This document shows, one piece after another, positions 1 to 64,000 of a stretch of DNA of 64,000 bases; the first letter of the stretch is position 1; each line of letters begins with the position of its first letter. Below the pieces are notes generated by a model. It searched no databases and was not told the origin of the DNA. It saw only the letters and a program-made list of their open reading frames with translations. Source of the DNA: Desulfocapsaceae bacterium (GTDB lineage: Bacteria > Desulfobacterota > Desulfobulbia > Desulfobulbales > Desulfocapsaceae); contig JAQVER010000005.1 in NCBI GenBank assembly GCA_028697885.1, positions 1 through 64,000 on the forward strand, in the 5' to 3' direction. The position numbers and the translations under genes were made by a program.

Positions 1-530
1 CCTGCAGGATTTTACAGGTTAAATCTCCTGTAAAAGATGGATACAGTGCCATTCAGGTTGGATTTGCTGAGAAAAAAACATCTCGGGTTACGAAGCCGCT
101 TATGGGGCATTTTAATAAATCAGGTGCAGAGGCCTACTATTATATCAAAGAGTTCAGGGTTGATAATGCTGAACAATATGAGGCTGGACAGACAATTAGT
201 TTGGAAGCACTTTTTAAAGTTGGTGATCTTGTTGATATCCAAGGAACAAGTAAGGGGCATGGCTTTCAGGGTGTTATGAAAAGACATGGCTTTAGTGGAG
301 GTTGTGCTGGTCATGGCTCACATCATCATAGAGCTCCAGGCTCAATCGGATGTAGTGCATGGCCTGCACGAGTTGTAAAGGGTAAAAAAATGCCTGGTCG
401 TATGGGTAACGACACCGTAATGACGAAGAATGTTATCATTTTAGACGTTCGTGCCGAAGAAAATATACTTCTGTTGAAGGGACCCGTTCCAGGTGCAAAA
501 CAGAGTCTTTTGAAAATCTTCAGTAAATAA
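1..530 (+). CDS. rplC: 50S ribosomal protein L3 (5' end outside window)
   Basis: The reading frame is open from the left edge (first full codon at base 3) to a TAA at 528-530, so only about the last 175 residues are present. L3 nucleates 23S rRNA folding near the peptidyl transferase centre. The Gly/His-rich loop typical of L3 is visible (GHGFQGVMKRHGFSGG, then GHGSHHHRAPGSIG), followed by the conserved KMPGRMGN segment. It is the first visible gene of an S10-type operon and is followed 37 nt later by rplD. The missing N-terminus is due to the window edge, not truncation. Confidence 0.97.
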   Translation, partial: CRILQVKSPVKDGYSAIQVGFAEKKTSRVTKPLMGHFNKSGAEAYYYIKEFRVDNAEQYEAGQTISLEALFKVGDLVDIQGTSKGHGFQGVMKRHGFSGGCAGHGSHHHRAPGSIGCSAWPARVVKGKKMPGRMGNDTVMTKNVIILDVRAEENILLLKGPVPGAKQSLLKIFSK

Positions 531-567
531 TTGATTCTGCTAATTGACCCGGTTCAAGGAGAAAATA

Positions 568-1191
568 ATGTCAACTGTAAGTGTATTAAATATTAAGAAT
601 GAAAAAGTTGGCGAGATCGAACTGAACGAAAAGGTTTTTGATCTTGTTGTGAAAGAACATCTGTTACACGATGTTGTTAAAATGCAGCTTGCTGCGCGGC
701 GTGCTGGAAATGCTTGTACCAAGACTCGGATTGAAGTAAGTGGTGGTGGTAGAAAGCCATGGCGTCAAAAAGGTACCGGGCGGGCTCGATCTGGTAGTAA
801 CACTTCACCCGTGTGGCGTGGTGGTGGTGTTGCTTTTGGCCCGAAACCTAGAGATTATAGCACCAAGTTGAATCGTAAAGTAAGAAAACAGGCTTTGGCA
901 ATGGCGATGAGTGCCAGGTTGCAAGAAGGGAACCTTGTTGTCCTTGATGATTTCACCCTGGATGCCATTAAAACTAAAGAATTTGTTAACGTAATGAATG
1001 TGCTTAATATTGAAAATGGCCTCATCATTACTCCTAATCTGAATGAGAATGTCAATAGATCAGCGCGAAACGTTAATGGCTTCAAGGTATTGTCAACAGA
1101 GGGATTGAATGTTTATGATATCCTTCTTCACAAAAAACTTGTGCTGCTGCAACCTGCTATTGAAGGACTTGAAAAAAGGGTGATGGCATGA
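568..1191 (+). CDS. rplD: 50S ribosomal protein L4
   Basis: L4 (207 aa) binds domain I of 23S rRNA and lines the exit tunnel; in enterobacteria it also represses its own operon, which is not shown here. The conserved loop GGGRKPWRQKGTGRARSG is present at about residues 64-81. An in-frame ATG 24 nt upstream exists, but the ATG at 568 is preferred because it is preceded by AAGGAG at proper spacing and gives the usual N-terminus (MSTVSVLN). The stop overlaps the rplW start (ATGA), indicating translational coupling. Confidence 0.97.
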   Translation: MSTVSVLNIKNEKVGEIELNEKVFDLVVKEHLLHDVVKMQLAARRAGNACTKTRIEVSGGGRKPWRQKGTGRARSGSNTSPVWRGGGVAFGPKPRDYSTKLNRKVRKQALAMAMSARLQEGNLVVLDDFTLDAIKTKEFVNVMNVLNIENGLIITPNLNENVNRSARNVNGFKVLSTEGLNVYDILLHKKLVLLQPAIEGLEKRVMA

Positions 1192-1475
1192 AAAATGTGT
1201 ATAATGTCTTAAAAGGTCCATGCCTAACGGAAAAGGCGGCATTGTTACAGGAAACAGACAATAAGATAGTTTTTAAGGTCAATCCTGATTCAAATAAAAT
1301 TGCAATTAAACAAGCGGTTGAGAAGATGTTTCCTGTGAAGGTTAAGCATGTTCATGTCGCCAATATGCATGGGAAACAAAAGCGAGTAGGAAAACATACT
1401 GGCTTTAGAAATGATTGGAAGAAGGCTTATGTTACACTTTCTGAAGGTCAGATTAACTTTGCAGATGAGTTGTAA
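1188..1475 (+). CDS. rplW: 50S ribosomal protein L23
   Basis: A 95-aa protein matching L23, which sits at the tunnel exit and forms the docking site for trigger factor and SRP. It starts with the family-typical LKGPCLTEKAALLQE segment and ends with the TGFRNDWKKAYVTL motif. The start codon overlaps the rplD stop by 4 nt, and rplB follows after a 93-nt gap. Confidence 0.96.
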   Translation: MKNVYNVLKGPCLTEKAALLQETDNKIVFKVNPDSNKIAIKQAVEKMFPVKVKHVHVANMHGKQKRVGKHTGFRNDWKKAYVTLSEGQINFADEL

Positions 1476-1568
1476 AGAGTCAAGAAGTTGATGGTGTTAG
1501 AAATTAAGCACCTTAATTAGTCAGCAAAGAAATCTATCCAAACAACCTGATGGAGCGATTGGGAAATC

Positions 1569-2390
1569 ATGAGTATTAAGACATACAAACCGACATCTGC
1601 CGGTAAACGGCACCATGTGTCGATACAAAATTCCGATTTGTCTAAGAACGGACCTGAAAAAAGTCTTGTTACCAGCTTGTCTAAGAGTGGTGGACGTAAT
1701 AATTACGGTCGTATAACAACGAGGCACATTGGTGGTGGTCATAAACGTAAATATCGGATTATTGATTTTAAGAGAAATAAAGTTGATATCAATGCCAAAG
1801 TTATTTCAATTGAATATGATCCGAATCGTACTGCAAATATTGCATTGTTGAGCTATCTTGATGGTGAAAAGACTTATATTCTTGCACCGGAAGGAATCTC
1901 TGTCGGTGATCAAATTGTTGCAGGCGATAATGTTGATATTAAGCCTGGTAACTGTTTACCAATGATGAATATTCCTCTTGGTACGATTATTCATAATATA
2001 GAGATGAAAATTGGAAAAGGTGCTCAGTTGGTAAGGAGTGCTGGTACTTCAGCTCAATTGATGGCTAAAGAGGGTAACTTTGTTCTTGTAAGACTACCTT
2101 CGAATGAAGTTCATAAATTTCATAAACTTTGTCGTGCTTGTATAGGTCAGGTCGGCAATAGAGAATATGAAAGTCAGAAACTTGGTAAAGCGGGTCGTAC
2201 CCGTTGGTTAGGTACCAGACCTTCGGTTCGCGGTGTTGCTATGAACCCTGTTGATCATCCAATGGGTGGTGGTGAGGGTAAGAGCTCGGGTGGTCGTCAT
2301 CCTTGTACTCCATGGGGCTATCCAACGAAGGGGTATAAGACGAGAACAAACAAGGCAACTGATAAATATATTATCAAGAAGAGATCATAA
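1569..2390 (+). CDS. rplB: 50S ribosomal protein L2
   Basis: L2 (273 aa) is a core 23S rRNA binder needed for subunit association and peptidyl transfer. The N-terminal [10 protein letters not shown] and the highly conserved C-terminal stretch around residues 220-235 ([19 protein letters not shown]), which carries the catalytically important histidine, are both intact. Length is standard. It lies between rplW and rpsS in canonical S10 order. Confidence 0.98.
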
Positions 2391-2407
2391 GATACAAGGA
2401 GTAACGT

Positions 2408-2683
2408 ATGGCTCGTTCAGTAAAAAAAGGTCCTTTCATTGATGACCATTTGATAAAAAAGGTAGAAAAGGCAAACGAGAGCGCTTCGCGTAAGGTTATC
2501 AAAACATGGTCTCGACGTTCAGATATTATACCTCAAATGGTTGGCCTTACCTTTGCGGTTCACAATGGGAAAAAATTTATACCAGTTTTTGTTTCGGATA
2601 ACATGGTCGGTCATAAGCTTGGTGAGTTTTCACCAACGAGGACATATTATGGACATACCGCTGATAAAAAGGGAAAAAAATAA
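2408..2683 (+). CDS. rpsS: 30S ribosomal protein S19
   Basis: S19 (91 aa) binds the 3' major domain of 16S rRNA in the 30S head together with S13. The sequence begins [17 protein letters not shown] and contains the conserved [23 protein letters not shown]-type region and a basic tail. An AAGGAG site ends 8 nt before the ATG. Only 17 nt separate it from rplB. Confidence 0.97.
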
Positions 2684-2728
2684 TTTAATTTTTAAACGTC
2701 CTGGCAAGACCTATTAGGAGTAAATATT

Positions 2729-3061
2729 ATGGAAGCTCGAGCCGTAGGGAGGGGGATTCGCATATCACCCCAAAAGGCAAGACTTCTTGCTGATGTTGTT
2801 CGGGGGATGAATGTCGACAAGGCGATTAATACTTTGAATTTTATGCCGAAAAAGGGTGCTAGAATTCTGAAGAAGGTCTTGGATTCAGCTATTGCGAATG
2901 CAACGCAAAATGACAAGGTTGATGTCGACACCCTTTATATTAAAAAAATCTTTATTGATGGTGGGCCATCATTAAAACGTATTATTCCAAGAGCTCAAGG
3001 TCGGGCAACTGGAATAATTAAAAGATCGAGTCATATTTCTGTGATTTTGGATGAACAATAG
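2729..3061 (+). CDS. rplV: 50S ribosomal protein L22
   Basis: L22 (110 aa) contacts all 23S rRNA domains, and its beta-hairpin lines the exit tunnel. The N-terminal RISPQKARLLADVVRGM motif and the C-terminal RIIPRAQGRATGIIKR hairpin and tail are clear. A TAGGAG site precedes the ATG. Canonical position between rpsS and rpsC. Confidence 0.97.
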   Translation: MEARAVGRGIRISPQKARLLADVVRGMNVDKAINTLNFMPKKGARILKKVLDSAIANATQNDKVDVDTLYIKKIFIDGGPSLKRIIPRAQGRATGIIKRSSHISVILDEQ

Positions 3062-3140
3062 TTCTTTACATTGTTCTTGGATCTGAGTATAATTTACAGT
3101 TTTTAATTTAATGAACTAAGTATTTTGGTGGAGGATTGTT

Positions 3141-3788
3141 TTGGGGCAGAAAGTTAATCCAATAGGAATGAGACTTAATATAACCCGGACATGGGATTCT
3201 ATCTGGTATGCAGATAAAAATTATTCAAATTATCTCATTGAAGATCAGAAAATTAGAAAATTTTTAAAACGTCGTCTTGGTCACGCAAGTCTTTCCAAGG
3301 TGATCCTTGAACGGACAGGTGATAAAGTACGTGTTAAACTTTTTACTGCCCGGCCTGGTATTATTATCGGTAAGAAAGGTTCTGAAATTGAGATTTTGAA
3401 GAAAGATCTTGAAAAGCAAATTAATCGTAGCGTTATTATTGATATTCAAGAAATCCGTAGGCCGGAAGCAGATGCTAAGTTGATTGCCGACAATGTAGCT
3501 GGTCAACTTGTAAGAAGGGTTGCATTTCGTCGTGCTATGAAGAAGGCAGTTAGTTCTGCGCTTCGGTTTGGAGTTAAGGGTATAAAGATATCTTGTTCAG
3601 GACGTCTCGGTGGAGCTGAGATGTCACGTTGTGAGTGGACTAGAGAGGGACGGGTTCCTTTGCATACTCTCCGTGCTGATATAGATTATGCCTTGTCTGA
3701 AGCGAATACCACCTATGGCATTATTGGTGTTAAAGTTTGGATTTTCAACGGTGAAGTGTTAAGTGAGGCCGATGCCGTAGTAGGGTAA
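3141..3788 (+). CDS. rpsC: 30S ribosomal protein S3
   Basis: S3 (215 aa) forms part of the mRNA entry channel and helicase site of the 30S head. The N-terminus [11 protein letters not shown] follows directly on a TTG start codon (3141), preceded by GGAGG at 3130-3134. The KH-domain motif [14 protein letters not shown] is present at about residues 70-83. One of several TTG starts in this operon. Confidence 0.97.
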
Positions 3789-3839
3789 TCGACCAAGTTT
3801 TCAGTGTTGAAAGTTTCACTATTTTTTATGGAGTGAGAG

Positions 3840-4256
3840 ATGTTAAGTCCCAAAAAGGTCCTTCATCGGAAGGTATTTAAAGGTCGATTGACAGGAGTAG
3901 CTTTTCGTGGATCATCGATATCCTTCGGTGATTTTGCTTTGAAGGCACTTGACTGCGGTAAGATGAGCGCTCGTCAGATAGAAGCTGCTCGTATTGCAGT
4001 TAATAGAAAGATCAAACGTGGTGGTAAGGTTTGGATCAGGGTTTTTCCTGATAAACCCATTACTAAAAAAGCAGCAGAAACACGAATGGGTAAAGGAAAG
4101 GGTAGTCCAGAATATTGGGTCGCCCAGATTCATCCAGGTAAGATTCTTTTCGAAATTGCAGGTATTGATGAAGAGCTTGCCATTCGTGCTTTAACTCTTG
4201 CCGGTAATAAATTACCTTTTGCTACTAAGGTTGTTTCGCGGGGGGATATGATATGA
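3840..4256 (+). CDS. rplP: 50S ribosomal protein L16
   Basis: L16 (138 aa) organises the A-site side of the large subunit. It carries the N-terminal [15 protein letters not shown] basic segment, the [17 protein letters not shown] motif and the [14 protein letters not shown] region. Its last codons overlap the rpmC start by 4 nt (ATGA). Confidence 0.97.
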
Positions 4257-4444
4257 AGATGAATGATGTTCGTAAGATGTCTGCTGAGGAACTTGTTAAA
4301 AAAGAAATTGATTTAAGAGAAGAGATTTCTAAGCTGACATTTAAGCATAAGATCAGACCTCTTGAGAATACATCGCGGGTATCAATGCTCCGTAAGGATA
4401 TTGCAAGAATACTTACACTTCGTACCCAGATGAGTATTAGCTAA
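4253..4444 (+). CDS. rpmC: 50S ribosomal protein L29
   Basis: A 63-aa helical protein with the L29 pattern: an N-terminal [17 protein letters not shown] helix, then [25 protein letters not shown]29 lies beside L23 at the exit tunnel and helps chaperone docking. The start overlaps rplP by 4 nt; an in-frame ATG two codons later is an alternative. Confidence 0.95.
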
Positions 4445-4503
4445 ATTAAATTTTATTTAATTAAAATAAAATCCTGCATCCTATAACTCGAATTGAAAAG
4501 ATT

Positions 4504-4764
4504 ATGAGTGAGATAAATAAATCAAAAAAAACAAAAACAGGTTCTGTTGTAAGTGACAGGATGGAAAAAAGTATTGTTGTTCAGGTTGAAAGGAAAATCA
4601 AACACGCTTTGTACGGTAAGTTTGTTAAGAAAACTGTAAAATATATAGCTGATGATCCTGAAAATTTGTGCAAAATTGGTGATCTTGTTCTGATTGAAGA
4701 ATGTCGTCCCTTGAGTAAAAGAAAGCGTTGGCGTCTGAGAACAATATTAGATCGTTCTGTTTAA
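4504..4764 (+). CDS. rpsQ: 30S ribosomal protein S17
   Basis: S17 (86 aa) is a primary 16S rRNA-binding protein with an OB fold. Visible motifs are GSVVSDRMEKSIVVQVER near the N-terminus and the C-terminal DLVLIEECRPLSKRKRWRL. An AT-rich 59-nt gap separates it from rpmC. Confidence 0.96.
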   Translation: MSEINKSKKTKTGSVVSDRMEKSIVVQVERKIKHALYGKFVKKTVKYIADDPENLCKIGDLVLIEECRPLSKRKRWRLRTILDRSV

Positions 4765-4826
4765 TAATATACAGTATTACGGTTAAATTACTGTGATCTG
4801 CAACTGATGAAAAGTCAGGTGAAATT

Positions 4827-5195
4827 ATGATACAAACTGAAACAGTGCTTAATGTTGCCGATAATTCCGGAGCCAGAAAAGTACTATGTATGAGGGTTCT
4901 TGGTGGCTCTCGGAAACGCTATGCTTCTATTGGTGATATTATTATAGTTGCCGTTAAAGAGGCCATACCGCATGCCAAGGTAAAAAAAGGTGATGTCATG
5001 AAAGCCGTTGTTGTACGTACTGCTAAAGAATTAAAGCGTATGGATGACACCTGGGTTAAATTTGATGACAATGCCGCAGTTATTCTTTCGGGTAGCGGTG
5101 AACCGCTTGGTACCCGTATTTTTGGCCCTGTTGCAAGGGAGTTACGTAGTCAGGGTTTTATGAAAATTATCTCATTGGCACCTGAAGTTCTTTAG
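4827..5195 (+). CDS. rplN: 50S ribosomal protein L14
   Basis: L14 (122 aa, standard length) contacts 16S rRNA helix 14 across the subunit interface and binds the silencing factor RsfS. The N-terminal [19 protein letters not shown] and the C-terminal [13 protein letters not shown] segments are intact. First gene of the spc part of the block. Confidence 0.97.
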
Positions 5196-5250
5196 TGTCT
5201 TTCATGTCATCTAATTGGCATACAGTTTATTGAGCATAAAGGTATTGAAA

Positions 5251-5586
5251 ATGGCGCAAGGTAAAACATACCTGAAAAAAAATGATCAGGTTGAAGTGAT
5301 TGCAGGTAAGGATAAAGGTCGTGTTGGCAAAATCTTACGTGTTGTCCTGGATAAAGATAAGGCCGTTGTTGAACGTATTAATATGGTTAAACGTCATCAA
5401 AAACCAACGGAAATGAACCAGCAAGGTCAAATTGTAGAGAAAGAGGCGCCTATTCATGTCTCTAATTTACAGTTGATTTGTCCTGAGTGTACCAAAACTG
5501 GTCGTGTAGGAAAAAGAATACTCGAAGATGGCACAAAAATTCGTTTTTGTAAAAGTTGTGGTGAATCCATCGAGACTAAATCATAG
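5251..5586 (+). CDS. rplX: 50S ribosomal protein L24 with Cys4 tail
   Basis: L24 (111 aa) initiates 50S assembly. The KOW motif [18 protein letters not shown] is at about residues 9-26. The ATG at 5251 ([12 protein letters not shown]) is preferred over an upstream in-frame codon at 5215 because an AAAGG element sits 5-10 nt before it and the N-terminus then fits the family. The C-terminal third carries CPEC and CKSC pairs, which could bind zinc; such Cys-containing L24 forms occur in many bacteria. Confidence 0.95.
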
Positions 5587-5617
5587 GTTTTTAAGAAGTT
5601 TACGTTAGGGGTAAGAA

Positions 5618-6157
5618 ATGGGTGCACTGAAAAATTTTTATAATGAGGAATGTGTCCCTGCTCTGAAAACAGAGTTTGGATATTCTAATATAATGCAGGT
5701 CCCGAAGATTAAGAAAATTGTTCTTAATATGGGACTTGGTGAAGCTGTACAGAATCCTAAAATTATTGAAGGTGCTGTAGAAGAACTTTCAAGAATAGCC
5801 GGTCAACGTGCGGTGATAACCAGGGCGAAAAAATCGATTGCCGGTTTCAAGTTGAGAGAAGGTGTTGCAATCGGTTGCTGTGTTACTTTACGAGAAGATC
5901 GTATGTATAATTTTTTCAGTAAACTGGTTAATGTGGCCTTGCCTCGTGTTCGAGATTTTCGTGGATTATCACCAAAGTGGTTTGATGGTCGAGGAAATTA
6001 TTCAATGGGAATTAAAGAACATATAATATTCCCTGAGATTGATTATGATAAAATTGATAAGATCAAAGGGTTCAATATTACTATTGTTACCTCAGCTAAA
6101 ACAAATGAAGAGGGACGTTCACTGCTTAAATATTTAGGAATGCCCTTTAAGAAATAA
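5618..6157 (+). CDS. rplE: 50S ribosomal protein L5
   Basis: L5 (179 aa) binds 5S rRNA and contacts P-site tRNA and S13 across bridge B1b. Conserved parts include [29 protein letters not shown] and the [19 protein letters not shown] region. It lies 31 nt after rplX and precedes rpsN as in typical spc operons. Confidence 0.97.
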
Positions 6158-6204
6158 TAGTATTTTACTTTTAATATTTTAATGACAGGTAACTGGAGGT
6201 TGTT

Positions 6205-6390
6205 TTGGCCAAAAAATCTTTAATTGCAAAAGCACAACGTGAGCCAAAATTCAAAGTGAGAAGCTATAATCGATGTCCTCTGTGTGGACGTCCAAGAGGC
6301 TTTCTAAGGAAATTTGGTATCTGCAGGATATGTTTTCGTGGATTAGCATCTCATGGTGAAATAACTGGTGTTGTGAAATCTAGTTGGTAA
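6205..6390 (+). CDS. rpsN: 30S ribosomal protein S14, zinc-binding (type Z)
   Basis: A 61-aa S14 of the short zinc-ribbon type: two CxxC pairs (CPLC and CRIC) flank the [11 protein letters not shown] core. It binds 16S rRNA in the 30S head. Translation starts at TTG 6205 with GGAGG immediately upstream. The zinc-dependent paralogue is the only S14 in the operon; whether a zinc-free copy exists elsewhere cannot be told from this window. Confidence 0.96.
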
Positions 6391-6442
6391 TAACATTGGT
6401 AATTTTTTATTTATATTTTGATGATGAAAAGGAGTGTTCGCC

Positions 6443-6841
6443 ATGTCCATGAGCGATCCCCTGGCAGATATGCTGACCAGGTTGAGAAATGCAGTAATGG
6501 TAAAATTTGATAGTGTAAAGATGCCTAAATCCAACGTGAAGGTTAGTATTGCAAAGGTACTAAAAGAGGAAGGATTTATTGCTGACTATCATGTGACTGA
6601 TGATGGTGTGCAGGGGACTTTGACAATTGATTTGAAATATGGATCTAACAAAGAGCCTGTTATTGTAGGTATTAAACGTATTAGTAAACCGGGTTTGAGG
6701 AAATATGCCAAGGCCAACGCCATTTCAAAAGTTTTGAATGGATTAGGTATAGCCATAATTTCAACTTCTAGTGGTATTGTAACTGACAAAACTGCACGAG
6801 CCAACAACACTGGTGGAGAGATACTTTGTGAGGTTTGGTAA
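6443..6841 (+). CDS. rpsH: 30S ribosomal protein S8
   Basis: S8 (132 aa) binds the central domain of 16S rRNA; in E. coli it also represses the spc operon. The ATG at 6443 follows AAAGGAG (6427-6433) and gives the classic [15 protein letters not shown]-terminus; an in-frame ATG at 6434 lies right against the Shine-Dalgarno sequence and is unlikely. The C-terminal [20 protein letters not shown] motif is intact. Confidence 0.97.
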
Positions 6842-6867
6842 CAAATCCACAAATAACGGAGGGTAAT

Positions 6868-7410
6868 ATGTCTCGTATTGGAAAACAACCTATTCCTGTG
6901 CCTGTTGGTGTGACAATCACTGTAGATGGTCAGCATGTATCAGTAAAAGGTGCTAAGGGATTACTGGAAAGAACTGTTCGTGAAGAAATAAAGATTGTTC
7001 AACAGGACAATGAATTATTGATAGATACACATGTTGTAGACAACAAATCCAGTGCTTTTCGGGGCTTGTTTCGTAGTTTAATCAATAATATGGTTGTTGG
7101 TGTTGATCAAGGTTTTAAAAAAATAATGTTGGTTGAAGGTGTTGGCTATAAGGCTAATGTCACAGGTAATACTTTGACACTTAATGTCGGTTATTCTAAT
7201 CCTGTTGATTTTATTTTACCCGATGGTATTACTGCTAGTGTAGAAAATAATACCAAAATTAATTTAGAATCGATTGATAAGGAATTACTTGGTCTTACAG
7301 CTTCCCAGATTCGCAGTATCCGAAAACCTGAGCCTTATAAAGGTAAAGGAATTCGGTATTCTGATGAGCACATTGTGCGTAAGGTTGGTAAGTCTGCTGG
7401 TAAAAAATAA
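6868..7410 (+). CDS. rplF: 50S ribosomal protein L6
   Basis: L6 (180 aa) lies near the sarcin-ricin loop and is needed for late 50S assembly. MSRIGKQPIPVPVGV at the start and the EPYKGKGIRYSDEHIVRK-type C-terminal motif identify it. The ATG at 6868 is preceded by GGAGGG; an in-frame codon at 6835 overlapping rpsH has no such site. Confidence 0.97.
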   Translation: MSRIGKQPIPVPVGVTITVDGQHVSVKGAKGLLERTVREEIKIVQQDNELLIDTHVVDNKSSAFRGLFRSLINNMVVGVDQGFKKIMLVEGVGYKANVTGNTLTLNVGYSNPVDFILPDGITASVENNTKINLESIDKELLGLTASQIRSIRKPEPYKGKGIRYSDEHIVRKVGKSAGKK

Positions 7411-7460
7411 ATATCTGTGACCTCAGGTTGTTGCAGATTATTCAATAATGGTAAATTAAC

Positions 7461-7826
7461 ATGGCTAAGACAAATGCTAGGGCCACAGCAAGGGCAAAGC
7501 GGGTAAGTCGTATTCGTAAGAAAATTACCGGCACAAGTGATCGGCCCCGATTGAGAGTTTTTAAAAGTAATAAGCATATTTATGCGCAGATTATAGATGA
7601 CAGTCTTGGTAAGACTGTGGCCTTTATGTCAACAGTAGACAAAGCATTTGAGCTTGCTGATATAAAAGGAAAAATTGGTGCAGCTGAAAAAGTTGGAATT
7701 ATGTTGGCTGAACGAGCGAAAGCAGCTGGAATTAATAAAGTTGTTTTTGATCGTGGTGGATTTATATATCATGGTCGTATCAAGGCAGTTTCCGATGGGG
7801 CCCGTAAGGGTGGGCTTCAATTTTAA
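7461..7826 (+). CDS. rplR: 50S ribosomal protein L18
   Basis: L18 (121 aa) binds 5S rRNA with L5 to form the central protuberance. Motifs: [22 protein letters not shown] and the C-terminal [23 protein letters not shown]. Between rplF and rpsE as expected. Confidence 0.97.
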
Positions 7827-7855
7827 TGAACTTGTACTTTTAGGGGGGGTGTCCC

Positions 7856-8368
7856 TTGTCTGATTTTAAACGTTCCAAGAGTGAAACTCCTGAGGAACTG
7901 ATTGAGAAAATTGTTTTTATCAACAGGGTTGCTAAGGTTGTAAAGGGTGGCCGAAGGTTCAGCTTTAGTGCTATTGTTGTGGTTGGAGATGGCAAAGGTA
8001 AGGTTGGATACGGGCTCGGCAAAGCAAATCAAGTCCCTGATGCAATCCGTAAGGGTGTAGAGCAAGCCAAGAAGGATATGACTTCTGTTGCTTTAACTGA
8101 ATTCTCAATACCTCACACCATTATTGGTCATTATGGCGCTGGGAGAGTTCTCCTTAAACCAGCTTCAGAGGGTACCGGAGTTATCGCCGGTGGTCCAGTA
8201 CGCGCCGTTTTAGAAGCAGTTGGTGTTACAAATATTCTTACCAAATGTCTGGGCTCCCATAATCCCCATAATATGGTTAAGGCGACATTGAGTGGATTGA
8301 GAACTTTACGTTCCGGACAAAGTATTGCTAAATTACGCGGTAAATCTTTAGACGAAATATCTGCATAA
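7856..8368 (+). CDS. rpsE: 30S ribosomal protein S5
   Basis: S5 (170 aa) acts in decoding accuracy and, with S3 and S4, at the mRNA entry site. The dsRBD-like N-terminal part ([21 protein letters not shown]) and the [22 protein letters not shown] region are typical. TTG at 7856 is used, preceded by a run of G residues (TTAGGGGGGG) that serves as the ribosome binding site. Confidence 0.97.
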
Positions 8369-8372
8369 CTTG

Positions 8373-8422
8373 AGCACATTCTTTTTATGACTATTATTTT
8401 CATAAAAAGGTGTGCTTTTTTA
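8373..8422 (+). terminator. Hairpin plus T-run inside the spc operon, between rpsE and rpmD
   Basis: Arms AGCACA-TT-CTTTTTATG (8373-8389) and CATAAAAAGG-TGTGCT (8401-8416) pair over about 15 bp with a small internal bulge, followed directly by TTTTT. It looks like an intrinsic terminator although rpmD, rplO and secY continue on the same strand 28 nt downstream, so it may give partial termination or protect a processed 3' end. Confidence 0.6.
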
Positions 8423-8450
8423 TATTATTTGAACTTAAAAAGGTAGTCAC

Positions 8451-8633
8451 ATGGCCGAGACAATCACATATACTTTGGTCAAGAGTGGGATAGGCAGTAC
8501 TCTAAAAATCAGGGCCACACTTACTGGTTTAGGTTTGACCAAGATGCAAAAAACTGTCACCCGTAAGAATACACCCGAAATCAGGGGAATGCTTAATAAG
8601 GTAGGGCATCTCATTCGAGTTGAGGAGATTTAA
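8451..8633 (+). CDS. rpmD: 50S ribosomal protein L30
   Basis: A 60-aa protein with the L30 pattern: ITYTLVKSGIGSTLKIRATLTGLGL followed by NTPEIRGMLNKVGHLIRVEE. L30 is a small, non-essential 50S protein lost in several phyla. It ends one base before the rplO start. Confidence 0.95.
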   Translation: MAETITYTLVKSGIGSTLKIRATLTGLGLTKMQKTVTRKNTPEIRGMLNKVGHLIRVEEI

Positions 8634-8634
8634 C

Positions 8635-9081
8635 ATGATTACATTAGCTAACCTTTCACCAAATCCAGGATCAAATCGCGAGAGAAAACGTGTCGGTCGA
8701 GGTCCTGGCTCAGGAAATGGTAAAACTGCTGGTAGAGGCCATAAGGGTGCAAATTCTCGCTCTGGGGCAAAAATTCGCCTAGGATTTGAAGGTGGCCAGA
8801 TGCCACTTGCTCGTCGTTTGCCTAAACGTGGTTTTCATAATAAATTTAAAGTCGAATATGGCATAGTCTCTCTTGCTCAATTAAATCAATTTGATGCCGG
8901 TAGTGATATAACGGTTGATATGTTGGTCCGAAAGGGAATGGTTAAAAAGGATCTTCTTGTTAAAGTTTTAGCAAATGGAGATATTACCAAAGCTATAAAT
9001 ATTACTATTGATAAAATTAGCACGGGAGCCAAGGAAAAGATTGAAGCTGCTGGTGGTAAGGTTATTGAAATTAATAGTTGA
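8635..9081 (+). CDS. rplO: 50S ribosomal protein L15
   Basis: L15 (148 aa) enters late in 50S assembly. The glycine-rich N-terminal region (KRVGRGPGSGNGKTAGRGHKG) and the GFEGGQMPLARRLPKRGF motif are diagnostic. The ATG at 8635 gives MITLANLSPNPGS; an in-frame upstream codon at 8620 lies inside rpmD. TGAGGAG at the 3' end of rpmD is the ribosome binding site. Confidence 0.97.
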   Translation: MITLANLSPNPGSNRERKRVGRGPGSGNGKTAGRGHKGANSRSGAKIRLGFEGGQMPLARRLPKRGFHNKFKVEYGIVSLAQLNQFDAGSDITVDMLVRKGMVKKDLLVKVLANGDITKAINITIDKISTGAKEKIEAAGGKVIEINS

Positions 9082-9099
9082 TTTTGATTAACTTGACGG

Positions 9100-9128
9100 T
9101 ATGCATTTATAATTTAAATAAATGCATA
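9100..9128 (+). repeat. 11-bp inverted repeat between rplO and secY
   Basis: TATGCATTTAT (9100-9110) and its exact reverse complement (9118-9128) are separated by 7 nt. The stem is AT-rich and has no T-run after it, so it is not a clear terminator; it could be a processing or attenuation element ahead of secY. Confidence 0.5.
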
Positions 9129-9161
9129 TCATAAAATTATGTTGAGTAATGGTTTGAATTA

Positions 9162-10466
9162 ATGAGCGGATTACAAAGAGCTGCCAACATTCCAGAGTTG
9201 CGTAAGAGGCTATTCTTTACTCTTGCCATGCTTGCTGTATACCGGATGGGTGTGCAAATACCAACACCAGGTATCAATGGTGAGGCAGTTGCGGCCTTTT
9301 TTCAGCAACATGCCGGCTCATTGTTTGGCATGTTTAATATGTTTTCCGGTGGTGCCTTGAAAAATTTCTCTATTTTTTCACTAGGTATCATGCCATATAT
9401 CAGTGCCTCAATTATCATTCAACTTCTTACTGTTGTCATTCCACAGCTTGAAGCGTTGTCAAAAGAGGGTGAAGCTGGAAGAAGAAAGATTACTCAATAT
9501 ACCCGTTATGGTACCGTTGGCCTGAGTATCATACAGGGGCTCTTTATCAGTGCTGGCTTAGAAAGTATGGTTGGACCGGGAGGTGAAGTTATTGTCCTTG
9601 ATCCTGGTTTGCAATTTAAATTGATGACCATGCTTACTTTGACATCTGGGACTGCTTTTATCATGTGGCTTGGTGAACAAATGACTGAGCGGGGGATTGG
9701 TAATGGTATCTCTTTGATCATTTTTGCTGGAATTGTTGCCAGTGGTCCTGCTGCTGTAGTGAACTCTATCCAACTTGTAAAGGCAGGAGAAATTGGCCTC
9801 TTTTTTATTCCGTTTATTTTAGCATTTATGTTTTTGGTTGTAGCATTCATTGTGTTTTTTGAGACTGCACAACGACGTATCCCTATTCAATATGCAAAAC
9901 GAGTTGTTGGACGAAAAGTTTATGGTGGTCAGAGCTCACATCTTCCTTTAAAAATTAATATTGCTGGAGTGATTCCACCCATTTTTGCTTCTTCAATAAT
10001 GATGTTTCCAGCTACAATTGGTGGTTTTATTCAGGTTGACTGGGTGCAGAAAATATCTGCTGCTTTTTCTCCTGGTACTGTTTATTATTATATTATGTTT
10101 GTTGGTATGATAGTTTTCTTTTGTTTTTTTTATACAGCAGTTACCTTTAAGCCTGATGATGTTGCTGAGAATCTTAAAAAAAATGGCGGCTTTGTTCCCG
10201 GAATTCGTCCTGGAAAGAAAACTGCTGAATTTATAGATAAAGCCTTAACCAGACTGACTGTTGTTGGATCGATTTATCTTAGTGTCGTTTGTGTTTTGCC
10301 GACGCTTTTGATCTCAAAATTTAATCTTCCTTTTTATTTTGGTGGTACTGCTCTGCTTATTGTAGTTGGTGTAGCCATTGATACAATGTCACAGATTGAA
10401 TCTCATCTCGTTATGCGCAACTATGAAGGATTTATGAAAGCAGGTAAAATTCGCGGACGAAGGTAG
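9162..10466 (+). CDS. secY: Preprotein translocase subunit SecY
   Basis: SecY (434 aa) forms the protein-conducting channel of the Sec translocon with SecE and SecG. Ten hydrophobic membrane segments are apparent. Signature motifs include the N-terminal PELRKRLFFTLAMLAVYRMG, GIMPYISASIIIQLL and the cytosolic loop around AQRRIPIQYAKRVVGRK used by the ribosome and SecA. It ends RGRR. The map start lies 2 nt after the stop. Confidence 0.98.
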   Translation: MSGLQRAANIPELRKRLFFTLAMLAVYRMGVQIPTPGINGEAVAAFFQQHAGSLFGMFNMFSGGALKNFSIFSLGIMPYISASIIIQLLTVVIPQLEALSKEGEAGRRKITQYTRYGTVGLSIIQGLFISAGLESMVGPGGEVIVLDPGLQFKLMTMLTLTSGTAFIMWLGEQMTERGIGNGISLIIFAGIVASGPAAVVNSIQLVKAGEIGLFFIPFILAFMFLVVAFIVFFETAQRRIPIQYAKRVVGRKVYGGQSSHLPLKINIAGVIPPIFASSIMMFPATIGGFIQVDWVQKISAAFSPGTVYYYIMFVGMIVFFCFFYTAVTFKPDDVAENLKKNGGFVPGIRPGKKTAEFIDKALTRLTVVGSIYLSVVCVLPTLLISKFNLPFYFGGTALLIVVGVAIDTMSQIESHLVMRNYEGFMKAGKIRGRR

Positions 10467-10468
10467 AT

Positions 10469-11263
10469 TTGAGCTCAGGAACAAGTCAACAGGGGGCAAA
10501 GTCAATTATTGTTAAAAGCCCGGAAGAAATTCGTCACATGCTTGATGCTAACCAGATTGTGGCTGAAGTTCTTTCTATGTTGAGCAGGGTAATTGAGCCT
10601 GGAATTTCTACCTATGAGCTTGACAGATTAGCAGAAGAGCTGTGTTTAAAACGAAAAGCTAAGCCAGCTTTCAAGGGTTACAGAGGTTTTCCTGCATGCT
10701 TGTGTGTTTCGCTTAATGAGGAAGTTGTACATGGAATTCCTTCCCGAAAGAGAAAGCTGAGTAAGGGAGATATTATCTCCATTGATTTTGGTGTTTTATT
10801 TAAGGGGTATTTTGGAGACTCAGCCATTACCTTACCCGTTGGTGTTGTTGCGGGTGAGAAAATGAGATTGCTTCAGGTTACTGAGAATTCCCTATTGCAT
10901 GCTATTGAGCAGGTGCAGATTGGTAATAGAATCTCAGACATCTCCAAGGCTGTGCAGGAGTATGTAGAAGGGAACGGTTTTTCTGTTGTTCGGCAGTTTG
11001 TTGGACATGGAATTGGAACTTCTTTACATGAAGCTCCAGAAATTCCTAATTATATTCAAGGTAATCGTTCACCTCGTATAGTTGAGGGAATGGTTCTTGC
11101 TATAGAACCGATGGTCAATATGGGTACTCATAAGGTATCGGTTCTTAAAGATGGATGGACTGTCATCACTGCTGATAAGCTGTGTTCAGCTCATTTCGAA
11201 CATTCAGTGGCTGCTACTTTGGAAGGACCATCTGTTTTGAGTTCACGTGCTAACTTTGACTGA
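10469..11263 (+). CDS. map: Methionine aminopeptidase, type I
   Basis: Removes N-terminal methionine from nascent proteins. The pita-bread fold metal ligands are visible: D in ISIDFGVLFKGYFGDS (two Asp), H in GHGIGTSLHEAPEIPN, E in LAIEPMV and the final E in HFEHSVA. At 264 aa it carries a short N-terminal extension of about 10 residues. The start is TTG at 10469, with AAGG just upstream inside secY's last codons. The gene is coupled to secY, a common arrangement. Confidence 0.96.
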   Translation: MSSGTSQQGAKSIIVKSPEEIRHMLDANQIVAEVLSMLSRVIEPGISTYELDRLAEELCLKRKAKPAFKGYRGFPACLCVSLNEEVVHGIPSRKRKLSKGDIISIDFGVLFKGYFGDSAITLPVGVVAGEKMRLLQVTENSLLHAIEQVQIGNRISDISKAVQEYVEGNGFSVVRQFVGHGIGTSLHEAPEIPNYIQGNRSPRIVEGMVLAIEPMVNMGTHKVSVLKDGWTVITADKLCSAHFEHSVAATLEGPSVLSSRANFD

Positions 11264-11351
11264 ATTATAAAAAATACTTCTCTTTTGGATTGAAGTGTAT
11301 TATATTTAAAATTTTTTGATTTCATTTTTTGATGGAATCATAGGTAATGGA

Positions 11352-11588
11352 ATGGCAAAAGAAGAGGCCATAGAGGTCGAAGGCACAATCATTGAACCTC
11401 TGCCGAACGCAATGTTTCGTGTGGAATTAGATAATGGGCACAAAGTTTTAGCTCATATATCTGGCAAGATGAGAATGCATTTTATCAAGATATTACCTGG
11501 CGATCGGGTAACAATAGAACTATCCCCCTATGATTTGTCACGTGGTAGAGTTACCTTCAGGGCGAAGGGTGGTAAAAAGAATAAATAG
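11352..11588 (+). CDS. infA: Translation initiation factor IF-1
   Basis: IF-1 (78 aa) blocks the 30S A site during initiation. The S1/OB-fold motif [33 protein letters not shown] is complete. The ATG at 11352 ([11 protein letters not shown]) matches the family N-terminus; an in-frame ATG at 11316 would add 12 hydrophobic residues not seen in the family. Position between map and rpmJ is typical. Confidence 0.96.
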
Positions 11589-11602
11589 AGAGAAATATTA
11601 TT

Positions 11603-11716
11603 ATGAAAGTTCGTGCGTCAGTTAAAAAAATGTGTAGTGATTGCAAAATATTTAAGCGTCATGGTGTTGTCCGGGTTTCCTGCAAGCTTAAAAAACACAA
11701 GCAACGTCAGGGTTGA
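11603..11716 (+). CDS. rpmJ: 50S ribosomal protein L36, zinc-binding
   Basis: A 37-aa gene: [20 protein letters not shown], then [17 protein letters not shown]. The CxxC-x12-C-x4-H pattern (C11, C14, C27, H32) is the zinc-binding L36 form. GAGAG lies upstream of the ATG. It sits between infA and rpsM, its usual place, and is easily missed because of its size. Confidence 0.96.
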
Positions 11717-11785
11717 TTACTTTTCCTTAAATTTATTTATATTGTTAACTTAATATAACAACAGACCTCTTGAGGAGATACAATT

Positions 11786-12154
11786 TTGGCACGTTTATCA
11801 GGTATTGACCTTCCAAAAAATAAACATATCGACCGTGCACTTACTTATATACATGGTATTGGGCTTACATCTTCCCGAAAGATTCTTGATAAGGCGGATC
11901 TACCCTACACAATGAACAGTGATGATCTGACTGGTGACGATGTTACTCGTATCAGGATGATTATCGAAGAAGAATATACGGTAGAGGGTGATCGAAGACG
12001 AGAAGTCTCAATGGACATCAAGAGGCTTATGGATCTTGGATGTTATCGAGGTCGACGTCATCGTATGGGGCTTCCTTGTAGAGGGCAAAAAACCAAAACA
12101 AATGCCAGGACTCGTAAGGGCCCTCGTCGTGGAGCAGCTGCTCGTCGCAAGTAA
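11786..12154 (+). CDS. rpsM: 30S ribosomal protein S13
   Basis: S13 (122 aa) contacts L5 and P-site tRNA in the 30S head. It starts at TTG 11786 after TGAGGAG. Typical motifs: [52 protein letters not shown]. First gene of the alpha part of the operon. Confidence 0.97.
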
Positions 12155-12177
12155 TTCAATATTAGGAAGGTAATATA

Positions 12178-12576
12178 ATGGCCGGTGCGAAACGTGCTAG
12201 TGCACGCAATAAAAAAAGAGTCAAAAAGAATATTCCTGAAGGTATTGTTTTTATTTATTCAACTTTTAACAATACTATTGTTACCATATCAGATACACAG
12301 GGGAACGTAATATCTTGGTGCAGTGCTGGGATTTTAGGATTTAAAGGATCTCGTAAAAGTACTCCGTTTGCAGCTCAGAATGCACTTGCTGAGGCAAGTC
12401 AAAAGGCTGCTGATCATGGGATGCGTAAAGTTGAGGTCAAAGTTAAGGGTCCAGGCCCTGGGCGAGAGGCAGCATTACGTGCCTTGGCTACCACTGGATT
12501 TGAGGTGACTCGTATTTGTGATGTTACACCTGTTCCCCATAATGGTTGTAAACCTCCAAAACGTCGTCGTGTTTAA
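12178..12576 (+). CDS. rpsK: 30S ribosomal protein S11
   Basis: S11 (132 aa) forms the platform near the Shine-Dalgarno helix. Motifs: [29 protein letters not shown] and the C-terminal [25 protein letters not shown] precedes the ATG; 23 nt from rpsM. Confidence 0.98.
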
Positions 12577-12635
12577 GCACGATTAACGTTAAAGTTGTAC
12601 ATTTAATTAAATTATAGATCTGGATGGAGGACTAA

Positions 12636-13265
12636 GTGGCAAGAGATATAGGTGCGGCATGTCGTCGTTGTAGACGTGAAAACCTTAAGTTGTACTTGAA
12701 AGGTGATAGGTGTTATTCTGATAAATGTTCTTTTGAACGTCGTGCTTTTGGTCCTGGTCAACATGGGCAAGCACGATTTAAGAAAGTTTCAGATTATGCT
12801 CTTCAGTTAAGAGAGAAACAAAAAGTTAAAAACATGTATGGTGTTCTTGAGGGACAGTTCCGTATTTGTTTTCATAAGGCTGATCAACAGAAAGGTGTTA
12901 CTGGTGAAAATCTACTGGTTAACCTTGAAAGAAGGTTGGATAATACAATTTTTCGTATTGGTCTTGCATCATCTCGAAATCAGGCTAGGCAGTTTGTTTT
13001 GCACAGTCATATATTGGTTAATGGGAAAAAAGTTAATATTCCTTCCTTCTTGGTTGGGGCCGGAGATGAGATTTCTGTAAAGGAAAAGAGTAGGAAAAAT
13101 TCTTTTATTGCAGAAAATCTGGAAGCAGTGGCTCGTCGAGGAGTTCCAAGCTGGCTTGAATTGGATAAGGATAATTTTAAGGCGACTGTAAAGACCCTGC
13201 CTAATCGAGAGGAGCTTACCATGCCAATCCAAGAGCATCTTATCGTTGAGCTTTATTCTAAATAA
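12636..13265 (+). CDS. rpsD: 30S ribosomal protein S4, zinc-type
   Basis: S4 (209 aa) nucleates 30S assembly; in E. coli it represses the alpha operon. The start is GTG 12636 after GGAGG. The N-terminal cluster [25 protein letters not shown] holds a four-Cys zinc site, and the S4 RNA-binding domain ([34 protein letters not shown]) follows at about residues 90-125. A hairpin follows before rpoA. Confidence 0.97.
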
Positions 13266-13282
13266 TTGTTCAAGTTTTCCAA

Positions 13283-13325
13283 TAGATACTTCCATTTTTT
13301 CTAAAACTGGAAGTATCTATCTGTT
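13283..13325 (+). terminator. Hairpin between rpsD and rpoA
   Basis: TAGATACTTCCA (13283-13294) is exactly complementary to TGGAAGTATCTA (13308-13319); the spacer can extend the stem through TTTT/AAAA pairing. It is followed by a TCTGTTTT stretch, a moderately good intrinsic terminator or attenuator separating rpsD from rpoA. Confidence 0.6.
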
Positions 13326-13339
13326 TTGTGTAATAACGC

Positions 13340-13440
13340 GTTCTTAACATACTGATCATTTAATAATATTAATAAATATATTGATATATTGCTTGATATT
13401 CAAAGTTAAGAACTTTCTTATAAGAAGTTAGATGCGCAGA
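13340..13440 (+). promoter_or_regulatory. AT-rich rpoA leader with nested inverted repeats
   Basis: GTTCTTAAC (13340-13348) is the exact reverse complement of GTTAAGAAC (13405-13413), and a second imperfect hairpin forms around the CTTATAAG palindrome at about 13412-13430, just before the rpoA ribosome binding site. Together with the upstream terminator-like hairpin this suggests that rpoA and rplQ may have their own promoter or leader control. No convincing -35/-10 pair is asserted. Confidence 0.35.
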
Positions 13441-13451
13441 GAAGGAATTAT

Positions 13452-14492
13452 ATGACCCAAACTGCTGAAGAAAAAATCCCATTTTATCGTAATTGGCGTC
13501 AGCTGATTCAACCTGAAAAATTAGAGGTTGATAAGTCTAAACATACTGAGACATACGGTAAATTTGTTTGTCAGCCTCTTGAAAGAGGATTTGCTACAAC
13601 TGTTGGTAATTCTCTTAGACGTATTTTACTGTCATCGATACAGGGTGCTGCAATTACAACTGTTAAGATTGACGGCGCTCTTCATGAATTTACAGCCATG
13701 AAGGATGTCGTTGAAGATGTCAGTGAGATAATATTAAATCTCAAGCAGGTCCGACTGAAGCTGAATAATGCAGACTCACAGACTGTCATAATTGATAAAA
13801 TTGGTCCTGGGGCTGTAACTGCTGCAGATATTAAAGGTTCTTCCTTTGTAGAGGTCATGAATAGTGATCAGCTTCTTTGTACTCTTACTGGAAAAACTCG
13901 ATTTTATGCTGAATTGACAGTTGAATGGGGTAAAGGGTATCAACCTGCGGAAAAACAGTCAAAAGAGAATCTTGCCATAGGGCAGATACCAATTGATGCC
14001 ATTTTTACTCCTGTGAAACAGATACAATATAAAGTTTCTCAGGCCCGTGTCGGCCAACAGACTGATTATGATAAACTGACCCTTGAGATTGAAACTGATG
14101 GAAGTATTAAGCCAGAGAATGCTTTGGCTTTTGCGGCAAAGATTCTTAAGGAACAGATGACTATCTTTATTAATTTTGATGAAGGTACTGCTGAACCTGA
14201 GACTGTTGTGAGTGAAAAAGAGGATGATACAGAAAATGAATTTTTGAATCAACCTGTTGAAGATTTAGAACTTTCTGTCCGTTCCGCCAATTGTTTGAAG
14301 AATGCAGATATAAATTTTATTGGTGAACTTTGCCAGAAAACAGATCAGGAAATGTTGAAGACTAAAAACTTTGGTCGTAAATCCTTAAATGAAATTAAGG
14401 CGTTACTTTCTGAGAGAGGTCTTACGCTTGGATTAAAGTTTGATAACTGGACCGCCCCTGAGATTGAAAGTAAGCCTGATGAGCTGGAGTAG
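13452..14492 (+). CDS. rpoA: RNA polymerase alpha subunit
   Basis: Alpha (346 aa) dimerises to start RNA polymerase assembly, and its C-terminal domain binds UP elements and activators. The N-terminal assembly domain contains [25 protein letters not shown]; the alpha-CTD at about residues 270-335 contains [16 protein letters not shown] and [19 protein letters not shown]. Length is slightly above the usual 330-340. Preceded by AGAAGGA. Confidence 0.98.
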
Positions 14493-14558
14493 GCATTATA
14501 TATACATAAGTAGAAAATTATATCTATACTATCTATAGATAGTATTGAGGATGAATCA

Positions 14559-14945
14559 ATGAGACATAGAAATTCAGGCAGAAAGCTAGGGCGTACATCT
14601 TCGCATCGTAAAGCAATGTTTAGAAATATGATTACTTCTCTTTTTGAGCATGAAAGAATTGTAACGACCACCCCTAAAGCAAAAGAAGCACGTCGACTTG
14701 CAGATAAGATGATCACTCTTGCCAAAAAAGGTGATTTGCATTCTAAACGTCAGGCTTTGAGTTTTATTCGTAGTAAAGATGTAGTGGCAAAACTTTTTGA
14801 TGTCATTCATCTCCAATTTGCAGATCGGAATGGTGGTTATACACGCATTATTCAAACAGGGGTTCGTCAGGGAGATGCTGCAGCCATGGCAATTCTTGAA
14901 CTTGTCGGCTATCAAGAAAATATAGAAGTTCAGTCTGATAATTGA
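14559..14945 (+). CDS. rplQ: 50S ribosomal protein L17
   Basis: L17 (128 aa) lies near the tunnel exit. [24 protein letters not shown] is the family signature. Last gene of the alpha part; a strong terminator begins 142 nt downstream. Confidence 0.97.
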
Positions 14946-15086
14946 TTTTTTGCTTTAACGCATTAGGCTCTTTGTCATAATTGCTGACAGAGATCAATAT
15001 TAGTTTAAGATAGATAGCCTTTTCTATTTTGCTTATAATATTTGAGTCGATATGCAAGAATGAATTAAAAAGATACTTTATTGTGC

Positions 15087-15122
15087 AGCTGACATGGATT
15101 TATTCATGTCAGCTTTTTTTAT
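15087..15122 (+). terminator. Intrinsic terminator closing the ribosomal superoperon
   Basis: AGCTGACATG (15087-15096) pairs perfectly with CATGTCAGCT (15105-15114), with an 8-nt loop and seven following T residues. It lies after rplQ and before the YkgJ-like gene. Confidence 0.9.
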
Positions 15123-15179
15123 TTTATGTACGGGGCTTTCGTTAAAACCTCTCCTCGTTATTTCATTGCCAAATAATTT

Positions 15180-15944
15180 ATGAACAGTAAAAAAGAATTT
15201 CCTGAGGGTATGGTACCACTTGGGTCGGAAAAATTTCAGTTTTCTTGTCATGCCGGTGTTCAATGCTTTATGTCATGTTGTAAAAATGTAGACATGTTCC
15301 TCTACCCTTATGACATTGTACGCCTTAAAAACTGTTTAAAAATTGATTCAGAGTCATTTATGCGTCTTTATACGCGTTTGGTAAAAGGGAGTCATCCATA
15401 TTTTCCTGCTGTTATGTTGAAACTCAATGATGATGAAGAAAAATGCTGTCCTTTTCTCGCGGAAGGTGGGTGCTCAGTATATCATGACAGACCATCTGCC
15501 TGTCGAACATACCCCCTTGAAAGAGCCGTTGATCGAACGCTGGCACGTGGTCGTTCCAGAGATTATTATTTTTTAACTGATCACCCATATTGTCTGGGGC
15601 ATCAGGAAGATAAATTTTATTCCGTTACCCAATGGATTCGTGATCAGCAGTTGCAGGAGTATAATGGCATGAATGATCGCTGGACTGAACTTGATACCAT
15701 TTTTTCCATGAATCCATGGAAAGGCGAGGGGAGCGGGGGGCCCAAGCAGCAAATGGCGTTTATGGTCTGTTATGACGTTGATGGTTTCAGGGCACTGGCC
15801 CTTCGGAAGCAACTATTTGAGCAGTTTCGTCTTACCAAGGATCAAAAGGATCGAATTCAGTCAGACGATACTGCCTTGCTTCAGTTTGGTTTTGATTGGT
15901 TGAAATTATTTTTGACTGGAACCTCATCCTTGATGCGGCGTTAA
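15180..15944 (+). CDS. YkgJ-family CxxxxxCxxxCC cysteine-cluster protein
   Basis: A 254-aa protein whose N-terminal domain has the YkgJ/UPF0153 cysteine pattern: C23, C29, C33, C34 in FSCHAGVQCFMSCC, then CCPFLAEGGCSVYHDRPSACRTYP. The family is thought to chelate iron or zinc; its biochemical role is not established. The C-terminal half (about residues 130-254) has no recognised domain. No good Shine-Dalgarno is seen before ATG 15180, so the start is approximate. It stands alone between the ribosomal terminator and rpsB. Confidence 0.75.
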   Translation: MNSKKEFPEGMVPLGSEKFQFSCHAGVQCFMSCCKNVDMFLYPYDIVRLKNCLKIDSESFMRLYTRLVKGSHPYFPAVMLKLNDDEEKCCPFLAEGGCSVYHDRPSACRTYPLERAVDRTLARGRSRDYYFLTDHPYCLGHQEDKFYSVTQWIRDQQLQEYNGMNDRWTELDTIFSMNPWKGEGSGGPKQQMAFMVCYDVDGFRALALRKQLFEQFRLTKDQKDRIQSDDTALLQFGFDWLKLFLTGTSSLMRR

Positions 15945-16171
15945 ATTTCTTTGACGATTCTTTTTTTGTGATTTTGATAAGTTGCAAAAATAGATTTTGC
16001 ATGGTAAAAAGTAATGTTTTGTTTATTGAGGGGCTATCTCAAAGTTTGTGATAGTAAATATTGAGTATTAAATACACACACCCCTTGCAGTGCCTGGTGT
16101 CATAAAGAACGTTGTTAACGCTCAAAAGTGATAAATCAGGGGTGGAGGTAAAACCAGAAAACGGAGAAGAA

Positions 16172-16945
16172 ATGTCATTCGCTACAGTTAAAGAAATGTT
16201 ACAGGCTGGCCTGCATTTTGGTCATCAGACTCGTCGTTGGAATCCAAAGATGAAACCTTATATCTATGGACCCCGTAACGGTATTTATATTATCAACCTT
16301 GATAAGACCAAGCGTATGTTTGATACTGCTTGTGATTTTATTAGCAAGGAAATCGCCAAAGGTGGATCCATTCTTTTTGTTGGTACTAAAAGACAAGCTC
16401 AGGCTATCGTTCAGGATGAGGCTAAACGGTGTAATATGTATTATGTTGATCATCGTTGGCTTGGTGGAATGATGACCAACTTTCAAACAATTAAAAATAG
16501 TGTTGATCGCTTGAAGTTGATTGAGTCTATGCAGGAAGATGGTTCTATTCAACGTTTTCCCAAAAAAGAAATTGGGCTTATGGAAAAAGAAAGAACAAAG
16601 TTGGAGCGGAATGTTGGTGGTATCAAGAATATGAGAAAGCTTCCTTCCGTCCTCTTTATCGTTGATCCTAAGAAGGAGTCGATTGCTGTAAGTGAGGCGC
16701 AGAAATTAAATATCCCTGTAGTTGCCCTTGCTGATACCAACTGTGATCCGGATGGTATTGATTTCATGATTCCTGGGAATGATGATTCGCTGCGTTCTCT
16801 CAGATTGGTAGTTTCCTGTATTGCCGAATCGGTTCTTGCAGGTCAAGCTTCACTTGATGGTGACGCTGCATCTGATGAAGCTCTGGCTGCTGCCATGGGT
16901 GATGCTGGTTCTGAAATGGGACAGGCTGTTGAAACTGAACAATAA
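16172..16945 (+). CDS. rpsB: 30S ribosomal protein S2
   Basis: S2 (257 aa) joins the 30S late and recruits S1. Motifs: [36 protein letters not shown] and the [18 protein letters not shown] region. ATG 16172 is preferred because ACGGAG precedes it by about 7 nt and it begins [10 protein letters not shown]; an in-frame ATG at 16112 would add 20 residues without a ribosome binding site. A low-complexity Ala/Gly tail ends the protein. Tandem hairpins separate it from tsf. Confidence 0.97.
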
Positions 16946-16947
16946 TC

Positions 16948-16979
16948 ACAACTGGACACCTTAACTGGTGTTCAGTTGT
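16948..16979 (+). terminator. First of two hairpins between rpsB and tsf
   Basis: ACAACTGGACACC (16948-16960) pairs with GGTGTTCAGTTGT (16967-16979) over 13 bp with one G-U pair and a 6-nt loop, only 2 nt after the rpsB stop. The following bases (CAGTTTTATT) form a weak T-run. Confidence 0.6.
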
Positions 16980-16990
16980 CAGTTTTATTG

Positions 16991-17024
16991 AAGGGGCTGT
17001 CACTTGACTGCCCCTTTGTTTTAT
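16991..17024 (+). terminator. Second hairpin (terminator-like) between rpsB and tsf
   Basis: AAGGGGC and GCCCCTT (outer limits 16991-17017) pair, with four inner pairs (GTCA/TGAC) after a T-T mismatch, followed by TGTTTTA. Together with the preceding hairpin it suggests partial termination between rpsB and tsf, which would set the S2 to EF-Ts ratio. Confidence 0.6.
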
Positions 17025-17130
17025 CCGGAGAGGATGTTCGTTGATTTACTATTTCAATTTTTAGTTGTCCGATATTTTCATCAATGAGATTGGAAAAATG
17101 TTTTGAGGTTTTAATATAAGGAGGTTTGGA

Positions 17131-17724
17131 ATGAATATTACAAGTCAGATGGTAAAAGACCTGCGGGATAAAACAGGTGCAGGGATGATGGATTGCAAGA
17201 AGGCCTTGAGTGAGAATGCTGGGGACATGGAAAAGGCTGTTGATTTTTTACGTCAGAAAGGGCTGGCTGTTGCCGCTAAAAGAGCAGGTCGTGCCACCAG
17301 TGAAGGGGTTGTCGAAACTTATATCCATGCCGGTGGTAAGTTGGGTGTTATGGTTGAATTGAATTGCGAGACCGATTTCGTTGCTAAGACCGATGACTTC
17401 CGGGAGTTTGCCCGTGATGTTGCGATGCATATAGCTGCGGCCAATCCTGTTTCGCTGTCTAGAGATGATGTGCCCGCTGATATTGTTGAAAGAGAGCGTC
17501 AAATTTATGTGCAGCAGGCTATTGAGTCTGGCAAACCTGAGAGTATTGCGGAAAAAATGGTTACCGGTAAAATTGATCGTTTTCTTTCTGAAATTTGTTT
17601 ACTTGAACAACAATTTGTTAAAAATCCTGAGAAGAGTATTCAAGATATGTTGACTGAACTTGTTGGGAAAATGGGTGAAAATGTTTCTATCAAGCGTTTC
17701 GCCCGCTTTCAAGTTGGTGTATAA
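17131..17724 (+). CDS. tsf: Elongation factor Ts
   Basis: EF-Ts recycles EF-Tu-GDP to the GTP form. The N-terminal UBA-like domain and the family signature (LRDKTGAGMMDCKKALSENAGDMEKAVDFLR) are present, followed by the core motif VELNCETDFVAKTDDF. At 197 aa it is the short EF-Ts form (one core repeat) seen in many bacteria, against about 283 aa in E. coli. AAGGAGG lies before the ATG. Confidence 0.96.
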   Translation: MNITSQMVKDLRDKTGAGMMDCKKALSENAGDMEKAVDFLRQKGLAVAAKRAGRATSEGVVETYIHAGGKLGVMVELNCETDFVAKTDDFREFARDVAMHIAAANPVSLSRDDVPADIVERERQIYVQQAIESGKPESIAEKMVTGKIDRFLSEICLLEQQFVKNPEKSIQDMLTELVGKMGENVSIKRFARFQVGV

Positions 17725-17742
17725 GTAGTAGGTCGTGTTGCC

Positions 17743-17785
17743 CTGATCAATAAAAGCCTTGTCTTTTATTGATCAGCCTCCTTTT
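17743..17785 (+). terminator. 14-bp perfect hairpin between tsf and pyrH
   Basis: CTGATCAATAAAAG (17743-17756) and CTTTTATTGATCAG (17763-17776) are exact reverse complements around a 6-nt loop. The downstream sequence (CCTCCTTTTGG) is a poor U-tract, so termination may be partial; it lies where the rpsB-tsf unit would end. Confidence 0.6.
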
Positions 17786-17871
17786 GGACAATGGTCATAT
17801 TTTTTTTTATAGACCTGCCTTTTTCTCCCGCCTTTTTTTCATGCATTTGTCGAAATGCAAAGGATCTATTC

Positions 17872-18585
17872 ATGCAGATACAATATAAAAGAATTTTGCT
17901 GAAACTGAGTGGCGAGGCGCTGATGGGCGAAGATTCCTTTGGCATTAATACCGCTGTTATTAATTATGTTGCGAGTGAGATCAAAGAATTGGTTGCCCTT
18001 GGTGTTGAGCCTGGAGTGGTAATTGGTGCAGGCAATATATTCAGGGGTGTTTCCGGAGCAAGTAAGGGGATGGATCGAAGTACTGCTGATAATATGGGAA
18101 TGCTGGCAACTGTGATTAACAGTCTGGCTTTGCAAGATGCTCTGGAGAGAGTTGGTGTCGTGACCAGGGTAATGTCTGCTATCCCCATGCCGTCAGTCTG
18201 TGAGTCTTACATCAGACGTCGAGCAACTAGGCATCTCGAAAAAGGTCGGGTTGTTATTTTTGCCGGAGGAACCGGTAATCCTTATTTTACTACAGATTCA
18301 GCCGGGGTGCTCAGGGCACTGGAGATTGATGCTGATATCGTGATTAAAGCCACCAAAGTTGATGGTATCTATGATAAAGATCCGGTTGGGTCATCCGATG
18401 CTATAAAATTTGATCGTTTGACTTATGACGATGTCCTGCAGAAGGGCTTGCGCGTCATGGATGCTGCTGGTATTGCTTTAGCCCGTGATGATAATAAACC
18501 AATCCTGGTGTTGAATATGAATACACAGGGAAATATCCTGAAGGCTATTTGTGGAGAACAGGTAGGAACTCTGGTCACAGTTTAA
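17872..18585 (+). CDS. pyrH: UMP kinase
   Basis: Phosphorylates UMP to UDP; bacterial PyrH is a hexameric amino-acid-kinase-fold enzyme controlled by GTP and UTP. Motifs: [14 protein letters not shown] at the N-terminus, GAGNIFRG, and the TVK-equivalent [16 protein letters not shown] 17872 (237 aa) follows AAAGGA and gives the usual start; the longer in-frame reading from 17791 adds a hydrophobic stretch encoded by the intergenic T-rich sequence and is unlikely. Gene order pyrH-frr-uppS-cdsA-dxr is widely conserved. Confidence 0.96.
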
Positions 18586-18638
18586 GCCGTTATAAACGAA
18601 TAATATTTTTTTATGAATGGCCAGAACGGAATAAGGAG

Positions 18639-18681
18639 CCGTAACGAAACAGTTTGACAAGGTTTCGTTATTTCGTAACGG
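18639..18681 (+). repeat. Overlapping inverted repeats upstream of frr (alternative hairpins)
   Basis: CCGTAACGAAA (18639-18649) is exactly complementary to TTTCGTAACGG (18671-18681), and the same left segment TAACGAAAC (18642-18650) is also exactly complementary to GTTTCGTTA (18662-18670). The two pairings are mutually exclusive. The right part, 18667-18681, recurs in inverted orientation right after frr. Confidence 0.6.
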
Positions 18682-18723
18682 TTTCCAAGAACAGATGAGA
18701 TTTAAGAAGCGGGAGAATTGTAG

Positions 18724-19281
18724 ATGAGTGATGACATATTGGTGGACATGGATGACAAGATAGAGAAGACTATTGAGGCTTTCAGACATGAGCTTTCTAA
18801 GGTACGCACCGGTCGAGCCTCTCTTGCCTTGCTGGAAGGGATTACTGTGAATGCATACGGTAGCGTTATGCCTTTGAATCAAGTCGGCTCCATGACTATC
18901 CCTGAGAGTCGAATGATTGTCATTACCCCTTGGGATCCTCAGATGCTGCCTGCAATCGAGAAAGCCATCCTTAAGTCTGATGTTGGCTTGACCCCTGCTA
19001 ATGATGGCAAGATGATCCGTCTATCTATTCCTCAGCTTACCGAAGAACGCAGAAAGGAGATGGTCAAACTGGTCAAAAAAATTGCTGAAGAAATTCGGGT
19101 GTCTGTTCGTAATATCCGTCGTGAGGCCATCGATGTTCTGAAAAAACACAAAAAAGATAAGGAAATATCGGAAGATGATCTGTTTAAGCTTCAGGATGAG
19201 GCTCAGCATAAGACCGATGCATCCATGAAATTGATCGATACGATTACCGCTGCCAAAGAAAAAGAGGTGATGGAGGTTTAG
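18724..19281 (+). CDS. frr: Ribosome recycling factor
   Basis: RRF (185 aa) splits post-termination ribosomes with EF-G. The conserved KVRTGRASLALLEGITVNAYG and the C-terminal RNIRREAIDVLKKHKKDKEISEDD helices are intact. Flanked on both sides by copies of a 15-bp inverted repeat. Confidence 0.97.
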   Translation: MSDDILVDMDDKIEKTIEAFRHELSKVRTGRASLALLEGITVNAYGSVMPLNQVGSMTIPESRMIVITPWDPQMLPAIEKAILKSDVGLTPANDGKMIRLSIPQLTEERRKEMVKLVKKIAEEIRVSVRNIRREAIDVLKKHKKDKEISEDDLFKLQDEAQHKTDASMKLIDTITAAKEKEVMEV

Positions 19282-19284
19282 GAG

Positions 19285-19299
19285 CCGTTACGAAATAAC
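19285..19299 (+). repeat. 15-bp element downstream of frr, inverted copy of 18667-18681
   Basis: CCGTTACGAAATAAC here is the exact reverse complement of the 15 nt at 18667-18681 upstream of frr. The preceding GGAGCCGT also matches GGAGCCGT at 18635-18642. The pair encloses exactly the frr coding region. Confidence 0.6.
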
Positions 19300-19456
19300 A
19301 TAGCCATTTATATCCATGTCGTTATGACTCATTATGCTGTTCCTGTTTATTCAGTGTCCATGTTATTGTTTACGACTTAATTACCTGAGTATTAAATGGC
19401 AGAAATAAGATTAATTTTCTTACCGATATATTCGCCTTTGAAGCCTTTTATTTATT

Positions 19457-20203
19457 ATGTCTCAAAATCCTGTTATTGATCCCGCACACATTCCTCGTCA
19501 TGTGGCCATTATTATGGATGGGAATGGTCGTTGGGCTCAGCGGCGACATCAACCACGTCTTTTTGGCCATAAGGCCGGAGTTGATTCAGTTCGGGAAGTG
19601 GTGGAGACAGCTCGGGAAATTGGGGTTGAGATACTGACTCTTTATGCATTTTCTTCGGAAAACTGGAAACGTCCCGCCAGTGAAGTCAGTGGTCTGATGT
19701 CTTTTTTGAAGAACTATGTGCAGGCTGAACTGTCCAAGATGTTACAGAATAATATTCGTTTTACCTGTATTGGTGAACTGGGACGTTTGCCGGTGGAAGT
19801 GCAAGAAGTTCTGGAGCATGCTAAAATTGAGACAGCTCGCAACAATAAACTGGTTCTGAATCTTGCTCTCAGTTATGGGTCACGGTCGGAATTGACCAGG
19901 GCAGTACGTAAGATTGCGGCGGCTTGTGCAGCAGGAAATCTCAGCACTGCGGATATCGATGAGGAGCTGATCAGTAATTATCTGGATACGGCTGGGATGG
20001 TTGATCCTGATCTTCTGATTCGTACTGGTGGAGAAGCCAGATTGTCAAACTTCCTCCTCTGGCAGGCATCGTATAGCGAAATTTATTTTACCGATGTGAT
20101 GTGGCCGGATTTTCGGTCCGCTGCTTTCATGCAGGCCATTGCCGACTTTCAGCAGCGTGAGCGGCGTTTCGGCAGGATCAGCTCTCAGTTGCATAATGAT
20201 TAA
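19457..20203 (+). CDS. uppS: Undecaprenyl diphosphate synthase (cis-prenyltransferase)
   Basis: Extends farnesyl diphosphate with eight IPP units to undecaprenyl diphosphate, the carrier for peptidoglycan and, in this genome, for aminoarabinose. HVAIIMDGNGRWAQRR contains the catalytic Asp; FSSENWKRPASEV and the C-terminal RTGGEARLSNFLLWQASYSEIYF are typical. Standard length (248 aa). A short GTACCGG/CCGGTAC hairpin follows. Confidence 0.97.
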   Translation: MSQNPVIDPAHIPRHVAIIMDGNGRWAQRRHQPRLFGHKAGVDSVREVVETAREIGVEILTLYAFSSENWKRPASEVSGLMSFLKNYVQAELSKMLQNNIRFTCIGELGRLPVEVQEVLEHAKIETARNNKLVLNLALSYGSRSELTRAVRKIAAACAAGNLSTADIDEELISNYLDTAGMVDPDLLIRTGGEARLSNFLLWQASYSEIYFTDVMWPDFRSAAFMQAIADFQQRERRFGRISSQLHND

Positions 20204-20208
20204 CAGCC

Positions 20209-20226
20209 GTACCGGTTTCCCGGTAC
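20209..20226 (+). repeat. 7-bp GC-rich hairpin after uppS
   Basis: GTACCGG (20209-20215) pairs with CCGGTAC (20220-20226) around TTTC. No T-run follows, so it may be an RNA stability element between uppS and cdsA rather than a terminator. Confidence 0.35.
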
Positions 20227-20281
20227 ATTACAGGATAAAAGTACTTTCTGGATTATCTGGTATTGTACTTTCATAAAAAAT

Positions 20282-21094
20282 ATGAATCGATTGATTCCTG
20301 GTTTGGCCCTTGTTGCCTGTTGGTTGCTCTTGCTTCTTTATGGTTCCTTTCAGCCATTCTTTCTAGTTATGGCACTGGTAACCGTGATAGGTGCGCAGGA
20401 ATATGCCAGGATGGCTTTTCCCGAGAATGATAGCGCTTTTCGTATTTTTTTTGCAGTACTTACACTCCTTCCTGCTTTGTGCGTTGCTTATGTTCCCTCC
20501 CTCGGAATCACAGGCGGCCTTTTCCTGTCTATTCTTTTTCTGAGTTTTTATATCCTTTATTATTACAGCCAGCTGCAAGATCCGTTGCTGTTTTTTAGCC
20601 GTGCTTTTTTTGGTGTGACCTATGTCGGGTTTCTCGCGGCTCATCTTTTGCTGCTCCATCTTTTGCCGGAGGGCAGCAGTTGGATTCTGGTACTTACTGC
20701 CATTACGGCAGGATCAGATTCAGGGGCCTATTATTGCGGGCGTGCCTTGGGGAAACATAAACTCTGTCCGCTGGTAAGTCCTAAAAAAACTATTGAGGGA
20801 GCGATTGGCGGTCTTGTTACCGGCGTTGGCGTGGCTGTACTTGTAGCCATGCTTCTGCGCCTGCAGGTGAGTTTGTTCTTCTTGATACCCGCAGCGATCC
20901 TTCTGGCCGGTATAGGAATTGTCGGTGATCTTACCGAGTCTATTATTAAAAGGGCAACTGGAACCAAGGACTCCGGGACTCTCTTGGGCGGGCATGGCGG
21001 GGTCTTGGATCGAGTAGATTCCCTGTTGTTTGCCGGTCCCGTTTTCTATTATTTGCTGGTTTTGTATCATAACTCCTCTGTGGTGGCCCCATGA
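20282..21094 (+). CDS. cdsA: Phosphatidate cytidylyltransferase
   Basis: An integral membrane enzyme making CDP-diacylglycerol from CTP and phosphatidic acid for phospholipid synthesis. It is 270 aa with about seven membrane segments. The C-terminal CTP-transferase signature is clear: [12 protein letters not shown] and [18 protein letters not shown] ... [19 protein letters not shown]. It overlaps dxr by 4 nt (ATGA). Confidence 0.96.
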
Positions 21095-22251
21095 AATATG
21101 TTGCTCTCTTAGGTTCGACTGGCTCTATCGGCAAGGGGGTGCTTGATGTGGTCAGAAAGTTTCCCGGTCAGTATGCCATAGCCGGACTTGCAGCAGGTAA
21201 AAATGTTGAGCTGTTAAGTCGACAGGCCCTTGAATTCTCCCCTGAATTGCTTTCCGTGTTCGATGAAGAACATGCCGGTCGGTTGAAGGCTCTTTTGCCA
21301 GAGAGTTTCCATAGTCGGATTGTTTGGGGAACAAAGGGGAATATTCAGGTTGCATCCTTGGATTCCGCTGCCATGACCGTCTCGGCCATTGTCGGTGCCG
21401 CTGGATTGTTGCCGACCCTGGCAGCTATTGAGGCTGGAAAGGATATTGGGCTTGCCAACAAGGAAACCCTGGTCATGGCTGGTAAACTGGTTATGGCTGC
21501 TGCCCGACGCAAAGGGATTCAGCTTTTGCCTGTGGATTCGGAACACAGTGCCATCTTTCAGGCGCTGGAGGCTGGGCGCAAGGAGGATGTGGCCAAGATT
21601 ATCCTTACTGCCTCCGGCGGTCCGTTCCTGACCAAGAAAGCAGAGGACCTGCAAGAGGTGACTCCGGATCAGGCCTTGGCCCATCCAAACTGGAGTATGG
21701 GAAAAAAAATCTCGATTGACTCTGCAACTCTTATGAATAAAGGGCTTGAAGTCATTGAGGCTCGCTGGCTCTTTGATGTTTCGGTTGACTCCATTGAGGT
21801 AGTGGTCCATCCTCAGTCCATTGTTCATTCCCTGGTGGAATTTCAGGATGGGTCGGTTGTGGCCCAACTGGGGATTCCGGACATGCGGATTCCAATAGCT
21901 TATGCCCTTTCCTATCCCAAACGGCTGCCTTTGGCCCTCAAGCCGCTTCAGCTTTCTCAGTGCGGCAATCTGCAATTCTATGAGCCAGACTATGACCGTT
22001 TCCCGGCCCTGTCCTTGGCCTTTCATGCCCTTCGACAGGGAGGAGTGATGCCTGCGGTCCTCAATGCTGCCAATGAAGTGGCGGTGGAGGCTTTTCTTGG
22101 GGGCAGGCTCACTTTTCCTGGTATTGTTGAAACTGTTTCTCTGGTTTTGGAGAAGGTGCAGAGTGGTAGCGAAGACTCTCTAGAGGATATTCTGGCTGCA
22201 GATACCAGCGCAAGATTCGAAGCTGAACGTCATATTGATGGGTTAGCGTAA
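21091..22251 (+). CDS. dxr: 1-deoxy-D-xylulose 5-phosphate reductoisomerase
   Basis: Second MEP-pathway step, NADPH-dependent conversion of DXP to MEP. Motifs: [14 protein letters not shown] (nucleotide binding), [11 protein letters not shown], the metal-site [13 protein letters not shown], and [20 protein letters not shown]. At 386 aa it is of normal length. With uppS and ispG nearby this cluster supplies the isoprenoid backbone. Confidence 0.97.
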
Positions 22252-22493
22252 GCTGTTTACAAATAAGACTTCAGTTTATGGATGGCGGCTCGGCGTTATC
22301 GTTAAATATGGATAATGAATTTTATCTGGGAAGTTACTGTCGAATTTTTCAATAATGATTAAAATATATTTTATACTTTGAAATGCCGTAGCTGATAGCT
22401 GATTGAATGTTTCCCGCGGTATGTGGGTAGGCCTTCTTCATCACCAGGCAGTCATGAATCTTCCAATCATCCCAATGAGGAATTTTTTCTGAA

Positions 22494-23570
22494 ATGAATA
22501 CTGTAGTTTCTTTTATTATTGTCCTTGGCCTCCTTATTTTTGTCCATGAGCTGGGCCATTTTCTCTTTGCCAAGTTGTTTAAGGTCAAAGTACTTAAGTT
22601 CTCTTTGGGTTTTGGTCCCAAGGTCTTTGGCAGAACGGTTGGTGAAACGGAGTATCTGATCAGCGCCTTTCCCCTTGGTGGATATGTAAAGATGTTGGGG
22701 GAAAATCCCGATGAACAGGAAATCGAAACAGAGGATCAGCGTGGATCTTTTGCCCATAAACCGGTGTGGAAACGGTTTTTTATTGTCCTGGCCGGCCCGG
22801 TTTTTAACCTCTTGTTTGCGTTGGTCCTCTTTTGTAGCCTCTTTATTGCCATCGGCGTTCCTGACTCCCAGGATACAACCACCATTGGCCAGGTGAGCGA
22901 GAAGTCACCTGCGGCCGAAGCGGGGCTGCTGGTCGGGGATACCCTTGAACAGATCAATGGTACCCCCGTCAATGAATGGCTTTCTATCCTCAACAGTGTC
23001 AAGGATAGCGACGGAAAGCCCCTGACCTTACGGCTTAAACGAGGTAGTGAGCAGGTCACTGTTGTCGTGACCCCCGCCATTGACAGCGTGAAAAATGTCT
23101 TTGGCGAGGTAACCGAAAAACGCTATATGATCGGGATCATGAAGGCTGAAGCTCTGGTCTATAAAAAGGTGGGGGTGATCACGGCCATTCAGGAGGCAGG
23201 CGCCCAGACCTGGATGTATATATCATTGACCGTCATGAGCTTTGTAAAGCTTATTCAGCGAGTGGTACCCATGTCGGAACTTGGGGGCCCTATTCTTATT
23301 GCCCAGTTGGCTGGGCAGCAGATGGCGGCGGGGTGGATTCACCTGATCTATTTCATAGCGTTTCTCAGTGTCAACCTCGGTGTTTTGAACCTGCTGCCCG
23401 TACCGGTGCTTGATGGCGGCCATCTCATGTTTTTAGGGGTGGAGGCGGTGCGCCGCAAACCTTTGTCCGAGCGGGTGCAGATTGTTGCCCAGCAGGTTGG
23501 TATGGCCCTGCTTGGCTCACTCATGCTTTTTGTCTTTTATAATGATCTGGTCAGGATCTTTACCAAATGA
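22494..23570 (+). CDS. rseP: RseP-type site-2 intramembrane zinc metalloprotease
   Basis: Cleaves membrane-spanning substrates such as anti-sigma factors. The zinc motif HELGH (FVHELGHFLFAKLF) lies in the first membrane helix at about residues 18-22; a PDZ domain follows at about 120-200, and the third ligand motif LLPVPVLDGGHLMFL is near residue 300. At 358 aa it has a single PDZ domain, unlike the two in E. coli RseP. It overlaps tsaB by 4 nt. The 242 nt between dxr and this gene show no other coding signal. Confidence 0.94.
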   Translation: MNTVVSFIIVLGLLIFVHELGHFLFAKLFKVKVLKFSLGFGPKVFGRTVGETEYLISAFPLGGYVKMLGENPDEQEIETEDQRGSFAHKPVWKRFFIVLAGPVFNLLFALVLFCSLFIAIGVPDSQDTTTIGQVSEKSPAAEAGLLVGDTLEQINGTPVNEWLSILNSVKDSDGKPLTLRLKRGSEQVTVVVTPAIDSVKNVFGEVTEKRYMIGIMKAEALVYKKVGVITAIQEAGAQTWMYISLTVMSFVKLIQRVVPMSELGGPILIAQLAGQQMAAGWIHLIYFIAFLSVNLGVLNLLPVPVLDGGHLMFLGVEAVRRKPLSERVQIVAQQVGMALLGSLMLFVFYNDLVRIFTK

Positions 23571-24340
23571 ATGGTGTGCAGGCCAAGGACGGCCCAGTGT
23601 CGCCCGGGTTCTGGCAGGATGAAAAGCGATCACAGCCCTTAATCCTGGCCATGGATACTGCCAGCAGTTGCAGTGCCGTATCCTTGACTCGTGGCAGTGT
23701 GGTCACCGGACAGGTGGTGGCTTCCCTTTCCTTGAACAGCAGTGTAACTCATTCCCGGCGTTTACTGACAGCTATTGACTGGCTGTTTAGCGAGAGCGGA
23801 ACGGATTGGCAGGATGTGGACGGCCTTGCCGTCAGCCTTGGCCCTGGCAGTTTTACCGGACTGCGTATTGGAATGGCGACGGCTAAAGGACTGGTTATGG
23901 CCACCCAGAAGCCTTTGCTGGGAGTATCGACTCTTGATGCCCTGGCCCTGAACTGCAGCAGCGAGCGGTTGATTTGTGCTGTATTGGACGCCCGCAAAAA
24001 AGAGGTTTATACTTGTTTCTATCGCTCCGATCTCCAGGGGATCCCCCGCCGGGCTGGTGCGATTCGGGTGCTCAGCCCCCAGAGATTGGCAGAGGAAATT
24101 CAGCAACCCGTGTTATTTGTCGGAGATGCCGTCATGCTCTATGGAGAATTCTGGCAGGAGGTCCTCGGAACCCGCTTTGCGAGTGCCCCAAGGACCTTGC
24201 ATTATCCGTGCGCCAGCGCTCTTGGTCTGCTGGCAGGTGAGCTGCTGCAACAGGAGTATTATCTTGATCCTGCCACCGCAGCGCCTTTGTATGTGCGGGC
24301 CTCGGACGCGGAGTTGAGTCTGGGAGTTGTCACGAGATAG
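23567..24340 (+). CDS. tsaB: tRNA t6A modification protein TsaB (YeaZ) with N-terminal extension
   Basis: Partner of TsaD in threonylcarbamoyladenosine formation at tRNA position 37. The ASKHA N-terminal motif LILAMDTASSCSAVSL begins only at about residue 25, and GLAVSLGPGSFTGLRIGMATAKGL follows. The first 24 residues (MNGVQAKDGPVSPGFWQDEK...) are not part of the family; their DNA contains GGCCAAGGACGGCC, which also occurs in the repeat of the first glgC. ATGA overlap with rseP supports the start. The 203 nt after it, before ispG, contain no recognised gene. Confidence 0.9.
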   Translation: MNGVQAKDGPVSPGFWQDEKRSQPLILAMDTASSCSAVSLTRGSVVTGQVVASLSLNSSVTHSRRLLTAIDWLFSESGTDWQDVDGLAVSLGPGSFTGLRIGMATAKGLVMATQKPLLGVSTLDALALNCSSERLICAVLDARKKEVYTCFYRSDLQGIPRRAGAIRVLSPQRLAEEIQQPVLFVGDAVMLYGEFWQEVLGTRFASAPRTLHYPCASALGLLAGELLQQEYYLDPATAAPLYVRASDAELSLGVVTR

Positions 24341-24543
24341 CTGTGAATGATTGGACTCTCGCCGAGACCCTGAAAAAATATTTGTTGTTTTTCCGAGCAT
24401 GTCCATTTTAGCTCTCCTGCAGCGGGCGACACTGAACTGTCCGTGGTCATCCTTTTTTGTGCTTTGCGGGAGAAATTAGCGGGATTGCAGATCACACCAT
24501 GCATGTTTTTGTTGAAGAAGCGTAAGCAACAGAGGACAGACCC

Positions 24544-25617
24544 ATGATTTTGCGGCGGCAAACCAGGAAAATATTGATTGGCAATGTGCCGGTGGGCGGC
24601 GGTAGTCCCATTGCGGTGCAGTCCATGACGAACACCGATACTAGGGATGTTGTCGCGACCGTGGCTCAGATCCATGCCCTTGAGAAGGCTGGCTGTGAGT
24701 TGATCCGAGTTGCCGTCCTTGATCTCGAGGCTGCTGCAGCCCTTTCTAAAATTCGTGCGGCGATCTCCATCCCCCTGATCGCCGATATTCACTTTGATCA
24801 TCGTCTGGCTGTGGCTGCCATGGAAAATGGTGCGCAGGCTATCCGCATTAATCCTGGTAACCTTGGCGGTCCGGAAAAACTGGCCCGGGTTGTGGCTGCA
24901 GCCAAGATCCATCAGGTCCCTATCCGCGTGGGGGTCAACAGTGGCTCCATTGAAAAGGATCTGCTCAAGATTCATGGTTATCCCACTCCGGAAAATCCCA
25001 CTGCCCTCATCGAGAGTGCCCTCCGTAATGTCCGTCTGCTGGAAGATCTGGGTTTTTATGAGATCAAGATCTCCATCAAATCCTCCGATACCCTGACCAC
25101 CGTGAGTGGTTATCAGGCACTGGCCCAAAAAACAGATTATCCCCTGCATCTTGGGGTCACGGAGGCGGGCGGTCTTATTGCCGGCACCGTGAAGTCCAGT
25201 GTGGCCCTCGGCATCCTGCTTTATCAGGGGATCGGAGATACCTTTCGGATCTCGCTGACCCGTGATCCGGTGGAAGAGATTCGCGTTGGTTTTGAACTTC
25301 TGCGTTCTCTCAAGATCCGTGAACGTGGCCCTGAGCTTATCTCCTGCCCTACCTGCGGCCGTACCCAGATTGATCTTTTTTCCCTGGCCGAAGCGGTTGA
25401 ACGCTACGTGCAGACCATGAAGAAACCAATCAAGGTGGCGGTCATGGGGTGTGTGGTCAATGGACCAGGTGAGGCCAAGGAGGCAGATATCGGCGTTGCC
25501 GGTGGCAATGGGGTGGGGATTATTTTTAAAAAGGGGAAGCTCTACAGGAAAGTAAAAGAGGAAGAACTGCTTGCAGTCTTTCTCCAGGAATTAAAACTCA
25601 TAGAAGAAGAGATATAG
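24544..25617 (+). CDS. ispG: 4-hydroxy-3-methylbut-2-enyl diphosphate synthase (flavodoxin/ferredoxin)
   Basis: Penultimate MEP-pathway enzyme, a [4Fe-4S] protein. TIM-barrel start: VGGGSPIAVQSMTNTDTRD; cluster cysteines are in SCPTCGRTQ and the CVVNGPGEAKEADIGVAGG region near the C-terminus. At 357 aa it is the compact two-domain form. The proS ATG follows immediately after the stop codon. Confidence 0.97.
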   Translation: MILRRQTRKILIGNVPVGGGSPIAVQSMTNTDTRDVVATVAQIHALEKAGCELIRVAVLDLEAAAALSKIRAAISIPLIADIHFDHRLAVAAMENGAQAIRINPGNLGGPEKLARVVAAAKIHQVPIRVGVNSGSIEKDLLKIHGYPTPENPTALIESALRNVRLLEDLGFYEIKISIKSSDTLTTVSGYQALAQKTDYPLHLGVTEAGGLIAGTVKSSVALGILLYQGIGDTFRISLTRDPVEEIRVGFELLRSLKIRERGPELISCPTCGRTQIDLFSLAEAVERYVQTMKKPIKVAVMGCVVNGPGEAKEADIGVAGGNGVGIIFKKGKLYRKVKEEELLAVFLQELKLIEEEI

Positions 25618-27366
25618 ATGCGTTATTCACAGACTTTTGTTCCAACACTGAAGGAAACGCCTGCCGAGGCTGAGGTGGTCAGCCATCGACTGATGCTCAG
25701 GGCAGGCTATATTCGTAAACTTTCGGCAGGTGTTTACACCTATTTGCCCTTTGGTCTGGCCGCCATCCGCAAGGTGGAGAAGATCGTCCGCGAGGAGATG
25801 AATCGTGCCGGAGCCCAGGAGCTGCTGATGCCCATGGTTCAGCCTGCGGATCTGTGGCGGGAAACCGGCCGCTATGAAAAGTATGGGCCGGAACTGCTCC
25901 GGTTTAAGGATAGGCATGATCGGGAATCGTGTCTGGGCCCGACCCATGAAGAGGTGATCACCGATCTGGTAAGGGGCGAGGTCCGTTCCTATCGGCAGCT
26001 TCCTCTTAATCTCTATCAGATCCAGAGCAAGTTCAGAGACGAGATCCGGCCTAGATTCGGGCTGATGCGTGGCCGCGAATTTATCATGAAGGACGCCTAT
26101 TCTTTTGATGTTGATGATGAGCAGGCGGGTATTGCCTATCAGAAGATGTATGATGCCTATCAGCGGATCTTTACCCGTTGCGGCCTGCAGTTCCGGGCAG
26201 TTGAGGCTGACAGCGGCACCATTGGCGGCAGTTTCTCCCATGAGTTCATGGTTCTGGCCAAGACCGGTGAGGACACGTTAGCAGTGTGCCGGAACTGTGA
26301 TTATGCGGCCAATGTGGAAAAGGCGGCGATCAAGGCCCGGCCTGTGGAGAGTCCGGAGGCCCTGCTTGAACCTGAAAAGGTTGAGACCCCTGGTAAGCGT
26401 AAGGTCGCAGCAGTTTGTGAATTTTTAGGTATTGGGCCGGAGTCACTGGTTAAGACCATGATCTATAAGGTGACAGGAGGGGATCGTCAGCAGGTATATC
26501 CGGTGGCTGTTCTGCTGCGGGGTGATCGTGAGGTGCAGGAGGTGAAACTTAAGAACCTGCTGCAGGCCGTTGACGTGGAACTGGCCGAGGATAAAGAGGT
26601 TTTTGATCTCACGGGTGTGCCTACCGGCTATCTGGGACCAATTGGCCTGAATGGTCAGAAAGTCAAAGTAGTGGCGGACTTTGAAGTTGCAGCCATGCGT
26701 AATTTTGTAGTGGGCGCGGGTGAAAAAAATTACCACCTGAAGAATGTGAATATGGACCGCGATTTCGAAGTGACCTTGGTTGCTGATCTGAGACAGATAG
26801 CAACGGACGACCCTTGCCCGCTCTGTGGCGGTGAGTTGGGTCAGATTGAAGGCATAGAGGTCGGTCATATCTTTAAACTGGGAACGGTTTATTCTGAGTC
26901 CATGCGCGCCGTGTTCCAGGATCATGAGGGTCAGGAAAAACCGCTGATCATGGGTTGTTATGGTATCGGCATCAGTCGTATTGTTGCGGCGGCCATCGAA
27001 CAGAATCATGATGAAAATGGGATTATCCTGCCGGTGGCCCTTGCCCCGGCTCAGGTGATCATCCTCAATCTTGGGCTCAAGGATGCGGCAATCACTGCGG
27101 CAGCGGAGTTGCTCTACACGCAGTTGCAGGCGCAAGGGGTTGAGGTGCTTCTTGATGATCGCGATGAGCGGCCCGGCTCCAAATTCAAGGATGCTGATCT
27201 GCTGGGCATCCCCTTCCGGGTTACGGTTGGTACTCGTTTGATTAAAGACGACATGGTTGAGATCCGTCATCGTCGTAATGGTCTGACCGTGGATCTTTCC
27301 CCTGCGCAGGTTGTGGAATATGTCCTGAACCAGATTACTGCAGCCGGCAGTACAGGGCAGGAGTGA
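25618..27366 (+). CDS. proS: Prolyl-tRNA synthetase, bacterial type
   Basis: Charges tRNA-Pro. Class II motifs: motif 1 region SAGVYTYLPFGLAAIRKVE, motif 2 KFRDEIRPRFGLMRGREFIMKDAYSF, motif 3 GCYGIGISRIVAAAIEQ. An insertion (editing-type, INS) domain lies at about residues 220-400, and the anticodon-binding domain ends the protein. At 582 aa it matches the bacterial (ProS type I) length. Starts directly after ispG. Confidence 0.97.
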   Translation: MRYSQTFVPTLKETPAEAEVVSHRLMLRAGYIRKLSAGVYTYLPFGLAAIRKVEKIVREEMNRAGAQELLMPMVQPADLWRETGRYEKYGPELLRFKDRHDRESCLGPTHEEVITDLVRGEVRSYRQLPLNLYQIQSKFRDEIRPRFGLMRGREFIMKDAYSFDVDDEQAGIAYQKMYDAYQRIFTRCGLQFRAVEADSGTIGGSFSHEFMVLAKTGEDTLAVCRNCDYAANVEKAAIKARPVESPEALLEPEKVETPGKRKVAAVCEFLGIGPESLVKTMIYKVTGGDRQQVYPVAVLLRGDREVQEVKLKNLLQAVDVELAEDKEVFDLTGVPTGYLGPIGLNGQKVKVVADFEVAAMRNFVVGAGEKNYHLKNVNMDRDFEVTLVADLRQIATDDPCPLCGGELGQIEGIEVGHIFKLGTVYSESMRAVFQDHEGQEKPLIMGCYGIGISRIVAAAIEQNHDENGIILPVALAPAQVIILNLGLKDAAITAAAELLYTQLQAQGVEVLLDDRDERPGSKFKDADLLGIPFRVTVGTRLIKDDMVEIRHRRNGLTVDLSPAQVVEYVLNQITAAGSTGQE

Positions 27367-27378
27367 TACGGGTATCTC

Positions 27379-29556
27379 ATGACTGCATCCATGCTGAGCG
27401 TTACCGGTCTGAAGACTATTGCCAAGGGATATCTCCACGATGTTGATCTGGATCCCATTGACAAGGCGTGGGAACTTGCGGTCAAGGTACACACGGGCAA
27501 AAAACATTTTTCAGGTCAACTGTATCTGGAGCATGCCCTTGAGGTCGCCTCTACTCTTGCCTCTATGCATCTTGATCGGGACACAGTCCTTGCCGGTCTG
27601 CTGCATGGTGTCCTCAAAGAGGGGGTTACGGTTCAACAACTGAGTAAGGAATTTGGTCAGAGTGTGGCCGATATTGTTGATGGTTGTACCCGTATTACCA
27701 GTGTTCACTATAACAGCCAGTTAGCGCATCAGGCAGAAAATGTTCGTAAGATGTTATTGGCTATTGCCGCAGATATCCGTGTGCTCTTGGTCAAGCTGGC
27801 CGATCGTCTTCAGGATATGTGTTCTCTGGAAGCGATGGATAGCGATTATCGGCGGAAGGTGGCGCGTGAAACCATGGATCTCTACGCGCCCCTGGCCAGC
27901 AGGCTGGGTATTGACTGGTTAAAACGTGAGCTTGAAGATCAGTCGTTCCGTTATCTCTATCCTGAGGAATATGAAGAGTTAAGCGCCAAGCTGGAGAACT
28001 CCTATGAGGAGCGACAGAAATATGTCGAGCAGGTAATTGCTATTCTGCAGGAAAAACTTGCTTTGAGTAAGGTCTTTCCGGTTCGTATTATTGGCCGTCC
28101 CAAACATATTTATTCCATCTATAAAAAACTTCTTGCCCAGAAAATTCCCTTTGAGCGGGTCTATGACAAGGTGGCCTTTCGTATCATCGTCAATACGGTG
28201 GAGGAGTGTTATGCGGCCCTCGGAGTAGTGCATGAGAACTGGTCACCCGTTCCGGGCAGGATCAAAGATTTTATCTCCGCTCCCAAGGCCAATAACTATC
28301 AGTCGATGCATACCACGGTGGTGGGTCCGCAGAATAATTTTATAGAGGTTCAGATTCGGACCGAGAAGATGGATCGGATCGCCCAGGAGGGTGTTGCCGC
28401 CCATTGGGCCTATAAGGAAGGGCAAAATATTGGTGGCAATGATGCCAAGCTCTTCCGGGAACTGAAAAAGCTGGTGAACTCCCTGCAGGAGGTTGAAGAT
28501 CCACGGGAGTTTCTTGAAAATGTTCGAGGAGAGCTTTATACACCTGAGGTCTATGCCCTGACCCCTGGCGGCGAGGTCAAAGAATTCCCCCTGGGGAGCT
28601 GCCCCATTGACTTCGCCTATGCTATTCATACCGAAGTGGGTGACCGCTGTGTCGGGGCCAAGGTCAATGATCGTCTTGTGCCTCTGAAATATCAGATGCA
28701 GAACGGTGATATCGTGGAGATTGTCACTTCAAAGACCCAGCGTCCCCGCAGAGGCTGGCTGAGTCTGGTCAAGACCAGCCGGGCTCGTTCCAGGATTCGT
28801 TCCTGGCTGCGCCGGGAGGAGAAGGAACATGCCTTGCATCTTGGCCGGGAGATCTGTGAGCGGGAGCTAAAGCAGTATGAGACCACCCTGAAAAAGATAG
28901 TCAAGAGTGGTCATATAAAATTGCTGTTGAAGGAGCTTCGTTGTAATTCCCTGGACGATCTTCTGGCAAAGGTAGGGACCGGGATTGTAACGGTACAGGT
29001 TCTGGTCAAGGCACTCCAGCCTCCAGAATTTCGCGGCGAAAAGGCTCAGTCAAATCAAGCGACCCCCCAGGAACTTGCCGCTCTGATGGTAAGTCAGCAG
29101 AAATCCGGTGCTTATGGCGGCGATTCAATTATCAGTATTGATGGGATTGATGACATGCTGGTGAAAATAAGCCAGTGTTGTCATCCGGTACCGGGAGATC
29201 CTATTATCGGCTTTATCACCACGGGCAGGGGAATTTCCGTACATAAGGCAAGCTGTGAGAATCTGTTAACCACAAACCCGCAGCGCTGGATTGCGGTATC
29301 CTGGTCTGGCGCCCAGAGCATTCAGCACCGGGTAGAGATTCTGGTGACTGCGGAAAATAGACGGGGCATTGTGGCCACCATCAGCGCTGCAATCAATGCT
29401 GATGATGCCAATATTCTCGGAATCCCGACGCGGATTACTCCGACAGGCATTGTAGAGCTGCAGATTACTCTGGAGGTGGCTGATCTTAAACATCTGCAGA
29501 TTCTGTTGCAACATCTGCGGCAGCTGGAATCGGTGATTTCGGTGAGAAGGCTGTAG
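27379..29556 (+). CDS. RelA/SpoT-family (p)ppGpp synthetase with degenerate hydrolase domain
   Basis: A 725-aa Rel homologue: HD domain (about 30-190), synthetase domain (about 235-350), TGS (about 395-455) and C-terminal ACT (about 650-725). The synthetase site is well kept (GRPKHIYSIYKK, PGRIKDFISAPKANNYQSMHTTV, the RxKD type of bifunctional enzymes). The hydrolase site is not: the HD pair of the usual LLHDVVEDT motif reads LLHGVLKEG (H76-G77), while H52 and D142 remain. Predicted to make but not degrade (p)ppGpp; this is inference. Lies 12 nt after proS. Confidence 0.92.
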   Translation: MTASMLSVTGLKTIAKGYLHDVDLDPIDKAWELAVKVHTGKKHFSGQLYLEHALEVASTLASMHLDRDTVLAGLLHGVLKEGVTVQQLSKEFGQSVADIVDGCTRITSVHYNSQLAHQAENVRKMLLAIAADIRVLLVKLADRLQDMCSLEAMDSDYRRKVARETMDLYAPLASRLGIDWLKRELEDQSFRYLYPEEYEELSAKLENSYEERQKYVEQVIAILQEKLALSKVFPVRIIGRPKHIYSIYKKLLAQKIPFERVYDKVAFRIIVNTVEECYAALGVVHENWSPVPGRIKDFISAPKANNYQSMHTTVVGPQNNFIEVQIRTEKMDRIAQEGVAAHWAYKEGQNIGGNDAKLFRELKKLVNSLQEVEDPREFLENVRGELYTPEVYALTPGGEVKEFPLGSCPIDFAYAIHTEVGDRCVGAKVNDRLVPLKYQMQNGDIVEIVTSKTQRPRRGWLSLVKTSRARSRIRSWLRREEKEHALHLGREICERELKQYETTLKKIVKSGHIKLLLKELRCNSLDDLLAKVGTGIVTVQVLVKALQPPEFRGEKAQSNQATPQELAALMVSQQKSGAYGGDSIISIDGIDDMLVKISQCCHPVPGDPIIGFITTGRGISVHKASCENLLTTNPQRWIAVSWSGAQSIQHRVEILVTAENRRGIVATISAAINADDANILGIPTRITPTGIVELQITLEVADLKHLQILLQHLRQLESVISVRRL

Positions 29557-29568
29557 GCGGGTTTGGAT

Positions 29569-30021
29569 ATGGTCTTGTGTCAAGTCTGTGGCAATGATAT
29601 TGCACATGATGTGCCTGCCTGTCCGTTTTGTGGCGGAAAACAGGAGAAAGAACTGCCGGGAGTAATCTCCGCTGCTGGTGCTTTTCATAAGGTGGTCAAC
29701 CTTGAGATGGGTAAACCCCTTGTTGAGGGTGCCTTAAGGAAACTGCAAATGGAATTGGAGAGTGGCCGCCGTCAGAACCTACGCGTCCTGACGGTGATTC
29801 ATGGCTATGGTTCCACTGGTAAGGGCGGTGCTATCGGTGTCGAGTGCAGGAAGGTGCTGGAATATCTGAAAGGGAAGGGTGAGATTAATACCTTTATTCC
29901 TGGTGAGGAGTTCAGGATGAAATCCGGACCGACCCGAGATTTGTTGCGCCGTTTTCCTCAACTTGCAAGCAATGTTAATCTCAATAGAGGGAATAGAGGC
30001 ATCACTCTGGTTATTTTGTAG
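29569..30021 (+). CDS. Zinc-ribbon plus Smr-domain protein
   Basis: A 150-aa protein: an N-terminal zinc ribbon with two CxxC pairs (CQVCGNDIAHDVPACPFCGG) followed by an Smr-like domain with the HGYGSTGKGG loop at about residues 83-92. Smr domains are DNA or RNA nicking endonuclease folds found in MutS2. The role of this short form is unknown. The start could be TTG 29563; ATG 29569 is chosen for its spacing from GGCGGG. It is 12 nt from rel, so probably co-transcribed. The 233 nt after it hold no gene. Confidence 0.75.
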   Translation: MVLCQVCGNDIAHDVPACPFCGGKQEKELPGVISAAGAFHKVVNLEMGKPLVEGALRKLQMELESGRRQNLRVLTVIHGYGSTGKGGAIGVECRKVLEYLKGKGEINTFIPGEEFRMKSGPTRDLLRRFPQLASNVNLNRGNRGITLVIL

Positions 30022-30254
30022 TTGAAGAATGCCCGGCTTTTTATGTTTGTTTTGTCTTTACCATTGAAATGGGTTGGTCCTTTTGCTAGAACGGATTATG
30101 TAGTGAAATATATAGTATTCTTTTGTTGTCAGATCCTTTTTCGCAGGAAAACGCTTGCCGAAGTATAAAGAATGTTTATTAGTTTTTAATCAGGTTGTCG
30201 GATTGTGGGAATCTTGTGTCGTTGAAATAAAATTTATTAAAGGAGATGATGGTA

Positions 30255-31010
30255 ATGAACAGATTGATGGTATTTGCCTTGATGGCCCTGTTGCTGTTCC
30301 CGGCCCTTGGATTTTCGTCTGATAAGGATAAACCCGCGGCTGAATTGAAGACCTTTCAGGATAAGCTCAGTTACAGTATGGGGCTTGATGTGGGGACTTA
30401 TTTTAAGGGGATGAAAGAAGATATTGATTATGATCGGTTAATTTTGGGAATTACCGATGCCTTTAAGGGAAATAAACAGTTGTTAAGCGCGGAAGAAGTG
30501 GCCCAGGTACAAAAAGAATTTGCAACCAAGATGCAGGCCAAACAGGCTGCTCAAATAAAAGAGCTGCAGGAAAAGAATAAGAAAGCTGGTGATGCTTATC
30601 TGGCCAAAAATAAAGAGGTCAAAGGGGTTGTTGTCACCAAGAGCGGCCTGCAGTATGAGGTGGTAAAAAAAGGGAATGGTGAGAAGGTTAAAGAGGGAGA
30701 TCAGGTCAAGGTCCATTATACCGGAACCTTTGTTGATGGTAAGGTTTTCGATGATTCCCGTAAACGGGGTGAACCGGCTGTCTTCGGCGTTGACCAGGTG
30801 ATCCCTGGCTGGAGCGAGGCCTTAAAACTGATGGATGTCGGTTCTCGATATAAACTGGCCATTCCTTCAGCTCTTGCTTATGGTGAGCAGGGTGCGCCAC
30901 CGGTAATTGAGCCGAATTCTGTTCTGCTCTTTGATGTCGAGCTTCTAGGCATTGAAAAGAAACCGGAAGCTTCTGCCCCTGTATCTGCCCCGGCAACTGA
31001 AAAAAAATAA
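30255..31010 (+). CDS. Exported FKBP-type peptidyl-prolyl isomerase (Mip/FkpA-like)
   Basis: A 251-aa protein with a signal peptide (MNRLMVFALMALLLFPALGFSS), an N-terminal FKBP dimerisation domain with a long helix rich in Gln/Lys (about residues 75-115) and a C-terminal FKBP domain (VKVHYTGTFVDGKVFDDS ... VIPGWSEALKLM ... AIPSALAYGEQG). It folds or rescues periplasmic proteins. An AGGAG site at 30241-30245 fits ATG 30255 best; the two upstream ATGs are too close to it. The tail is Pro/Ala-rich. Confidence 0.92.
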   Translation: MNRLMVFALMALLLFPALGFSSDKDKPAAELKTFQDKLSYSMGLDVGTYFKGMKEDIDYDRLILGITDAFKGNKQLLSAEEVAQVQKEFATKMQAKQAAQIKELQEKNKKAGDAYLAKNKEVKGVVVTKSGLQYEVVKKGNGEKVKEGDQVKVHYTGTFVDGKVFDDSRKRGEPAVFGVDQVIPGWSEALKLMDVGSRYKLAIPSALAYGEQGAPPVIEPNSVLLFDVELLGIEKKPEASAPVSAPATEKK

Positions 31011-31028
31011 TCATTGCGAGGTTTGACA

Positions 31029-31169
31029 ATGGGTGAAGCCAAGAAGGTTAAGAAAAAATGTTGTCATAAATTTGAGAAAAAAGGCAGCCAATGTTCAAGT
31101 TGTCCTTTGACCGGTGAGAAAAAAACGAAGAAGGAAAAGCAGGATAAGAAGAAGAAAGAGAAGAAGTAG
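31029..31169 (+). CDS. 46-aa lysine-rich protein with CCH/CxxC motif
   Basis: A short ORF: MGEAKKVKKKCCHKFEKKGS, then QCSSCPLTGEKK and a tail of almost only Lys, Glu and Asp to residue 46. The CCH...CxxC arrangement suggests a metal-binding knuckle. A GAGG element lies 9 nt before the ATG, only 19 nt after the fkp-type gene, and a perfect terminator follows at 31233. I do not recognise a named family. The highly basic composition would suit nucleic-acid contact, but this is a guess. Confidence 0.6.
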   Translation: MGEAKKVKKKCCHKFEKKGSQCSSCPLTGEKKTKKEKQDKKKKEKK

Positions 31170-31232
31170 AGGAAAGGGAAAAGAATATACCCCCCAGGGC
31201 TGATCTTGCCCAGATTGCTTCAAGTTGTGTAT

Positions 31233-31268
31233 AAAACGGTTCAGAAGGATTTCCTTCTGAACCGTTTT
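31233..31268. terminator. Bidirectional intrinsic terminator, 17-bp perfect stem
   Basis: AAAACGGTTCAGAAGGA (31233-31249) and its exact reverse complement (31252-31268) flank a 2-nt loop. A-run on one side and T-run on the other allow it to serve both the FKBP unit (+) and the convergent AEC transporter gene (-). Confidence 0.92.
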
Positions 31269-31284
31269 GCTTTGGAGGATAGAT

Positions 31285-32181
31285 TTAAAGCAGTTGGAAG
31301 AGCAGGGGGAGAGTGAGAAAGGAGAAAAGGATGCCAATACCAACCATGGCTGCGGTGAGCTCCGGGGCAAGTCCTGCCATGATCGCCAGGGCTCCGGCAG
31401 AGACCATGGGAGGCATTCCCGCCTCAAAGATAGCGACACGGACGGCCAGGGTGTTGATTCCCAGGAATCGGCAGATGGCCAAGGCCAGAAGGGGAGCTAC
31501 AATAAGTTTGACTGAGAGGCCGATAAATAAGGGCGACATCATTTTAGGATGCAGCCGAGGGGTAAGCTGGTATCCTACTGCGATCATGACTACTGGTACC
31601 AGCGTTGCTGCCAGACTGTTTAAAAGGGAAATTGCAGGAGCCGGAAAGTCGATATTTCGGCAGACTAGGGCCAGGAGCAGGGCCAGGAAGGGAGGAAAAG
31701 TGATTACCTTTTTTACAATCAGGGTCAGTCGTGGCCGATCTCCACTGCCATAGAGAGCAAGAACCACAGTACCGTAGGTGGCTAAAGCCAGAAAAGAGCC
31801 GAGTTGATCATACAGTACTGCGTAAGGGATGCCAGCTTCATCAAAGAAGGCTCGCACCATGGGGATGCCGAGAAAGGAGGTGTTGCCCAGGGGGACCAGG
31901 AGCAAGAGGGCGCCGGTCATGTCTTGAGGCCAGTGGTAGAGCCTTGCCGCAAGAAGAATGATTCCGGCAGAGACTAAAAGCATGACCCAAGGCATTATGA
32001 CCGGACTCAGGATATCACTGGAAAAAGTAAGCTCTGGCACCTTGAGCAGGATCAGGGCGGGTAGGGAGACATAAATGACAAAAAGGTTGAGTACCTGAGC
32101 GGTCTCCTTGGGAAACTGGGGCAGACGACGCAGTCCTATGCCGATGAGCAGAAAGGCAATGGTTAGGATGAAATTTTCCAT
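31285..32181 (-). CDS. AEC (auxin efflux carrier) family transporter
   Basis: A 298-aa membrane protein with about ten hydrophobic segments in two halves. Start MENFILTIAFLLIGIGLRRL and conserved polar segments such as PLGNTSFLGIPMVRAFFDE fit bacterial AEC permeases, which export or import small organic acids (for example malate). The substrate cannot be predicted. It lies 43 nt downstream of arnD on the same strand and may be read through from the arn cluster. Confidence 0.85.
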   Translation of the reverse strand: MENFILTIAFLLIGIGLRRLPQFPKETAQVLNLFVIYVSLPALILLKVPELTFSSDILSPVIMPWVMLLVSAGIILLAARLYHWPQDMTGALLLLVPLGNTSFLGIPMVRAFFDEAGIPYAVLYDQLGSFLALATYGTVVLALYGSGDRPRLTLIVKKVITFPPFLALLLALVCRNIDFPAPAISLLNSLAATLVPVVMIAVGYQLTPRLHPKMMSPLFIGLSVKLIVAPLLALAICRFLGINTLAVRVAIFEAGMPPMVSAGALAIMAGLAPELTAAMVGIGILFSFLTLPLLFQLL

Positions 32182-32224
32182 GGAATCTTGTTAAGTGCTA
32201 AGGTTTTAAAAAAAATCCTGGTGT

Positions 32225-33133
32225 CTAGGTTAATGAGCTGGTTAATGAGTGTTGAATTGAGATCCATCCCTCTCTGCCAGGTATTATCTGCTCTTGAATG
32301 GAGGCGATGGCAATATCTTCTTTTTTTGCTTCTTTGACGATCTTGCCAAGGGGGACAAAGGAATAACCTTTTTCCTGTACCAGCCTGATAAAATCTGCAA
32401 ACATGGCTTTGTGGACAATGCCTTCCACCTCTGCGTGAATGGTAAGAATATTGAGCCGGTCAGATCGTAGGTGAGAGAATAGCTGCTCGTTATAATTTTT
32501 TTCTGTGACCCCTGCTTGCCCTACCAATTCATCATATGTTGGCAGGGTCGTTGGAACCTGAGGGGTCTGCAAGGTTTTTCCTGCAACTTGCGGATAAAAT
32601 ATGCTATCTCCACGGCAGTCGGAATTATAGAGGAAAGCGAAAGTGTCTTTTGCCAGCAGGGCAGCATCCGTACTGCGCCAAGCAGGGGCAGCGGAACAGG
32701 TTGGTTTGTTGCCGGTTAAAGAGATGAGAGCGTCACACCCCCTGTGCAGCAGGGACTGCACCTGGGCTGCGGACATGTTTTTTATTCCTGACTGCCAGCC
32801 ATGATGATCCCAGGCATGCAACCCGATTTCATGGCCATCGGTGGCCGCCTCTTGAATGGCCTGCCCTGCTTTTCCGGCGATATGTGGACCGGGCCAGAAT
32901 GTTCCTTTCAGCAGAATATCCCAGCCATAGAGACTGGCTGCCTTTGTGCGCATCATCTTCAGGAAAAAAGCTGGTCGCAGCAGCCGCCATAGATGCCGTC
33001 CCATGTTATCTGGTCCGACAGAGAAAAAAAATGAAGCTTTGATGTCATTTTCCTTCAAGATACGGCAGAGCTCCGGGACACCTATGCGGGTGCCGCGCAG
33101 GGTGTCTACATCAATGCGTAATCCTATCTGCAT
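32225..33133 (-). CDS. arnD: 4-deoxy-4-formamido-L-arabinose-phosphoundecaprenol deformylase
   Basis: A NodB-type polysaccharide deacetylase, 302 aa, that removes the formyl group from undecaprenyl phosphate-Ara4FN, leaving Ara4N. It follows the ArnD pattern closely: GLRIDVDTLRGTRIGVPELC, SFFFSVGPDNMGRHLWRLLRP, AASLYGWDILLKGTFWPG, GLHAWDHHGWQS, CSAAPAWRSTDAALL, HAEVEGIVHKAMF and HIPGREGW-like IIPGREGW. ATG 33133 gives the ArnD-like N-terminus; a TTG at 33166 would add 11 residues. Last arn gene of the cluster. Confidence 0.95.
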   Translation of the reverse strand: MQIGLRIDVDTLRGTRIGVPELCRILKENDIKASFFFSVGPDNMGRHLWRLLRPAFFLKMMRTKAASLYGWDILLKGTFWPGPHIAGKAGQAIQEAATDGHEIGLHAWDHHGWQSGIKNMSAAQVQSLLHRGCDALISLTGNKPTCSAAPAWRSTDAALLAKDTFAFLYNSDCRGDSIFYPQVAGKTLQTPQVPTTLPTYDELVGQAGVTEKNYNEQLFSHLRSDRLNILTIHAEVEGIVHKAMFADFIRLVQEKGYSFVPLGKIVKEAKKEDIAIASIQEQIIPGREGWISIQHSLTSSLT

Positions 33134-33297
33134 GTTTTCATAATCAGAAAAATAAGTAGTTAGCAAAAGTACCTGGGTCTCATGTACAGTCTGGAACCCA
33201 GGTGTCGATCAAGCTGGAGAATAGCATCTTTGATTGTACTGGTGTGCTTGCTTTCGGGAAAATGATATGCAGACCATGGCTTCCCGGTTTGCATGAC

Positions 33298-33501
33298 TCA
33301 GATTTTGACGAAGTACGGAATGGCCATAAGTATGATTCCGACTGTGACCAGCAGGACACTGTTAGAGATAAAATAGGGATAGATCATGAGTGTCAGCCCA
33401 CAGATGAGGGGCACAATCACTTTCTGTTTTTTGCCATATATGAAGAACCCGAATCCGATTGAACTGAATAGCACTCCCCAAAGAAGCAACGATGTGTTCA
33501 A
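33298..33501 (-). CDS. 67-aa membrane protein within the arn cluster
   Basis: MNTSLLLWGVLFSSIGFGFF, then IYGKKQKVIVPLICGLTLM and two more hydrophobic stretches: two or three membrane helices with a basic YGKKQK loop. The start is TTG 33501, preceded by AGGGAG with 6-nt spacing; in-frame ATG 33516 upstream lacks a ribosome binding site. It lies between arnA and arnD, the region where ArnE/ArnF flippase subunits might be expected, but it is half their length and I see no SMR-family signature. Similar small inner-membrane proteins of unknown role are widespread in proteobacteria. Confidence 0.7.
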   Translation of the reverse strand: MNTSLLLWGVLFSSIGFGFFIYGKKQKVIVPLICGLTLMIYPYFISNSVLLVTVGIILMAIPYFVKI

Positions 33502-33527
33502 CGTAGTCTCCCTCATATAATGCAAAA

Positions 33528-33566
33528 GAACAATGTATCAAGTCAAATTAACTTGATACATTGTTC
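33528..33566. repeat. 16-bp perfect inverted repeat between arnA and the 67-aa gene
   Basis: GAACAATGTATCAAGT (33528-33543) and its exact reverse complement (33551-33566) are separated by 7 nt. Read on the minus strand the hairpin is followed by TTTTGC, so it may be a weak terminator after arnA; it also ends 27 nt upstream of the TTG start of the 67-aa gene, where it could act as an operator. Confidence 0.65.
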
Positions 33567-33665
33567 AGAACAAAATCTGGGCAGCATGATTCCAATTTTC
33601 GTAGAAAAAACTCTGCTCACAGCAAACAGGCAGTAACTGAGACTGTTCAATAAGTGCTTGTTTTT

Positions 33666-35678
33666 TTAACGAACATCGTCTTGATGGTGGATCTCAAACT
33701 CTCCGGTTTCGACAGCCTGTTTCAGGAAAAAGTCCAGCGTTTCTTCCACGGACTGTTCCAGGGGAACTGTCGGTTTCCATCCCAGAAATTTTTCTGCTTT
33801 TTGAATACTCGGTTTTCTGAAACTTACGTCTTCATATCCCTTCCCGTAGAAGGCGCGACTTTCTACATCCCGCAACCCGGCAAAAGGCGGAAACTTCCGA
33901 GCAAGGGGATGTTGCTGAAATTTGGCAACCAGGATTTCTGCCAGTTCTCGAATAGAGGCTTCATTGTAGGGATTGCCAATGTTGAATATGTTGGAATCAC
34001 AGACGTTATCTTTATTCTCAATGATTCGGAACAGACAGTCAATGCCATCCTTCACGTCGGTAAAACAACGTTTTTGGTATCCCCCATCCACCAGTTGAAT
34101 GGGCGTACCTTCCGCAAGGTTGAGAATTAACTGGGTGATAGCCCTTGAAGATCCGATACGGGCGGATGCCAGGCTGTCGAGGCGAGAACCCACCCAGTTG
34201 AAGGGGCGAAACAGGGTGAATTGCAGTCCTCTGGTGGCGCCATAGGCCCAGATCACCCGATCGAGCATCTGTTTGGAGCAGGAGTAGATCCATCGTTGTT
34301 TATGGATGGGGCCAAGGACCAGTTGTGAGGTGTCCTCATCAAAGTTCTTGTCCTGGCACATGCCATAGACTTCGGAGGTGGAAGGAAAGAGAATCCGTTT
34401 TCCATACTTGGCACAATAGCGAACAACCCGGAGATTCTCTTCAAAATCTAGCTCAAAGACGCCTAAGGGGTTACGGGTATATTCTGCGGGAGTGGCAATG
34501 GCAACGAGGGGCAGGATGATATCGCAGCGCCGGACATGATATTCAATCCATTCGCGCTGGATGGAGATGTCGCCTTCCGCAAAATGAAAGTCCGGGTGGT
34601 CCCCAAGATGTTTGATGTAGCGGGAACCAAGATCCATACCATGTACTTCATAGCGTCCTGAGTCCAGGAGATGCTCGGATAAGTGGCTGCCGATAAAGCC
34701 ATCTGCCCCCAGGATGAGAACTGCCTTTTTGCGTCGCTGGGCGATGGTCTTTTTCACATCCGGTCCAAAATGCATTTTCTGCACCAGAGCCAGCTCGGCA
34801 ACTAAGCGGCTGGCGCTGAGAAAGAGGCCATTTTCGGTTTGTCCGGTTTTGACCTCAATGGCCCCTTGACCGCAACTGATGATAAAAGGACTTTCCGAGA
34901 TAACGGTACCTGCTTTTGCTCCCTTATTATCTGCGAGAGTTTCGACCTGCCAGAAGATTACCTTGCGATTTCCCAGAAAACTAAATGCCCCGGGGTAGGG
35001 TTTGGTGACTGCCCGCACAAGGTTTCGGACCTGGTCTGCACTTTTGTTCCAGTCAATCTCGCCGTCGTCCGGTTTCCTTCCGCCATAATAAGAGGCCAGG
35101 GTTTTGTCCTGGGGGATTCTAGGTGCTGTCCCCTCTGCCACTTTGGGAAGCATTTCATCAAGAAGGGCGGCGCTTGCTGCGGCCATTTTTGTGTGGAGTG
35201 AAAGGGCTGTATCCTGGGAATCAATATCCACCTTGAGTTGGCCGACAATATCTCCGTCGTCCGGGCGGGGAGTCATATAATGCAGGCTTACTCCCGTTTC
35301 CTTCTCTCCATTCACCAGTGCCCAATTTACCGGACATCGTCCCCGGTAGCGGGGCAGCAGGGATCCGTGCAGATTCAGACAGCCGGCAGCGGGAATATTC
35401 AGGATCTCTTCCCCGACCAGATGGCGATAGTAAAAGGAGAAGAGGATATCAGCTTGCATGGCCTTGATCTTTTCAATCCACAGCGGGTGATTAATATTTC
35501 CCGGGGCATGGACAGGGATATCATATCGGGCCGCAAGTTCTGCAACCGAGCGAAACCAGACATTCTCATCAGGGTCATCCGCATGGGTAAAGATTGCGGC
35601 TATCTCGAAACCGGATTCTAGGAGTTTTTCGATTCCGATACAACCAATTGTATGATAGGCAAGGACAATAGCTTTCAT
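33666..35678 (-). CDS. arnA: Bifunctional UDP-Ara4N formyltransferase / UDP-glucuronate oxidative decarboxylase
   Basis: A 670-aa two-domain protein. The N-terminal formyltransferase half (about 1-305) has the methionyl-tRNA formyltransferase-like motifs [20 protein letters not shown] and DDGDI (catalytic N, H, D). The C-terminal half (about 317-665) is an SDR epimerase-type domain with [19 protein letters not shown] (NAD binding) and the YSCSKQ (YxxxK) catalytic pair, then [12 protein letters not shown]. It makes UDP-4-keto-arabinose for ArnB and formylates the ArnB product. Length equals that of the enterobacterial enzyme. Confidence 0.97.
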
Positions 35679-35788
35679 GTTTGTTCCAGTAGAAGAAGTT
35701 TAAATTAAAAAGAGAATAGTACCTGTCTTGACGCCCTCACTTTCCGAACGATTACAAAATTTAGGTATTATAAAATCAGCAATTCAGG

Positions 35789-36760
35789 TTACTCGGATGT
35801 AACGGACTTTTGTTCAGCCATCTTTCGTCCTGTCACTTCCTGAACAAAATATCTGGGTCTGGCCCTTACATCATGATAAATGCGGCCAATGTATTCTCCA
35901 AGCAGTCCCATGGCGATAAACTGGGCGCCAATAAAAAAATAAACCAGGGCAAAAAGGGTGAAAACACCCCCGACTGCCCATTCAACACCGTAGATGAGTC
36001 GAAGACTCAGGATTAATATCCCAAAACCAAAGCCCGTGGCAGAAATGATCCCTCCTATAATGGAGAGCAGGCGTAATGGATAGGTGGTCATGGTGGTAAC
36101 CAGATCAAACATCAGGGAAATCAATTTCCCCAGACTATATTTTGATTCACCCATGGTGCGAGCGGCATGTTCCACCTCAACCTCAGTGGTTGTCCTGGCA
36201 AAACTGTTGGCCAGCACCGGAATAAAGGTGGAGCGTTCGTTGCACATGAGCATGGCTTCAACGATATGTCTTTTGTAGACCCTGAGCATGCAGCCATAAT
36301 CGTGCATCATGACCCCGGTTGCCTTCTGTACAGCCCGGTTGATGATTGCCGATGAAGTTTTCCGAAAGAATGAGTCGTTCCGTCTGGCCCGGATCGTTCC
36401 CACTACATCATAATCCATGGCAATAGTGACCAGGCGGGGGATCTCCTCAGGTGGATTCTGCAGATCAGCGTCCAGGGTGACAATCCACTCCCCACGAACA
36501 TAGGAAAATCCGGCCATGATTGCGTTATGCTGGCCATAGTTGCGATTGAGCAGGACCCCTACAATCTCACCTGCATTGTCGGCGGCGGCCTTACGAATTA
36601 TTGACGCCGATTGATCCTTTGAACCGTCATCAATGAGGATAATCTCAAATGAGCGGGCCATTGTCCGGCAACTGCTGAGAGTGCGGCTGATTAATTCACC
36701 CAGGCATGCCTCTTCATTATAAACAGGGATGACAATAGATATCTGCGGATTTTCTTTCAC
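35789..36760 (-). CDS. arnC: Undecaprenyl-phosphate 4-deoxy-4-formamido-L-arabinose transferase
   Basis: A family 2 glycosyltransferase of 323 aa that attaches Ara4FN to undecaprenyl phosphate. The GT-A domain has [40 protein letters not shown] and [14 protein letters not shown]; two membrane helices lie near the C-terminus (about residues 235-300). The protein is close to ArnC in length and in the [12 protein letters not shown] segment; a general DPM1/GtrB-like enzyme is less likely given arnA and arnB next to it. A 265-nt non-coding gap separates it from arnB upstream. Confidence 0.93.
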
Positions 36761-37025
36761 AATAGTGTCCTGCTCTTTAGGGGCGTTTATGAAATAACCA
36801 TTCCATCTTGAACTATTTCTTTACAACCCCTTATGCCGTTAGCGATATATACAATATTATAGTTATTTATGTGCAACAACTTACCTATTTGTAGGGGTCG
36901 GTACGCAACAACCAATATGTTCCAGACCATTCTGCTGTCATGGATGGATAACCCGAAGGATATGTGTTTTGAGGATAAACAACGATACGATCATCATGAT
37001 AATAACATGATTTTATTATAACGGC

Positions 37026-38180
37026 TTACCCTTTCAAAAGATAATCTTTAATTGCCTCGACAACATCGCTTACATCGCCTTCCGTCATATCGGGAAAAAG
37101 CGGAAGCGAGCAGATACGCTCAGAGTTCCACTCGGTTTCGGGCAGCATTCCCGCCCGGAAGCCCATCTGTTCCTGGTAATATTTCTGGAGATGTATGGCA
37201 CGAAAGTGCAGACCGGTGCCGATATTCCTATGCTTCAGTCCTTCCATGAACTGATCACGCCCATTCTTGTTTTTTCCGTTCTGCACCCGAACAATAAAAA
37301 GATGCCAGCTATGCACATGGGGATATCCTGGTGTCGCCAGGGGGGTGATCTCATCTATATCCTGCAGTAACTCATGATAGCGGGCTGCCAGATCAGTTCG
37401 ACGCTTGTTGAAGGTATCCACTCTTTCCAGTTGTTTTACTCCGAGAACCGCCAGCATATCGGGAAGATTGTATTTATAGCCCGGTTCAAAAACCTGGGCC
37501 TGCGGAGAGCGCCCCTGGCTGGATCGGTCATAGGCATCTACCCCCAAGCCATGAAATTTCAGACTGCGTACCCTGGCCAGTAATTCGGGATCATCGGAAC
37601 AAACCATTCCCCCTTCGCCGCTGGTAATATTTTTTATGGGATGAAAGGAAAAGATTGCGGTTCCTGTTCTACCGATGGTCTCTCCCTTATAGGATGTTCC
37701 GATGGCATGCGCCGCATCTTCAATAAGCGGGATCGAATGTTGAGCGGCAATAGCCCTGAGAGGGGTCAGATCCACCGGAGCCCCGGCGTAATGTACCGGG
37801 ATAATTGCCTTGGTGCGCTCGGTGATTTTTTCACTGACGGCAACGGTATTCATCATCAGGGTATCACGATCGACATCAACAAAAATCGGCGTTGCCCCGG
37901 CAAGAACAATCAGGTTGACGGTGGAGACCCAGGTCATGGCTGGGGTGATGACTTCATCTCCCGGCCCGATGTTCAGAGCCTTGAGCACCACGTGCATTCC
38001 CGCGGTTGCGGAAGAGAGTGCCACTGCTTGCTGGCAGCCGGTATATTCGCAGATACGCTGTTCAAATAAGGTGTTCCAGGGGCCGGTGGTGATCCAGCCT
38101 GAACGCATGACATCAGCCACGGCGGCAATATCTTCCTCGGTAATTGAGGGTTTTGAAAAGGGAAGAAAATGGGTTCGCAT
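37026..38180 (-). CDS. arnB: UDP-4-amino-4-deoxy-L-arabinose aminotransferase
   Basis: A PLP-dependent DegT/DnrJ/EryC1 enzyme of 384 aa converting UDP-4-keto-arabinose to UDP-Ara4N with glutamate. Motifs: [45 protein letters not shown] and the PLP lysine in [19 protein letters not shown] 38180 is chosen: AAGGAG overlapping the arnT stop lies at proper distance and the usual N-terminus ([14 protein letters not shown]) follows. The longer in-frame reading would overlap arnT. Confidence 0.96.
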
Positions 38181-38193
38181 ACGATTCAGCTCC

Positions 38194-39864
38194 TTAAAAG
38201 GTGGCCCAAATATAGCCGCTCGATCCATTGTCAGCAATGGTTTTCGGGTGAGGAAGAAAAGGAATCCATTCCTTATAATTACTGGCCCTGGCAATTAGGA
38301 CGATGTTGCCTTGATTGGCCAGGACTTTATCCCGGAACTGGACCAGGTTGAGCAGGCGGCCTTGGGAATCTTTGTAGCCAATACCATAGGTTGTTTCGCC
38401 TGCATCACGCACTATCAGGATATCCGAGCGTTGCAAATACCAGCAGGCGGCCCGTAGCGAAACTTCATCGGCTAAGATTATGGTTTTTGGGGTGATTTCA
38501 CTTCTGTGTTGAAGGAACAGGGCTCCTGGCGATTTTTTCTCGATAGTCTGATCGGGCATGAGAAAGGGGGTTACGCAGAGGAGTAGGGCGGGACTCAGGC
38601 CAAAGAGGATGATTTTTTTGTTCCAGTTTTGAGCACGGCTGGCTGCCAGCGGCAACAGGGCCATAACTGTAAGACCGGCCAAGGCTGTCAGCCATTGCCA
38701 GTTTTTGCTGTAAGGGGGAGTGACTCCACCTATCCCGACAAATTGGATCAGAAGAAAGGCAAGGGGGAGGAGGCCAAAGATAAAGACCGCCACTCTGGAA
38801 CCGACCTGGAATGGTCGTTGTCTGCCGGCGCGTAGCAGGGCGAGAAGGCCAATGCTGATCAGGATGGCAAAGGGCGGAAAGCAGGGCAGGATATAGGTCA
38901 ACAATTTGCCGGAGGAAAGTGAAAAGAAAAGAAAGGGCAGGCAGAACCAGGCCAGACAAAATTGGATGAGCTGTCTGGTTTCGGTGCGTGGGGCATTGAT
39001 GCGTAACCCGAGTCCGGCGGCAGGGAGAAGAAAGGTCCAGGGCAGGAACATGGCGGGAGCAGTCACGAAAAAGTACCAGAAAGGTTCTGCATGTTGGGCC
39101 TTTTCTCCACCCAGGAAACGCTGGACATGCTCATGCCAGAAAAAGAAATTCCAGAAATCCGGTTCCTGGCGGTGAATGGCCAGACTCCATGGCAGGGCGG
39201 TCAGGGTGGCGGCGATAAGGGGCAACCAGGCAAGCCCTATAAGATCGCGCCAGCGCCGCTGCCAGATAAGATAGGCTCCCATTGTCAGGGCCGGCACAAC
39301 GAGAGCCAGAAAACCTTTGATCAGGAAGGCAAGTCCGCAACTGATCCCGGCCGCGATCAGGAGCCAGTGCTGGCGGGAAGAACCGCGCTCAGCCTGGCTG
39401 GCCAGAAAGAAACAGGTCATGGTCATGGTGAGAGAGGCGGCAAGCATCGAATCCAGGACGGCAAAGGTGCCGACTATAGGCACCTCCAAACTGGTGATAA
39501 AGACAAGTGCGGCGATTGGTCCGGCCCAAACCTCATTTCGAGGGCAGGCCTGGCGTATCAGCAGCATGATCAGCAGGGCGCTTAAACCGACACTTAAGGC
39601 CGAAGGTAGACGGATGGCAAATCTGTTTTCACCGAAGGCCAGGATAGAGGCTCCGTTCAGCCAGTATCCCAGAGGGGGCTTTTCAAAGTAGCGCAGTCCA
39701 TTGAGGTGCGGGCTTATCCAGTTGCCGGAGGAGATCATCTCCCGAGGAATCTCACCGTAGCGGGTTTCGTCCGGCTCCATGAGCGGCCGGATTCCTAAAG
39801 GCAAAAGGTAGATGCAGATAAAGAGGCCCAGTAAAAAAATATAGAGTTTGCGTTGTGTGGTCAT
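38194..39864 (-). CDS. arnT: Lipid A 4-amino-4-deoxy-L-arabinosyltransferase
   Basis: A GT83 membrane glycosyltransferase of 556 aa that transfers Ara4N from undecaprenyl phosphate to lipid A at the periplasmic face, lowering negative charge and polymyxin binding. The N-terminus has the PMT-type acceptor loop [21 protein letters not shown] and [11 protein letters not shown]; about a dozen membrane helices and a soluble C-terminal domain follow. ATG 39864 is preferred; 73 upstream in-frame codons have no family match and run toward the sensor kinase gene. Confidence 0.94.
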
Positions 39865-39934
39865 GAACAATGAAGGGGGAATTTTTTTTGTTGGCAGGGA
39901 TGCAAAGTGACTCGGTTGTCTGGAAGGTCCTGTT

Positions 39935-41374
39935 TCATGAGATCTCGGCCTCAGTGAGCAAAAAACTGGACGGGCATTTTCCTTGGTGCTGTTCGGGCAG
40001 GCAGATACGGAAGGTACTCCCTTTACCCGTCGTGCTTGTAAGTTCGATGTGCCCACCGTGGATTTTGACCGCCCACTTGGCAATAGCCAGCCCTAAGCCT
40101 GAGCCACCTGTATCCCGGGAGCGGACCTTGTCCACCCGGTAGAAGCGGTCAAAAATGTGTTCTTGATGATCCGGCGCAATACCCGGGCCGGAATCGACAA
40201 TATTCACAAAGCAATTATCCTCGGCCTTGTCAACCAGAATTTGGATGGTTGCGGACTCCGGTGAATATTGAATGGCGTTGTAGAGGATGTTGGCAAAGGC
40301 CTGGCGGAAGATGTTCCGGTCAAGGCACACGTGGCAGAATTGTTTGATTTCCACTGACAACTGCTGATTTTTTTCTTCGGCAAGTACTGCCAGCCGTGCT
40401 GTTTCCTCTTCGATGACTCTGCCAAGTTCCAGCTTCTCCAGCACCGGCTTGACCATGTCACTGTCCGATCGAGCCAGGGCCAGGAGATCGCTGACCAGAC
40501 GACTCATCTTGTCCACCTCTTCGAGCATGCTGGCAATAGTCTCCTGATATTCGTTTACCCCCATGGGGGTTCGCAGGGCCATTTCACCGACGCTGTGCAT
40601 GGCAGAAAGTGGCGTCCGCAGCTCATGGGAGGCATCTCCGGTAAATTGTTGCATCTGTTTGAAAGAGTGATCGAGTTTGCCTAAGAGATGATTAACGGTC
40701 AGGGAAAGATGGCCAAGTTCATCGTCTGCATTTTCCACCGGCAGACGTTCGTGGAGACGGTCTGCGGAGATGGTCTTCATCCGGGCAATGATCTTCTGCA
40801 GTGGCGACAGGACTCGTCCGGCCATAAAATAGCCGCCAGCCCAGGCCAGCAGAAGAACTAAAGGAAAAAAGAGGATCTGGACCAGGAACAGATGTCCCAT
40901 CTCCCCGGAAACACGTTCTGTGGTTCGGCCGACCCTGATCACCACATCCACTCCTTCAATCTTCCGGACTTCCTGCATCATCAGCAGTTTTTTGTTATCG
41001 GCCAGGTGCAGAGTATAAAATGTCCGTTTTGGCTCCGCTGCAATAAGGGAGGATGGAGGAAGATTGAAATCGGTTTGGGTAAAATTGCGATAAATAAGAA
41101 CACCATCCAGATGGGAGATGGCGATCCAGTATTTCTGTTTTGTGCCCTCCTGATGTCCCCTCCAGACAAAGTGTCCATCCGGGGCCAGTTTCAGGAAAAG
41201 TTTTACTACCTCTTCGGCCTCTTCCTGCAGATTAGTCTTCAGTTCAAGAGTGAGCTGGTGCCAGAGGAACATCTGAGTGGAAAGAACATAAGCGCCGAGG
41301 GTCAACACCAGCACCCCCAGATGCCAGAGGGTGATCCGGGTGCGGATGGACTGGGTTATGGTGTGCAGGGTCAT
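39935..41374 (-). CDS. Membrane sensor histidine kinase
   Basis: A 479-aa kinase: first membrane helix at about residues 17-38, a periplasmic domain (about 39-165), a second helix (about 166-187), HAMP, HisKA with the phospho-acceptor His in FTGDASHELRTPL, and HATPase with NILYNAIQYSP (N box), DSGPGI (G1), FDRFYRVD (F box) and GGSGLGLAI (G2). The overall layout resembles CusS/BaeS/PmrB-type kinases. It overlaps the regulator gene by 4 nt and leads into arnT, so it likely controls lipid A modification; the signal is unknown. Confidence 0.93.
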   Translation of the reverse strand: MTLHTITQSIRTRITLWHLGVLVLTLGAYVLSTQMFLWHQLTLELKTNLQEEAEEVVKLFLKLAPDGHFVWRGHQEGTKQKYWIAISHLDGVLIYRNFTQTDFNLPPSSLIAAEPKRTFYTLHLADNKKLLMMQEVRKIEGVDVVIRVGRTTERVSGEMGHLFLVQILFFPLVLLLAWAGGYFMAGRVLSPLQKIIARMKTISADRLHERLPVENADDELGHLSLTVNHLLGKLDHSFKQMQQFTGDASHELRTPLSAMHSVGEMALRTPMGVNEYQETIASMLEEVDKMSRLVSDLLALARSDSDMVKPVLEKLELGRVIEEETARLAVLAEEKNQQLSVEIKQFCHVCLDRNIFRQAFANILYNAIQYSPESATIQILVDKAEDNCFVNIVDSGPGIAPDHQEHIFDRFYRVDKVRSRDTGGSGLGLAIAKWAVKIHGGHIELTSTTGKGSTFRICLPEQHQGKCPSSFLLTEAEIS

Positions 41375-42057
41375 GACTCTTCCTTCTTGAGGATGAAGCC
41401 GACGCCGCGGATGGTATGGAGCAGTTTCTCAGGAAAATCTTTGTCGACCTTGCGTCGGAGACGGGCCATATGGACATCGATGACGTTATCCAGAGGGGTT
41501 GCCCGCATGGCTTCCTGCCAGAGATCACGGGCGATCATTCCCCGGGTGATAAACCGGCCCTGGTGCCGCACCAGATAGGTCAGCAGGTCGAATTCCTTGG
41601 CGGTCAGGTCCAGGGTTTGTCCATCACGATGTACTTCCCGTGTTACCAGATCCAGATCCAGCCCGGCGAACTGGAGACGGAAGACCTGTTCACTTCTGCC
41701 CCGGCGGAGCAGGACGCGGATACGGGCCAGGAGTTCACTGACGGCAAAGGGTTTGATCATGTAGTCATCCGCCCCGCAATCGAGACCTAAAATGCGGTCT
41801 TCAACGGTGTCCCGGGCCGTTAGAATGAGGACCAGGGTCTGCTTGTCGCGGCGGCGCAGCACTTCGAGAATTTCCAGACCGCTGCGGCCAGGAAGCATGA
41901 GATCGAGGATTACCACATCAAAGATATCGGTGTTGATCAGAAAAAAGCCTTCCTCACCGGTCACAGCGGCATTGACGCTGTACCCTTCTTCTTCCAGGAC
42001 CTGTTTCAAGGAATGGGCGATCTTTATCTCGTCTTCTATAATTAAGATTTTATACAT
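41371..42057 (-). CDS. OmpR/PhoB-family response regulator
   Basis: A 228-aa regulator. Receiver domain: acidic pair in ILIIEDEIKIA, phospho-Asp in DVVILDLMLPGRSG, Thr in LILTARDT and Lys in MIKPF. Winged-helix domain: LDLTAKEFDLLTYLVRH and the C-terminal NVIDVHMARLRRKVD ... IRGVGFIL. It is the first gene of the kinase-arn unit and divergent from uppP across 207 nt, so both directions may be its targets. Confidence 0.94.
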   Translation of the reverse strand: MYKILIIEDEIKIAHSLKQVLEEEGYSVNAAVTGEEGFFLINTDIFDVVILDLMLPGRSGLEILEVLRRRDKQTLVLILTARDTVEDRILGLDCGADDYMIKPFAVSELLARIRVLLRRGRSEQVFRLQFAGLDLDLVTREVHRDGQTLDLTAKEFDLLTYLVRHQGRFITRGMIARDLWQEAMRATPLDNVIDVHMARLRRKVDKDFPEKLLHTIRGVGFILKKEES

Positions 42058-42171
42058 GGTGGATTTCTACCTACCGTGCTGAATGGAGAACGACAACTGA
42101 CGTATTTCTGAAGTTTTCTTCATGTGGCCGGGCAAGGATGTTTCGGGAAATAGACATGGCAGGAAATTGGG

Positions 42172-42199
42172 TTGACTTGTTTTGATTTTCGGCTAGTGT
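42172..42199 (+). promoter_or_regulatory. Putative sigma70-type promoter for uppP
   Basis: TTGACT at 42172-42177 and TAGTGT at 42194-42199 are separated by 16 nt, 66 nt before the uppP ATG, in the space divergent from the response regulator gene. The -10 box is imperfect. Confidence 0.4.
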
Positions 42200-42264
42200 C
42201 GTCTCTGAATAAGGGGTAGATAAAGATACCCTAATACTATTTTTTGAGAAAGGAAGTTGTTACC

Positions 42265-43272
42265 ATGAAAAAGCAAAAGAAGACTTTCCGATGGTTTTGT
42301 TCACTCTCTTTGGGAATCGCTATAAGTATAAACATAATGGTCATGCCGGTTGTTGTCTTCTGTAGTGAAAAGAGAGGGGAACATGTTTCTTCTACTGAAG
42401 AAATAGCCGTTCATCCGCTCAGTCTCCGCAATGCCGCCATCCTCGGTTTAGTGGAAGGCGCCACCGAATATCTGCCCGTGAGTTCCACAGGCCATCTGAT
42501 CCTGACAGAGAATATCCTGGGCCTTGCCGATGACCCTACAGCAAAACAGGCGGCCAATGCCTATGCCATTGTTATTCAGGCCGGAGCGATCCTGGCGGTG
42601 CTGGGACTCTATCGAAGGCGGATCAGGCAGATGTCGTTGGGGCTGCTGGGCAGGGATGCAGCCGGGAAGCGTCTGGCCTGGAATTTGGTGATTGCCTTTC
42701 TGCCGGCGGCGGTGGTTGGACTCTTGTTTGAGCATCAGATCAAGGCTCGCTTGTTCGGACTCTGGCCTGTGACTGCGGCCTGGTTTGTAGGCGGGATATT
42801 CCTCGTTATTCTGGGCAGAAGGCGAGCTCAAACAGCATCGATGGATGGCGGGAGAAGCGACGGCCTGTCAATTGAACACTTCGGCTGGCGTCAGGCCTTA
42901 GGCATCGGCTTGATACAGTGCCTGGCCATGTGGCCGGGGGTCAGCCGCAGTTTGGCAACTATTTCCGGAGGGCTGCTGATGGGGGCGGAGCTAGGGGCGG
43001 CAGTGGAGTTCAGCTTTCTTTTGGGACTGCTGACCTTGGGCGCGGCAACGGTCTATGAGGCGTATAAGAACGGCATCATGATCATGGCAAACTTCGGTTT
43101 AATTGGACCCTTGCTGGGTTTTGCCTGCGCTTTTGTCTCGGCCTGGGTCTCAATCAAGTGGATGGTTAGTTTCCTGCAGCGAGGGAGTCTGGCTGTCTTT
43201 GGCTGGTATCGGATTGCTCTGGCCCTTCTGGTGGCGGCACTGTTGCTAGCCGGGGTGGGATTGCATACGTGA
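42265..43272 (+). CDS. uppP: Undecaprenyl-diphosphatase UppP (BacA) with N-terminal extension
   Basis: Dephosphorylates undecaprenyl diphosphate so the carrier can be reused; overproduction gives bacitracin resistance. Both family motifs are present: GLVEGATEYLPVSSTGHLIL and WPGVSRSLATISGGLLMG. At 335 aa it is about 65 residues longer than usual: the first 60 residues hold a basic start, a hydrophobic stretch (about 15-37) and a polar linker before the core, like a signal or anchor segment. ATG 42265 follows AAAGGAAG. It ends 5 nt from the convergent activase gene. Confidence 0.95.
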   Translation: MKKQKKTFRWFCSLSLGIAISINIMVMPVVVFCSEKRGEHVSSTEEIAVHPLSLRNAAILGLVEGATEYLPVSSTGHLILTENILGLADDPTAKQAANAYAIVIQAGAILAVLGLYRRRIRQMSLGLLGRDAAGKRLAWNLVIAFLPAAVVGLLFEHQIKARLFGLWPVTAAWFVGGIFLVILGRRRAQTASMDGGRSDGLSIEHFGWRQALGIGLIQCLAMWPGVSRSLATISGGLLMGAELGAAVEFSFLLGLLTLGAATVYEAYKNGIMIMANFGLIGPLLGFACAFVSAWVSIKWMVSFLQRGSLAVFGWYRIALALLVAALLLAGVGLHT

Positions 43273-43277
43273 ACTGT

Positions 43278-43928
43278 TTAGTCCTGCTGCTCGTCCCAGC
43301 TGGCTTTCAGCCCCTGCAGGAGGACAAAGCGTCCCAGGCATACAACCTTGCAGGGGAACGAGGCCACAAATAAGGGGTTGTGACAGAGTCCGCCCGAAAG
43401 GTAGAGAGTTTCAGGGCTTCCGGCAAAGTTATAGGCATTGAGGGCAATTCCTTTGACGAATTTGGCAACTGCCTCTCCCTCGCTTGCGCCCTCTACCACC
43501 GCATCAAAGATATGACTCATGCCCAGAACCCCGCAGGTCACCGAGAAGGAGCTGGCAGGGACCTGCATGGTGGTAAAATCCAGGTTGTAGTATCGCTCCA
43601 GCAGTTCAATGGTGAAACCCATGGAGGCACCGCATTCCGCATTCCAACCCATGTTTTTAATCTTGCCCTGATCGTAACGAATAAATTTGATATCCCGACT
43701 GCCGCAGTCGAGAAGGGTGTAGTGGTCAGTATCAATCAGGGCATTACCGCCCTTGGCCAGGGCCGTGAGCTCATTGATATAGCGGCTGGCGTGCCGTTTG
43801 CCGTTATGCCCGGTGGCGATATCCACCTTCAGGCCCTGGTCAATCTCTTTGGTGGCAATGAGTTGCGGTGTTTTGGTTGTGGTATCCCAAAGTTTGCAGT
43901 ATGAGGTTCCGAAATCAGCAAGCAGCAT
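43278..43928 (-). CDS. BadF/HgdC-type ASKHA activase with [4Fe-4S] cysteines
   Basis: A 216-aa protein with the activator (archerase) layout of 2-hydroxyacyl-CoA dehydratases: phosphate-1 motif LADFGTSYCKL, phosphate-2 motif TLLDCGSRDIKFI, and the two cluster cysteines seen in this family, C99 in NAECGASMGF and C132 in SFSVTCGVLG; LYLSGGLCHNP is the adenosine motif. In the family ATP hydrolysis drives a low-potential electron to a partner enzyme. It is slightly shorter than typical activators (about 260 aa). The start is 1 nt after the stop of the 271-aa neighbour, so the two are coupled. Confidence 0.85.
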   Translation of the reverse strand: MLLADFGTSYCKLWDTTTKTPQLIATKEIDQGLKVDIATGHNGKRHASRYINELTALAKGGNALIDTDHYTLLDCGSRDIKFIRYDQGKIKNMGWNAECGASMGFTIELLERYYNLDFTTMQVPASSFSVTCGVLGMSHIFDAVVEGASEGEAVAKFVKGIALNAYNFAGSPETLYLSGGLCHNPLFVASFPCKVVCLGRFVLLQGLKASWDEQQD

Positions 43929-43929
43929 G

Positions 43930-44745
43930 TCAGAAGCCTGGAAGGTCAGGGGAGAGAAGGCAGAACTCTGCTTTTTTTCCTCCGCCCTTACTCTTTTGCA
44001 GTGTTGAAAGTTCAAGGAAGGCCTGGATTTTTGCCTTGGTGCTGTTGCCGGCGGTGACATCACAGTCCACATAGAGTCCATGCGGGTGCCGGTTTGCCAG
44101 GTGCCTGGCCAGTGCGGTTTTGGCACAGAAGGACTGGGCAAAAAAGACCGTGGGGATATCCGGGTTGTAGAGTTCTTCCAGGCTTTGGTGGTCAGGGGTC
44201 TTGTTTTCCATACAGCGGGTCCAGCCGTAGACATGGGTCGTGTCGGGGAAGAGGCTGAGCAGGGAAAAATCACGGGGCGGTACCCCCCAGAATCCGGCGG
44301 TGGGGGGGCAGGCAGGCAGGTCCTGGTAAGGTCTGGCCGATTGCACCGACTTGGTGATGGCGCTGACTTTGTCGAGCAGTGGCATCCTGGTGGTGCAGAG
44401 GGGAGTGCCAAAATCTTTTTTATCCTGATTCCTGGTTGTGGTGATGATTGTCTCCGGCAGGATATTCTTGAGGATGGTGGCGGTATGCAGAGCGCAGTCG
44501 CATTTTCCCGGGCCCACATCGATATAGATACGATCAGGCTTCAGGCTGATCGCATTGATAACCACGGTGCGCAGGATGGCGCAGAATACCCGGGGCAGAT
44601 AGGACGAGGCTATTTCTATATCTCTTTTGACGATGGGCTCATCCAGGTCAAAGATTGTATCGCCATCTGCTTCTAATTGTTCAATGATTGCCAGGGGAGG
44701 AACACCAACAATCCCGATCTGTTGTTTGTGAGAACAAGTTTTCAT
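43930..44745 (-). CDS. Cys-rich protein coupled to the activase; unrecognised, possibly HgdB-like
   Basis: A 271-aa protein with ten cysteines (C4, C55, C82, C84, C117, C146, C178, C207, C228, C262) and no family I recognise with confidence. The segment GLYVDCDVTAGNSTKAKIQA followed by FLE, at about residues 223-244, resembles the end of 2-hydroxyacyl-CoA dehydratase D-type subunits (a D-Y/V-T-G-x-S...AFLE pattern), but the protein is about 100 residues shorter. Given its coupling to the activase I infer a redox partner or target. ATG 44745 is 7 nt after the lptG-like stop. Confidence 0.6.
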   Translation of the reverse strand: MKTCSHKQQIGIVGVPPLAIIEQLEADGDTIFDLDEPIVKRDIEIASSYLPRVFCAILRTVVINAISLKPDRIYIDVGPGKCDCALHTATILKNILPETIITTTRNQDKKDFGTPLCTTRMPLLDKVSAITKSVQSARPYQDLPACPPTAGFWGVPPRDFSLLSLFPDTTHVYGWTRCMENKTPDHQSLEELYNPDIPTVFFAQSFCAKTALARHLANRHPHGLYVDCDVTAGNSTKAKIQAFLELSTLQKSKGGGKKAEFCLLSPDLPGF

Positions 44746-44752
44746 CTCGCGC

Positions 44753-45835
44753 TTATTTGTTCTGTCTGTACAGGAGAAAGAGTCCGGCGCTGCCAAAGAA
44801 AAAATGGATGACGACCGCTGCCAGCAGGGGATTGATGTAATCGGCTCTGGCCAGGGATTGCAGGGCGCCCCACAGGCCCCAGGCGACAAAGGCCAGTCCG
44901 CAGCTTGCCGGAATGGCAATGGAAAGATCGCGTCCCCATTTCTGGTACGAGATGAGGAGTACAGGCAGGCCAAGCAGCAGCAGGGGCAGGCCGAGAAGGG
45001 TGTAGGAGATGCGGCTGTAAAAATCTGCCCAGGCCTTGACCGTATCCTCACGTGTCTGTTGTTTATAGATCCGTTGATAGAGCGCGGTTATGGAAAGTTC
45101 AGATGCCTCATATTCCGGCACAAAAAAATCATCCGGGCTCTCGGGCAGGGAAATTTTCTTTTCGCTAAAAAGGGTGGTCTTGTATCCATCTTTCCCGGTG
45201 TTTACCTGCGTCTGTCCATTATGGAGTATCCATTGTTGATCTTTCCATTCGGCTGATTCCGCGCTGAGCAAAGTGCTGAGGTTGTACGGATCTGTCCAGC
45301 TTGAGTAGGAAAAATTGAAAAAGGCTGCCTGACGGGGATCAGGACGGGCGAAGGAGTAGAACCCTTCTTGTCCTTTATAGTAGTAGCGTCCGTTGCGGAA
45401 AATCCCCAGTGGAACCATGCCTTTAACGTTCTCGAACCAGATGGTGTTGGTACTGGAAATGGTTACCGGAAGGAGCCATTGGGCCATGACGAGAAAGAGA
45501 AGGGTGCAGAGCAGTCCTCCGATGATCGCCGGTTTGACAATGGCACGGAGAGGAATGCCGCCGGCCTTGAGTGCTGTCAGCTCATGTTGATGATTGAGCA
45601 GGCCGAGGGTAATAACCCCTGAGAGCAGGATGAGCACGGGCCCAAGTTGATCAATGATAAAGGGGATACTGAGGATAAAAAATTTAAAGACCAGGCTGAG
45701 CGGCTTGCCAGCCTCCATAAAATTGTCTATCTTCTCAAAGAAATCAATAAGGATATAGATAGCAACAAAGCCGGCGGCAACAGTGCAGAAGATCCTGAGA
45801 AACTGGGTCAGTATGTAGCGATTTAATAATAACAA
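44753..45835 (-). CDS. lptG: LptF/LptG-family permease (single LptG-like)
   Basis: A YjgP/YjgQ-family membrane protein of 360 aa: three N-terminal helices, a periplasmic beta-jellyroll (about 130-255) and three C-terminal helices. It would form the membrane part of the LptBFG ABC transporter that extracts LPS. TTG 45835 is favoured by an AGGA site 7 nt before it; TTG 45841 is too close. An adjacent lptF is not present here. LptG is chosen over LptF by the HELTALKAGGIPLRAIVKPA coupling-helix segment, but the F/G choice is uncertain. Confidence 0.8.
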   Translation of the reverse strand: MLLLNRYILTQFLRIFCTVAAGFVAIYILIDFFEKIDNFMEAGKPLSLVFKFFILSIPFIIDQLGPVLILLSGVITLGLLNHQHELTALKAGGIPLRAIVKPAIIGGLLCTLLFLVMAQWLLPVTISSTNTIWFENVKGMVPLGIFRNGRYYYKGQEGFYSFARPDPRQAAFFNFSYSSWTDPYNLSTLLSAESAEWKDQQWILHNGQTQVNTGKDGYKTTLFSEKKISLPESPDDFFVPEYEASELSITALYQRIYKQQTREDTVKAWADFYSRISYTLLGLPLLLLGLPVLLISYQKWGRDLSIAIPASCGLAFVAWGLWGALQSLARADYINPLLAAVVIHFFFGSAGLFLLYRQNK

Positions 45836-46072
45836 GATCAAATCCTGATTTTCAAGGTACCAATTATATGATTCTTACATCTTTAATGAAATTAGGTACC
45901 ATCATCCAGAGCTCTCGTCAAGGAGAAGACAAGTGGGTTTCTAGAAGCCGTTGTGCAATAAATACTCCGTTTTTGATTGTTCCGTTACGCAGGTCAAGGA
46001 TGGATGAAGAGAGATTGATTCCCTGCCGCTCTGGCACAATAGCGGATCAATGGAAAAATGAAGGAAAATAAG

Positions 46073-47704
46073 ATGCCCGCAAAAAATATAATTCCGTTTG
46101 TCTTCGCTGTTCCCGTGACGGCGGAGAAACCCAGTTTGCAGGATAATACTGCCGATCTGGATCGTCTGCGTCATGCCCTCAGGGCGACATTGCCCGACCG
46201 CCGACCGCTGGAAATCCCTTTTGCCAGAATTGTGGTGTTGTGCCGGCGTTTTCGTCAGGCAGGATTTTCCGGGGTTGCCCTGGTTAATGATCTCCCAGAG
46301 AGGTGGGTGCTGGCGGATTTTCTATCTGAAATGCCGGCAACGCTTCCTGCCATGGCCCTAGATCTTGGCACCACGCATCTGGAGGCGACTTTGGTGGATC
46401 TCTTGACCGGCCGGATTCTTTCGTCTGCGGGGTGTGAAAACAGTCAGATCGAATATGGGGCTGATATCCTCAGCCGCATTCATCAGGCTACCAACATTCG
46501 AAGGCAAAAGCGGGAGATTGATTTTTCCTTCATTGATCCTGGCCTTGCTGTCCTGCAGCAGAGTATGGTTGACTGTATCAATACTCTGACGGCGGAGCTG
46601 GTTGCTGGCTGCGGGGTGGAGGCCGGTGAGGTCCGGGCCCTGTCGGTATCCGGCAATACAACCATGACTCATCTTCTTCTTGGCCTTGATCCCTTTCATA
46701 TCTGCCGGGAGCCTTATATCCCCATGGTGAATGGTGTCGAGCCCATGGAGAGCCGGGAACTCGGACTGATCCTGCACGGGGCCGCTCCGGTGTGGATTAT
46801 GCCCTCCATTGGCAGTTATTTTGGCGGTGATCTGATCTCAGGGATTCTTGCCTCGGGTATGGCCGCATCCGAACAGACTCGAATGCTGATTGATGTCGGC
46901 ACTAATGCCGAGGTGGTCTTGGGCAATCGGGACTGGCTTATTGCCTGTGCCGGGGCTGCCGGTCCGGCGCTCGAAGGTGGGGTGGCCCGGATGGGAATGC
47001 GGGCAGCGCCTGGTGCCATTGAATATGTCTCCATTGATCCGGAGACATATTCAATGGAGGTGAAAACCATTGACGGCGCACCGGCGCGTGGCATCTGCGG
47101 CTCCGGTCTGATTGATCTCGTGGCCTCTCTCTATCTTGCCAGGATCATTGATGTCCGTGGAAAATTCAGAGATCCTGCCCGTGAGAACGATCCGCTTCGT
47201 GCTGCCTTTATGCGGCAGCGACTAGTGATGCGGGATGGTCAGCCGTCTTTTGTCGTAGTGGCTGCCAAGGACGGCGATGATGAGGTGCTGCTTGAGCAGA
47301 TTGATCTTGATGCGATGATTCGTTCCAAGGCCGCCATGTATGCGGTCCTGGCTACCCTGGTCAATCAGGTTGGGCTTGCTTTTGTTGACTTGGCCGAGAT
47401 CTGTGTGGCCGGGGCTTTCGGCAACCATATCAATCCGCAGCAGGCAATAACCCTGGGGATGCTCCCTGATCTGGACCTGTCGGTCTATAGGGCTATCGGC
47501 AACAGTTCGCTTCGGGGAGCTGAGCAGGTTCTGCTGGCGAGGTCAGCTCGCCAGGAGTGTCTTGATATTGTCTCTAAAATCACCTATGTTGAATTGAATG
47601 TGAACCAGGAATTTATGATCCGCTTCTCCGGTGCCCGTTTTATTCCCCATACTGATCCCTCACTTTTTCCCACCGTGCCTCTTTTTGCAGAGCAGAAAGA
47701 ATAG
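46073..47704 (+). CDS. RACo-like ASKHA ATPase lacking the ferredoxin domain
   Basis: A 543-aa protein whose bulk (about 95-543) is the ASKHA domain of reductive activators of corrinoid proteins (RACo/RamA type): ALDLGTTHLEATLVDL, SVSGNTTMTHLLLGL, LIDVGTNAEVVLG, CAGAAGPALEGG, GICGSGLIDLVA and AGAFGNHINP. RACo normally has an N-terminal [2Fe-2S] domain; here the first 95 residues match only the linker region and hold a single Cys. No methyltransferase or corrinoid gene is nearby. ATG 46073 is supported by AAGGA; ATG 46058 is the alternative. Divergent from the lptG-activase unit. Confidence 0.85.
   Translation: MPAKNIIPFVFAVPVTAEKPSLQDNTADLDRLRHALRATLPDRRPLEIPFARIVVLCRRFRQAGFSGVALVNDLPERWVLADFLSEMPATLPAMALDLGTTHLEATLVDLLTGRILSSAGCENSQIEYGADILSRIHQATNIRRQKREIDFSFIDPGLAVLQQSMVDCINTLTAELVAGCGVEAGEVRALSVSGNTTMTHLLLGLDPFHICREPYIPMVNGVEPMESRELGLILHGAAPVWIMPSIGSYFGGDLISGILASGMAASEQTRMLIDVGTNAEVVLGNRDWLIACAGAAGPALEGGVARMGMRAAPGAIEYVSIDPETYSMEVKTIDGAPARGICGSGLIDLVASLYLARIIDVRGKFRDPARENDPLRAAFMRQRLVMRDGQPSFVVVAAKDGDDEVLLEQIDLDAMIRSKAAMYAVLATLVNQVGLAFVDLAEICVAGAFGNHINPQQAITLGMLPDLDLSVYRAIGNSSLRGAEQVLLARSARQECLDIVSKITYVELNVNQEFMIRFSGARFIPHTDPSLFPTVPLFAEQKE
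47016..47057. repeat. 17-bp perfect inverted repeat inside the RACo-like gene
   Basis: CCATTGAATATGTCTCC (47016-47032) and its exact reverse complement (47041-47057) are separated by 8 nt, entirely within coding sequence. The translated segment AIEYVSIDPETYSMEV covers it. Confidence 0.85.
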
Positions 47705-47902
47705 AGGCAGAGAGTTTGTATCAGTGTGCAGCAGACTTGCTTTCCTGTTTGGCGATATGCTATAGTGATAGATGGATTCGTTGGTGTTCAGCTTTTGACT
47801 CTGAGTAACTGCGATAAAATTTTTCGTATGCAGTGAAGCCGGAGGAAGGATAATCTCTCCCCTTTTTTAACAAAGGCCCTTGTCTTCCAAGACATCCTTG
47901 GG

Positions 47903-49000
47903 ATGATAACGGGTAAGTGGAATTACTTTAATAACCTGTATGGAAACCCCAGTCTCCCGGGACTGGATTATATTTTAATGGCGATAAAACAAAAAAATAG
48001 CGCATCTTCCTGTACCATGGGTGTCTCTCTAAGAACAGCCAAGGAACGTTTACAGGGATTCTGGAATATTTTTGAAAAAGAGGATGAGGTCCTTGTCTGT
48101 ATTAACGCAGATCCTGATGCTTTGGCCTGTGCCATGGCTATTAAACAGTTGCTCCGCTACCGGGTGAAAAACGTTGTTATCGCCCACCCGAACGAGATCC
48201 GACGATTGAATAATATTGCCATGGTGCAACGTTTAAAGATCCCTCTTGAGAAGTGGAATACTATAAAACTCGATACCTTCACTAAAAAAGTGCTGGTTGA
48301 TTCACAACCGGCACATCTCCCCTGTTTTGAGAAGGTTAAATTTGATGCAGTAATTGATCACCACCCACTTTCTGGAGAGTGTCAGGCTGGTTTTATAGAT
48401 ATCCGTCCAGATTATGGCGCGGCCTCCTCCATGCTTGTGGAGTATTTGCGGGCAGCCGGTATTAAGCCCACAGTGGCCACGGCCACAGCTCTTTTTTACG
48501 GGATCAAGGTGGATACCCGTAATTTCGAGAAACAATCCCGTCTCTCTGATGGGATCTCATTTCGTTATCTCTTTACCCTTGCCAATAGAAATCTGGTGAG
48601 AAAGATTGAGCTTACTGATCTCAGGCGTTCTGAGCTCAAATATTTTTTTGCCGGACTGGCAGAACTGAAATATTCAAAACGACGTTTGTATTCCCATGTC
48701 GGTAAGGTCCGCAGTCCTGATGTGCTGGTGATTATTGCCGATTTTCTTAATCATGTTGATGAGGTGGACTGGGTCTTTGTCTCGGGTATCCATGGTGAGC
48801 GTCTAATTGTGATCTTTCGTTGTGACGGCTATCGAAAAAACGCGGGAAAACTTGCCACTCGTATCTTTGGTACTGTGGGGTCCGCAGGCGGGCATAAAGA
48901 GGCTGCCCGAGCAGAGGTTCCTTTGAAGAATCTTGCTCCAGAATATCAAGAATTTACCTCTCTGACTCTTAAACGGCTTACTACCCGTCATATGAAGTAA
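47903..49000 (+). CDS. DHH-family phosphoesterase (NrnA-like)
   Basis: A 365-aa protein with the DHH/DHHA1 layout: INADPDALACAMAIKQLL (motif I), D in LVDSQPAH, DHHPLSGE (motif III, the DHH signature), D in KVDTRNF, and a C-terminal GSAGGHKEAARAE (DHHA1 GGGH-type). The family cleaves nanoRNA, pAp or cyclic dinucleotides; the substrate is not decidable here. The family-like part begins at about residue 40 (VSLRTAKERLQGFW), so true starts at 47978 or 48016 are possible; none has a good Shine-Dalgarno. Followed 70 nt later by glgC genes. Confidence 0.85.
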   Translation: MITGKWNYFNNLYGNPSLPGLDYILMAIKQKNSASSCTMGVSLRTAKERLQGFWNIFEKEDEVLVCINADPDALACAMAIKQLLRYRVKNVVIAHPNEIRRLNNIAMVQRLKIPLEKWNTIKLDTFTKKVLVDSQPAHLPCFEKVKFDAVIDHHPLSGECQAGFIDIRPDYGAASSMLVEYLRAAGIKPTVATATALFYGIKVDTRNFEKQSRLSDGISFRYLFTLANRNLVRKIELTDLRRSELKYFFAGLAELKYSKRRLYSHVGKVRSPDVLVIIADFLNHVDEVDWVFVSGIHGERLIVIFRCDGYRKNAGKLATRIFGTVGSAGGHKEAARAEVPLKNLAPEYQEFTSLTLKRLTTRHMK

Positions 49001-49070
49001 AAGGCGAAGCATATGGCGAAATAGGTGGTGTTAAAGTGAAAAATATTCCTTTCCTTTTAGTGGGTGAAGA

Positions 49071-50426
49071 ATGAATACACCTTCCACTCTTGCGATGATT
49101 TTGGCAGGAAGTCGGGTTGATGAGCTAAATGTCCTGACCTGTTATCGTCCGAAATCAGCCGTCCCCTTTGGGGGATTCTGCCGAGTCATTGATTTTGTCC
49201 TGAGCAATCTGATGAATTCCGGTATCGAGCAGATTGCCATCCTCAGTCAATATCGGAGCTTCTCTCTGATTAATCATATAGGCACCGGAGCGGCATGGGA
49301 CATGATCGGCCGTTTCCGTGGCATCTCAATTCTTCCCCCCTTTAAGGATATGGACAGTGCCGACTGGTATCTGGGCTCTGCTGATGCTGTTTACAAGAAC
49401 CTTGATTTTATCCGCTATCATCATCCGGAAGAGATTTTGATTCTTTCAGGTGACCATATTTATAATATGGATTATCGGAAGATGATTGCCTATCACTATG
49501 AAAAGAAGGCTGATCTTACCATTGGTTGTATTCAGGTGCCTCTGGAAAAGGCCCACCGTTTTGGGGTGGCGGCACTCGATGATGAAGACGGGGAGCGGGG
49601 GGGGAGGGTCCTCTCCTATTGGGAAAAACCTGCGGAACCACAGTCCCGTTGGGCCTCTCTCACGGTTTTGTGTTTCCGGCCCGATATCCTCTACCGTGCC
49701 CTTGAGGAAAACCATGGCAAGAATTCCTATGAATTCGGCCGGGATATTATCCCCATGCTCATGGAGCAGAACTGTCGGATTTATGGGTATAAACATCAGG
49801 GATATTGGGGGTATACCCGCACTATTGAAGAGTACTGGCAATCTAATATGGACCTTCTGGGTGAGAACCCAAAGATTGATATGGAAAAATGGGGAGTACG
49901 AACCAATCTTGCCCACCGGGGTATCTGTGATGTCCAGCCCACCCTGATCGGGGAAGAGGCCACTGTCCAGAATAGTATGATTTATAATGGTTGTGTGGTC
50001 GAGGGAGAAGTGCGGAATTCGATTCTGTTTCCTGGGGTGCATGTAGGAAAAGGAGCAGTGGTGGAAGGTTCTGTTCTCTTTTTTAATAATGAGATTGGTG
50101 AAAATTGTTGTTTGAACAAGGTGGTCGCAGATGTGAACAGCGTTTTTGGTGAGGGTGTGCGTGTTGGTCCAAGCCTTGGGCCTGATGTTGGAGCGGTGAC
50201 AGCCAAGGATGACCTCACTCCGCGTGAGCCAGGGATGGCGGGAGCGGTGACGGCCAAGGACGGCCTAAATCCGCGTGAGCCAGGGATGGCGGGAGCGGTG
50301 ACGGTGATTGGTTGGAATAATCAGGTCCCCGCGCACACTGTCATTGGCGAAGGCGCCACTATCGATCCTCACCTGCCTGCTGAGCAATGGAAAATGAATG
50401 TGGCACCTGGTGAGGTGATGCGATGA
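49071..50426 (+). CDS. glgC: ADP-glucose pyrophosphorylase-like protein, degenerate catalytic loop, with repeat insertion
   Basis: A 451-aa GlgC paralogue with nucleotidyltransferase domain (about 8-270) and left-handed beta-helix C-terminus. The sugar-binding part is kept (LILSGDHIYNMDY, YWEKPAEP), but the pyrophosphorylase loop, normally GGxGxRL...RAKPAVPFGG, reads LAGSRVDELNVLTCYRPKSAVPFGG (residues 11-35), losing the glycines and Arg. It may be a regulatory partner of the next gene, as GlgD or plant large subunits are. Residues 374-407 are two 17-aa units (GAVTAKDxLxPREPGMA) inserted before the normal VTVIGWNN segment. Overlaps the next gene by 4 nt. Confidence 0.85.
   Translation: MNTPSTLAMILAGSRVDELNVLTCYRPKSAVPFGGFCRVIDFVLSNLMNSGIEQIAILSQYRSFSLINHIGTGAAWDMIGRFRGISILPPFKDMDSADWYLGSADAVYKNLDFIRYHHPEEILILSGDHIYNMDYRKMIAYHYEKKADLTIGCIQVPLEKAHRFGVAALDDEDGERGGRVLSYWEKPAEPQSRWASLTVLCFRPDILYRALEENHGKNSYEFGRDIIPMLMEQNCRIYGYKHQGYWGYTRTIEEYWQSNMDLLGENPKIDMEKWGVRTNLAHRGICDVQPTLIGEEATVQNSMIYNGCVVEGEVRNSILFPGVHVGKGAVVEGSVLFFNNEIGENCCLNKVVADVNSVFGEGVRVGPSLGPDVGAVTAKDDLTPREPGMAGAVTAKDGLNPREPGMAGAVTVIGWNNQVPAHTVIGEGATIDPHLPAEQWKMNVAPGEVMR
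50190..50303 (+). repeat. 51-bp tandem repeat (two copies plus partial third) in glgC; dispersed element
   Basis: Units 50190-50240 and 50241-50291 are 51 bp each and differ at a handful of positions; a third begins at 50292 (GGAGCGGTGACGG) and then returns to normal glgC sequence. Because 51 is a multiple of three, the frame is preserved. Unit 2 extended to 54 nt matches 63583-63636 in inverted orientation with 45 of 54 identical positions by hand alignment. Confidence 0.9.
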
Positions 50427-51688
50427 ATCGGAAACAAGATGCCTTGGTTCTGTTGCTTGCCGGTGGGGTTGGCAGTCGATTAAACATTCTGGTTCAGAGT
50501 CGGGCCAAACCGGCAGTACCCTTTGGAGGGCTGTACCGGATTATCGATTTCAGTCTCAGCAATGTCATGAATTCGGGGCTGACAAAGGTCGGGGTCTTGA
50601 CCCAGTATAAGCCCCTTTCTCTGATGAAACATATCGGCACTGGTGAGGCCTGGGATTTTACAGGTAGGAGTCGCGGGGTGAAGATCCTTCCTCCTCGCAC
50701 CGGTTTTAAAGATTCAGACTGGTATAAGGGGACTGCGGATGCGGTACGGCAGAATATTGATTTTCTTGAGGCAAATCCAGTTGATGAGGTGATTCTGTTA
50801 TCAGGTGATCATATCTATCACATGGATTTTTATGCCATGCTTGAGTACCATCGTCATAAAAAGGCGGATGTGACTGTGGCCATGATGGTGGTTCCAAAGA
50901 GCGAGATCCATCAGTTCGGTGCCGGGATTATCGATACCCATAATCGTATTGTTGAATGGGAAGAAAAGCCGAAAAATCCCCGGACAAATCTGGCCTCCAT
51001 GGGAATTTATGTTTTTAATCGGCGCTATTTGCTCGATACCCTGGCAAGAAATCGCGATGAGGTTGATTTTGGCATGCATATCCTGCCTTGGGCCATTGAA
51101 AATGATAATGTCTTCGCTTATCCTTTTTATGGCTATTGGCGGGATGTGGGTACGATCCAAGCTTATTGGGAGGCCAATATGGATCTCCTCAAGCCGGGGA
51201 GTGGTATTTCGCCTGAGAGATGGGGGATACGAAGTAATGTGGAGGCTGAAGAGCGGCGGGCTGACCGGGCACCGGCACGTTATGGGGCTGACGCGGTTGT
51301 CAAAGGCTCCATGATCTCTGCTGGTTGTACTATTAAGGGAACCGTGATCAATTCAGTGCTGGCTCCAGGGGTTGTGGTTGAAGAAGGGGCAGTGGTCAAG
51401 GATTCTATCCTTTTTATCGATTGCGTGGTGGATACTGGCGCCTCTGTTGATCTTGCCATTTTTGATAAACGCGTTCATGTAGGATCCGGAGCTGTGATAG
51501 GTGCGGGGAGTAATCACCATATTCCAAATCGAAAGCAACCGACCCATCTCTATACCGGGATTACCCTGATTGGCAAAGAGGCAGTGATCCCCAGGGGGCA
51601 CATAGTGGGGCGCAATTGTATTGTCAACTCTCATACCCATTATAATGCTTATTCTGGAAATATAGTCCCTGACGGTGAGTCTGTGTAA
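50423..51688 (+). CDS. glgC: Glucose-1-phosphate adenylyltransferase
   Basis: A 421-aa enzyme making ADP-glucose for glycogen. The full pyrophosphorylase signature is present: LLAGGVGSRLNILVQSRAKPAVPFGGLYRIIDFSLSN; also LSGDHIYHMDF with the metal-binding Asp, and EWEEKPKNP. The beta-helix C-terminus (ISAGCTIKGTVINSVLAPGV...) is complete. It starts inside the stop of the preceding paralogue (ATGA), implying fixed stoichiometry. No glgA or glgB in view. Confidence 0.95.
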   Translation: MNRKQDALVLLLAGGVGSRLNILVQSRAKPAVPFGGLYRIIDFSLSNVMNSGLTKVGVLTQYKPLSLMKHIGTGEAWDFTGRSRGVKILPPRTGFKDSDWYKGTADAVRQNIDFLEANPVDEVILLSGDHIYHMDFYAMLEYHRHKKADVTVAMMVVPKSEIHQFGAGIIDTHNRIVEWEEKPKNPRTNLASMGIYVFNRRYLLDTLARNRDEVDFGMHILPWAIENDNVFAYPFYGYWRDVGTIQAYWEANMDLLKPGSGISPERWGIRSNVEAEERRADRAPARYGADAVVKGSMISAGCTIKGTVINSVLAPGVVVEEGAVVKDSILFIDCVVDTGASVDLAIFDKRVHVGSGAVIGAGSNHHIPNRKQPTHLYTGITLIGKEAVIPRGHIVGRNCIVNSHTHYNAYSGNIVPDGESV

Positions 51689-51728
51689 AAGGCAGAGGCT
51701 TGGTCTGAAATCGTGATCCTGAAAAATA

Positions 51729-51756
51729 TTGCGTTTTCAATAATCTCAGGTATTAT
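51729..51756 (+). promoter_or_regulatory. Putative promoter of the tRNA-Arg(CCT) gene
   Basis: TTGCGT (51729-51734) and TATTAT (51751-51756) with a 16-nt spacer, followed by a GC-rich discriminator (GCCCCC) and the tRNA 5' end 26 nt after the -10 box. Confidence 0.5.
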
Positions 51757-51781
51757 GCCCCCTGTTTGAAAAATCTATTCT

Positions 51782-51857
51782 GCCCGCGTAGCTCAGGGGA
51801 TAGAGCACAGGATTCCTAATCCTGGTGTCGCGCGTTCGATTCGCGCCGTGGGCACCA
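51782..51857 (+). tRNA. tRNA-Arg (anticodon CCT)
   Basis: 76 nt with encoded CCA. Acceptor GCCCGCG pairs with CGTGGGC (one G-T); D arm GCTC/GAGC; anticodon stem CAGGA/TCCTG with loop TTCCTAA, giving anticodon CCT for AGG; T arm GCGCG-TTCGATT-CGCGC. A strong terminator follows 10 nt after CCA. Confidence 0.95.
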
Positions 51858-51867
51858 GTAAAATCAA

Positions 51868-51900
51868 GGGGTACAGAGGAGACTCTGTACCCCTTTTTAT
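51868..51900 (+). terminator. Intrinsic terminator after tRNA-Arg
   Basis: GGGGTACAGAG (51868-51878) and CTCTGTACCCC (51883-51893) pair perfectly around GAGA, then TTTTTATTTTT. Confidence 0.92.
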
Positions 51901-51908
51901 TTTTATTT

Positions 51909-51952
51909 TGTCCACATTCGTCCACATCCTTTACATTAAATTAATGTGGACA
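51909..51952. repeat. Direct and inverted GTCCACAT repeats downstream of tRNA-Arg
   Basis: TGTCCACATT (51909-51918) is followed by a second GTCCACAT (51920-51927), and AATGTGGACA (51943-51952) is the exact inverse of the first. Such repeats next to a tRNA 3' end resemble recombinase arm or attachment sites, but no integrase gene or duplicated tRNA end is present. The following ~170 nt to the YqaA-type gene are AT-rich with no coding signal. Confidence 0.4.
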
Positions 51953-52121
51953 CAAACCTAACCAGCCAATATCGCAGGGAAACAAGGTCTTTATAATTTT
52001 TGGTATTTCACTATGTGCCTCTAGCCTCCATTTCTGTAAGATCGACAGGTATTGCCGTCTATGATGCTCTGTAGTGTTTTTAGATTAGTCTTTTTATAAG
52101 TTTCAAAAATTTTCCTGTGAA

Positions 52122-52574
52122 ATGTTCTTGGACAATTTTCTATTCCAACACAGTCTGACGGCGCTCTTTGTCATCAGTTTCCTGGCGGCAACCATTCTGC
52201 CGCTTGGCTCCGAATGGTTATTGGTGACCCTGATCCTGCAGGCATACCCGATAAAAGAGGTGGTTGTGGTGGCAACCTTGGGAAACTTTCTAGGGGCTTG
52301 TACCACTTACTCTATTGGACTTTGGGGATCTTCTCTTCTGGCAACCAAGCTCCTGCGTATTGATGAGGCCAGACTTGACAAAACCGTTCTTCTCTACCGA
52401 AAATATGGTTCCTGGTCGCTCCTGCTCTCCTGGGTCCCGATCATTGGCGATCCGCTTTGCCTTGTAAGTGGCTCTTTGCGTCTGAACTTTCTGTTATTCT
52501 CCTTGTTCACTTTCAGTGGTAAATTGGCAAGATATATTGTTGTTGCCACTGTAACCTCCAGTAATATGGGATAA
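52122..52574 (+). CDS. YqaA-type DedA/VTT-family membrane protein
   Basis: A 150-aa protein with four or five hydrophobic segments. ILPLGSEWLLVTLIL, TLGNFLGACTTYSIGLWG and the YGSWSLLLSWVPIIGDPLCLVSG segment (the conserved Gly/Pro/Asp re-entrant part) match YqaA/SNARE-associated proteins, half-length relatives of DedA undecaprenyl phosphate or lipid translocases. The specific substrate is unknown. No ribosome binding site is obvious before ATG 52122. The 236 nt to ycaO contain no gene. Confidence 0.82.
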   Translation: MFLDNFLFQHSLTALFVISFLAATILPLGSEWLLVTLILQAYPIKEVVVVATLGNFLGACTTYSIGLWGSSLLATKLLRIDEARLDKTVLLYRKYGSWSLLLSWVPIIGDPLCLVSGSLRLNFLLFSLFTFSGKLARYIVVATVTSSNMG

Positions 52575-52810
52575 TCAAATCAGATTGGATTACCATTTTA
52601 TTTCTTTACCAGATATTTCCTACACCATTTCACAGTCTGTAGCTTTGTGTACTGGCCAGCATTATAATTTTTCTAAGGCAAATTGATGGAAGAAGCGAGT
52701 TCTGTAGACTGGAATATTTTTAAGTGGTGACCCTGTGTTATTTGTCCCCATGAACTGTTGGTCTGAAAAACAACTATCTGTTAGTTACCACTATTGGAAT
52801 CTACGAAATA

Positions 52811-54556
52811 ATGAACGAAGCAACATTTATAAAAGGAAAAGATGCCGCCTTGGAATCATCTATTGAAACCATGCAGCAACAACTTGTTGATTTAGGCTTC
52901 GATATTGAAGAAGTCTCCTGGTTAAACCCGATACCAAACGTTTACTCTGTGCATATCCGCGATAAAGAATGTGGACTCATGTATACCAATGGGAAAGGTA
53001 CCACGGAAAAATCTTGTCTGGCGAGTGCGCTGGGTGAATATTTTGAACGTTTAAGCTGCAATTATTTTTTTGCTGATTTCTACCTTGGCGAAGACTTTGC
53101 ACAAGGTGAATTTGTTCATTATCCAGATGAACGCTGGTTTCAGAGCGATAATAATGAGATTCCGACGGCGTTGCTCGATGAAAACCTCTGGCATTACTAT
53201 GACCCGGAAAACGAATTCAGTGCCTCAACCATATTTGACACCAACTCAGGAGAAGGTGAACGTGGTGTCTGCGCTTGCCCTTATCAACGCCAACGTGATA
53301 ATGAAACGATCTGGTTTCCGGTCAACATTATCGACAATCTGTATGTGAGCAACGGGATGTCTGCGGGCAATACCGCCTATGAGGCTCGCGTTCAAAGCCT
53401 GTCAGAAGTGTTTGAGCGTTTCATTAAAAATAAAATAATTAGCCAAGGCATCTGTCTTCCTGAAGTACCCGACAAGGTCCTTGCCCGCTTTCCCAAAATA
53501 ACAGAATCTCTGAATAACCTGCGGCAACATGGCTATCAGCTTCGCATTGCTGATGCGTCATTAGGTGGGCGTTACCCTGTGATGAGCGTCACGCTCATTA
53601 ATCCCGTCAACGCAACTGTATTTGCTTCCTTCGGGGCGCATCCAAGTTTTGAAGTGGCCTTGGAGCGAACTGTCACGGAATTGTTACAGGGGAGGGGGCT
53701 CAATCAACTCGATGCTTTTCAGTCTCCCAGTTTTGATCTCGATGAAGTTGCCGACCATCATAATCTGGAGACACACTTTATAGATTCCAGCGGTGTAATG
53801 GCATTCGACTTTTTTAAAAATAAAGCTGATTATGAATTTTATGATTGGAATTTTGACGCAAACAACGAAGATGAATTCAGTTTTTTATGTGAGCTGATTC
53901 ATGAGATGGGCTTTGATATCTATATCTCAGATTTTACCCATCTCAATGTTTATGCCTGCCGAATCATTGTCCCCGGTATGTCCGATATATACCCTATTGA
54001 CGATTTGATCTGGAATAACAAAAATGAAGGAGCCTTGTTTCGAAAAGAAATTCTTTCCTTGAAAAATCTTGAGCATGCCCAATGGCAGGCTCTTTTTGAT
54101 CGTCTAGATCAGGGCGGATACAACGATTTTCAAGGTGTTGCTGAATTTATCGGGGTTGCCCCTGATCCCAACACTACCTGGGCCTCTTTACGTATTGGCG
54201 AGTTAAAAGCCATGTTATGCCTTGCACTTAAAAACAGCGAAGCCATCGACTGGGTGGACTGGTGCCTGCATACTGACCAGCTTGATGACAAGGCCACCCT
54301 CTATTATCAATGCTTGCGGGTTCTGCTGGAAATGAAAAACGATGCAACAAGGCAACTTGCTGACTATGTCGACAGCTTTCAGCTTATGTATGGTGAAAAT
54401 ACCCTGCAAACCTGCAGGGATATTATCGAAGCAAAAGAACTCTTTTACGGTTTGCACAGTCCGGGCTTGAGTCTTGAGGGTTTTAATGCACATAAAAAAC
54501 TCCTATCCGGCTATCAAAAACTCCACCTTGCCAAATTGAAAAACTGGAAACAATAA
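52811..54556 (+). CDS. ycaO: YcaO-domain protein, E. coli YcaO type
   Basis: A 581-aa ATP-dependent YcaO protein very close in layout to E. coli YcaO (586 aa), reported to support RimO-dependent methylthiolation of ribosomal protein S12. Motifs: EVSWLNPIPNVYSVHIRDKEC, NGKGTTEKSCLASALGEYFERL, SNGMSAGNTAYEARVQSLSEVFERF, ERTVTELLQGRGLNQLD and ACRIIVPGMSDIYP; a C-terminal TPR-like part follows from about 400. It stands alone between two tRNA-Arg genes with its own terminator, and its codon use (more AT at third positions than flanking genes) and strong gammaproteobacterial likeness suggest transfer. Confidence 0.94.
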   Translation: MNEATFIKGKDAALESSIETMQQQLVDLGFDIEEVSWLNPIPNVYSVHIRDKECGLMYTNGKGTTEKSCLASALGEYFERLSCNYFFADFYLGEDFAQGEFVHYPDERWFQSDNNEIPTALLDENLWHYYDPENEFSASTIFDTNSGEGERGVCACPYQRQRDNETIWFPVNIIDNLYVSNGMSAGNTAYEARVQSLSEVFERFIKNKIISQGICLPEVPDKVLARFPKITESLNNLRQHGYQLRIADASLGGRYPVMSVTLINPVNATVFASFGAHPSFEVALERTVTELLQGRGLNQLDAFQSPSFDLDEVADHHNLETHFIDSSGVMAFDFFKNKADYEFYDWNFDANNEDEFSFLCELIHEMGFDIYISDFTHLNVYACRIIVPGMSDIYPIDDLIWNNKNEGALFRKEILSLKNLEHAQWQALFDRLDQGGYNDFQGVAEFIGVAPDPNTTWASLRIGELKAMLCLALKNSEAIDWVDWCLHTDQLDDKATLYYQCLRVLLEMKNDATRQLADYVDSFQLMYGENTLQTCRDIIEAKELFYGLHSPGLSLEGFNAHKKLLSGYQKLHLAKLKNWKQ

Positions 54557-54575
54557 AAACGGCACAAACAAAAAA

Positions 54576-54609
54576 GCACTTACCGGAATGTCCGATAAGT
54601 GCTTTTTTT
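54576..54609. terminator. Bidirectional terminator between ycaO and tRNA-Arg(TCG)
   Basis: GCACTTACCGGA (54576-54587) pairs with TCCGATAAGTGC (54591-54602) with one mismatch and a 3-nt loop, A-run before and seven T after. It serves ycaO on the plus strand and the tRNA gene on the minus strand. Confidence 0.9.
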
Positions 54610-54615
54610 GTTTAT

Positions 54616-54692
54616 TGGTGCGCCCGGAGGGATTCGAACCCCCGACTCCCGGATTCGAAGTCCGGTGCTCTATCCAGCTGAGCTACGAGCGC
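54616..54692 (-). tRNA. tRNA-Arg (anticodon TCG)
   Basis: 77 nt with encoded CCA at 54618-54616. Acceptor GCGCTCG/CGGGCGC (one T-G), D arm GCTC/GAGC, anticodon stem CCGGA/TCCGG with loop CTTCGAA giving TCG (reads CGA), T arm GGGGG/CCCTC with TTCGAAT loop. Confidence 0.95.
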
Positions 54693-54808
54693 CTGTTGTG
54701 AGTAGGGTATGCATTGATGAGTCTAGATCAGTAAAGCAAGTAATCATTTACCATGATCTTGTCATTGTTTGTATAAATAAATGATGGCAAGCAAGAAGAT
54801 CTCAGCAT

Positions 54809-56590
54809 TTAACCACCACAGGTTATCCTGATGGTTTCTGCTTTTTCGCTGATCCCTTTCTTCAACACTTCATGATTGTAGGCCGCAAGCACATCTCGGC
54901 GCTTGAGCATGCCGACCACCCATTTATTATTCAGATCTTCAACTACCGGGATTTCTTCAATGCCCTTAATGTCAAAGAGCTGCATGGCTGTATAGAGTGA
55001 GTCGTCGGGTGTGAGCATGATCACGTCGCGGCTGCATATTCCGCCCACCAGATAACAGACGCGTTCTTCTTCAGCTTTATGCAGGATGTTTTTCACATCC
55101 TGCATGGAGACGATTCCGGTCATCTTGCCTGAGTCGTCAACAACAGGAAAGTAAAAGCCTCCCTTGGTCATGCGGAATATTTCCAGCAGGTGATTGATGT
55201 TCGCTTTTTCACTGATAAAGTCAACATCTTCGGTGATGGCCTTGCCCACACGGATTGATTTCATGATCGCTGTTTCACGGCCCTCGTGGATGTCAATGCC
55301 TTCGCGGGTGAAATCTACGGTGTCGATGGAGTCTTCATTGAATTTTTTTGCGACAATTGTCGCGATAATGGAGGTGAGCATGATCGGGACGATGATCATA
55401 TAGTTGCCGGTCATCTCGAAGAGTAGAAATATGGCGGTCATGGGTGCGTGGGTGGATGCGGCCAGGAAGGTACCAATGCCTACGGTGGCATAGGCCCCCG
55501 GATCAGCAGTCATGGTGGGGGAGATTATATTGGCCACGTGGCCGAAGGCACCGCCAATCATCGCCCCGATAAACAAGGCAGGGGCAAAGACACCGCCGGC
55601 TCCCCCTGAGCCAAGGGTAATGGCGGTGGCAATAATTTTGAAGAAAATGAGGCCGAGAAGTAGGAAGAGTGTCCCGTTGCCATTCATAACTGATTCGATA
55701 AACTGATAGCCACTACCCATGATCTGAGGATAGGCCATGCCGATGCATCCTATAATAAAGGCCCCGGTCAGGGGTTTGAGCTGGGGATGGATAGGCAGAA
55801 TCCGGTATTTGTCGCGGATATAGTAAAAAATCCGGATATGAAAGACGGCGATCAGGCCGGTGACCACGGCCATGATGGTGTAGAGTGGCAGCTCAACAAA
55901 GGGGTTGACCAGATGGTAAGCCGGTATGGAAAAAAGGGGGTTCTCGCCATACCAGGCCCGAGTGACCACTGTGGATATGGCTGAGGCAATGACCAGGGCG
56001 GAAAAGGATGAGATCTCAAAGGTGCCGAGCAGGACAATTTCTGAGGCAAAAAAGATGCCGGCCAGGGGAGCGTTAAAGATACCGGCAATACCTCCGGCGC
56101 AACCGGCGGCAATATAGACCTTCATGCGGGCGCCGGAAACTTTGGAAAATTGTCCAATCTGTGAGCCAATGGCTCCGCCGATGGCGGCAATGGGTCCTTC
56201 GACACCGGCGGAGTTTCCTGTGCCGATGGTCAGGGCGGTGGCTATGAGCTTGAGAACGATTGTCTTGGCCCTGATGTATCCGCCTTCCAGGTTTACCTTG
56301 CGCAGGAATTTGGTGAAACCGTAGCCGTTCACCTCTCCAGGAAAAAGCAGAGAGAGTGGAATCAGCAGGACCATGCCGACCATGGGAATCAGGGGGAGGA
56401 ACAGCAAGTGCCATCCTCCTTTGTTAATGCCCAACAGCTCTTTGCCACCTTCAAGGAAAAGGCTTTCCATTCCTTCAACTACAGTGCGAAAGACAATAAT
56501 ACTCACCCCGGCCATCAGGCCTATAAAGGTGGCAATGACCATCATCCGGACATTCTCTCCGGGGATAAATTTTTGCAGGGAAATATTCAT
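54809..56590 (-). CDS. CLC-family chloride channel/transporter with C-terminal CBS pair
   Basis: A 593-aa protein: CLC membrane domain (about 15-440) with the selectivity motifs GTGNSAGVEGPIAAIGGAIG, GIFNAPLAGIFFASE and GSGGAGGVFAPALFIGAMIG, then two CBS domains (about 455-585). The gating glutamate appears in GxEGP. Some CLC-CBS proteins are H+/Cl- antiporters or fluoride/chloride channels; which one this is cannot be told. It overlaps the upstream dGTPase-like gene by 4 nt. Confidence 0.93.
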   Translation of the reverse strand: MNISLQKFIPGENVRMMVIATFIGLMAGVSIIVFRTVVEGMESLFLEGGKELLGINKGGWHLLFLPLIPMVGMVLLIPLSLLFPGEVNGYGFTKFLRKVNLEGGYIRAKTIVLKLIATALTIGTGNSAGVEGPIAAIGGAIGSQIGQFSKVSGARMKVYIAAGCAGGIAGIFNAPLAGIFFASEIVLLGTFEISSFSALVIASAISTVVTRAWYGENPLFSIPAYHLVNPFVELPLYTIMAVVTGLIAVFHIRIFYYIRDKYRILPIHPQLKPLTGAFIIGCIGMAYPQIMGSGYQFIESVMNGNGTLFLLLGLIFFKIIATAITLGSGGAGGVFAPALFIGAMIGGAFGHVANIISPTMTADPGAYATVGIGTFLAASTHAPMTAIFLLFEMTGNYMIIVPIMLTSIIATIVAKKFNEDSIDTVDFTREGIDIHEGRETAIMKSIRVGKAITEDVDFISEKANINHLLEIFRMTKGGFYFPVVDDSGKMTGIVSMQDVKNILHKAEEERVCYLVGGICSRDVIMLTPDDSLYTAMQLFDIKGIEEIPVVEDLNNKWVVGMLKRRDVLAAYNHEVLKKGISEKAETIRITCGG

Positions 56591-57783
56591 CTTTTTTGCG
56601 GCACCTTACAGCCAACAGCTTTGGCCTGTTTCAGGAAAAAGTCGTCGGTCATGCCGGCGATATAATCGCGGGCCTTAGTGGCTGGGGTTTGATTGGCCAG
56701 AGTGGAGTCTGTCATGGCGAGCAGAAGGTCAGGGGGTGTTGAGAGCTCTGCGCCGTTCTTTTCCAGGCAGCCCAGGCAGGACTCAAAGAGGGTCTCGTAG
56801 CATTTTTGTATGAGGGGCATGCTGCTTTTTGTCTGGGGATGAAGGTAGATACGGGCGTAGTTGAACTCCTTGAGTTCTTTCAGGGTGCACGCGATTGCCT
56901 CGCTGAATCCGATGTAGTTGTCTGAGCTGTTGTGCTGTGCGCCCGGAGCTGCCACCTGGCTGTTGCAGATCAAATCTGTGACCAAGGTGTAGACAATGGA
57001 ACCGTTGCCTTCCCCTAAAGTTTGACGACAGGACTCGGGGATATCTGTTCGTTTGATCAGACCCAGGGTGATAGCGTCCTCAATATCGCGGCCGATATAG
57101 GCGATGGTATCGGCCAGACGGACTACGCATCCTTCGAGTGTGGCCGGGCATAGATTGAGTGAAGGATCTGCCTGCTTGGCGGCCATCTTTCGGTCAAAGT
57201 CAATGAAATCGTCTATAGGCAGAGGAATCAACTGATGGCTATGTAATTCTCCATCGTGGCAGAGAATGCCATCCAGAGTTTGCAGACTGAGGTTCCAGCC
57301 TTGCCCTTTGCGTTCCAGCTGATCAAGGAAGCGTATCGACTGGATATTGTGCTGAAAAGGGGGGAGTCCATGTTTCTTGCAAAGTGTGGCCAGGAAATGT
57401 TCACCATCGTGACCAAAGGGGGGATGACCGATATCATGGCCAAGGGCGATGGCTTCAATGAGATCCTCGTTGAGATGGAGGAAACGGCCAATTGTTCTGG
57501 CAATGCGGGAGACCAGCTGCACATGCAGAACCCGGTGGGTGATGTGGTCGTTTGCAATCAGACAGAAGACCTGTGTCTTGTCGATGTAGCGGGTGTATGC
57601 CCGGGAATGGAGGATGCGGTCGGCATCGAGGGCATAGGCCTGACGATGCCCTTGTCTCGTCTCAGTCGCTCTTCGTTTGGCCTGAACGCTCAGGCTGGCG
57701 GCTGGCGAGAGCCGTCGTTGTTCTTCCTGATTAAGGTCGTCAAGAATGGCAAAAAGGACTGCATGTGGGTCTGACTCTAACAT
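56587..57783 (-). CDS. dgt: dGTPase-like HD-domain triphosphohydrolase
   Basis: A 398-aa protein with the dGTPase pattern: RILHSRAYTRYIDKTQVFCL, THRVLHVQLVSRIARTIGRFL and the HD site ALGHDIGHPPFGHDGEHFL, and a later D in VVRLADTIAYIGRDIEDA. dGTPases split dNTPs to nucleoside and triphosphate and help control dNTP pools. Compared with E. coli Dgt (505 aa) it is the shorter type found in most bacteria. The 274 nt upstream, toward the selenoprotein, are non-coding. Confidence 0.92.
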   Translation of the reverse strand: MLESDPHAVLFAILDDLNQEEQRRLSPAASLSVQAKRRATETRQGHRQAYALDADRILHSRAYTRYIDKTQVFCLIANDHITHRVLHVQLVSRIARTIGRFLHLNEDLIEAIALGHDIGHPPFGHDGEHFLATLCKKHGLPPFQHNIQSIRFLDQLERKGQGWNLSLQTLDGILCHDGELHSHQLIPLPIDDFIDFDRKMAAKQADPSLNLCPATLEGCVVRLADTIAYIGRDIEDAITLGLIKRTDIPESCRQTLGEGNGSIVYTLVTDLICNSQVAAPGAQHNSSDNYIGFSEAIACTLKELKEFNYARIYLHPQTKSSMPLIQKCYETLFESCLGCLEKNGAELSTPPDLLLAMTDSTLANQTPATKARDYIAGMTDDFFLKQAKAVGCKVPQKR

Positions 57784-58057
57784 AAGATCTTTTTTGAATT
57801 GAATCCGGTAAGGGCGGCTGAAAAAATTTTACAAAAAAATGACTATACCATGTCTCTCTGAAAAATACAGTACGACATGGAGTGGTTTGAGATAATTGCT
57901 TGTGGTGCCGCCATATCTTGATGCTGCAAATGAGTTAAGACCAGTTTAAAGGTTGTCTGTCTTGCTTGTGTCGATTAAATTGCTTTACATCCTTTTGGGA
58001 TATATTGTTGCCGCTTTATGAATCAAAGTCGAAAAGATTATTATTGAGAGGATAGCT

Positions 58058-58273
58058 ATGAAGATCATAATTGAATATTGTACAAAGTGAAACTATCAAC
58101 CTCGTGCTTCCAGGTTGGAAGAGGAATTGAAGAATATGTCGGGTGTTGAGGTGGAGTTGGTTCCCTCAACAGGTGGGGTTTTTGAGGTTACTGTTGATGG
58201 GAAGAAGGTGTTTTCCAAGAAGGAAATGAAACGTTTTCCTGAAGAGGGAGAAATCGCAGGTTTGCTGGGATAA
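58058..58273 (+). CDS. SelW/Rdx-family selenoprotein (in-frame TGA at 58088-58090 as selenocysteine)
   Basis: A 71-residue protein if the TGA is read as Sec11: MKIIIEYCTKU, then NYQPRASRLEEELKN, a middle segment with STGGVFEVTVDGKKVFSKKE and RFPEEGEIAGLLG to TAA. The C8-x-x-U11 redox motif followed by YxPRA, and the GGVFEV and F-S-K/RFPE elements, are the hallmarks of the thioredoxin-like Rdx (SelW/SelT/SelH) family. GAGAGG lies 6 nt before the ATG. A stem-loop sits right after the TGA. Conventional ORF calling splits and misses this gene. The exact role is unknown; family members are thiol or selenol oxidoreductases. Convergent with the DtxR-type gene 18 nt away. Confidence 0.93.
58097..58117 (+). 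promoter_or_regulatory. Putative bacterial SECIS stem-loop
   Basis: CAACCT (58097-58102) and AGGTTG (58112-58117) are exact reverse complements (a T-G pair can extend the stem) around the 9-nt loop CGTGCTTCC, starting 6 nt after the TGA. The loop carries the G-U that bacterial SelB-binding hairpins usually show, at about the usual distance from UGA. Confidence 0.7.
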
Positions 58274-58291
58274 ACGCTTGGGGGAGCCGGC

Positions 58292-58804
58292 TTAATGAGC
58301 TTCTTTTGTCGTTCCCTGAAGAAGACAGCTTGAAACACAGGCGTCACAGTTGCTTCGTGTCTTGCCCCGTTTGCAGTAGTCCGCAAAGCCTTGGAGAAGT
58401 TCGTTGCCGCCGCGAGGGCAGATCTTTAAAAATTCGATGAAGGAGATCATGTGGGAAATTACCTCCGGCGGGGCGGCATGCTCCACTCTGCAGGCACCTT
58501 CTTCTGCCACACTGCGTTCCACAGCTAGAACTTCAATGAAGAATTGTTTCAGGGCATCGTGGCGGAAGATGACATTTTCTGCAGCTTTTTCCCCTTTTGT
58601 GGTCATCGTAATGGCTTCATAGGGGGCATAATTGATAAGTTCCCTTTTGGAGAGCGCCCGCAGTGCTTCTGTGACCGATGCTCGACTGACCTGCAGTCGG
58701 GTAGCTATCTCTTTACTTCTGGCCACATCTTTTTCTTGAATGATATGGTAAATTGCCTCCAAATAATCTTCGAGGCTGGCGCTGAGGCTGTTTTTTTTGG
58801 GCAT
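58292..58804 (-). CDS. DtxR/MntR-family metal-dependent regulator with Cys-rich tail
   Basis: A 170-aa regulator: N-terminal winged helix (SLEDYLEAIYHIIQEKDVARSKEIATRLQVSRASVTEALRAL) and the dimerisation/metal domain with H/E ligands (HDALKQFFIEVL, EEGACRVEHAAPPEVISHMISFIEF). From about residue 128 the tail holds six cysteines (CPRGG..., YCKRGKTRSNCDACVSSCL), unlike classical DtxR or MntR, and may form a cluster or zinc site. It could regulate iron or manganese genes such as mntP 3 kb away; that link is inference. Confidence 0.87.
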   Translation of the reverse strand: MPKKNSLSASLEDYLEAIYHIIQEKDVARSKEIATRLQVSRASVTEALRALSKRELINYAPYEAITMTTKGEKAAENVIFRHDALKQFFIEVLAVERSVAEEGACRVEHAAPPEVISHMISFIEFLKICPRGGNELLQGFADYCKRGKTRSNCDACVSSCLLQGTTKEAH

Positions 58805-58932
58805 GGTAAGCCTGTTATGGCGATTAAGGACTGTGAAAAAGAGGGAAAAGACCTTACCATTTCAGAATAACGTTGTTTGTGAAGTGAGTCAAGGAAGGAT
58901 GATGATTATGAGTATATGTATGGAAAGAAAAG

Positions 58933-60663
58933 ATGCTGTGTGAGCTGAAGGTTGAAAATTTGGCCCTGATTGAGTCGCTGCACCTTGTCTTTGATCAGGA
59001 CGAGGGAAGCGGGCTGGTGGTGATGACGGGTGAGACCGGTGCCGGCAAGTCCATCATGCTGCGGGCTCTTCATCTTCTCATGGGTGGTCGGGCACAGTCT
59101 GATTGGATCAGGAATGGTGCACAGCAGTGTGTGGTGGAGGCGCTGTTTGTGGTCAACGCCAAACAGCGTGACTTATTGCAGGCCTTGCAGGAGTCAGGGC
59201 TTGGTGATGATTCCACGGTGATCCTTAAAAGGGTGATCACCAGCGGCGGTAAGAGCAGGCTCTATGTGAACGGTTCTCTGGCAACGGTGAAGATGGTCTC
59301 CATGCTGGCAGCGAATCTGCTCAGTATTGCCAGCCAGCATGATCATCAACAACTGTTGCAGCCGGCACTTCATCTTGATTTCCTTGATGCCCTTGGTGAA
59401 CATTGGGAGGCCCGAGGGCAGGTTTCTCAGGTTTTTTCACAGTGGCAACAGAAGAGAGATGAGTTGAGTCAGCTCCGTCAGCAGGAGCGGGATAAGGAGC
59501 AGCGGCGGGATTTCCTCCAGTATCAGTTGGAAGAAATCCGCCAGATTGGGCCGGTGCCGGGTGAAGATGAGGAGCTGGCCGCGGAACGAAAGCGGCTCAA
59601 GAATGCGGATAGCCTGATTATGCTCAGCCGGAAGACGTATCGCTTTCTTTCCTCCACCTTGGTGGACGGGATGTTTGAGGTGCGGCGGGACATGGAGCAG
59701 GTGGCTCAACTTGACCCGGAAGCGGAAGGGCTGGCTGCCGAGCTTACCGCCTACAGCTATCAGGCCGAGGATCTTGTCAGCCAGCTGCGCAGCTATAAGG
59801 ATGCACTTGTCCATAATCCTTCCCGTCTTGAACAGGTGAATGAGCGGATCAACAACCTTCAGCATCTGAAACGTAAATATGGTGAGACCCTGCAGGCAGT
59901 TCTTGAGTATGCCGCTTCTGCGGAAGAGGAGCTTCTGCTCATTGATAATATGGATAAGAATATGGCTGAGCTGGAGGGGGTTGTCACTGCTCTCGAAGAA
60001 GAGACCTTGCGCCAGGTGGCCGCTCTGTCGGATGGGCGTCGTCAGACAGCAGAACATCTGACCATAGCTATGGCAGCGGAACTGGATTCTCTTGCCTTCA
60101 ACCGTTCCGGCTTCGAGGTCCGATTTCAGGAACAGGAACAGGGCATGGATATGGTACGAAGTAATGGCTGGGATCGGGTGGAATTCTTTTTCTCGGCCAA
60201 TCCGGGGGAACCGGCCAGACCCCTCGCCAAGGTGGCATCCGGCGGTGAGCTCTCTCGTCTGATGCTGGCCCTCAAATGTCTGCTGGCCAGGAAAGATATG
60301 GTGGAGACCGTCATCTTTGACGAGGTGGATGCCGGTATTGGCGGTGAGGCGGCTGAGGCGGTGGCCCGTAAGATTCAGGAACTGGCCACCCATCATCAGG
60401 TCTTCTGTGTTACTCATCTCCCCCAGATTGCCGCCAGGGGAACCGCCCATTTCCGGGTGGCCAAACAAATGGAGCAGGGGCGGACCCTTTCTTCTTTTTC
60501 CCTGCTTGCACCTGATCAGAGGGTGGAGGAACTGGCGCGAATGCTGGCGGGTGATTCGGTCTCGGCCCAGACCCGTGCCTGGGCCCTGGAGCTGTTGGCG
60601 AAAGGTGGCCAGGGACAGAAGGAAAAAGAACTGCAGGAAAAGGAGAATCAGTGTCCCAGATAA
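58933..60663 (+). CDS. recN: DNA repair protein RecN
   Basis: An SMC-like ATPase of 576 aa acting in double-strand break repair. Walker A is in VVMTGETGAGKSIMLRALHLLMGGRA, a long coiled-coil region lies at about residues 160-380, and the signature motif KVASGGELSRLMLALK and Walker B ETVIFDEVDAGIGGEAAEAV are near the C-terminus. Its end overlaps the next gene by 13 nt. Confidence 0.97.
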   Translation: MLCELKVENLALIESLHLVFDQDEGSGLVVMTGETGAGKSIMLRALHLLMGGRAQSDWIRNGAQQCVVEALFVVNAKQRDLLQALQESGLGDDSTVILKRVITSGGKSRLYVNGSLATVKMVSMLAANLLSIASQHDHQQLLQPALHLDFLDALGEHWEARGQVSQVFSQWQQKRDELSQLRQQERDKEQRRDFLQYQLEEIRQIGPVPGEDEELAAERKRLKNADSLIMLSRKTYRFLSSTLVDGMFEVRRDMEQVAQLDPEAEGLAAELTAYSYQAEDLVSQLRSYKDALVHNPSRLEQVNERINNLQHLKRKYGETLQAVLEYAASAEEELLLIDNMDKNMAELEGVVTALEEETLRQVAALSDGRRQTAEHLTIAMAAELDSLAFNRSGFEVRFQEQEQGMDMVRSNGWDRVEFFFSANPGEPARPLAKVASGGELSRLMLALKCLLARKDMVETVIFDEVDAGIGGEAAEAVARKIQELATHHQVFCVTHLPQIAARGTAHFRVAKQMEQGRTLSSFSLLAPDQRVEELARMLAGDSVSAQTRAWALELLAKGGQGQKEKELQEKENQCPR

Positions 60664-61712
60664 CGGCCCTGGCCCTTTTTTCAGGCGGTCTTGACTCAAT
60701 TCTTGCCTGTCGGGTGGTGGCGGCACAAGGCGTCAAGGTGGTGGCCGTCAAATTTGTGACCCCTTTTTTTGATTATGAGCTTCTGGCTTCACGTGACGCC
60801 TACCAGGAGGAGGTCTTTAAAAAGTATGGGATTGAGGTGCTTATTGAGGACCTCAGCGATGGCTATCTTGATCTGCTCCATAATCCCCAGCATGGTTTCG
60901 GCAAGAACTTCAACCCCTGTATAGATTGCAAGATCCTCATGCTCACCCGGGCCAGAGCGATGAAGGCATCTCTTGGCGCCTCATTTCTGGTCACCGGTGA
61001 GGTGCTGGGGCAGCGGCCCATGTCTCAGCGTCGTGATACCCTGCGGGTGATTGAACGTGATTCCGGTGCTCAGCGTTATCTGCTGCGGCCCCTTTCTGCC
61101 AGACTGCTCCCGGAGACAGAGGCGGAAGCGCAAGGCTGGATTGATCGGAGTAAACTGCTGAATATGAGCGGCCGTGGCCGCTCGCGTCAGATTGCCCTGG
61201 CCAGAGAGTTTGGCATTGTTGATTTTCCCTCGCCGGCCGGTGGCTGTATCCTGGCCGATCCCATTCTCAGCCGCCGGATTGCCCGAATTTATCAAGGGAA
61301 TTTTGTCGTCAGGGCCGAAGATATCACGGTGCCGGATATCTGTCTGCTGCTGCTAGGGCGACAGTTTCTGCTTCCCGGCGGCGGCTGGCTGATCCTTGGC
61401 CGCAATGAACAGGAAAACGTGCGCTTGCTGACCATGGCTCAGGAAGAGGATGCAGTGCTCTCCATGCCCGTTCGGCCCGGTCCTACTGCCATCCTCAGGC
61501 GGGCGGCGATCTGTTATGAGAATGACGCTCAGTTGCAGGAGGCATTGCAAATGGCGGCAGCGCTGGTGGTGCGCTTCGGCAAGAAAATAAAAGATGGTCC
61601 TCTAGAGGGAGAGGTTCAAGTTTCTGTGAGAAAAGAAATACAGACCTTGACTATTCTACCCCTTGCTGACAAAATATTTAAAGAATGGGCGCTCGAAAAG
61701 GTCGAAAGTTGA
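60651..61712 (+). CDS. PP-loop ATPase of the tRNA thiolase type
   Basis: A 353-aa protein with the PP-loop ALFSGGLDSILACRVV at the N-terminus, a likely catalytic cysteine region in NPCIDCKILMLTRARAM (residue about 92) and FPSPAGGCILADP near the middle. The family is often labelled tRNA 2-thiouridylase because it resembles MnmA/ThiI, but it lacks the MnmA C-terminal barrel and its substrate is not known. The C-terminal third is not recognised. GTG 60651 inside recN's end, with AAGGAGA just upstream, is the start. Confidence 0.8.
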   Translation: MSQITALALFSGGLDSILACRVVAAQGVKVVAVKFVTPFFDYELLASRDAYQEEVFKKYGIEVLIEDLSDGYLDLLHNPQHGFGKNFNPCIDCKILMLTRARAMKASLGASFLVTGEVLGQRPMSQRRDTLRVIERDSGAQRYLLRPLSARLLPETEAEAQGWIDRSKLLNMSGRGRSRQIALAREFGIVDFPSPAGGCILADPILSRRIARIYQGNFVVRAEDITVPDICLLLLGRQFLLPGGGWLILGRNEQENVRLLTMAQEEDAVLSMPVRPGPTAILRRAAICYENDAQLQEALQMAAALVVRFGKKIKDGPLEGEVQVSVRKEIQTLTILPLADKIFKEWALEKVES

Positions 61713-61779
61713 CAGGTGTGAGAGTCGATGTGTTGCCGTGTCTGCTGCCGAGTTGAAGAGTTCCTGAAGAAAAAAGATC

Positions 61780-62346
61780 ATGGATATAATTACCTTATTG
61801 GGCATTGCGGTGGCTTTGGCCATGGATGCCTTTGCGGTTGCCCTGGCCACCGGACTTGCTTTGTCAGTCATGAATGGGCGGCACCTGTTCCGTCTTAGTT
61901 TCCATTTTGGTCTGTTTCAGGCATTGATGCCGGTGATTGGTTGGATGGCGGGGATGACCATTCAGAAATGGATTACGGCTTATGATCACTGGATTGCTTT
62001 TTCACTCCTGGCCTTTGTCGGGGGTAAGATGATTTTCGAGGCCTTTGCCGACGATAATGAAGACGACCTAGACCGTGATCCCACACGTGGCTGGTCTTTG
62101 ATCATGTTGTCGGTGGCCACCAGTATCGATGCCCTGGCAATTGGCCTGACCCTGGCCATGCTCAGTATCAGTGTCTGGGTGCCCTCGCTGGTGATTGGAC
62201 TTGTGGCCGGCGTGTTGACGGTGGTAGGGATGCTCCTGGGGCGGCGCATCAGCGGTATCTGGGGCCAGCGGGTGGAGGTTTTCGGTGGTCTGACCCTGTG
62301 CGGCATCGGGGTGAAGATCCTGCTTGAACATACCCTGTTGCAGTAG
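61780..62346 (+). CDS. mntP: Manganese efflux pump MntP
   Basis: A 188-aa, six-helix membrane protein with two related halves. The conserved acidic intramembrane residues are visible in VALAMDAFAVALATGL and SVATSIDALAIGLTLAM. MntP exports Mn2+. An upstream yybP-ykoY (manganese) riboswitch, common for this gene, is not apparent in the 67-nt gap after the PP-loop gene. Confidence 0.95.
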   Translation: MDIITLLGIAVALAMDAFAVALATGLALSVMNGRHLFRLSFHFGLFQALMPVIGWMAGMTIQKWITAYDHWIAFSLLAFVGGKMIFEAFADDNEDDLDRDPTRGWSLIMLSVATSIDALAIGLTLAMLSISVWVPSLVIGLVAGVLTVVGMLLGRRISGIWGQRVEVFGGLTLCGIGVKILLEHTLLQ

Positions 62347-62583
62347 ACCGTCATTTAAAAGTAACCGTAAGCTTGAAATGGTGTGCCCGGCAGTCGCTCT
62401 ATTCCTAAGTTTACTTCTTGCGGTGCATCCATGGTTGGAACAAACGACACTAAACTGGGTAAACGAAGCAAAACTCTTGTCATGGATGTTCTAACGGAAT
62501 GGTCAGCAAGGTAATGGGCATTTCGTTGTAGTTCTCTATTAATTCTTTGTACTTGTTATATTTTTTTAACAGGGAGGTGGGCA

Positions 62584-63489
62584 GTGAAAAAACAGGTATT
62601 GATTTTTTGGGTGCTTTTTTTAAGCCTTTTCTGTCAGGTGCTTTATGCTGCTGAGCAACCAGCTGAATCATCAAGTTTGTTGCCGGATGTTCCTCAGATT
62701 ATTGGTGGTTATGATGCGCCTGTGGCCTATCCATGGATGACAGCCATCTTATATTCCAGTGTCTCTGATCTCTATCAGGCTCAGTATTGTGGCGGTGCCT
62801 TGATTGCTCCCAACTGGGTCCTGACTGCCGGTCATTGTACTGATGGGAAGTTGCCCAGTGCCATTCAGGTGGCGGTTGGTGTCTATGACCTGAGCAACTG
62901 GAACGGAACAAGGATTAATGTAAAAAGGATTGTCAGGCATCCTGCGTATTCGTATTCCCTTTTACAAAATGATCTTGCTCTACTTGAACTCAGCTCGGCC
63001 TCAGCCCAACAACCCCTCACCATATTCTCCGGTGCTTCCGTACAGAATATTGACCCGAAGCTCCTGAATCAGCTAAGCACCCTGATTGGCTGGGGAGTTT
63101 ATGCTCTGCCGGCATCGTATCCCTCGACGTTGCAGCAGATTAATCTGCCGGTTGTTGCCGATTATTATTGTAATAGCACGTATGGGGTCACCCTGTTAAG
63201 CTCGCAACTCTGTGCCGGGTATGCGGCGGCAGCGAGTAAGGATGCCTGCAGCGGCGATAGTGGCAGCCCTCTGATGCTTTTGGTAGATGGGGAGTGGGTG
63301 CATGTGGGGCTTGTCTCCTATGGTGCCGATTGCGCGACGTCAAATGGCAATTATGGGGTTTATACCCGTAGCTCGGCATATGTGAGTTTTATCAAGCAGT
63401 ATGTGCCGACCGCCAAGTTTACGACAGGAGCAGCAGCAACTCCCAAGGCTCTGCCCTGGCTCATGCTCTTGCTGCATAAAGAGCGATGA
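62584..63489 (+). CDS. Secreted trypsin-like serine protease (S1)
   Basis: A 301-aa protein with a signal peptide (KKQVLIFWVLFLSLFCQVLYA). The S1 domain begins at IIGGYDAPVAYPWM (residue about 38); the triad is H in VLTAGHCT, D in LLQNDLALLELS and S in CSGDSGSP. D in KDACSGDSG at the base of the S1 pocket suggests cleavage after Arg or Lys. The C-terminus ends PWLMLLLHKER, a very short hydrophobic-basic end that looks like a cut-down sorting signal. GTG 62584 is used after GGGAGG. The 237 nt upstream are non-coding. Confidence 0.92.
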   Translation: MKKQVLIFWVLFLSLFCQVLYAAEQPAESSSLLPDVPQIIGGYDAPVAYPWMTAILYSSVSDLYQAQYCGGALIAPNWVLTAGHCTDGKLPSAIQVAVGVYDLSNWNGTRINVKRIVRHPAYSYSLLQNDLALLELSSASAQQPLTIFSGASVQNIDPKLLNQLSTLIGWGVYALPASYPSTLQQINLPVVADYYCNSTYGVTLLSSQLCAGYAAAASKDACSGDSGSPLMLLVDGEWVHVGLVSYGADCATSNGNYGVYTRSSAYVSFIKQYVPTAKFTTGAAATPKALPWLMLLLHKER

Positions 63490-63520
63490 GTCCCTTTGTC
63501 CTACAGCGATCTGAGGGGTC

Positions 63521-64000
63521 ATGAAATCCATAGTTCTTGGTCTGCTCCTGTGGTTGAATGTTACTGTGCCAAGCTGGGCCGTTCCCGCCATCCCTGGCTC
63601 CCACGGCATTAGTCCCTCCCTGGCCGTCGGCGCTCCTGTCACTTTTCGGATTTATTATATCAACGACTTTCATGGATTTGCCAATTCTACACAGCCTCCA
63701 GGGGGAAAAGGTCAACAGGGGGGTATTGCCTGGCTGGCTTCCCGTTTGAAACAACTGAGAACTGAACATCCGGGTCTCTTTCTGGTAGCAGGAGATGTGA
63801 TCCAAGGGGATACCTGGACAAATTTCTCACAGGGCTATTCCACTATTGCCCTGCTGAATCAGTTGCATCTTGATGCTATGGTGACTGGCAATCATGAATT
63901 TGATTTTGGTCAGGATGTGCTTAAAAAGCGGATCAGTGAGGCCAATTTTCCGGTTTTGGCCGCCAATGTAAAAGATCTTCCGGGGGTCTATCCTCAGGTC
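63521..64000 (+). CDS. Exported 5'-nucleotidase/metallophosphoesterase (3' end outside window)
   Basis: The first 160 codons are present. A signal peptide (MKSIVLGLLLWLNVTVPSWA) is followed by a segment encoded by the dispersed repeat, then the metallophosphoesterase domain: YYINDFHGF, VAGDVIQGDTW and TGNHEFDFGQD carry the two-metal ligands. The family hydrolyses periplasmic nucleotides or UDP-sugars. GAGGGG lies just before the ATG. It starts 31 nt after the protease gene and may be co-transcribed. Confidence 0.93.
   Translation, partial: MKSIVLGLLLWLNVTVPSWAVPAIPGSHGISPSLAVGAPVTFRIYYINDFHGFANSTQPPGGKGQQGGIAWLASRLKQLRTEHPGLFLVAGDVIQGDTWTNFSQGYSTIALLNQLHLDAMVTGNHEFDFGQDVLKKRISEANFPVLAANVKDLPGVYPQV
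63583..63636 (-). repeat. Inverted copy of the glgC 51-bp repeat element
   Basis: Read on the minus strand, 54 nt here match the second glgC unit with 45 identical positions, including an unbroken 18-nt GAGCCAGGGATGGCGGGA. It lies at the signal peptide/mature junction of the nucleotidase, whose gene reads the opposite strand (AVPAIPGSHGISPSLAVGAP). Confidence 0.85.

Follow-up and report, generated by a model that had tools for sequence, protein, structure and literature searches.

The window, the whole 64,000-nucleotide stretch analyzed here, carries a small selW-like gene on the plus strand, facing a regulator gene on the minus strand. The features of the locus, each with the evidence on which it was assigned, are as follows.

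58046–58052, plus strand: Shine-Dalgarno-like GAGAGGA with a 5-nt spacer to the ATG at 58058 (read from sequence).
58058–58273, plus strand: selW-like gene of 71 codons with predicted Sec at codon 11 and a TAA stop (sequence, profiles, predicted fold).
58088–58090, plus strand: UGA codon, predicted selenocysteine of the CxxU motif (TGA in relatives, Cys in distant homologues).
58107–58121, plus strand: putative bSECIS hairpin with a 6-bp stem (58107–58112 with 58116–58121) and a GGU loop at 58113–58115 (comparative pairing, covariation).
58292–58804, minus strand: DtxR/MntR-type metal-dependent repressor, convergent neighbor (Pfam Fe_dep_repress and Fe_dep_repr_C).

The frame at 58058–58273 is interrupted once, by the TGA at codon 11, and the TAA at 58271–58273 stands as codon 72. 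The read-through translation is MKIIIEYCTKUNYQPRASRLEEELKNMSGVEVELVPSTGGVFEVTVDGKKVFSKKEMKRFPEEGEIAGLLG. An earlier, sequence-only reading of this DNA had described an ATG with a Shine-Dalgarno and a frame broken by the TGA alone, which agrees with the sequence at 58046–58273, and all of the motifs it listed (CxxU, YxPRA, GGVFEV, FSK, and RFPE) were found in the translation. It had also stated that standard gene callers miss the gene, in line with a mechanical ORF list from which the gene is absent.

In the Pfam search, the read-through protein matched PF10262 (Rdx) with E = 6.8e-22 and 77.9 bits against a cut-off of 22.6. The NCBIfam search gave NF041051 with 103.6 bits (cut-off 88) and TIGR02174 with 66.1 bits (cut-off 34.2), so that the translation falls in the Rdx/SelW families with which a comparison had been proposed. 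A PDB sequence search likewise placed it in Rdx/SelW. NF041051, SelTWH_Campy '(seleno)protein', was matched over its full length and above its equivalog cut-off; the profile is named after Campylobacterota, whereas the host here is of the Desulfobulbales type. An AlphaFold model obtained with 31 locus-derived sequences as input had a mean pLDDT of 87, and its best Foldseek matches were SelW-family crystal structures with TM values of 0.84–0.92 by query. In the model, strand E2-8 and helix H14-28 flank the CxxC/CxxU motif, which thus lies between the first strand and the first helix of a thioredoxin-like fold. C8 and C/U11 were invariant in the 31 sequences.

The structures 2FA8 (Agrobacterium), 2OBK (Pseudomonas fluorescens), and 3DEX (Streptomyces) showed the same fold (TM 0.84–0.91 by query, 35–43% identity) and share the position of the CxxC/U motif and the GG[VL]FE motif with the SelW-like protein. 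They differ in being longer and in having Cys where the selW-like gene has UGA. Mouse SelW (2NPB) is also a longer protein of the Rdx family with a thioredoxin-like fold, with a TM of 0.68 and 30% identity; its SECIS is of the eukaryotic kind and lies in the 3′ UTR. SelW-like selenoproteins have long been known, including from the same order, to which we take Desulfotalea to belong, and the gene at 58058–58273 is an ordinary new example. Those of Desulfotalea psychrophila and Geobacter sulfurreducens were tabulated in 2006 (PMC1794560); these likewise have CxxU and come from Sec-decoding deltaproteobacteria, and they differ in species and sequence. A 2026 review lists CxxU for PF10262 (PMC13188914).

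A scan of named genomes yielded 49 relatives, and TGA stood at codon 11 in 10/10 of the closest homologues. The relatives most like the window gene, MAGs of Desulfobulbaceae and Desulfocapsa that stem from separate projects, had TGA at codon 11 without exception, and distant homologues from Agrobacterium, Nocardiopsis, Aquimarina, and others had a Cys codon at this position. Homologues lacking both Cys and Sec there had been named as evidence that would speak against a selenoprotein; the homologues had one or the other. Across the same order, 153 of 194 genomes had a SelW match, with one in-frame TGA in nearly all of the matches listed. Comparison of codons 12–70 of the window gene with its 10 closest homologues gave dN/dS values of 0.09–0.14, which indicates that the stretch past the TGA is translated and selected. 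Judged from these substitution rates, purifying selection acts on the codons downstream of the TGA, and on the same comparative grounds the in-frame UGA is taken as functional and not as a defect.

The hairpin downstream was analyzed by aligning 36 distinct sequences from the UGA. RNAalifold returned one helix, columns 20–25 with 29–34, with the loop GGU in the window sequence. Standard pairs were present in 216/216 cells over the 36 sequences, and both sides had changed in 22 cells. The covariation score of 0.399 exceeded those of 500/500 shuffles (mean 0.194), which leave the kinship of the sequences in, and all slid versions reached at most 0.116. One covarying pair links two third-codon positions (GCU with GAA, GCC with GAG) and is therefore unexplained by protein constraint alone. 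Published bSECIS limits are a stem of 4–16 bp, a loop of 3–9 nt with G in the first two loop positions, a UGA-to-loop distance of 16–37 nt, and a minimum free energy of −7.5 kcal/mol or lower (PMC13188914). The hairpin starts 16 nt past the UGA and falls within these limits, with 6 bp, 3 nt, GG, a UGA-to-loop distance of 22 nt, and −7.8 to −8.8 kcal/mol, the energies being those of 33- and 43-nt folds (−7.8 over 33 nt), with −6.2 for the bare 6-bp hairpin. Single-sequence folding of the region was unremarkable against shuffles (z −0.2 to −1.7). As such folds are ordinary and the shuffles ignore kinship, it is the full comparison that makes the case for a SECIS, and on that basis we assign 58107–58121 as a predicted bacterial SECIS. 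This covarying element had not been part of the sequence-only reading and is independent support for the selenoprotein.

The source genome (3.88 Mb, 174 contigs) was searched for the selenocysteine machinery, which had been predicted as selA, selB, selC, and selD. Complete genes were found for selA (630 bits), for selD (376 bits, with an in-frame TGA of its own in ...KAAGUAAKL...), and for tRNA-Sec with anticodon UCA. selB was present as a fragment from about model position 221 onward, comprising the C-terminal two thirds; it lacks some 220 N-terminal residues because contig C142 ends there. In two genomes of the same genus, G056 and G108, selB was full-length. Absence of selA, selB, or selC, which would have counted against the prediction, was thus not what the genome showed. 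G056, the closest relative, has selA, selB, and UGA-SelW, but it yielded only a UCA tRNA between hdrA and mvhD and no canonical tRNA-Sec that passed the Rfam cut-off. An assembly gap may account for this, or the first look may have been too limited.

In the order-wide search, selA was not found in 13 genomes with SelW-UGA, among them one assembled into a single contig and one into two, and 11 of these 13 still gave no match with the source genome's own SelA as query. SepSecS gave no match above the cut-off in the relatives without selA, and one match below it. In G179 and G133, selA adjoins the rRNA operon, and blocks of N of 5000 or 2500 bases lie near rRNA (L175, L176). In many of the assemblies searched, selA stands no more than about 500 bases from where its contig starts; its place beside the rRNA operon means that it is easily lost where contigs end. 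In the single-contig G049, the usual downstream neighbor of selA adjoins a 5000-base N block flanking rRNA, and in G108 a contig starts within the gene that usually follows selA. Loss of selA was considered for these two genomes and rejected, since its place coincides with the masked block in G049 and with the contig break in G108, and the absences are masking or assembly gaps. The same artefact is the likely cause in G041 and the remaining genomes without selA. Matches above the cut-offs for both selB and tRNA-Sec were present in G041, G049, G108, G149, G164, G024, and G074.

The identification as a CxxU SelW/Rdx selenoprotein is thus borne out by profiles, TGA conservation, machinery genes, and the covarying hairpin. 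We are highly confident that this is a functional selW-like gene whose UGA at codon 11 is read as Sec through SelA, SelD, SelB, and the hairpin, with a probable CxxU thiol/selenol oxidoreductase as its product. In this mechanism, SelA would convert Ser-tRNA(Sec) to Sec-tRNA(Sec) with selenophosphate supplied by SelD. SelB would bring Sec-tRNA(Sec) to the ribosome and bind the mRNA hairpin beyond the UGA, so that codon 11 would be read as Sec and not as a stop. The product would be a 71-residue thioredoxin-like protein with Cys8 and Sec11 in the loop that joins the first strand to the first helix. From what is known of the family, this pair most likely makes and breaks a selenenylsulfide bond, which suggests a small thiol/selenol oxidoreductase; Sec insertion and redox activity are both inferred from the analysis.

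A different decoding of the same UGA, wholly or partly as Cys, could come from the second UCA tRNA, a U73, selC*-like tRNA-Cys between hdrA and mvhD. Its gene is present in the source genome and in several congeners, with a CUUCAAA anticodon loop identical to that of tRNA-Sec, and its long variable arm shows a compensated change. A SelC* tRNA-Cys of related type has been published for deltaproteobacteria (review PMC7609411), and Cys is the natural substitute at the Sec position in SelW homologues. However, the second tRNA was found in only some members of the genus, whereas UGA-SelW is order-wide. A selC*-type reading would expect a U73 UCA tRNA wherever SelW has UGA, and the two did not go together in this way: G012, G041, and G049 had UGA-SelW, and none of their above-cut-off matches was the second tRNA. 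The hairpin, kept by selection, also speaks for Sec, and no second selB* was detected, the single selB found being incomplete. We therefore consider decoding as Cys very unlikely. A mixed arrangement, in which the genus decodes the SelW UGA with two competing tRNAs (tRNA-Sec with SelB and the SECIS against the tRNA-Cys-like hdrA–mvhD tRNA), is a little less improbable and still a long shot; if true, SelW would be made with Sec or with Cys, depending on the supply of selenium.

A decaying pseudogene, in which a Cys codon of an Rdx gene has mutated to a stop that is not read through, has in its favor the in-frame stop that is formally present. It is contradicted by the shared TGA of the closest homologues, the low dN/dS downstream, and the conserved hairpin and neighbor order, and its probability is negligible. 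Least probable of all is a sequencing or assembly error turning a TGC or TGT Cys codon into TGA: the source genome is a draft in 174 contigs, but relatives assembled independently, in different projects, have the same TGA.

Returning to the reading of UGA as Sec, the gene confirms the use of selenocysteine by the source genome and adds a small gene left out by a standard ORF scan, and a clean, covarying SelW SECIS spanning the order comes out of the comparative set. Of greater value are the bacterial SelW with two Sec codons and the possible second UGA-reading tRNA. SelW genes with TGA at both codons 8 and 11 (UxxU) were seen at G063:C31:19706-19912 (minus strand), in family f4 of the same order, and at L040:1267-1476, in a MAG labeled Planctomycetota. 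The G063 protein aligns gap-free, and a hairpin in the usual position would sit about 31 nt past the first UGA of the gene. Bacterial SELENOW-like proteins are listed as CxxU with one Sec (2026 review, PMC13188914), and UxxU SELENOW has been reported from amphioxus and Ostreococcus (PMC7539508).

The second UCA tRNA of the source genome, with U73 and an encoded CCA, lies at L010:1501-1599 on the minus strand (G000:C82:16686-16784), and ARAGORN does not call it. Hand pairing gave a 7-bp acceptor, a 5-bp T stem, and a 6-bp tRNA-Sec-like D stem; its 7/5 shape differs from the 8/4 of selC* tRNA-Cys (PMC7609411). Similar tRNAs between hdrA and mvhD were seen in several congeners (L129, L132, L133, L134, L135, L138, L139), and the tRNA looks degenerate in G108, G137, and one of two G023 copies. 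At the source genome locus, no UGA interrupted the adjacent hdrA or mvhD frames. A second CysRS-like match (G000:C62:14221-15606, L074; 383 bits) lies in a 795-aa open frame, possibly an extended or fused CysRS, and an ordinary 503-aa CysRS is encoded on C48.

The selW-like gene stands alone on its strand, with a minus-strand dGTPase-like gene on one side and the minus-strand DtxR/MntR-type repressor and then recN on the other. In every same-genus locus, and in most of the other loci of the order examined, selW has the DtxR–recN neighborhood beside it; this is context only and names no firm functional partner for the SelW-like protein. Promoter and terminator scans at the locus gave nothing informative, and a phage origin was set aside, as phage records gave no match. 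Elsewhere in the window, a complete YcaO protein with a YcaO_C domain is encoded at 52811–54556, which we take from family knowledge to be the partner of a RimO-type methylthiotransferase. A secreted-looking trypsin-family serine protease with a GTG start lies at 62584–63489 and looks unusual for a sulfur-cycle bacterium.
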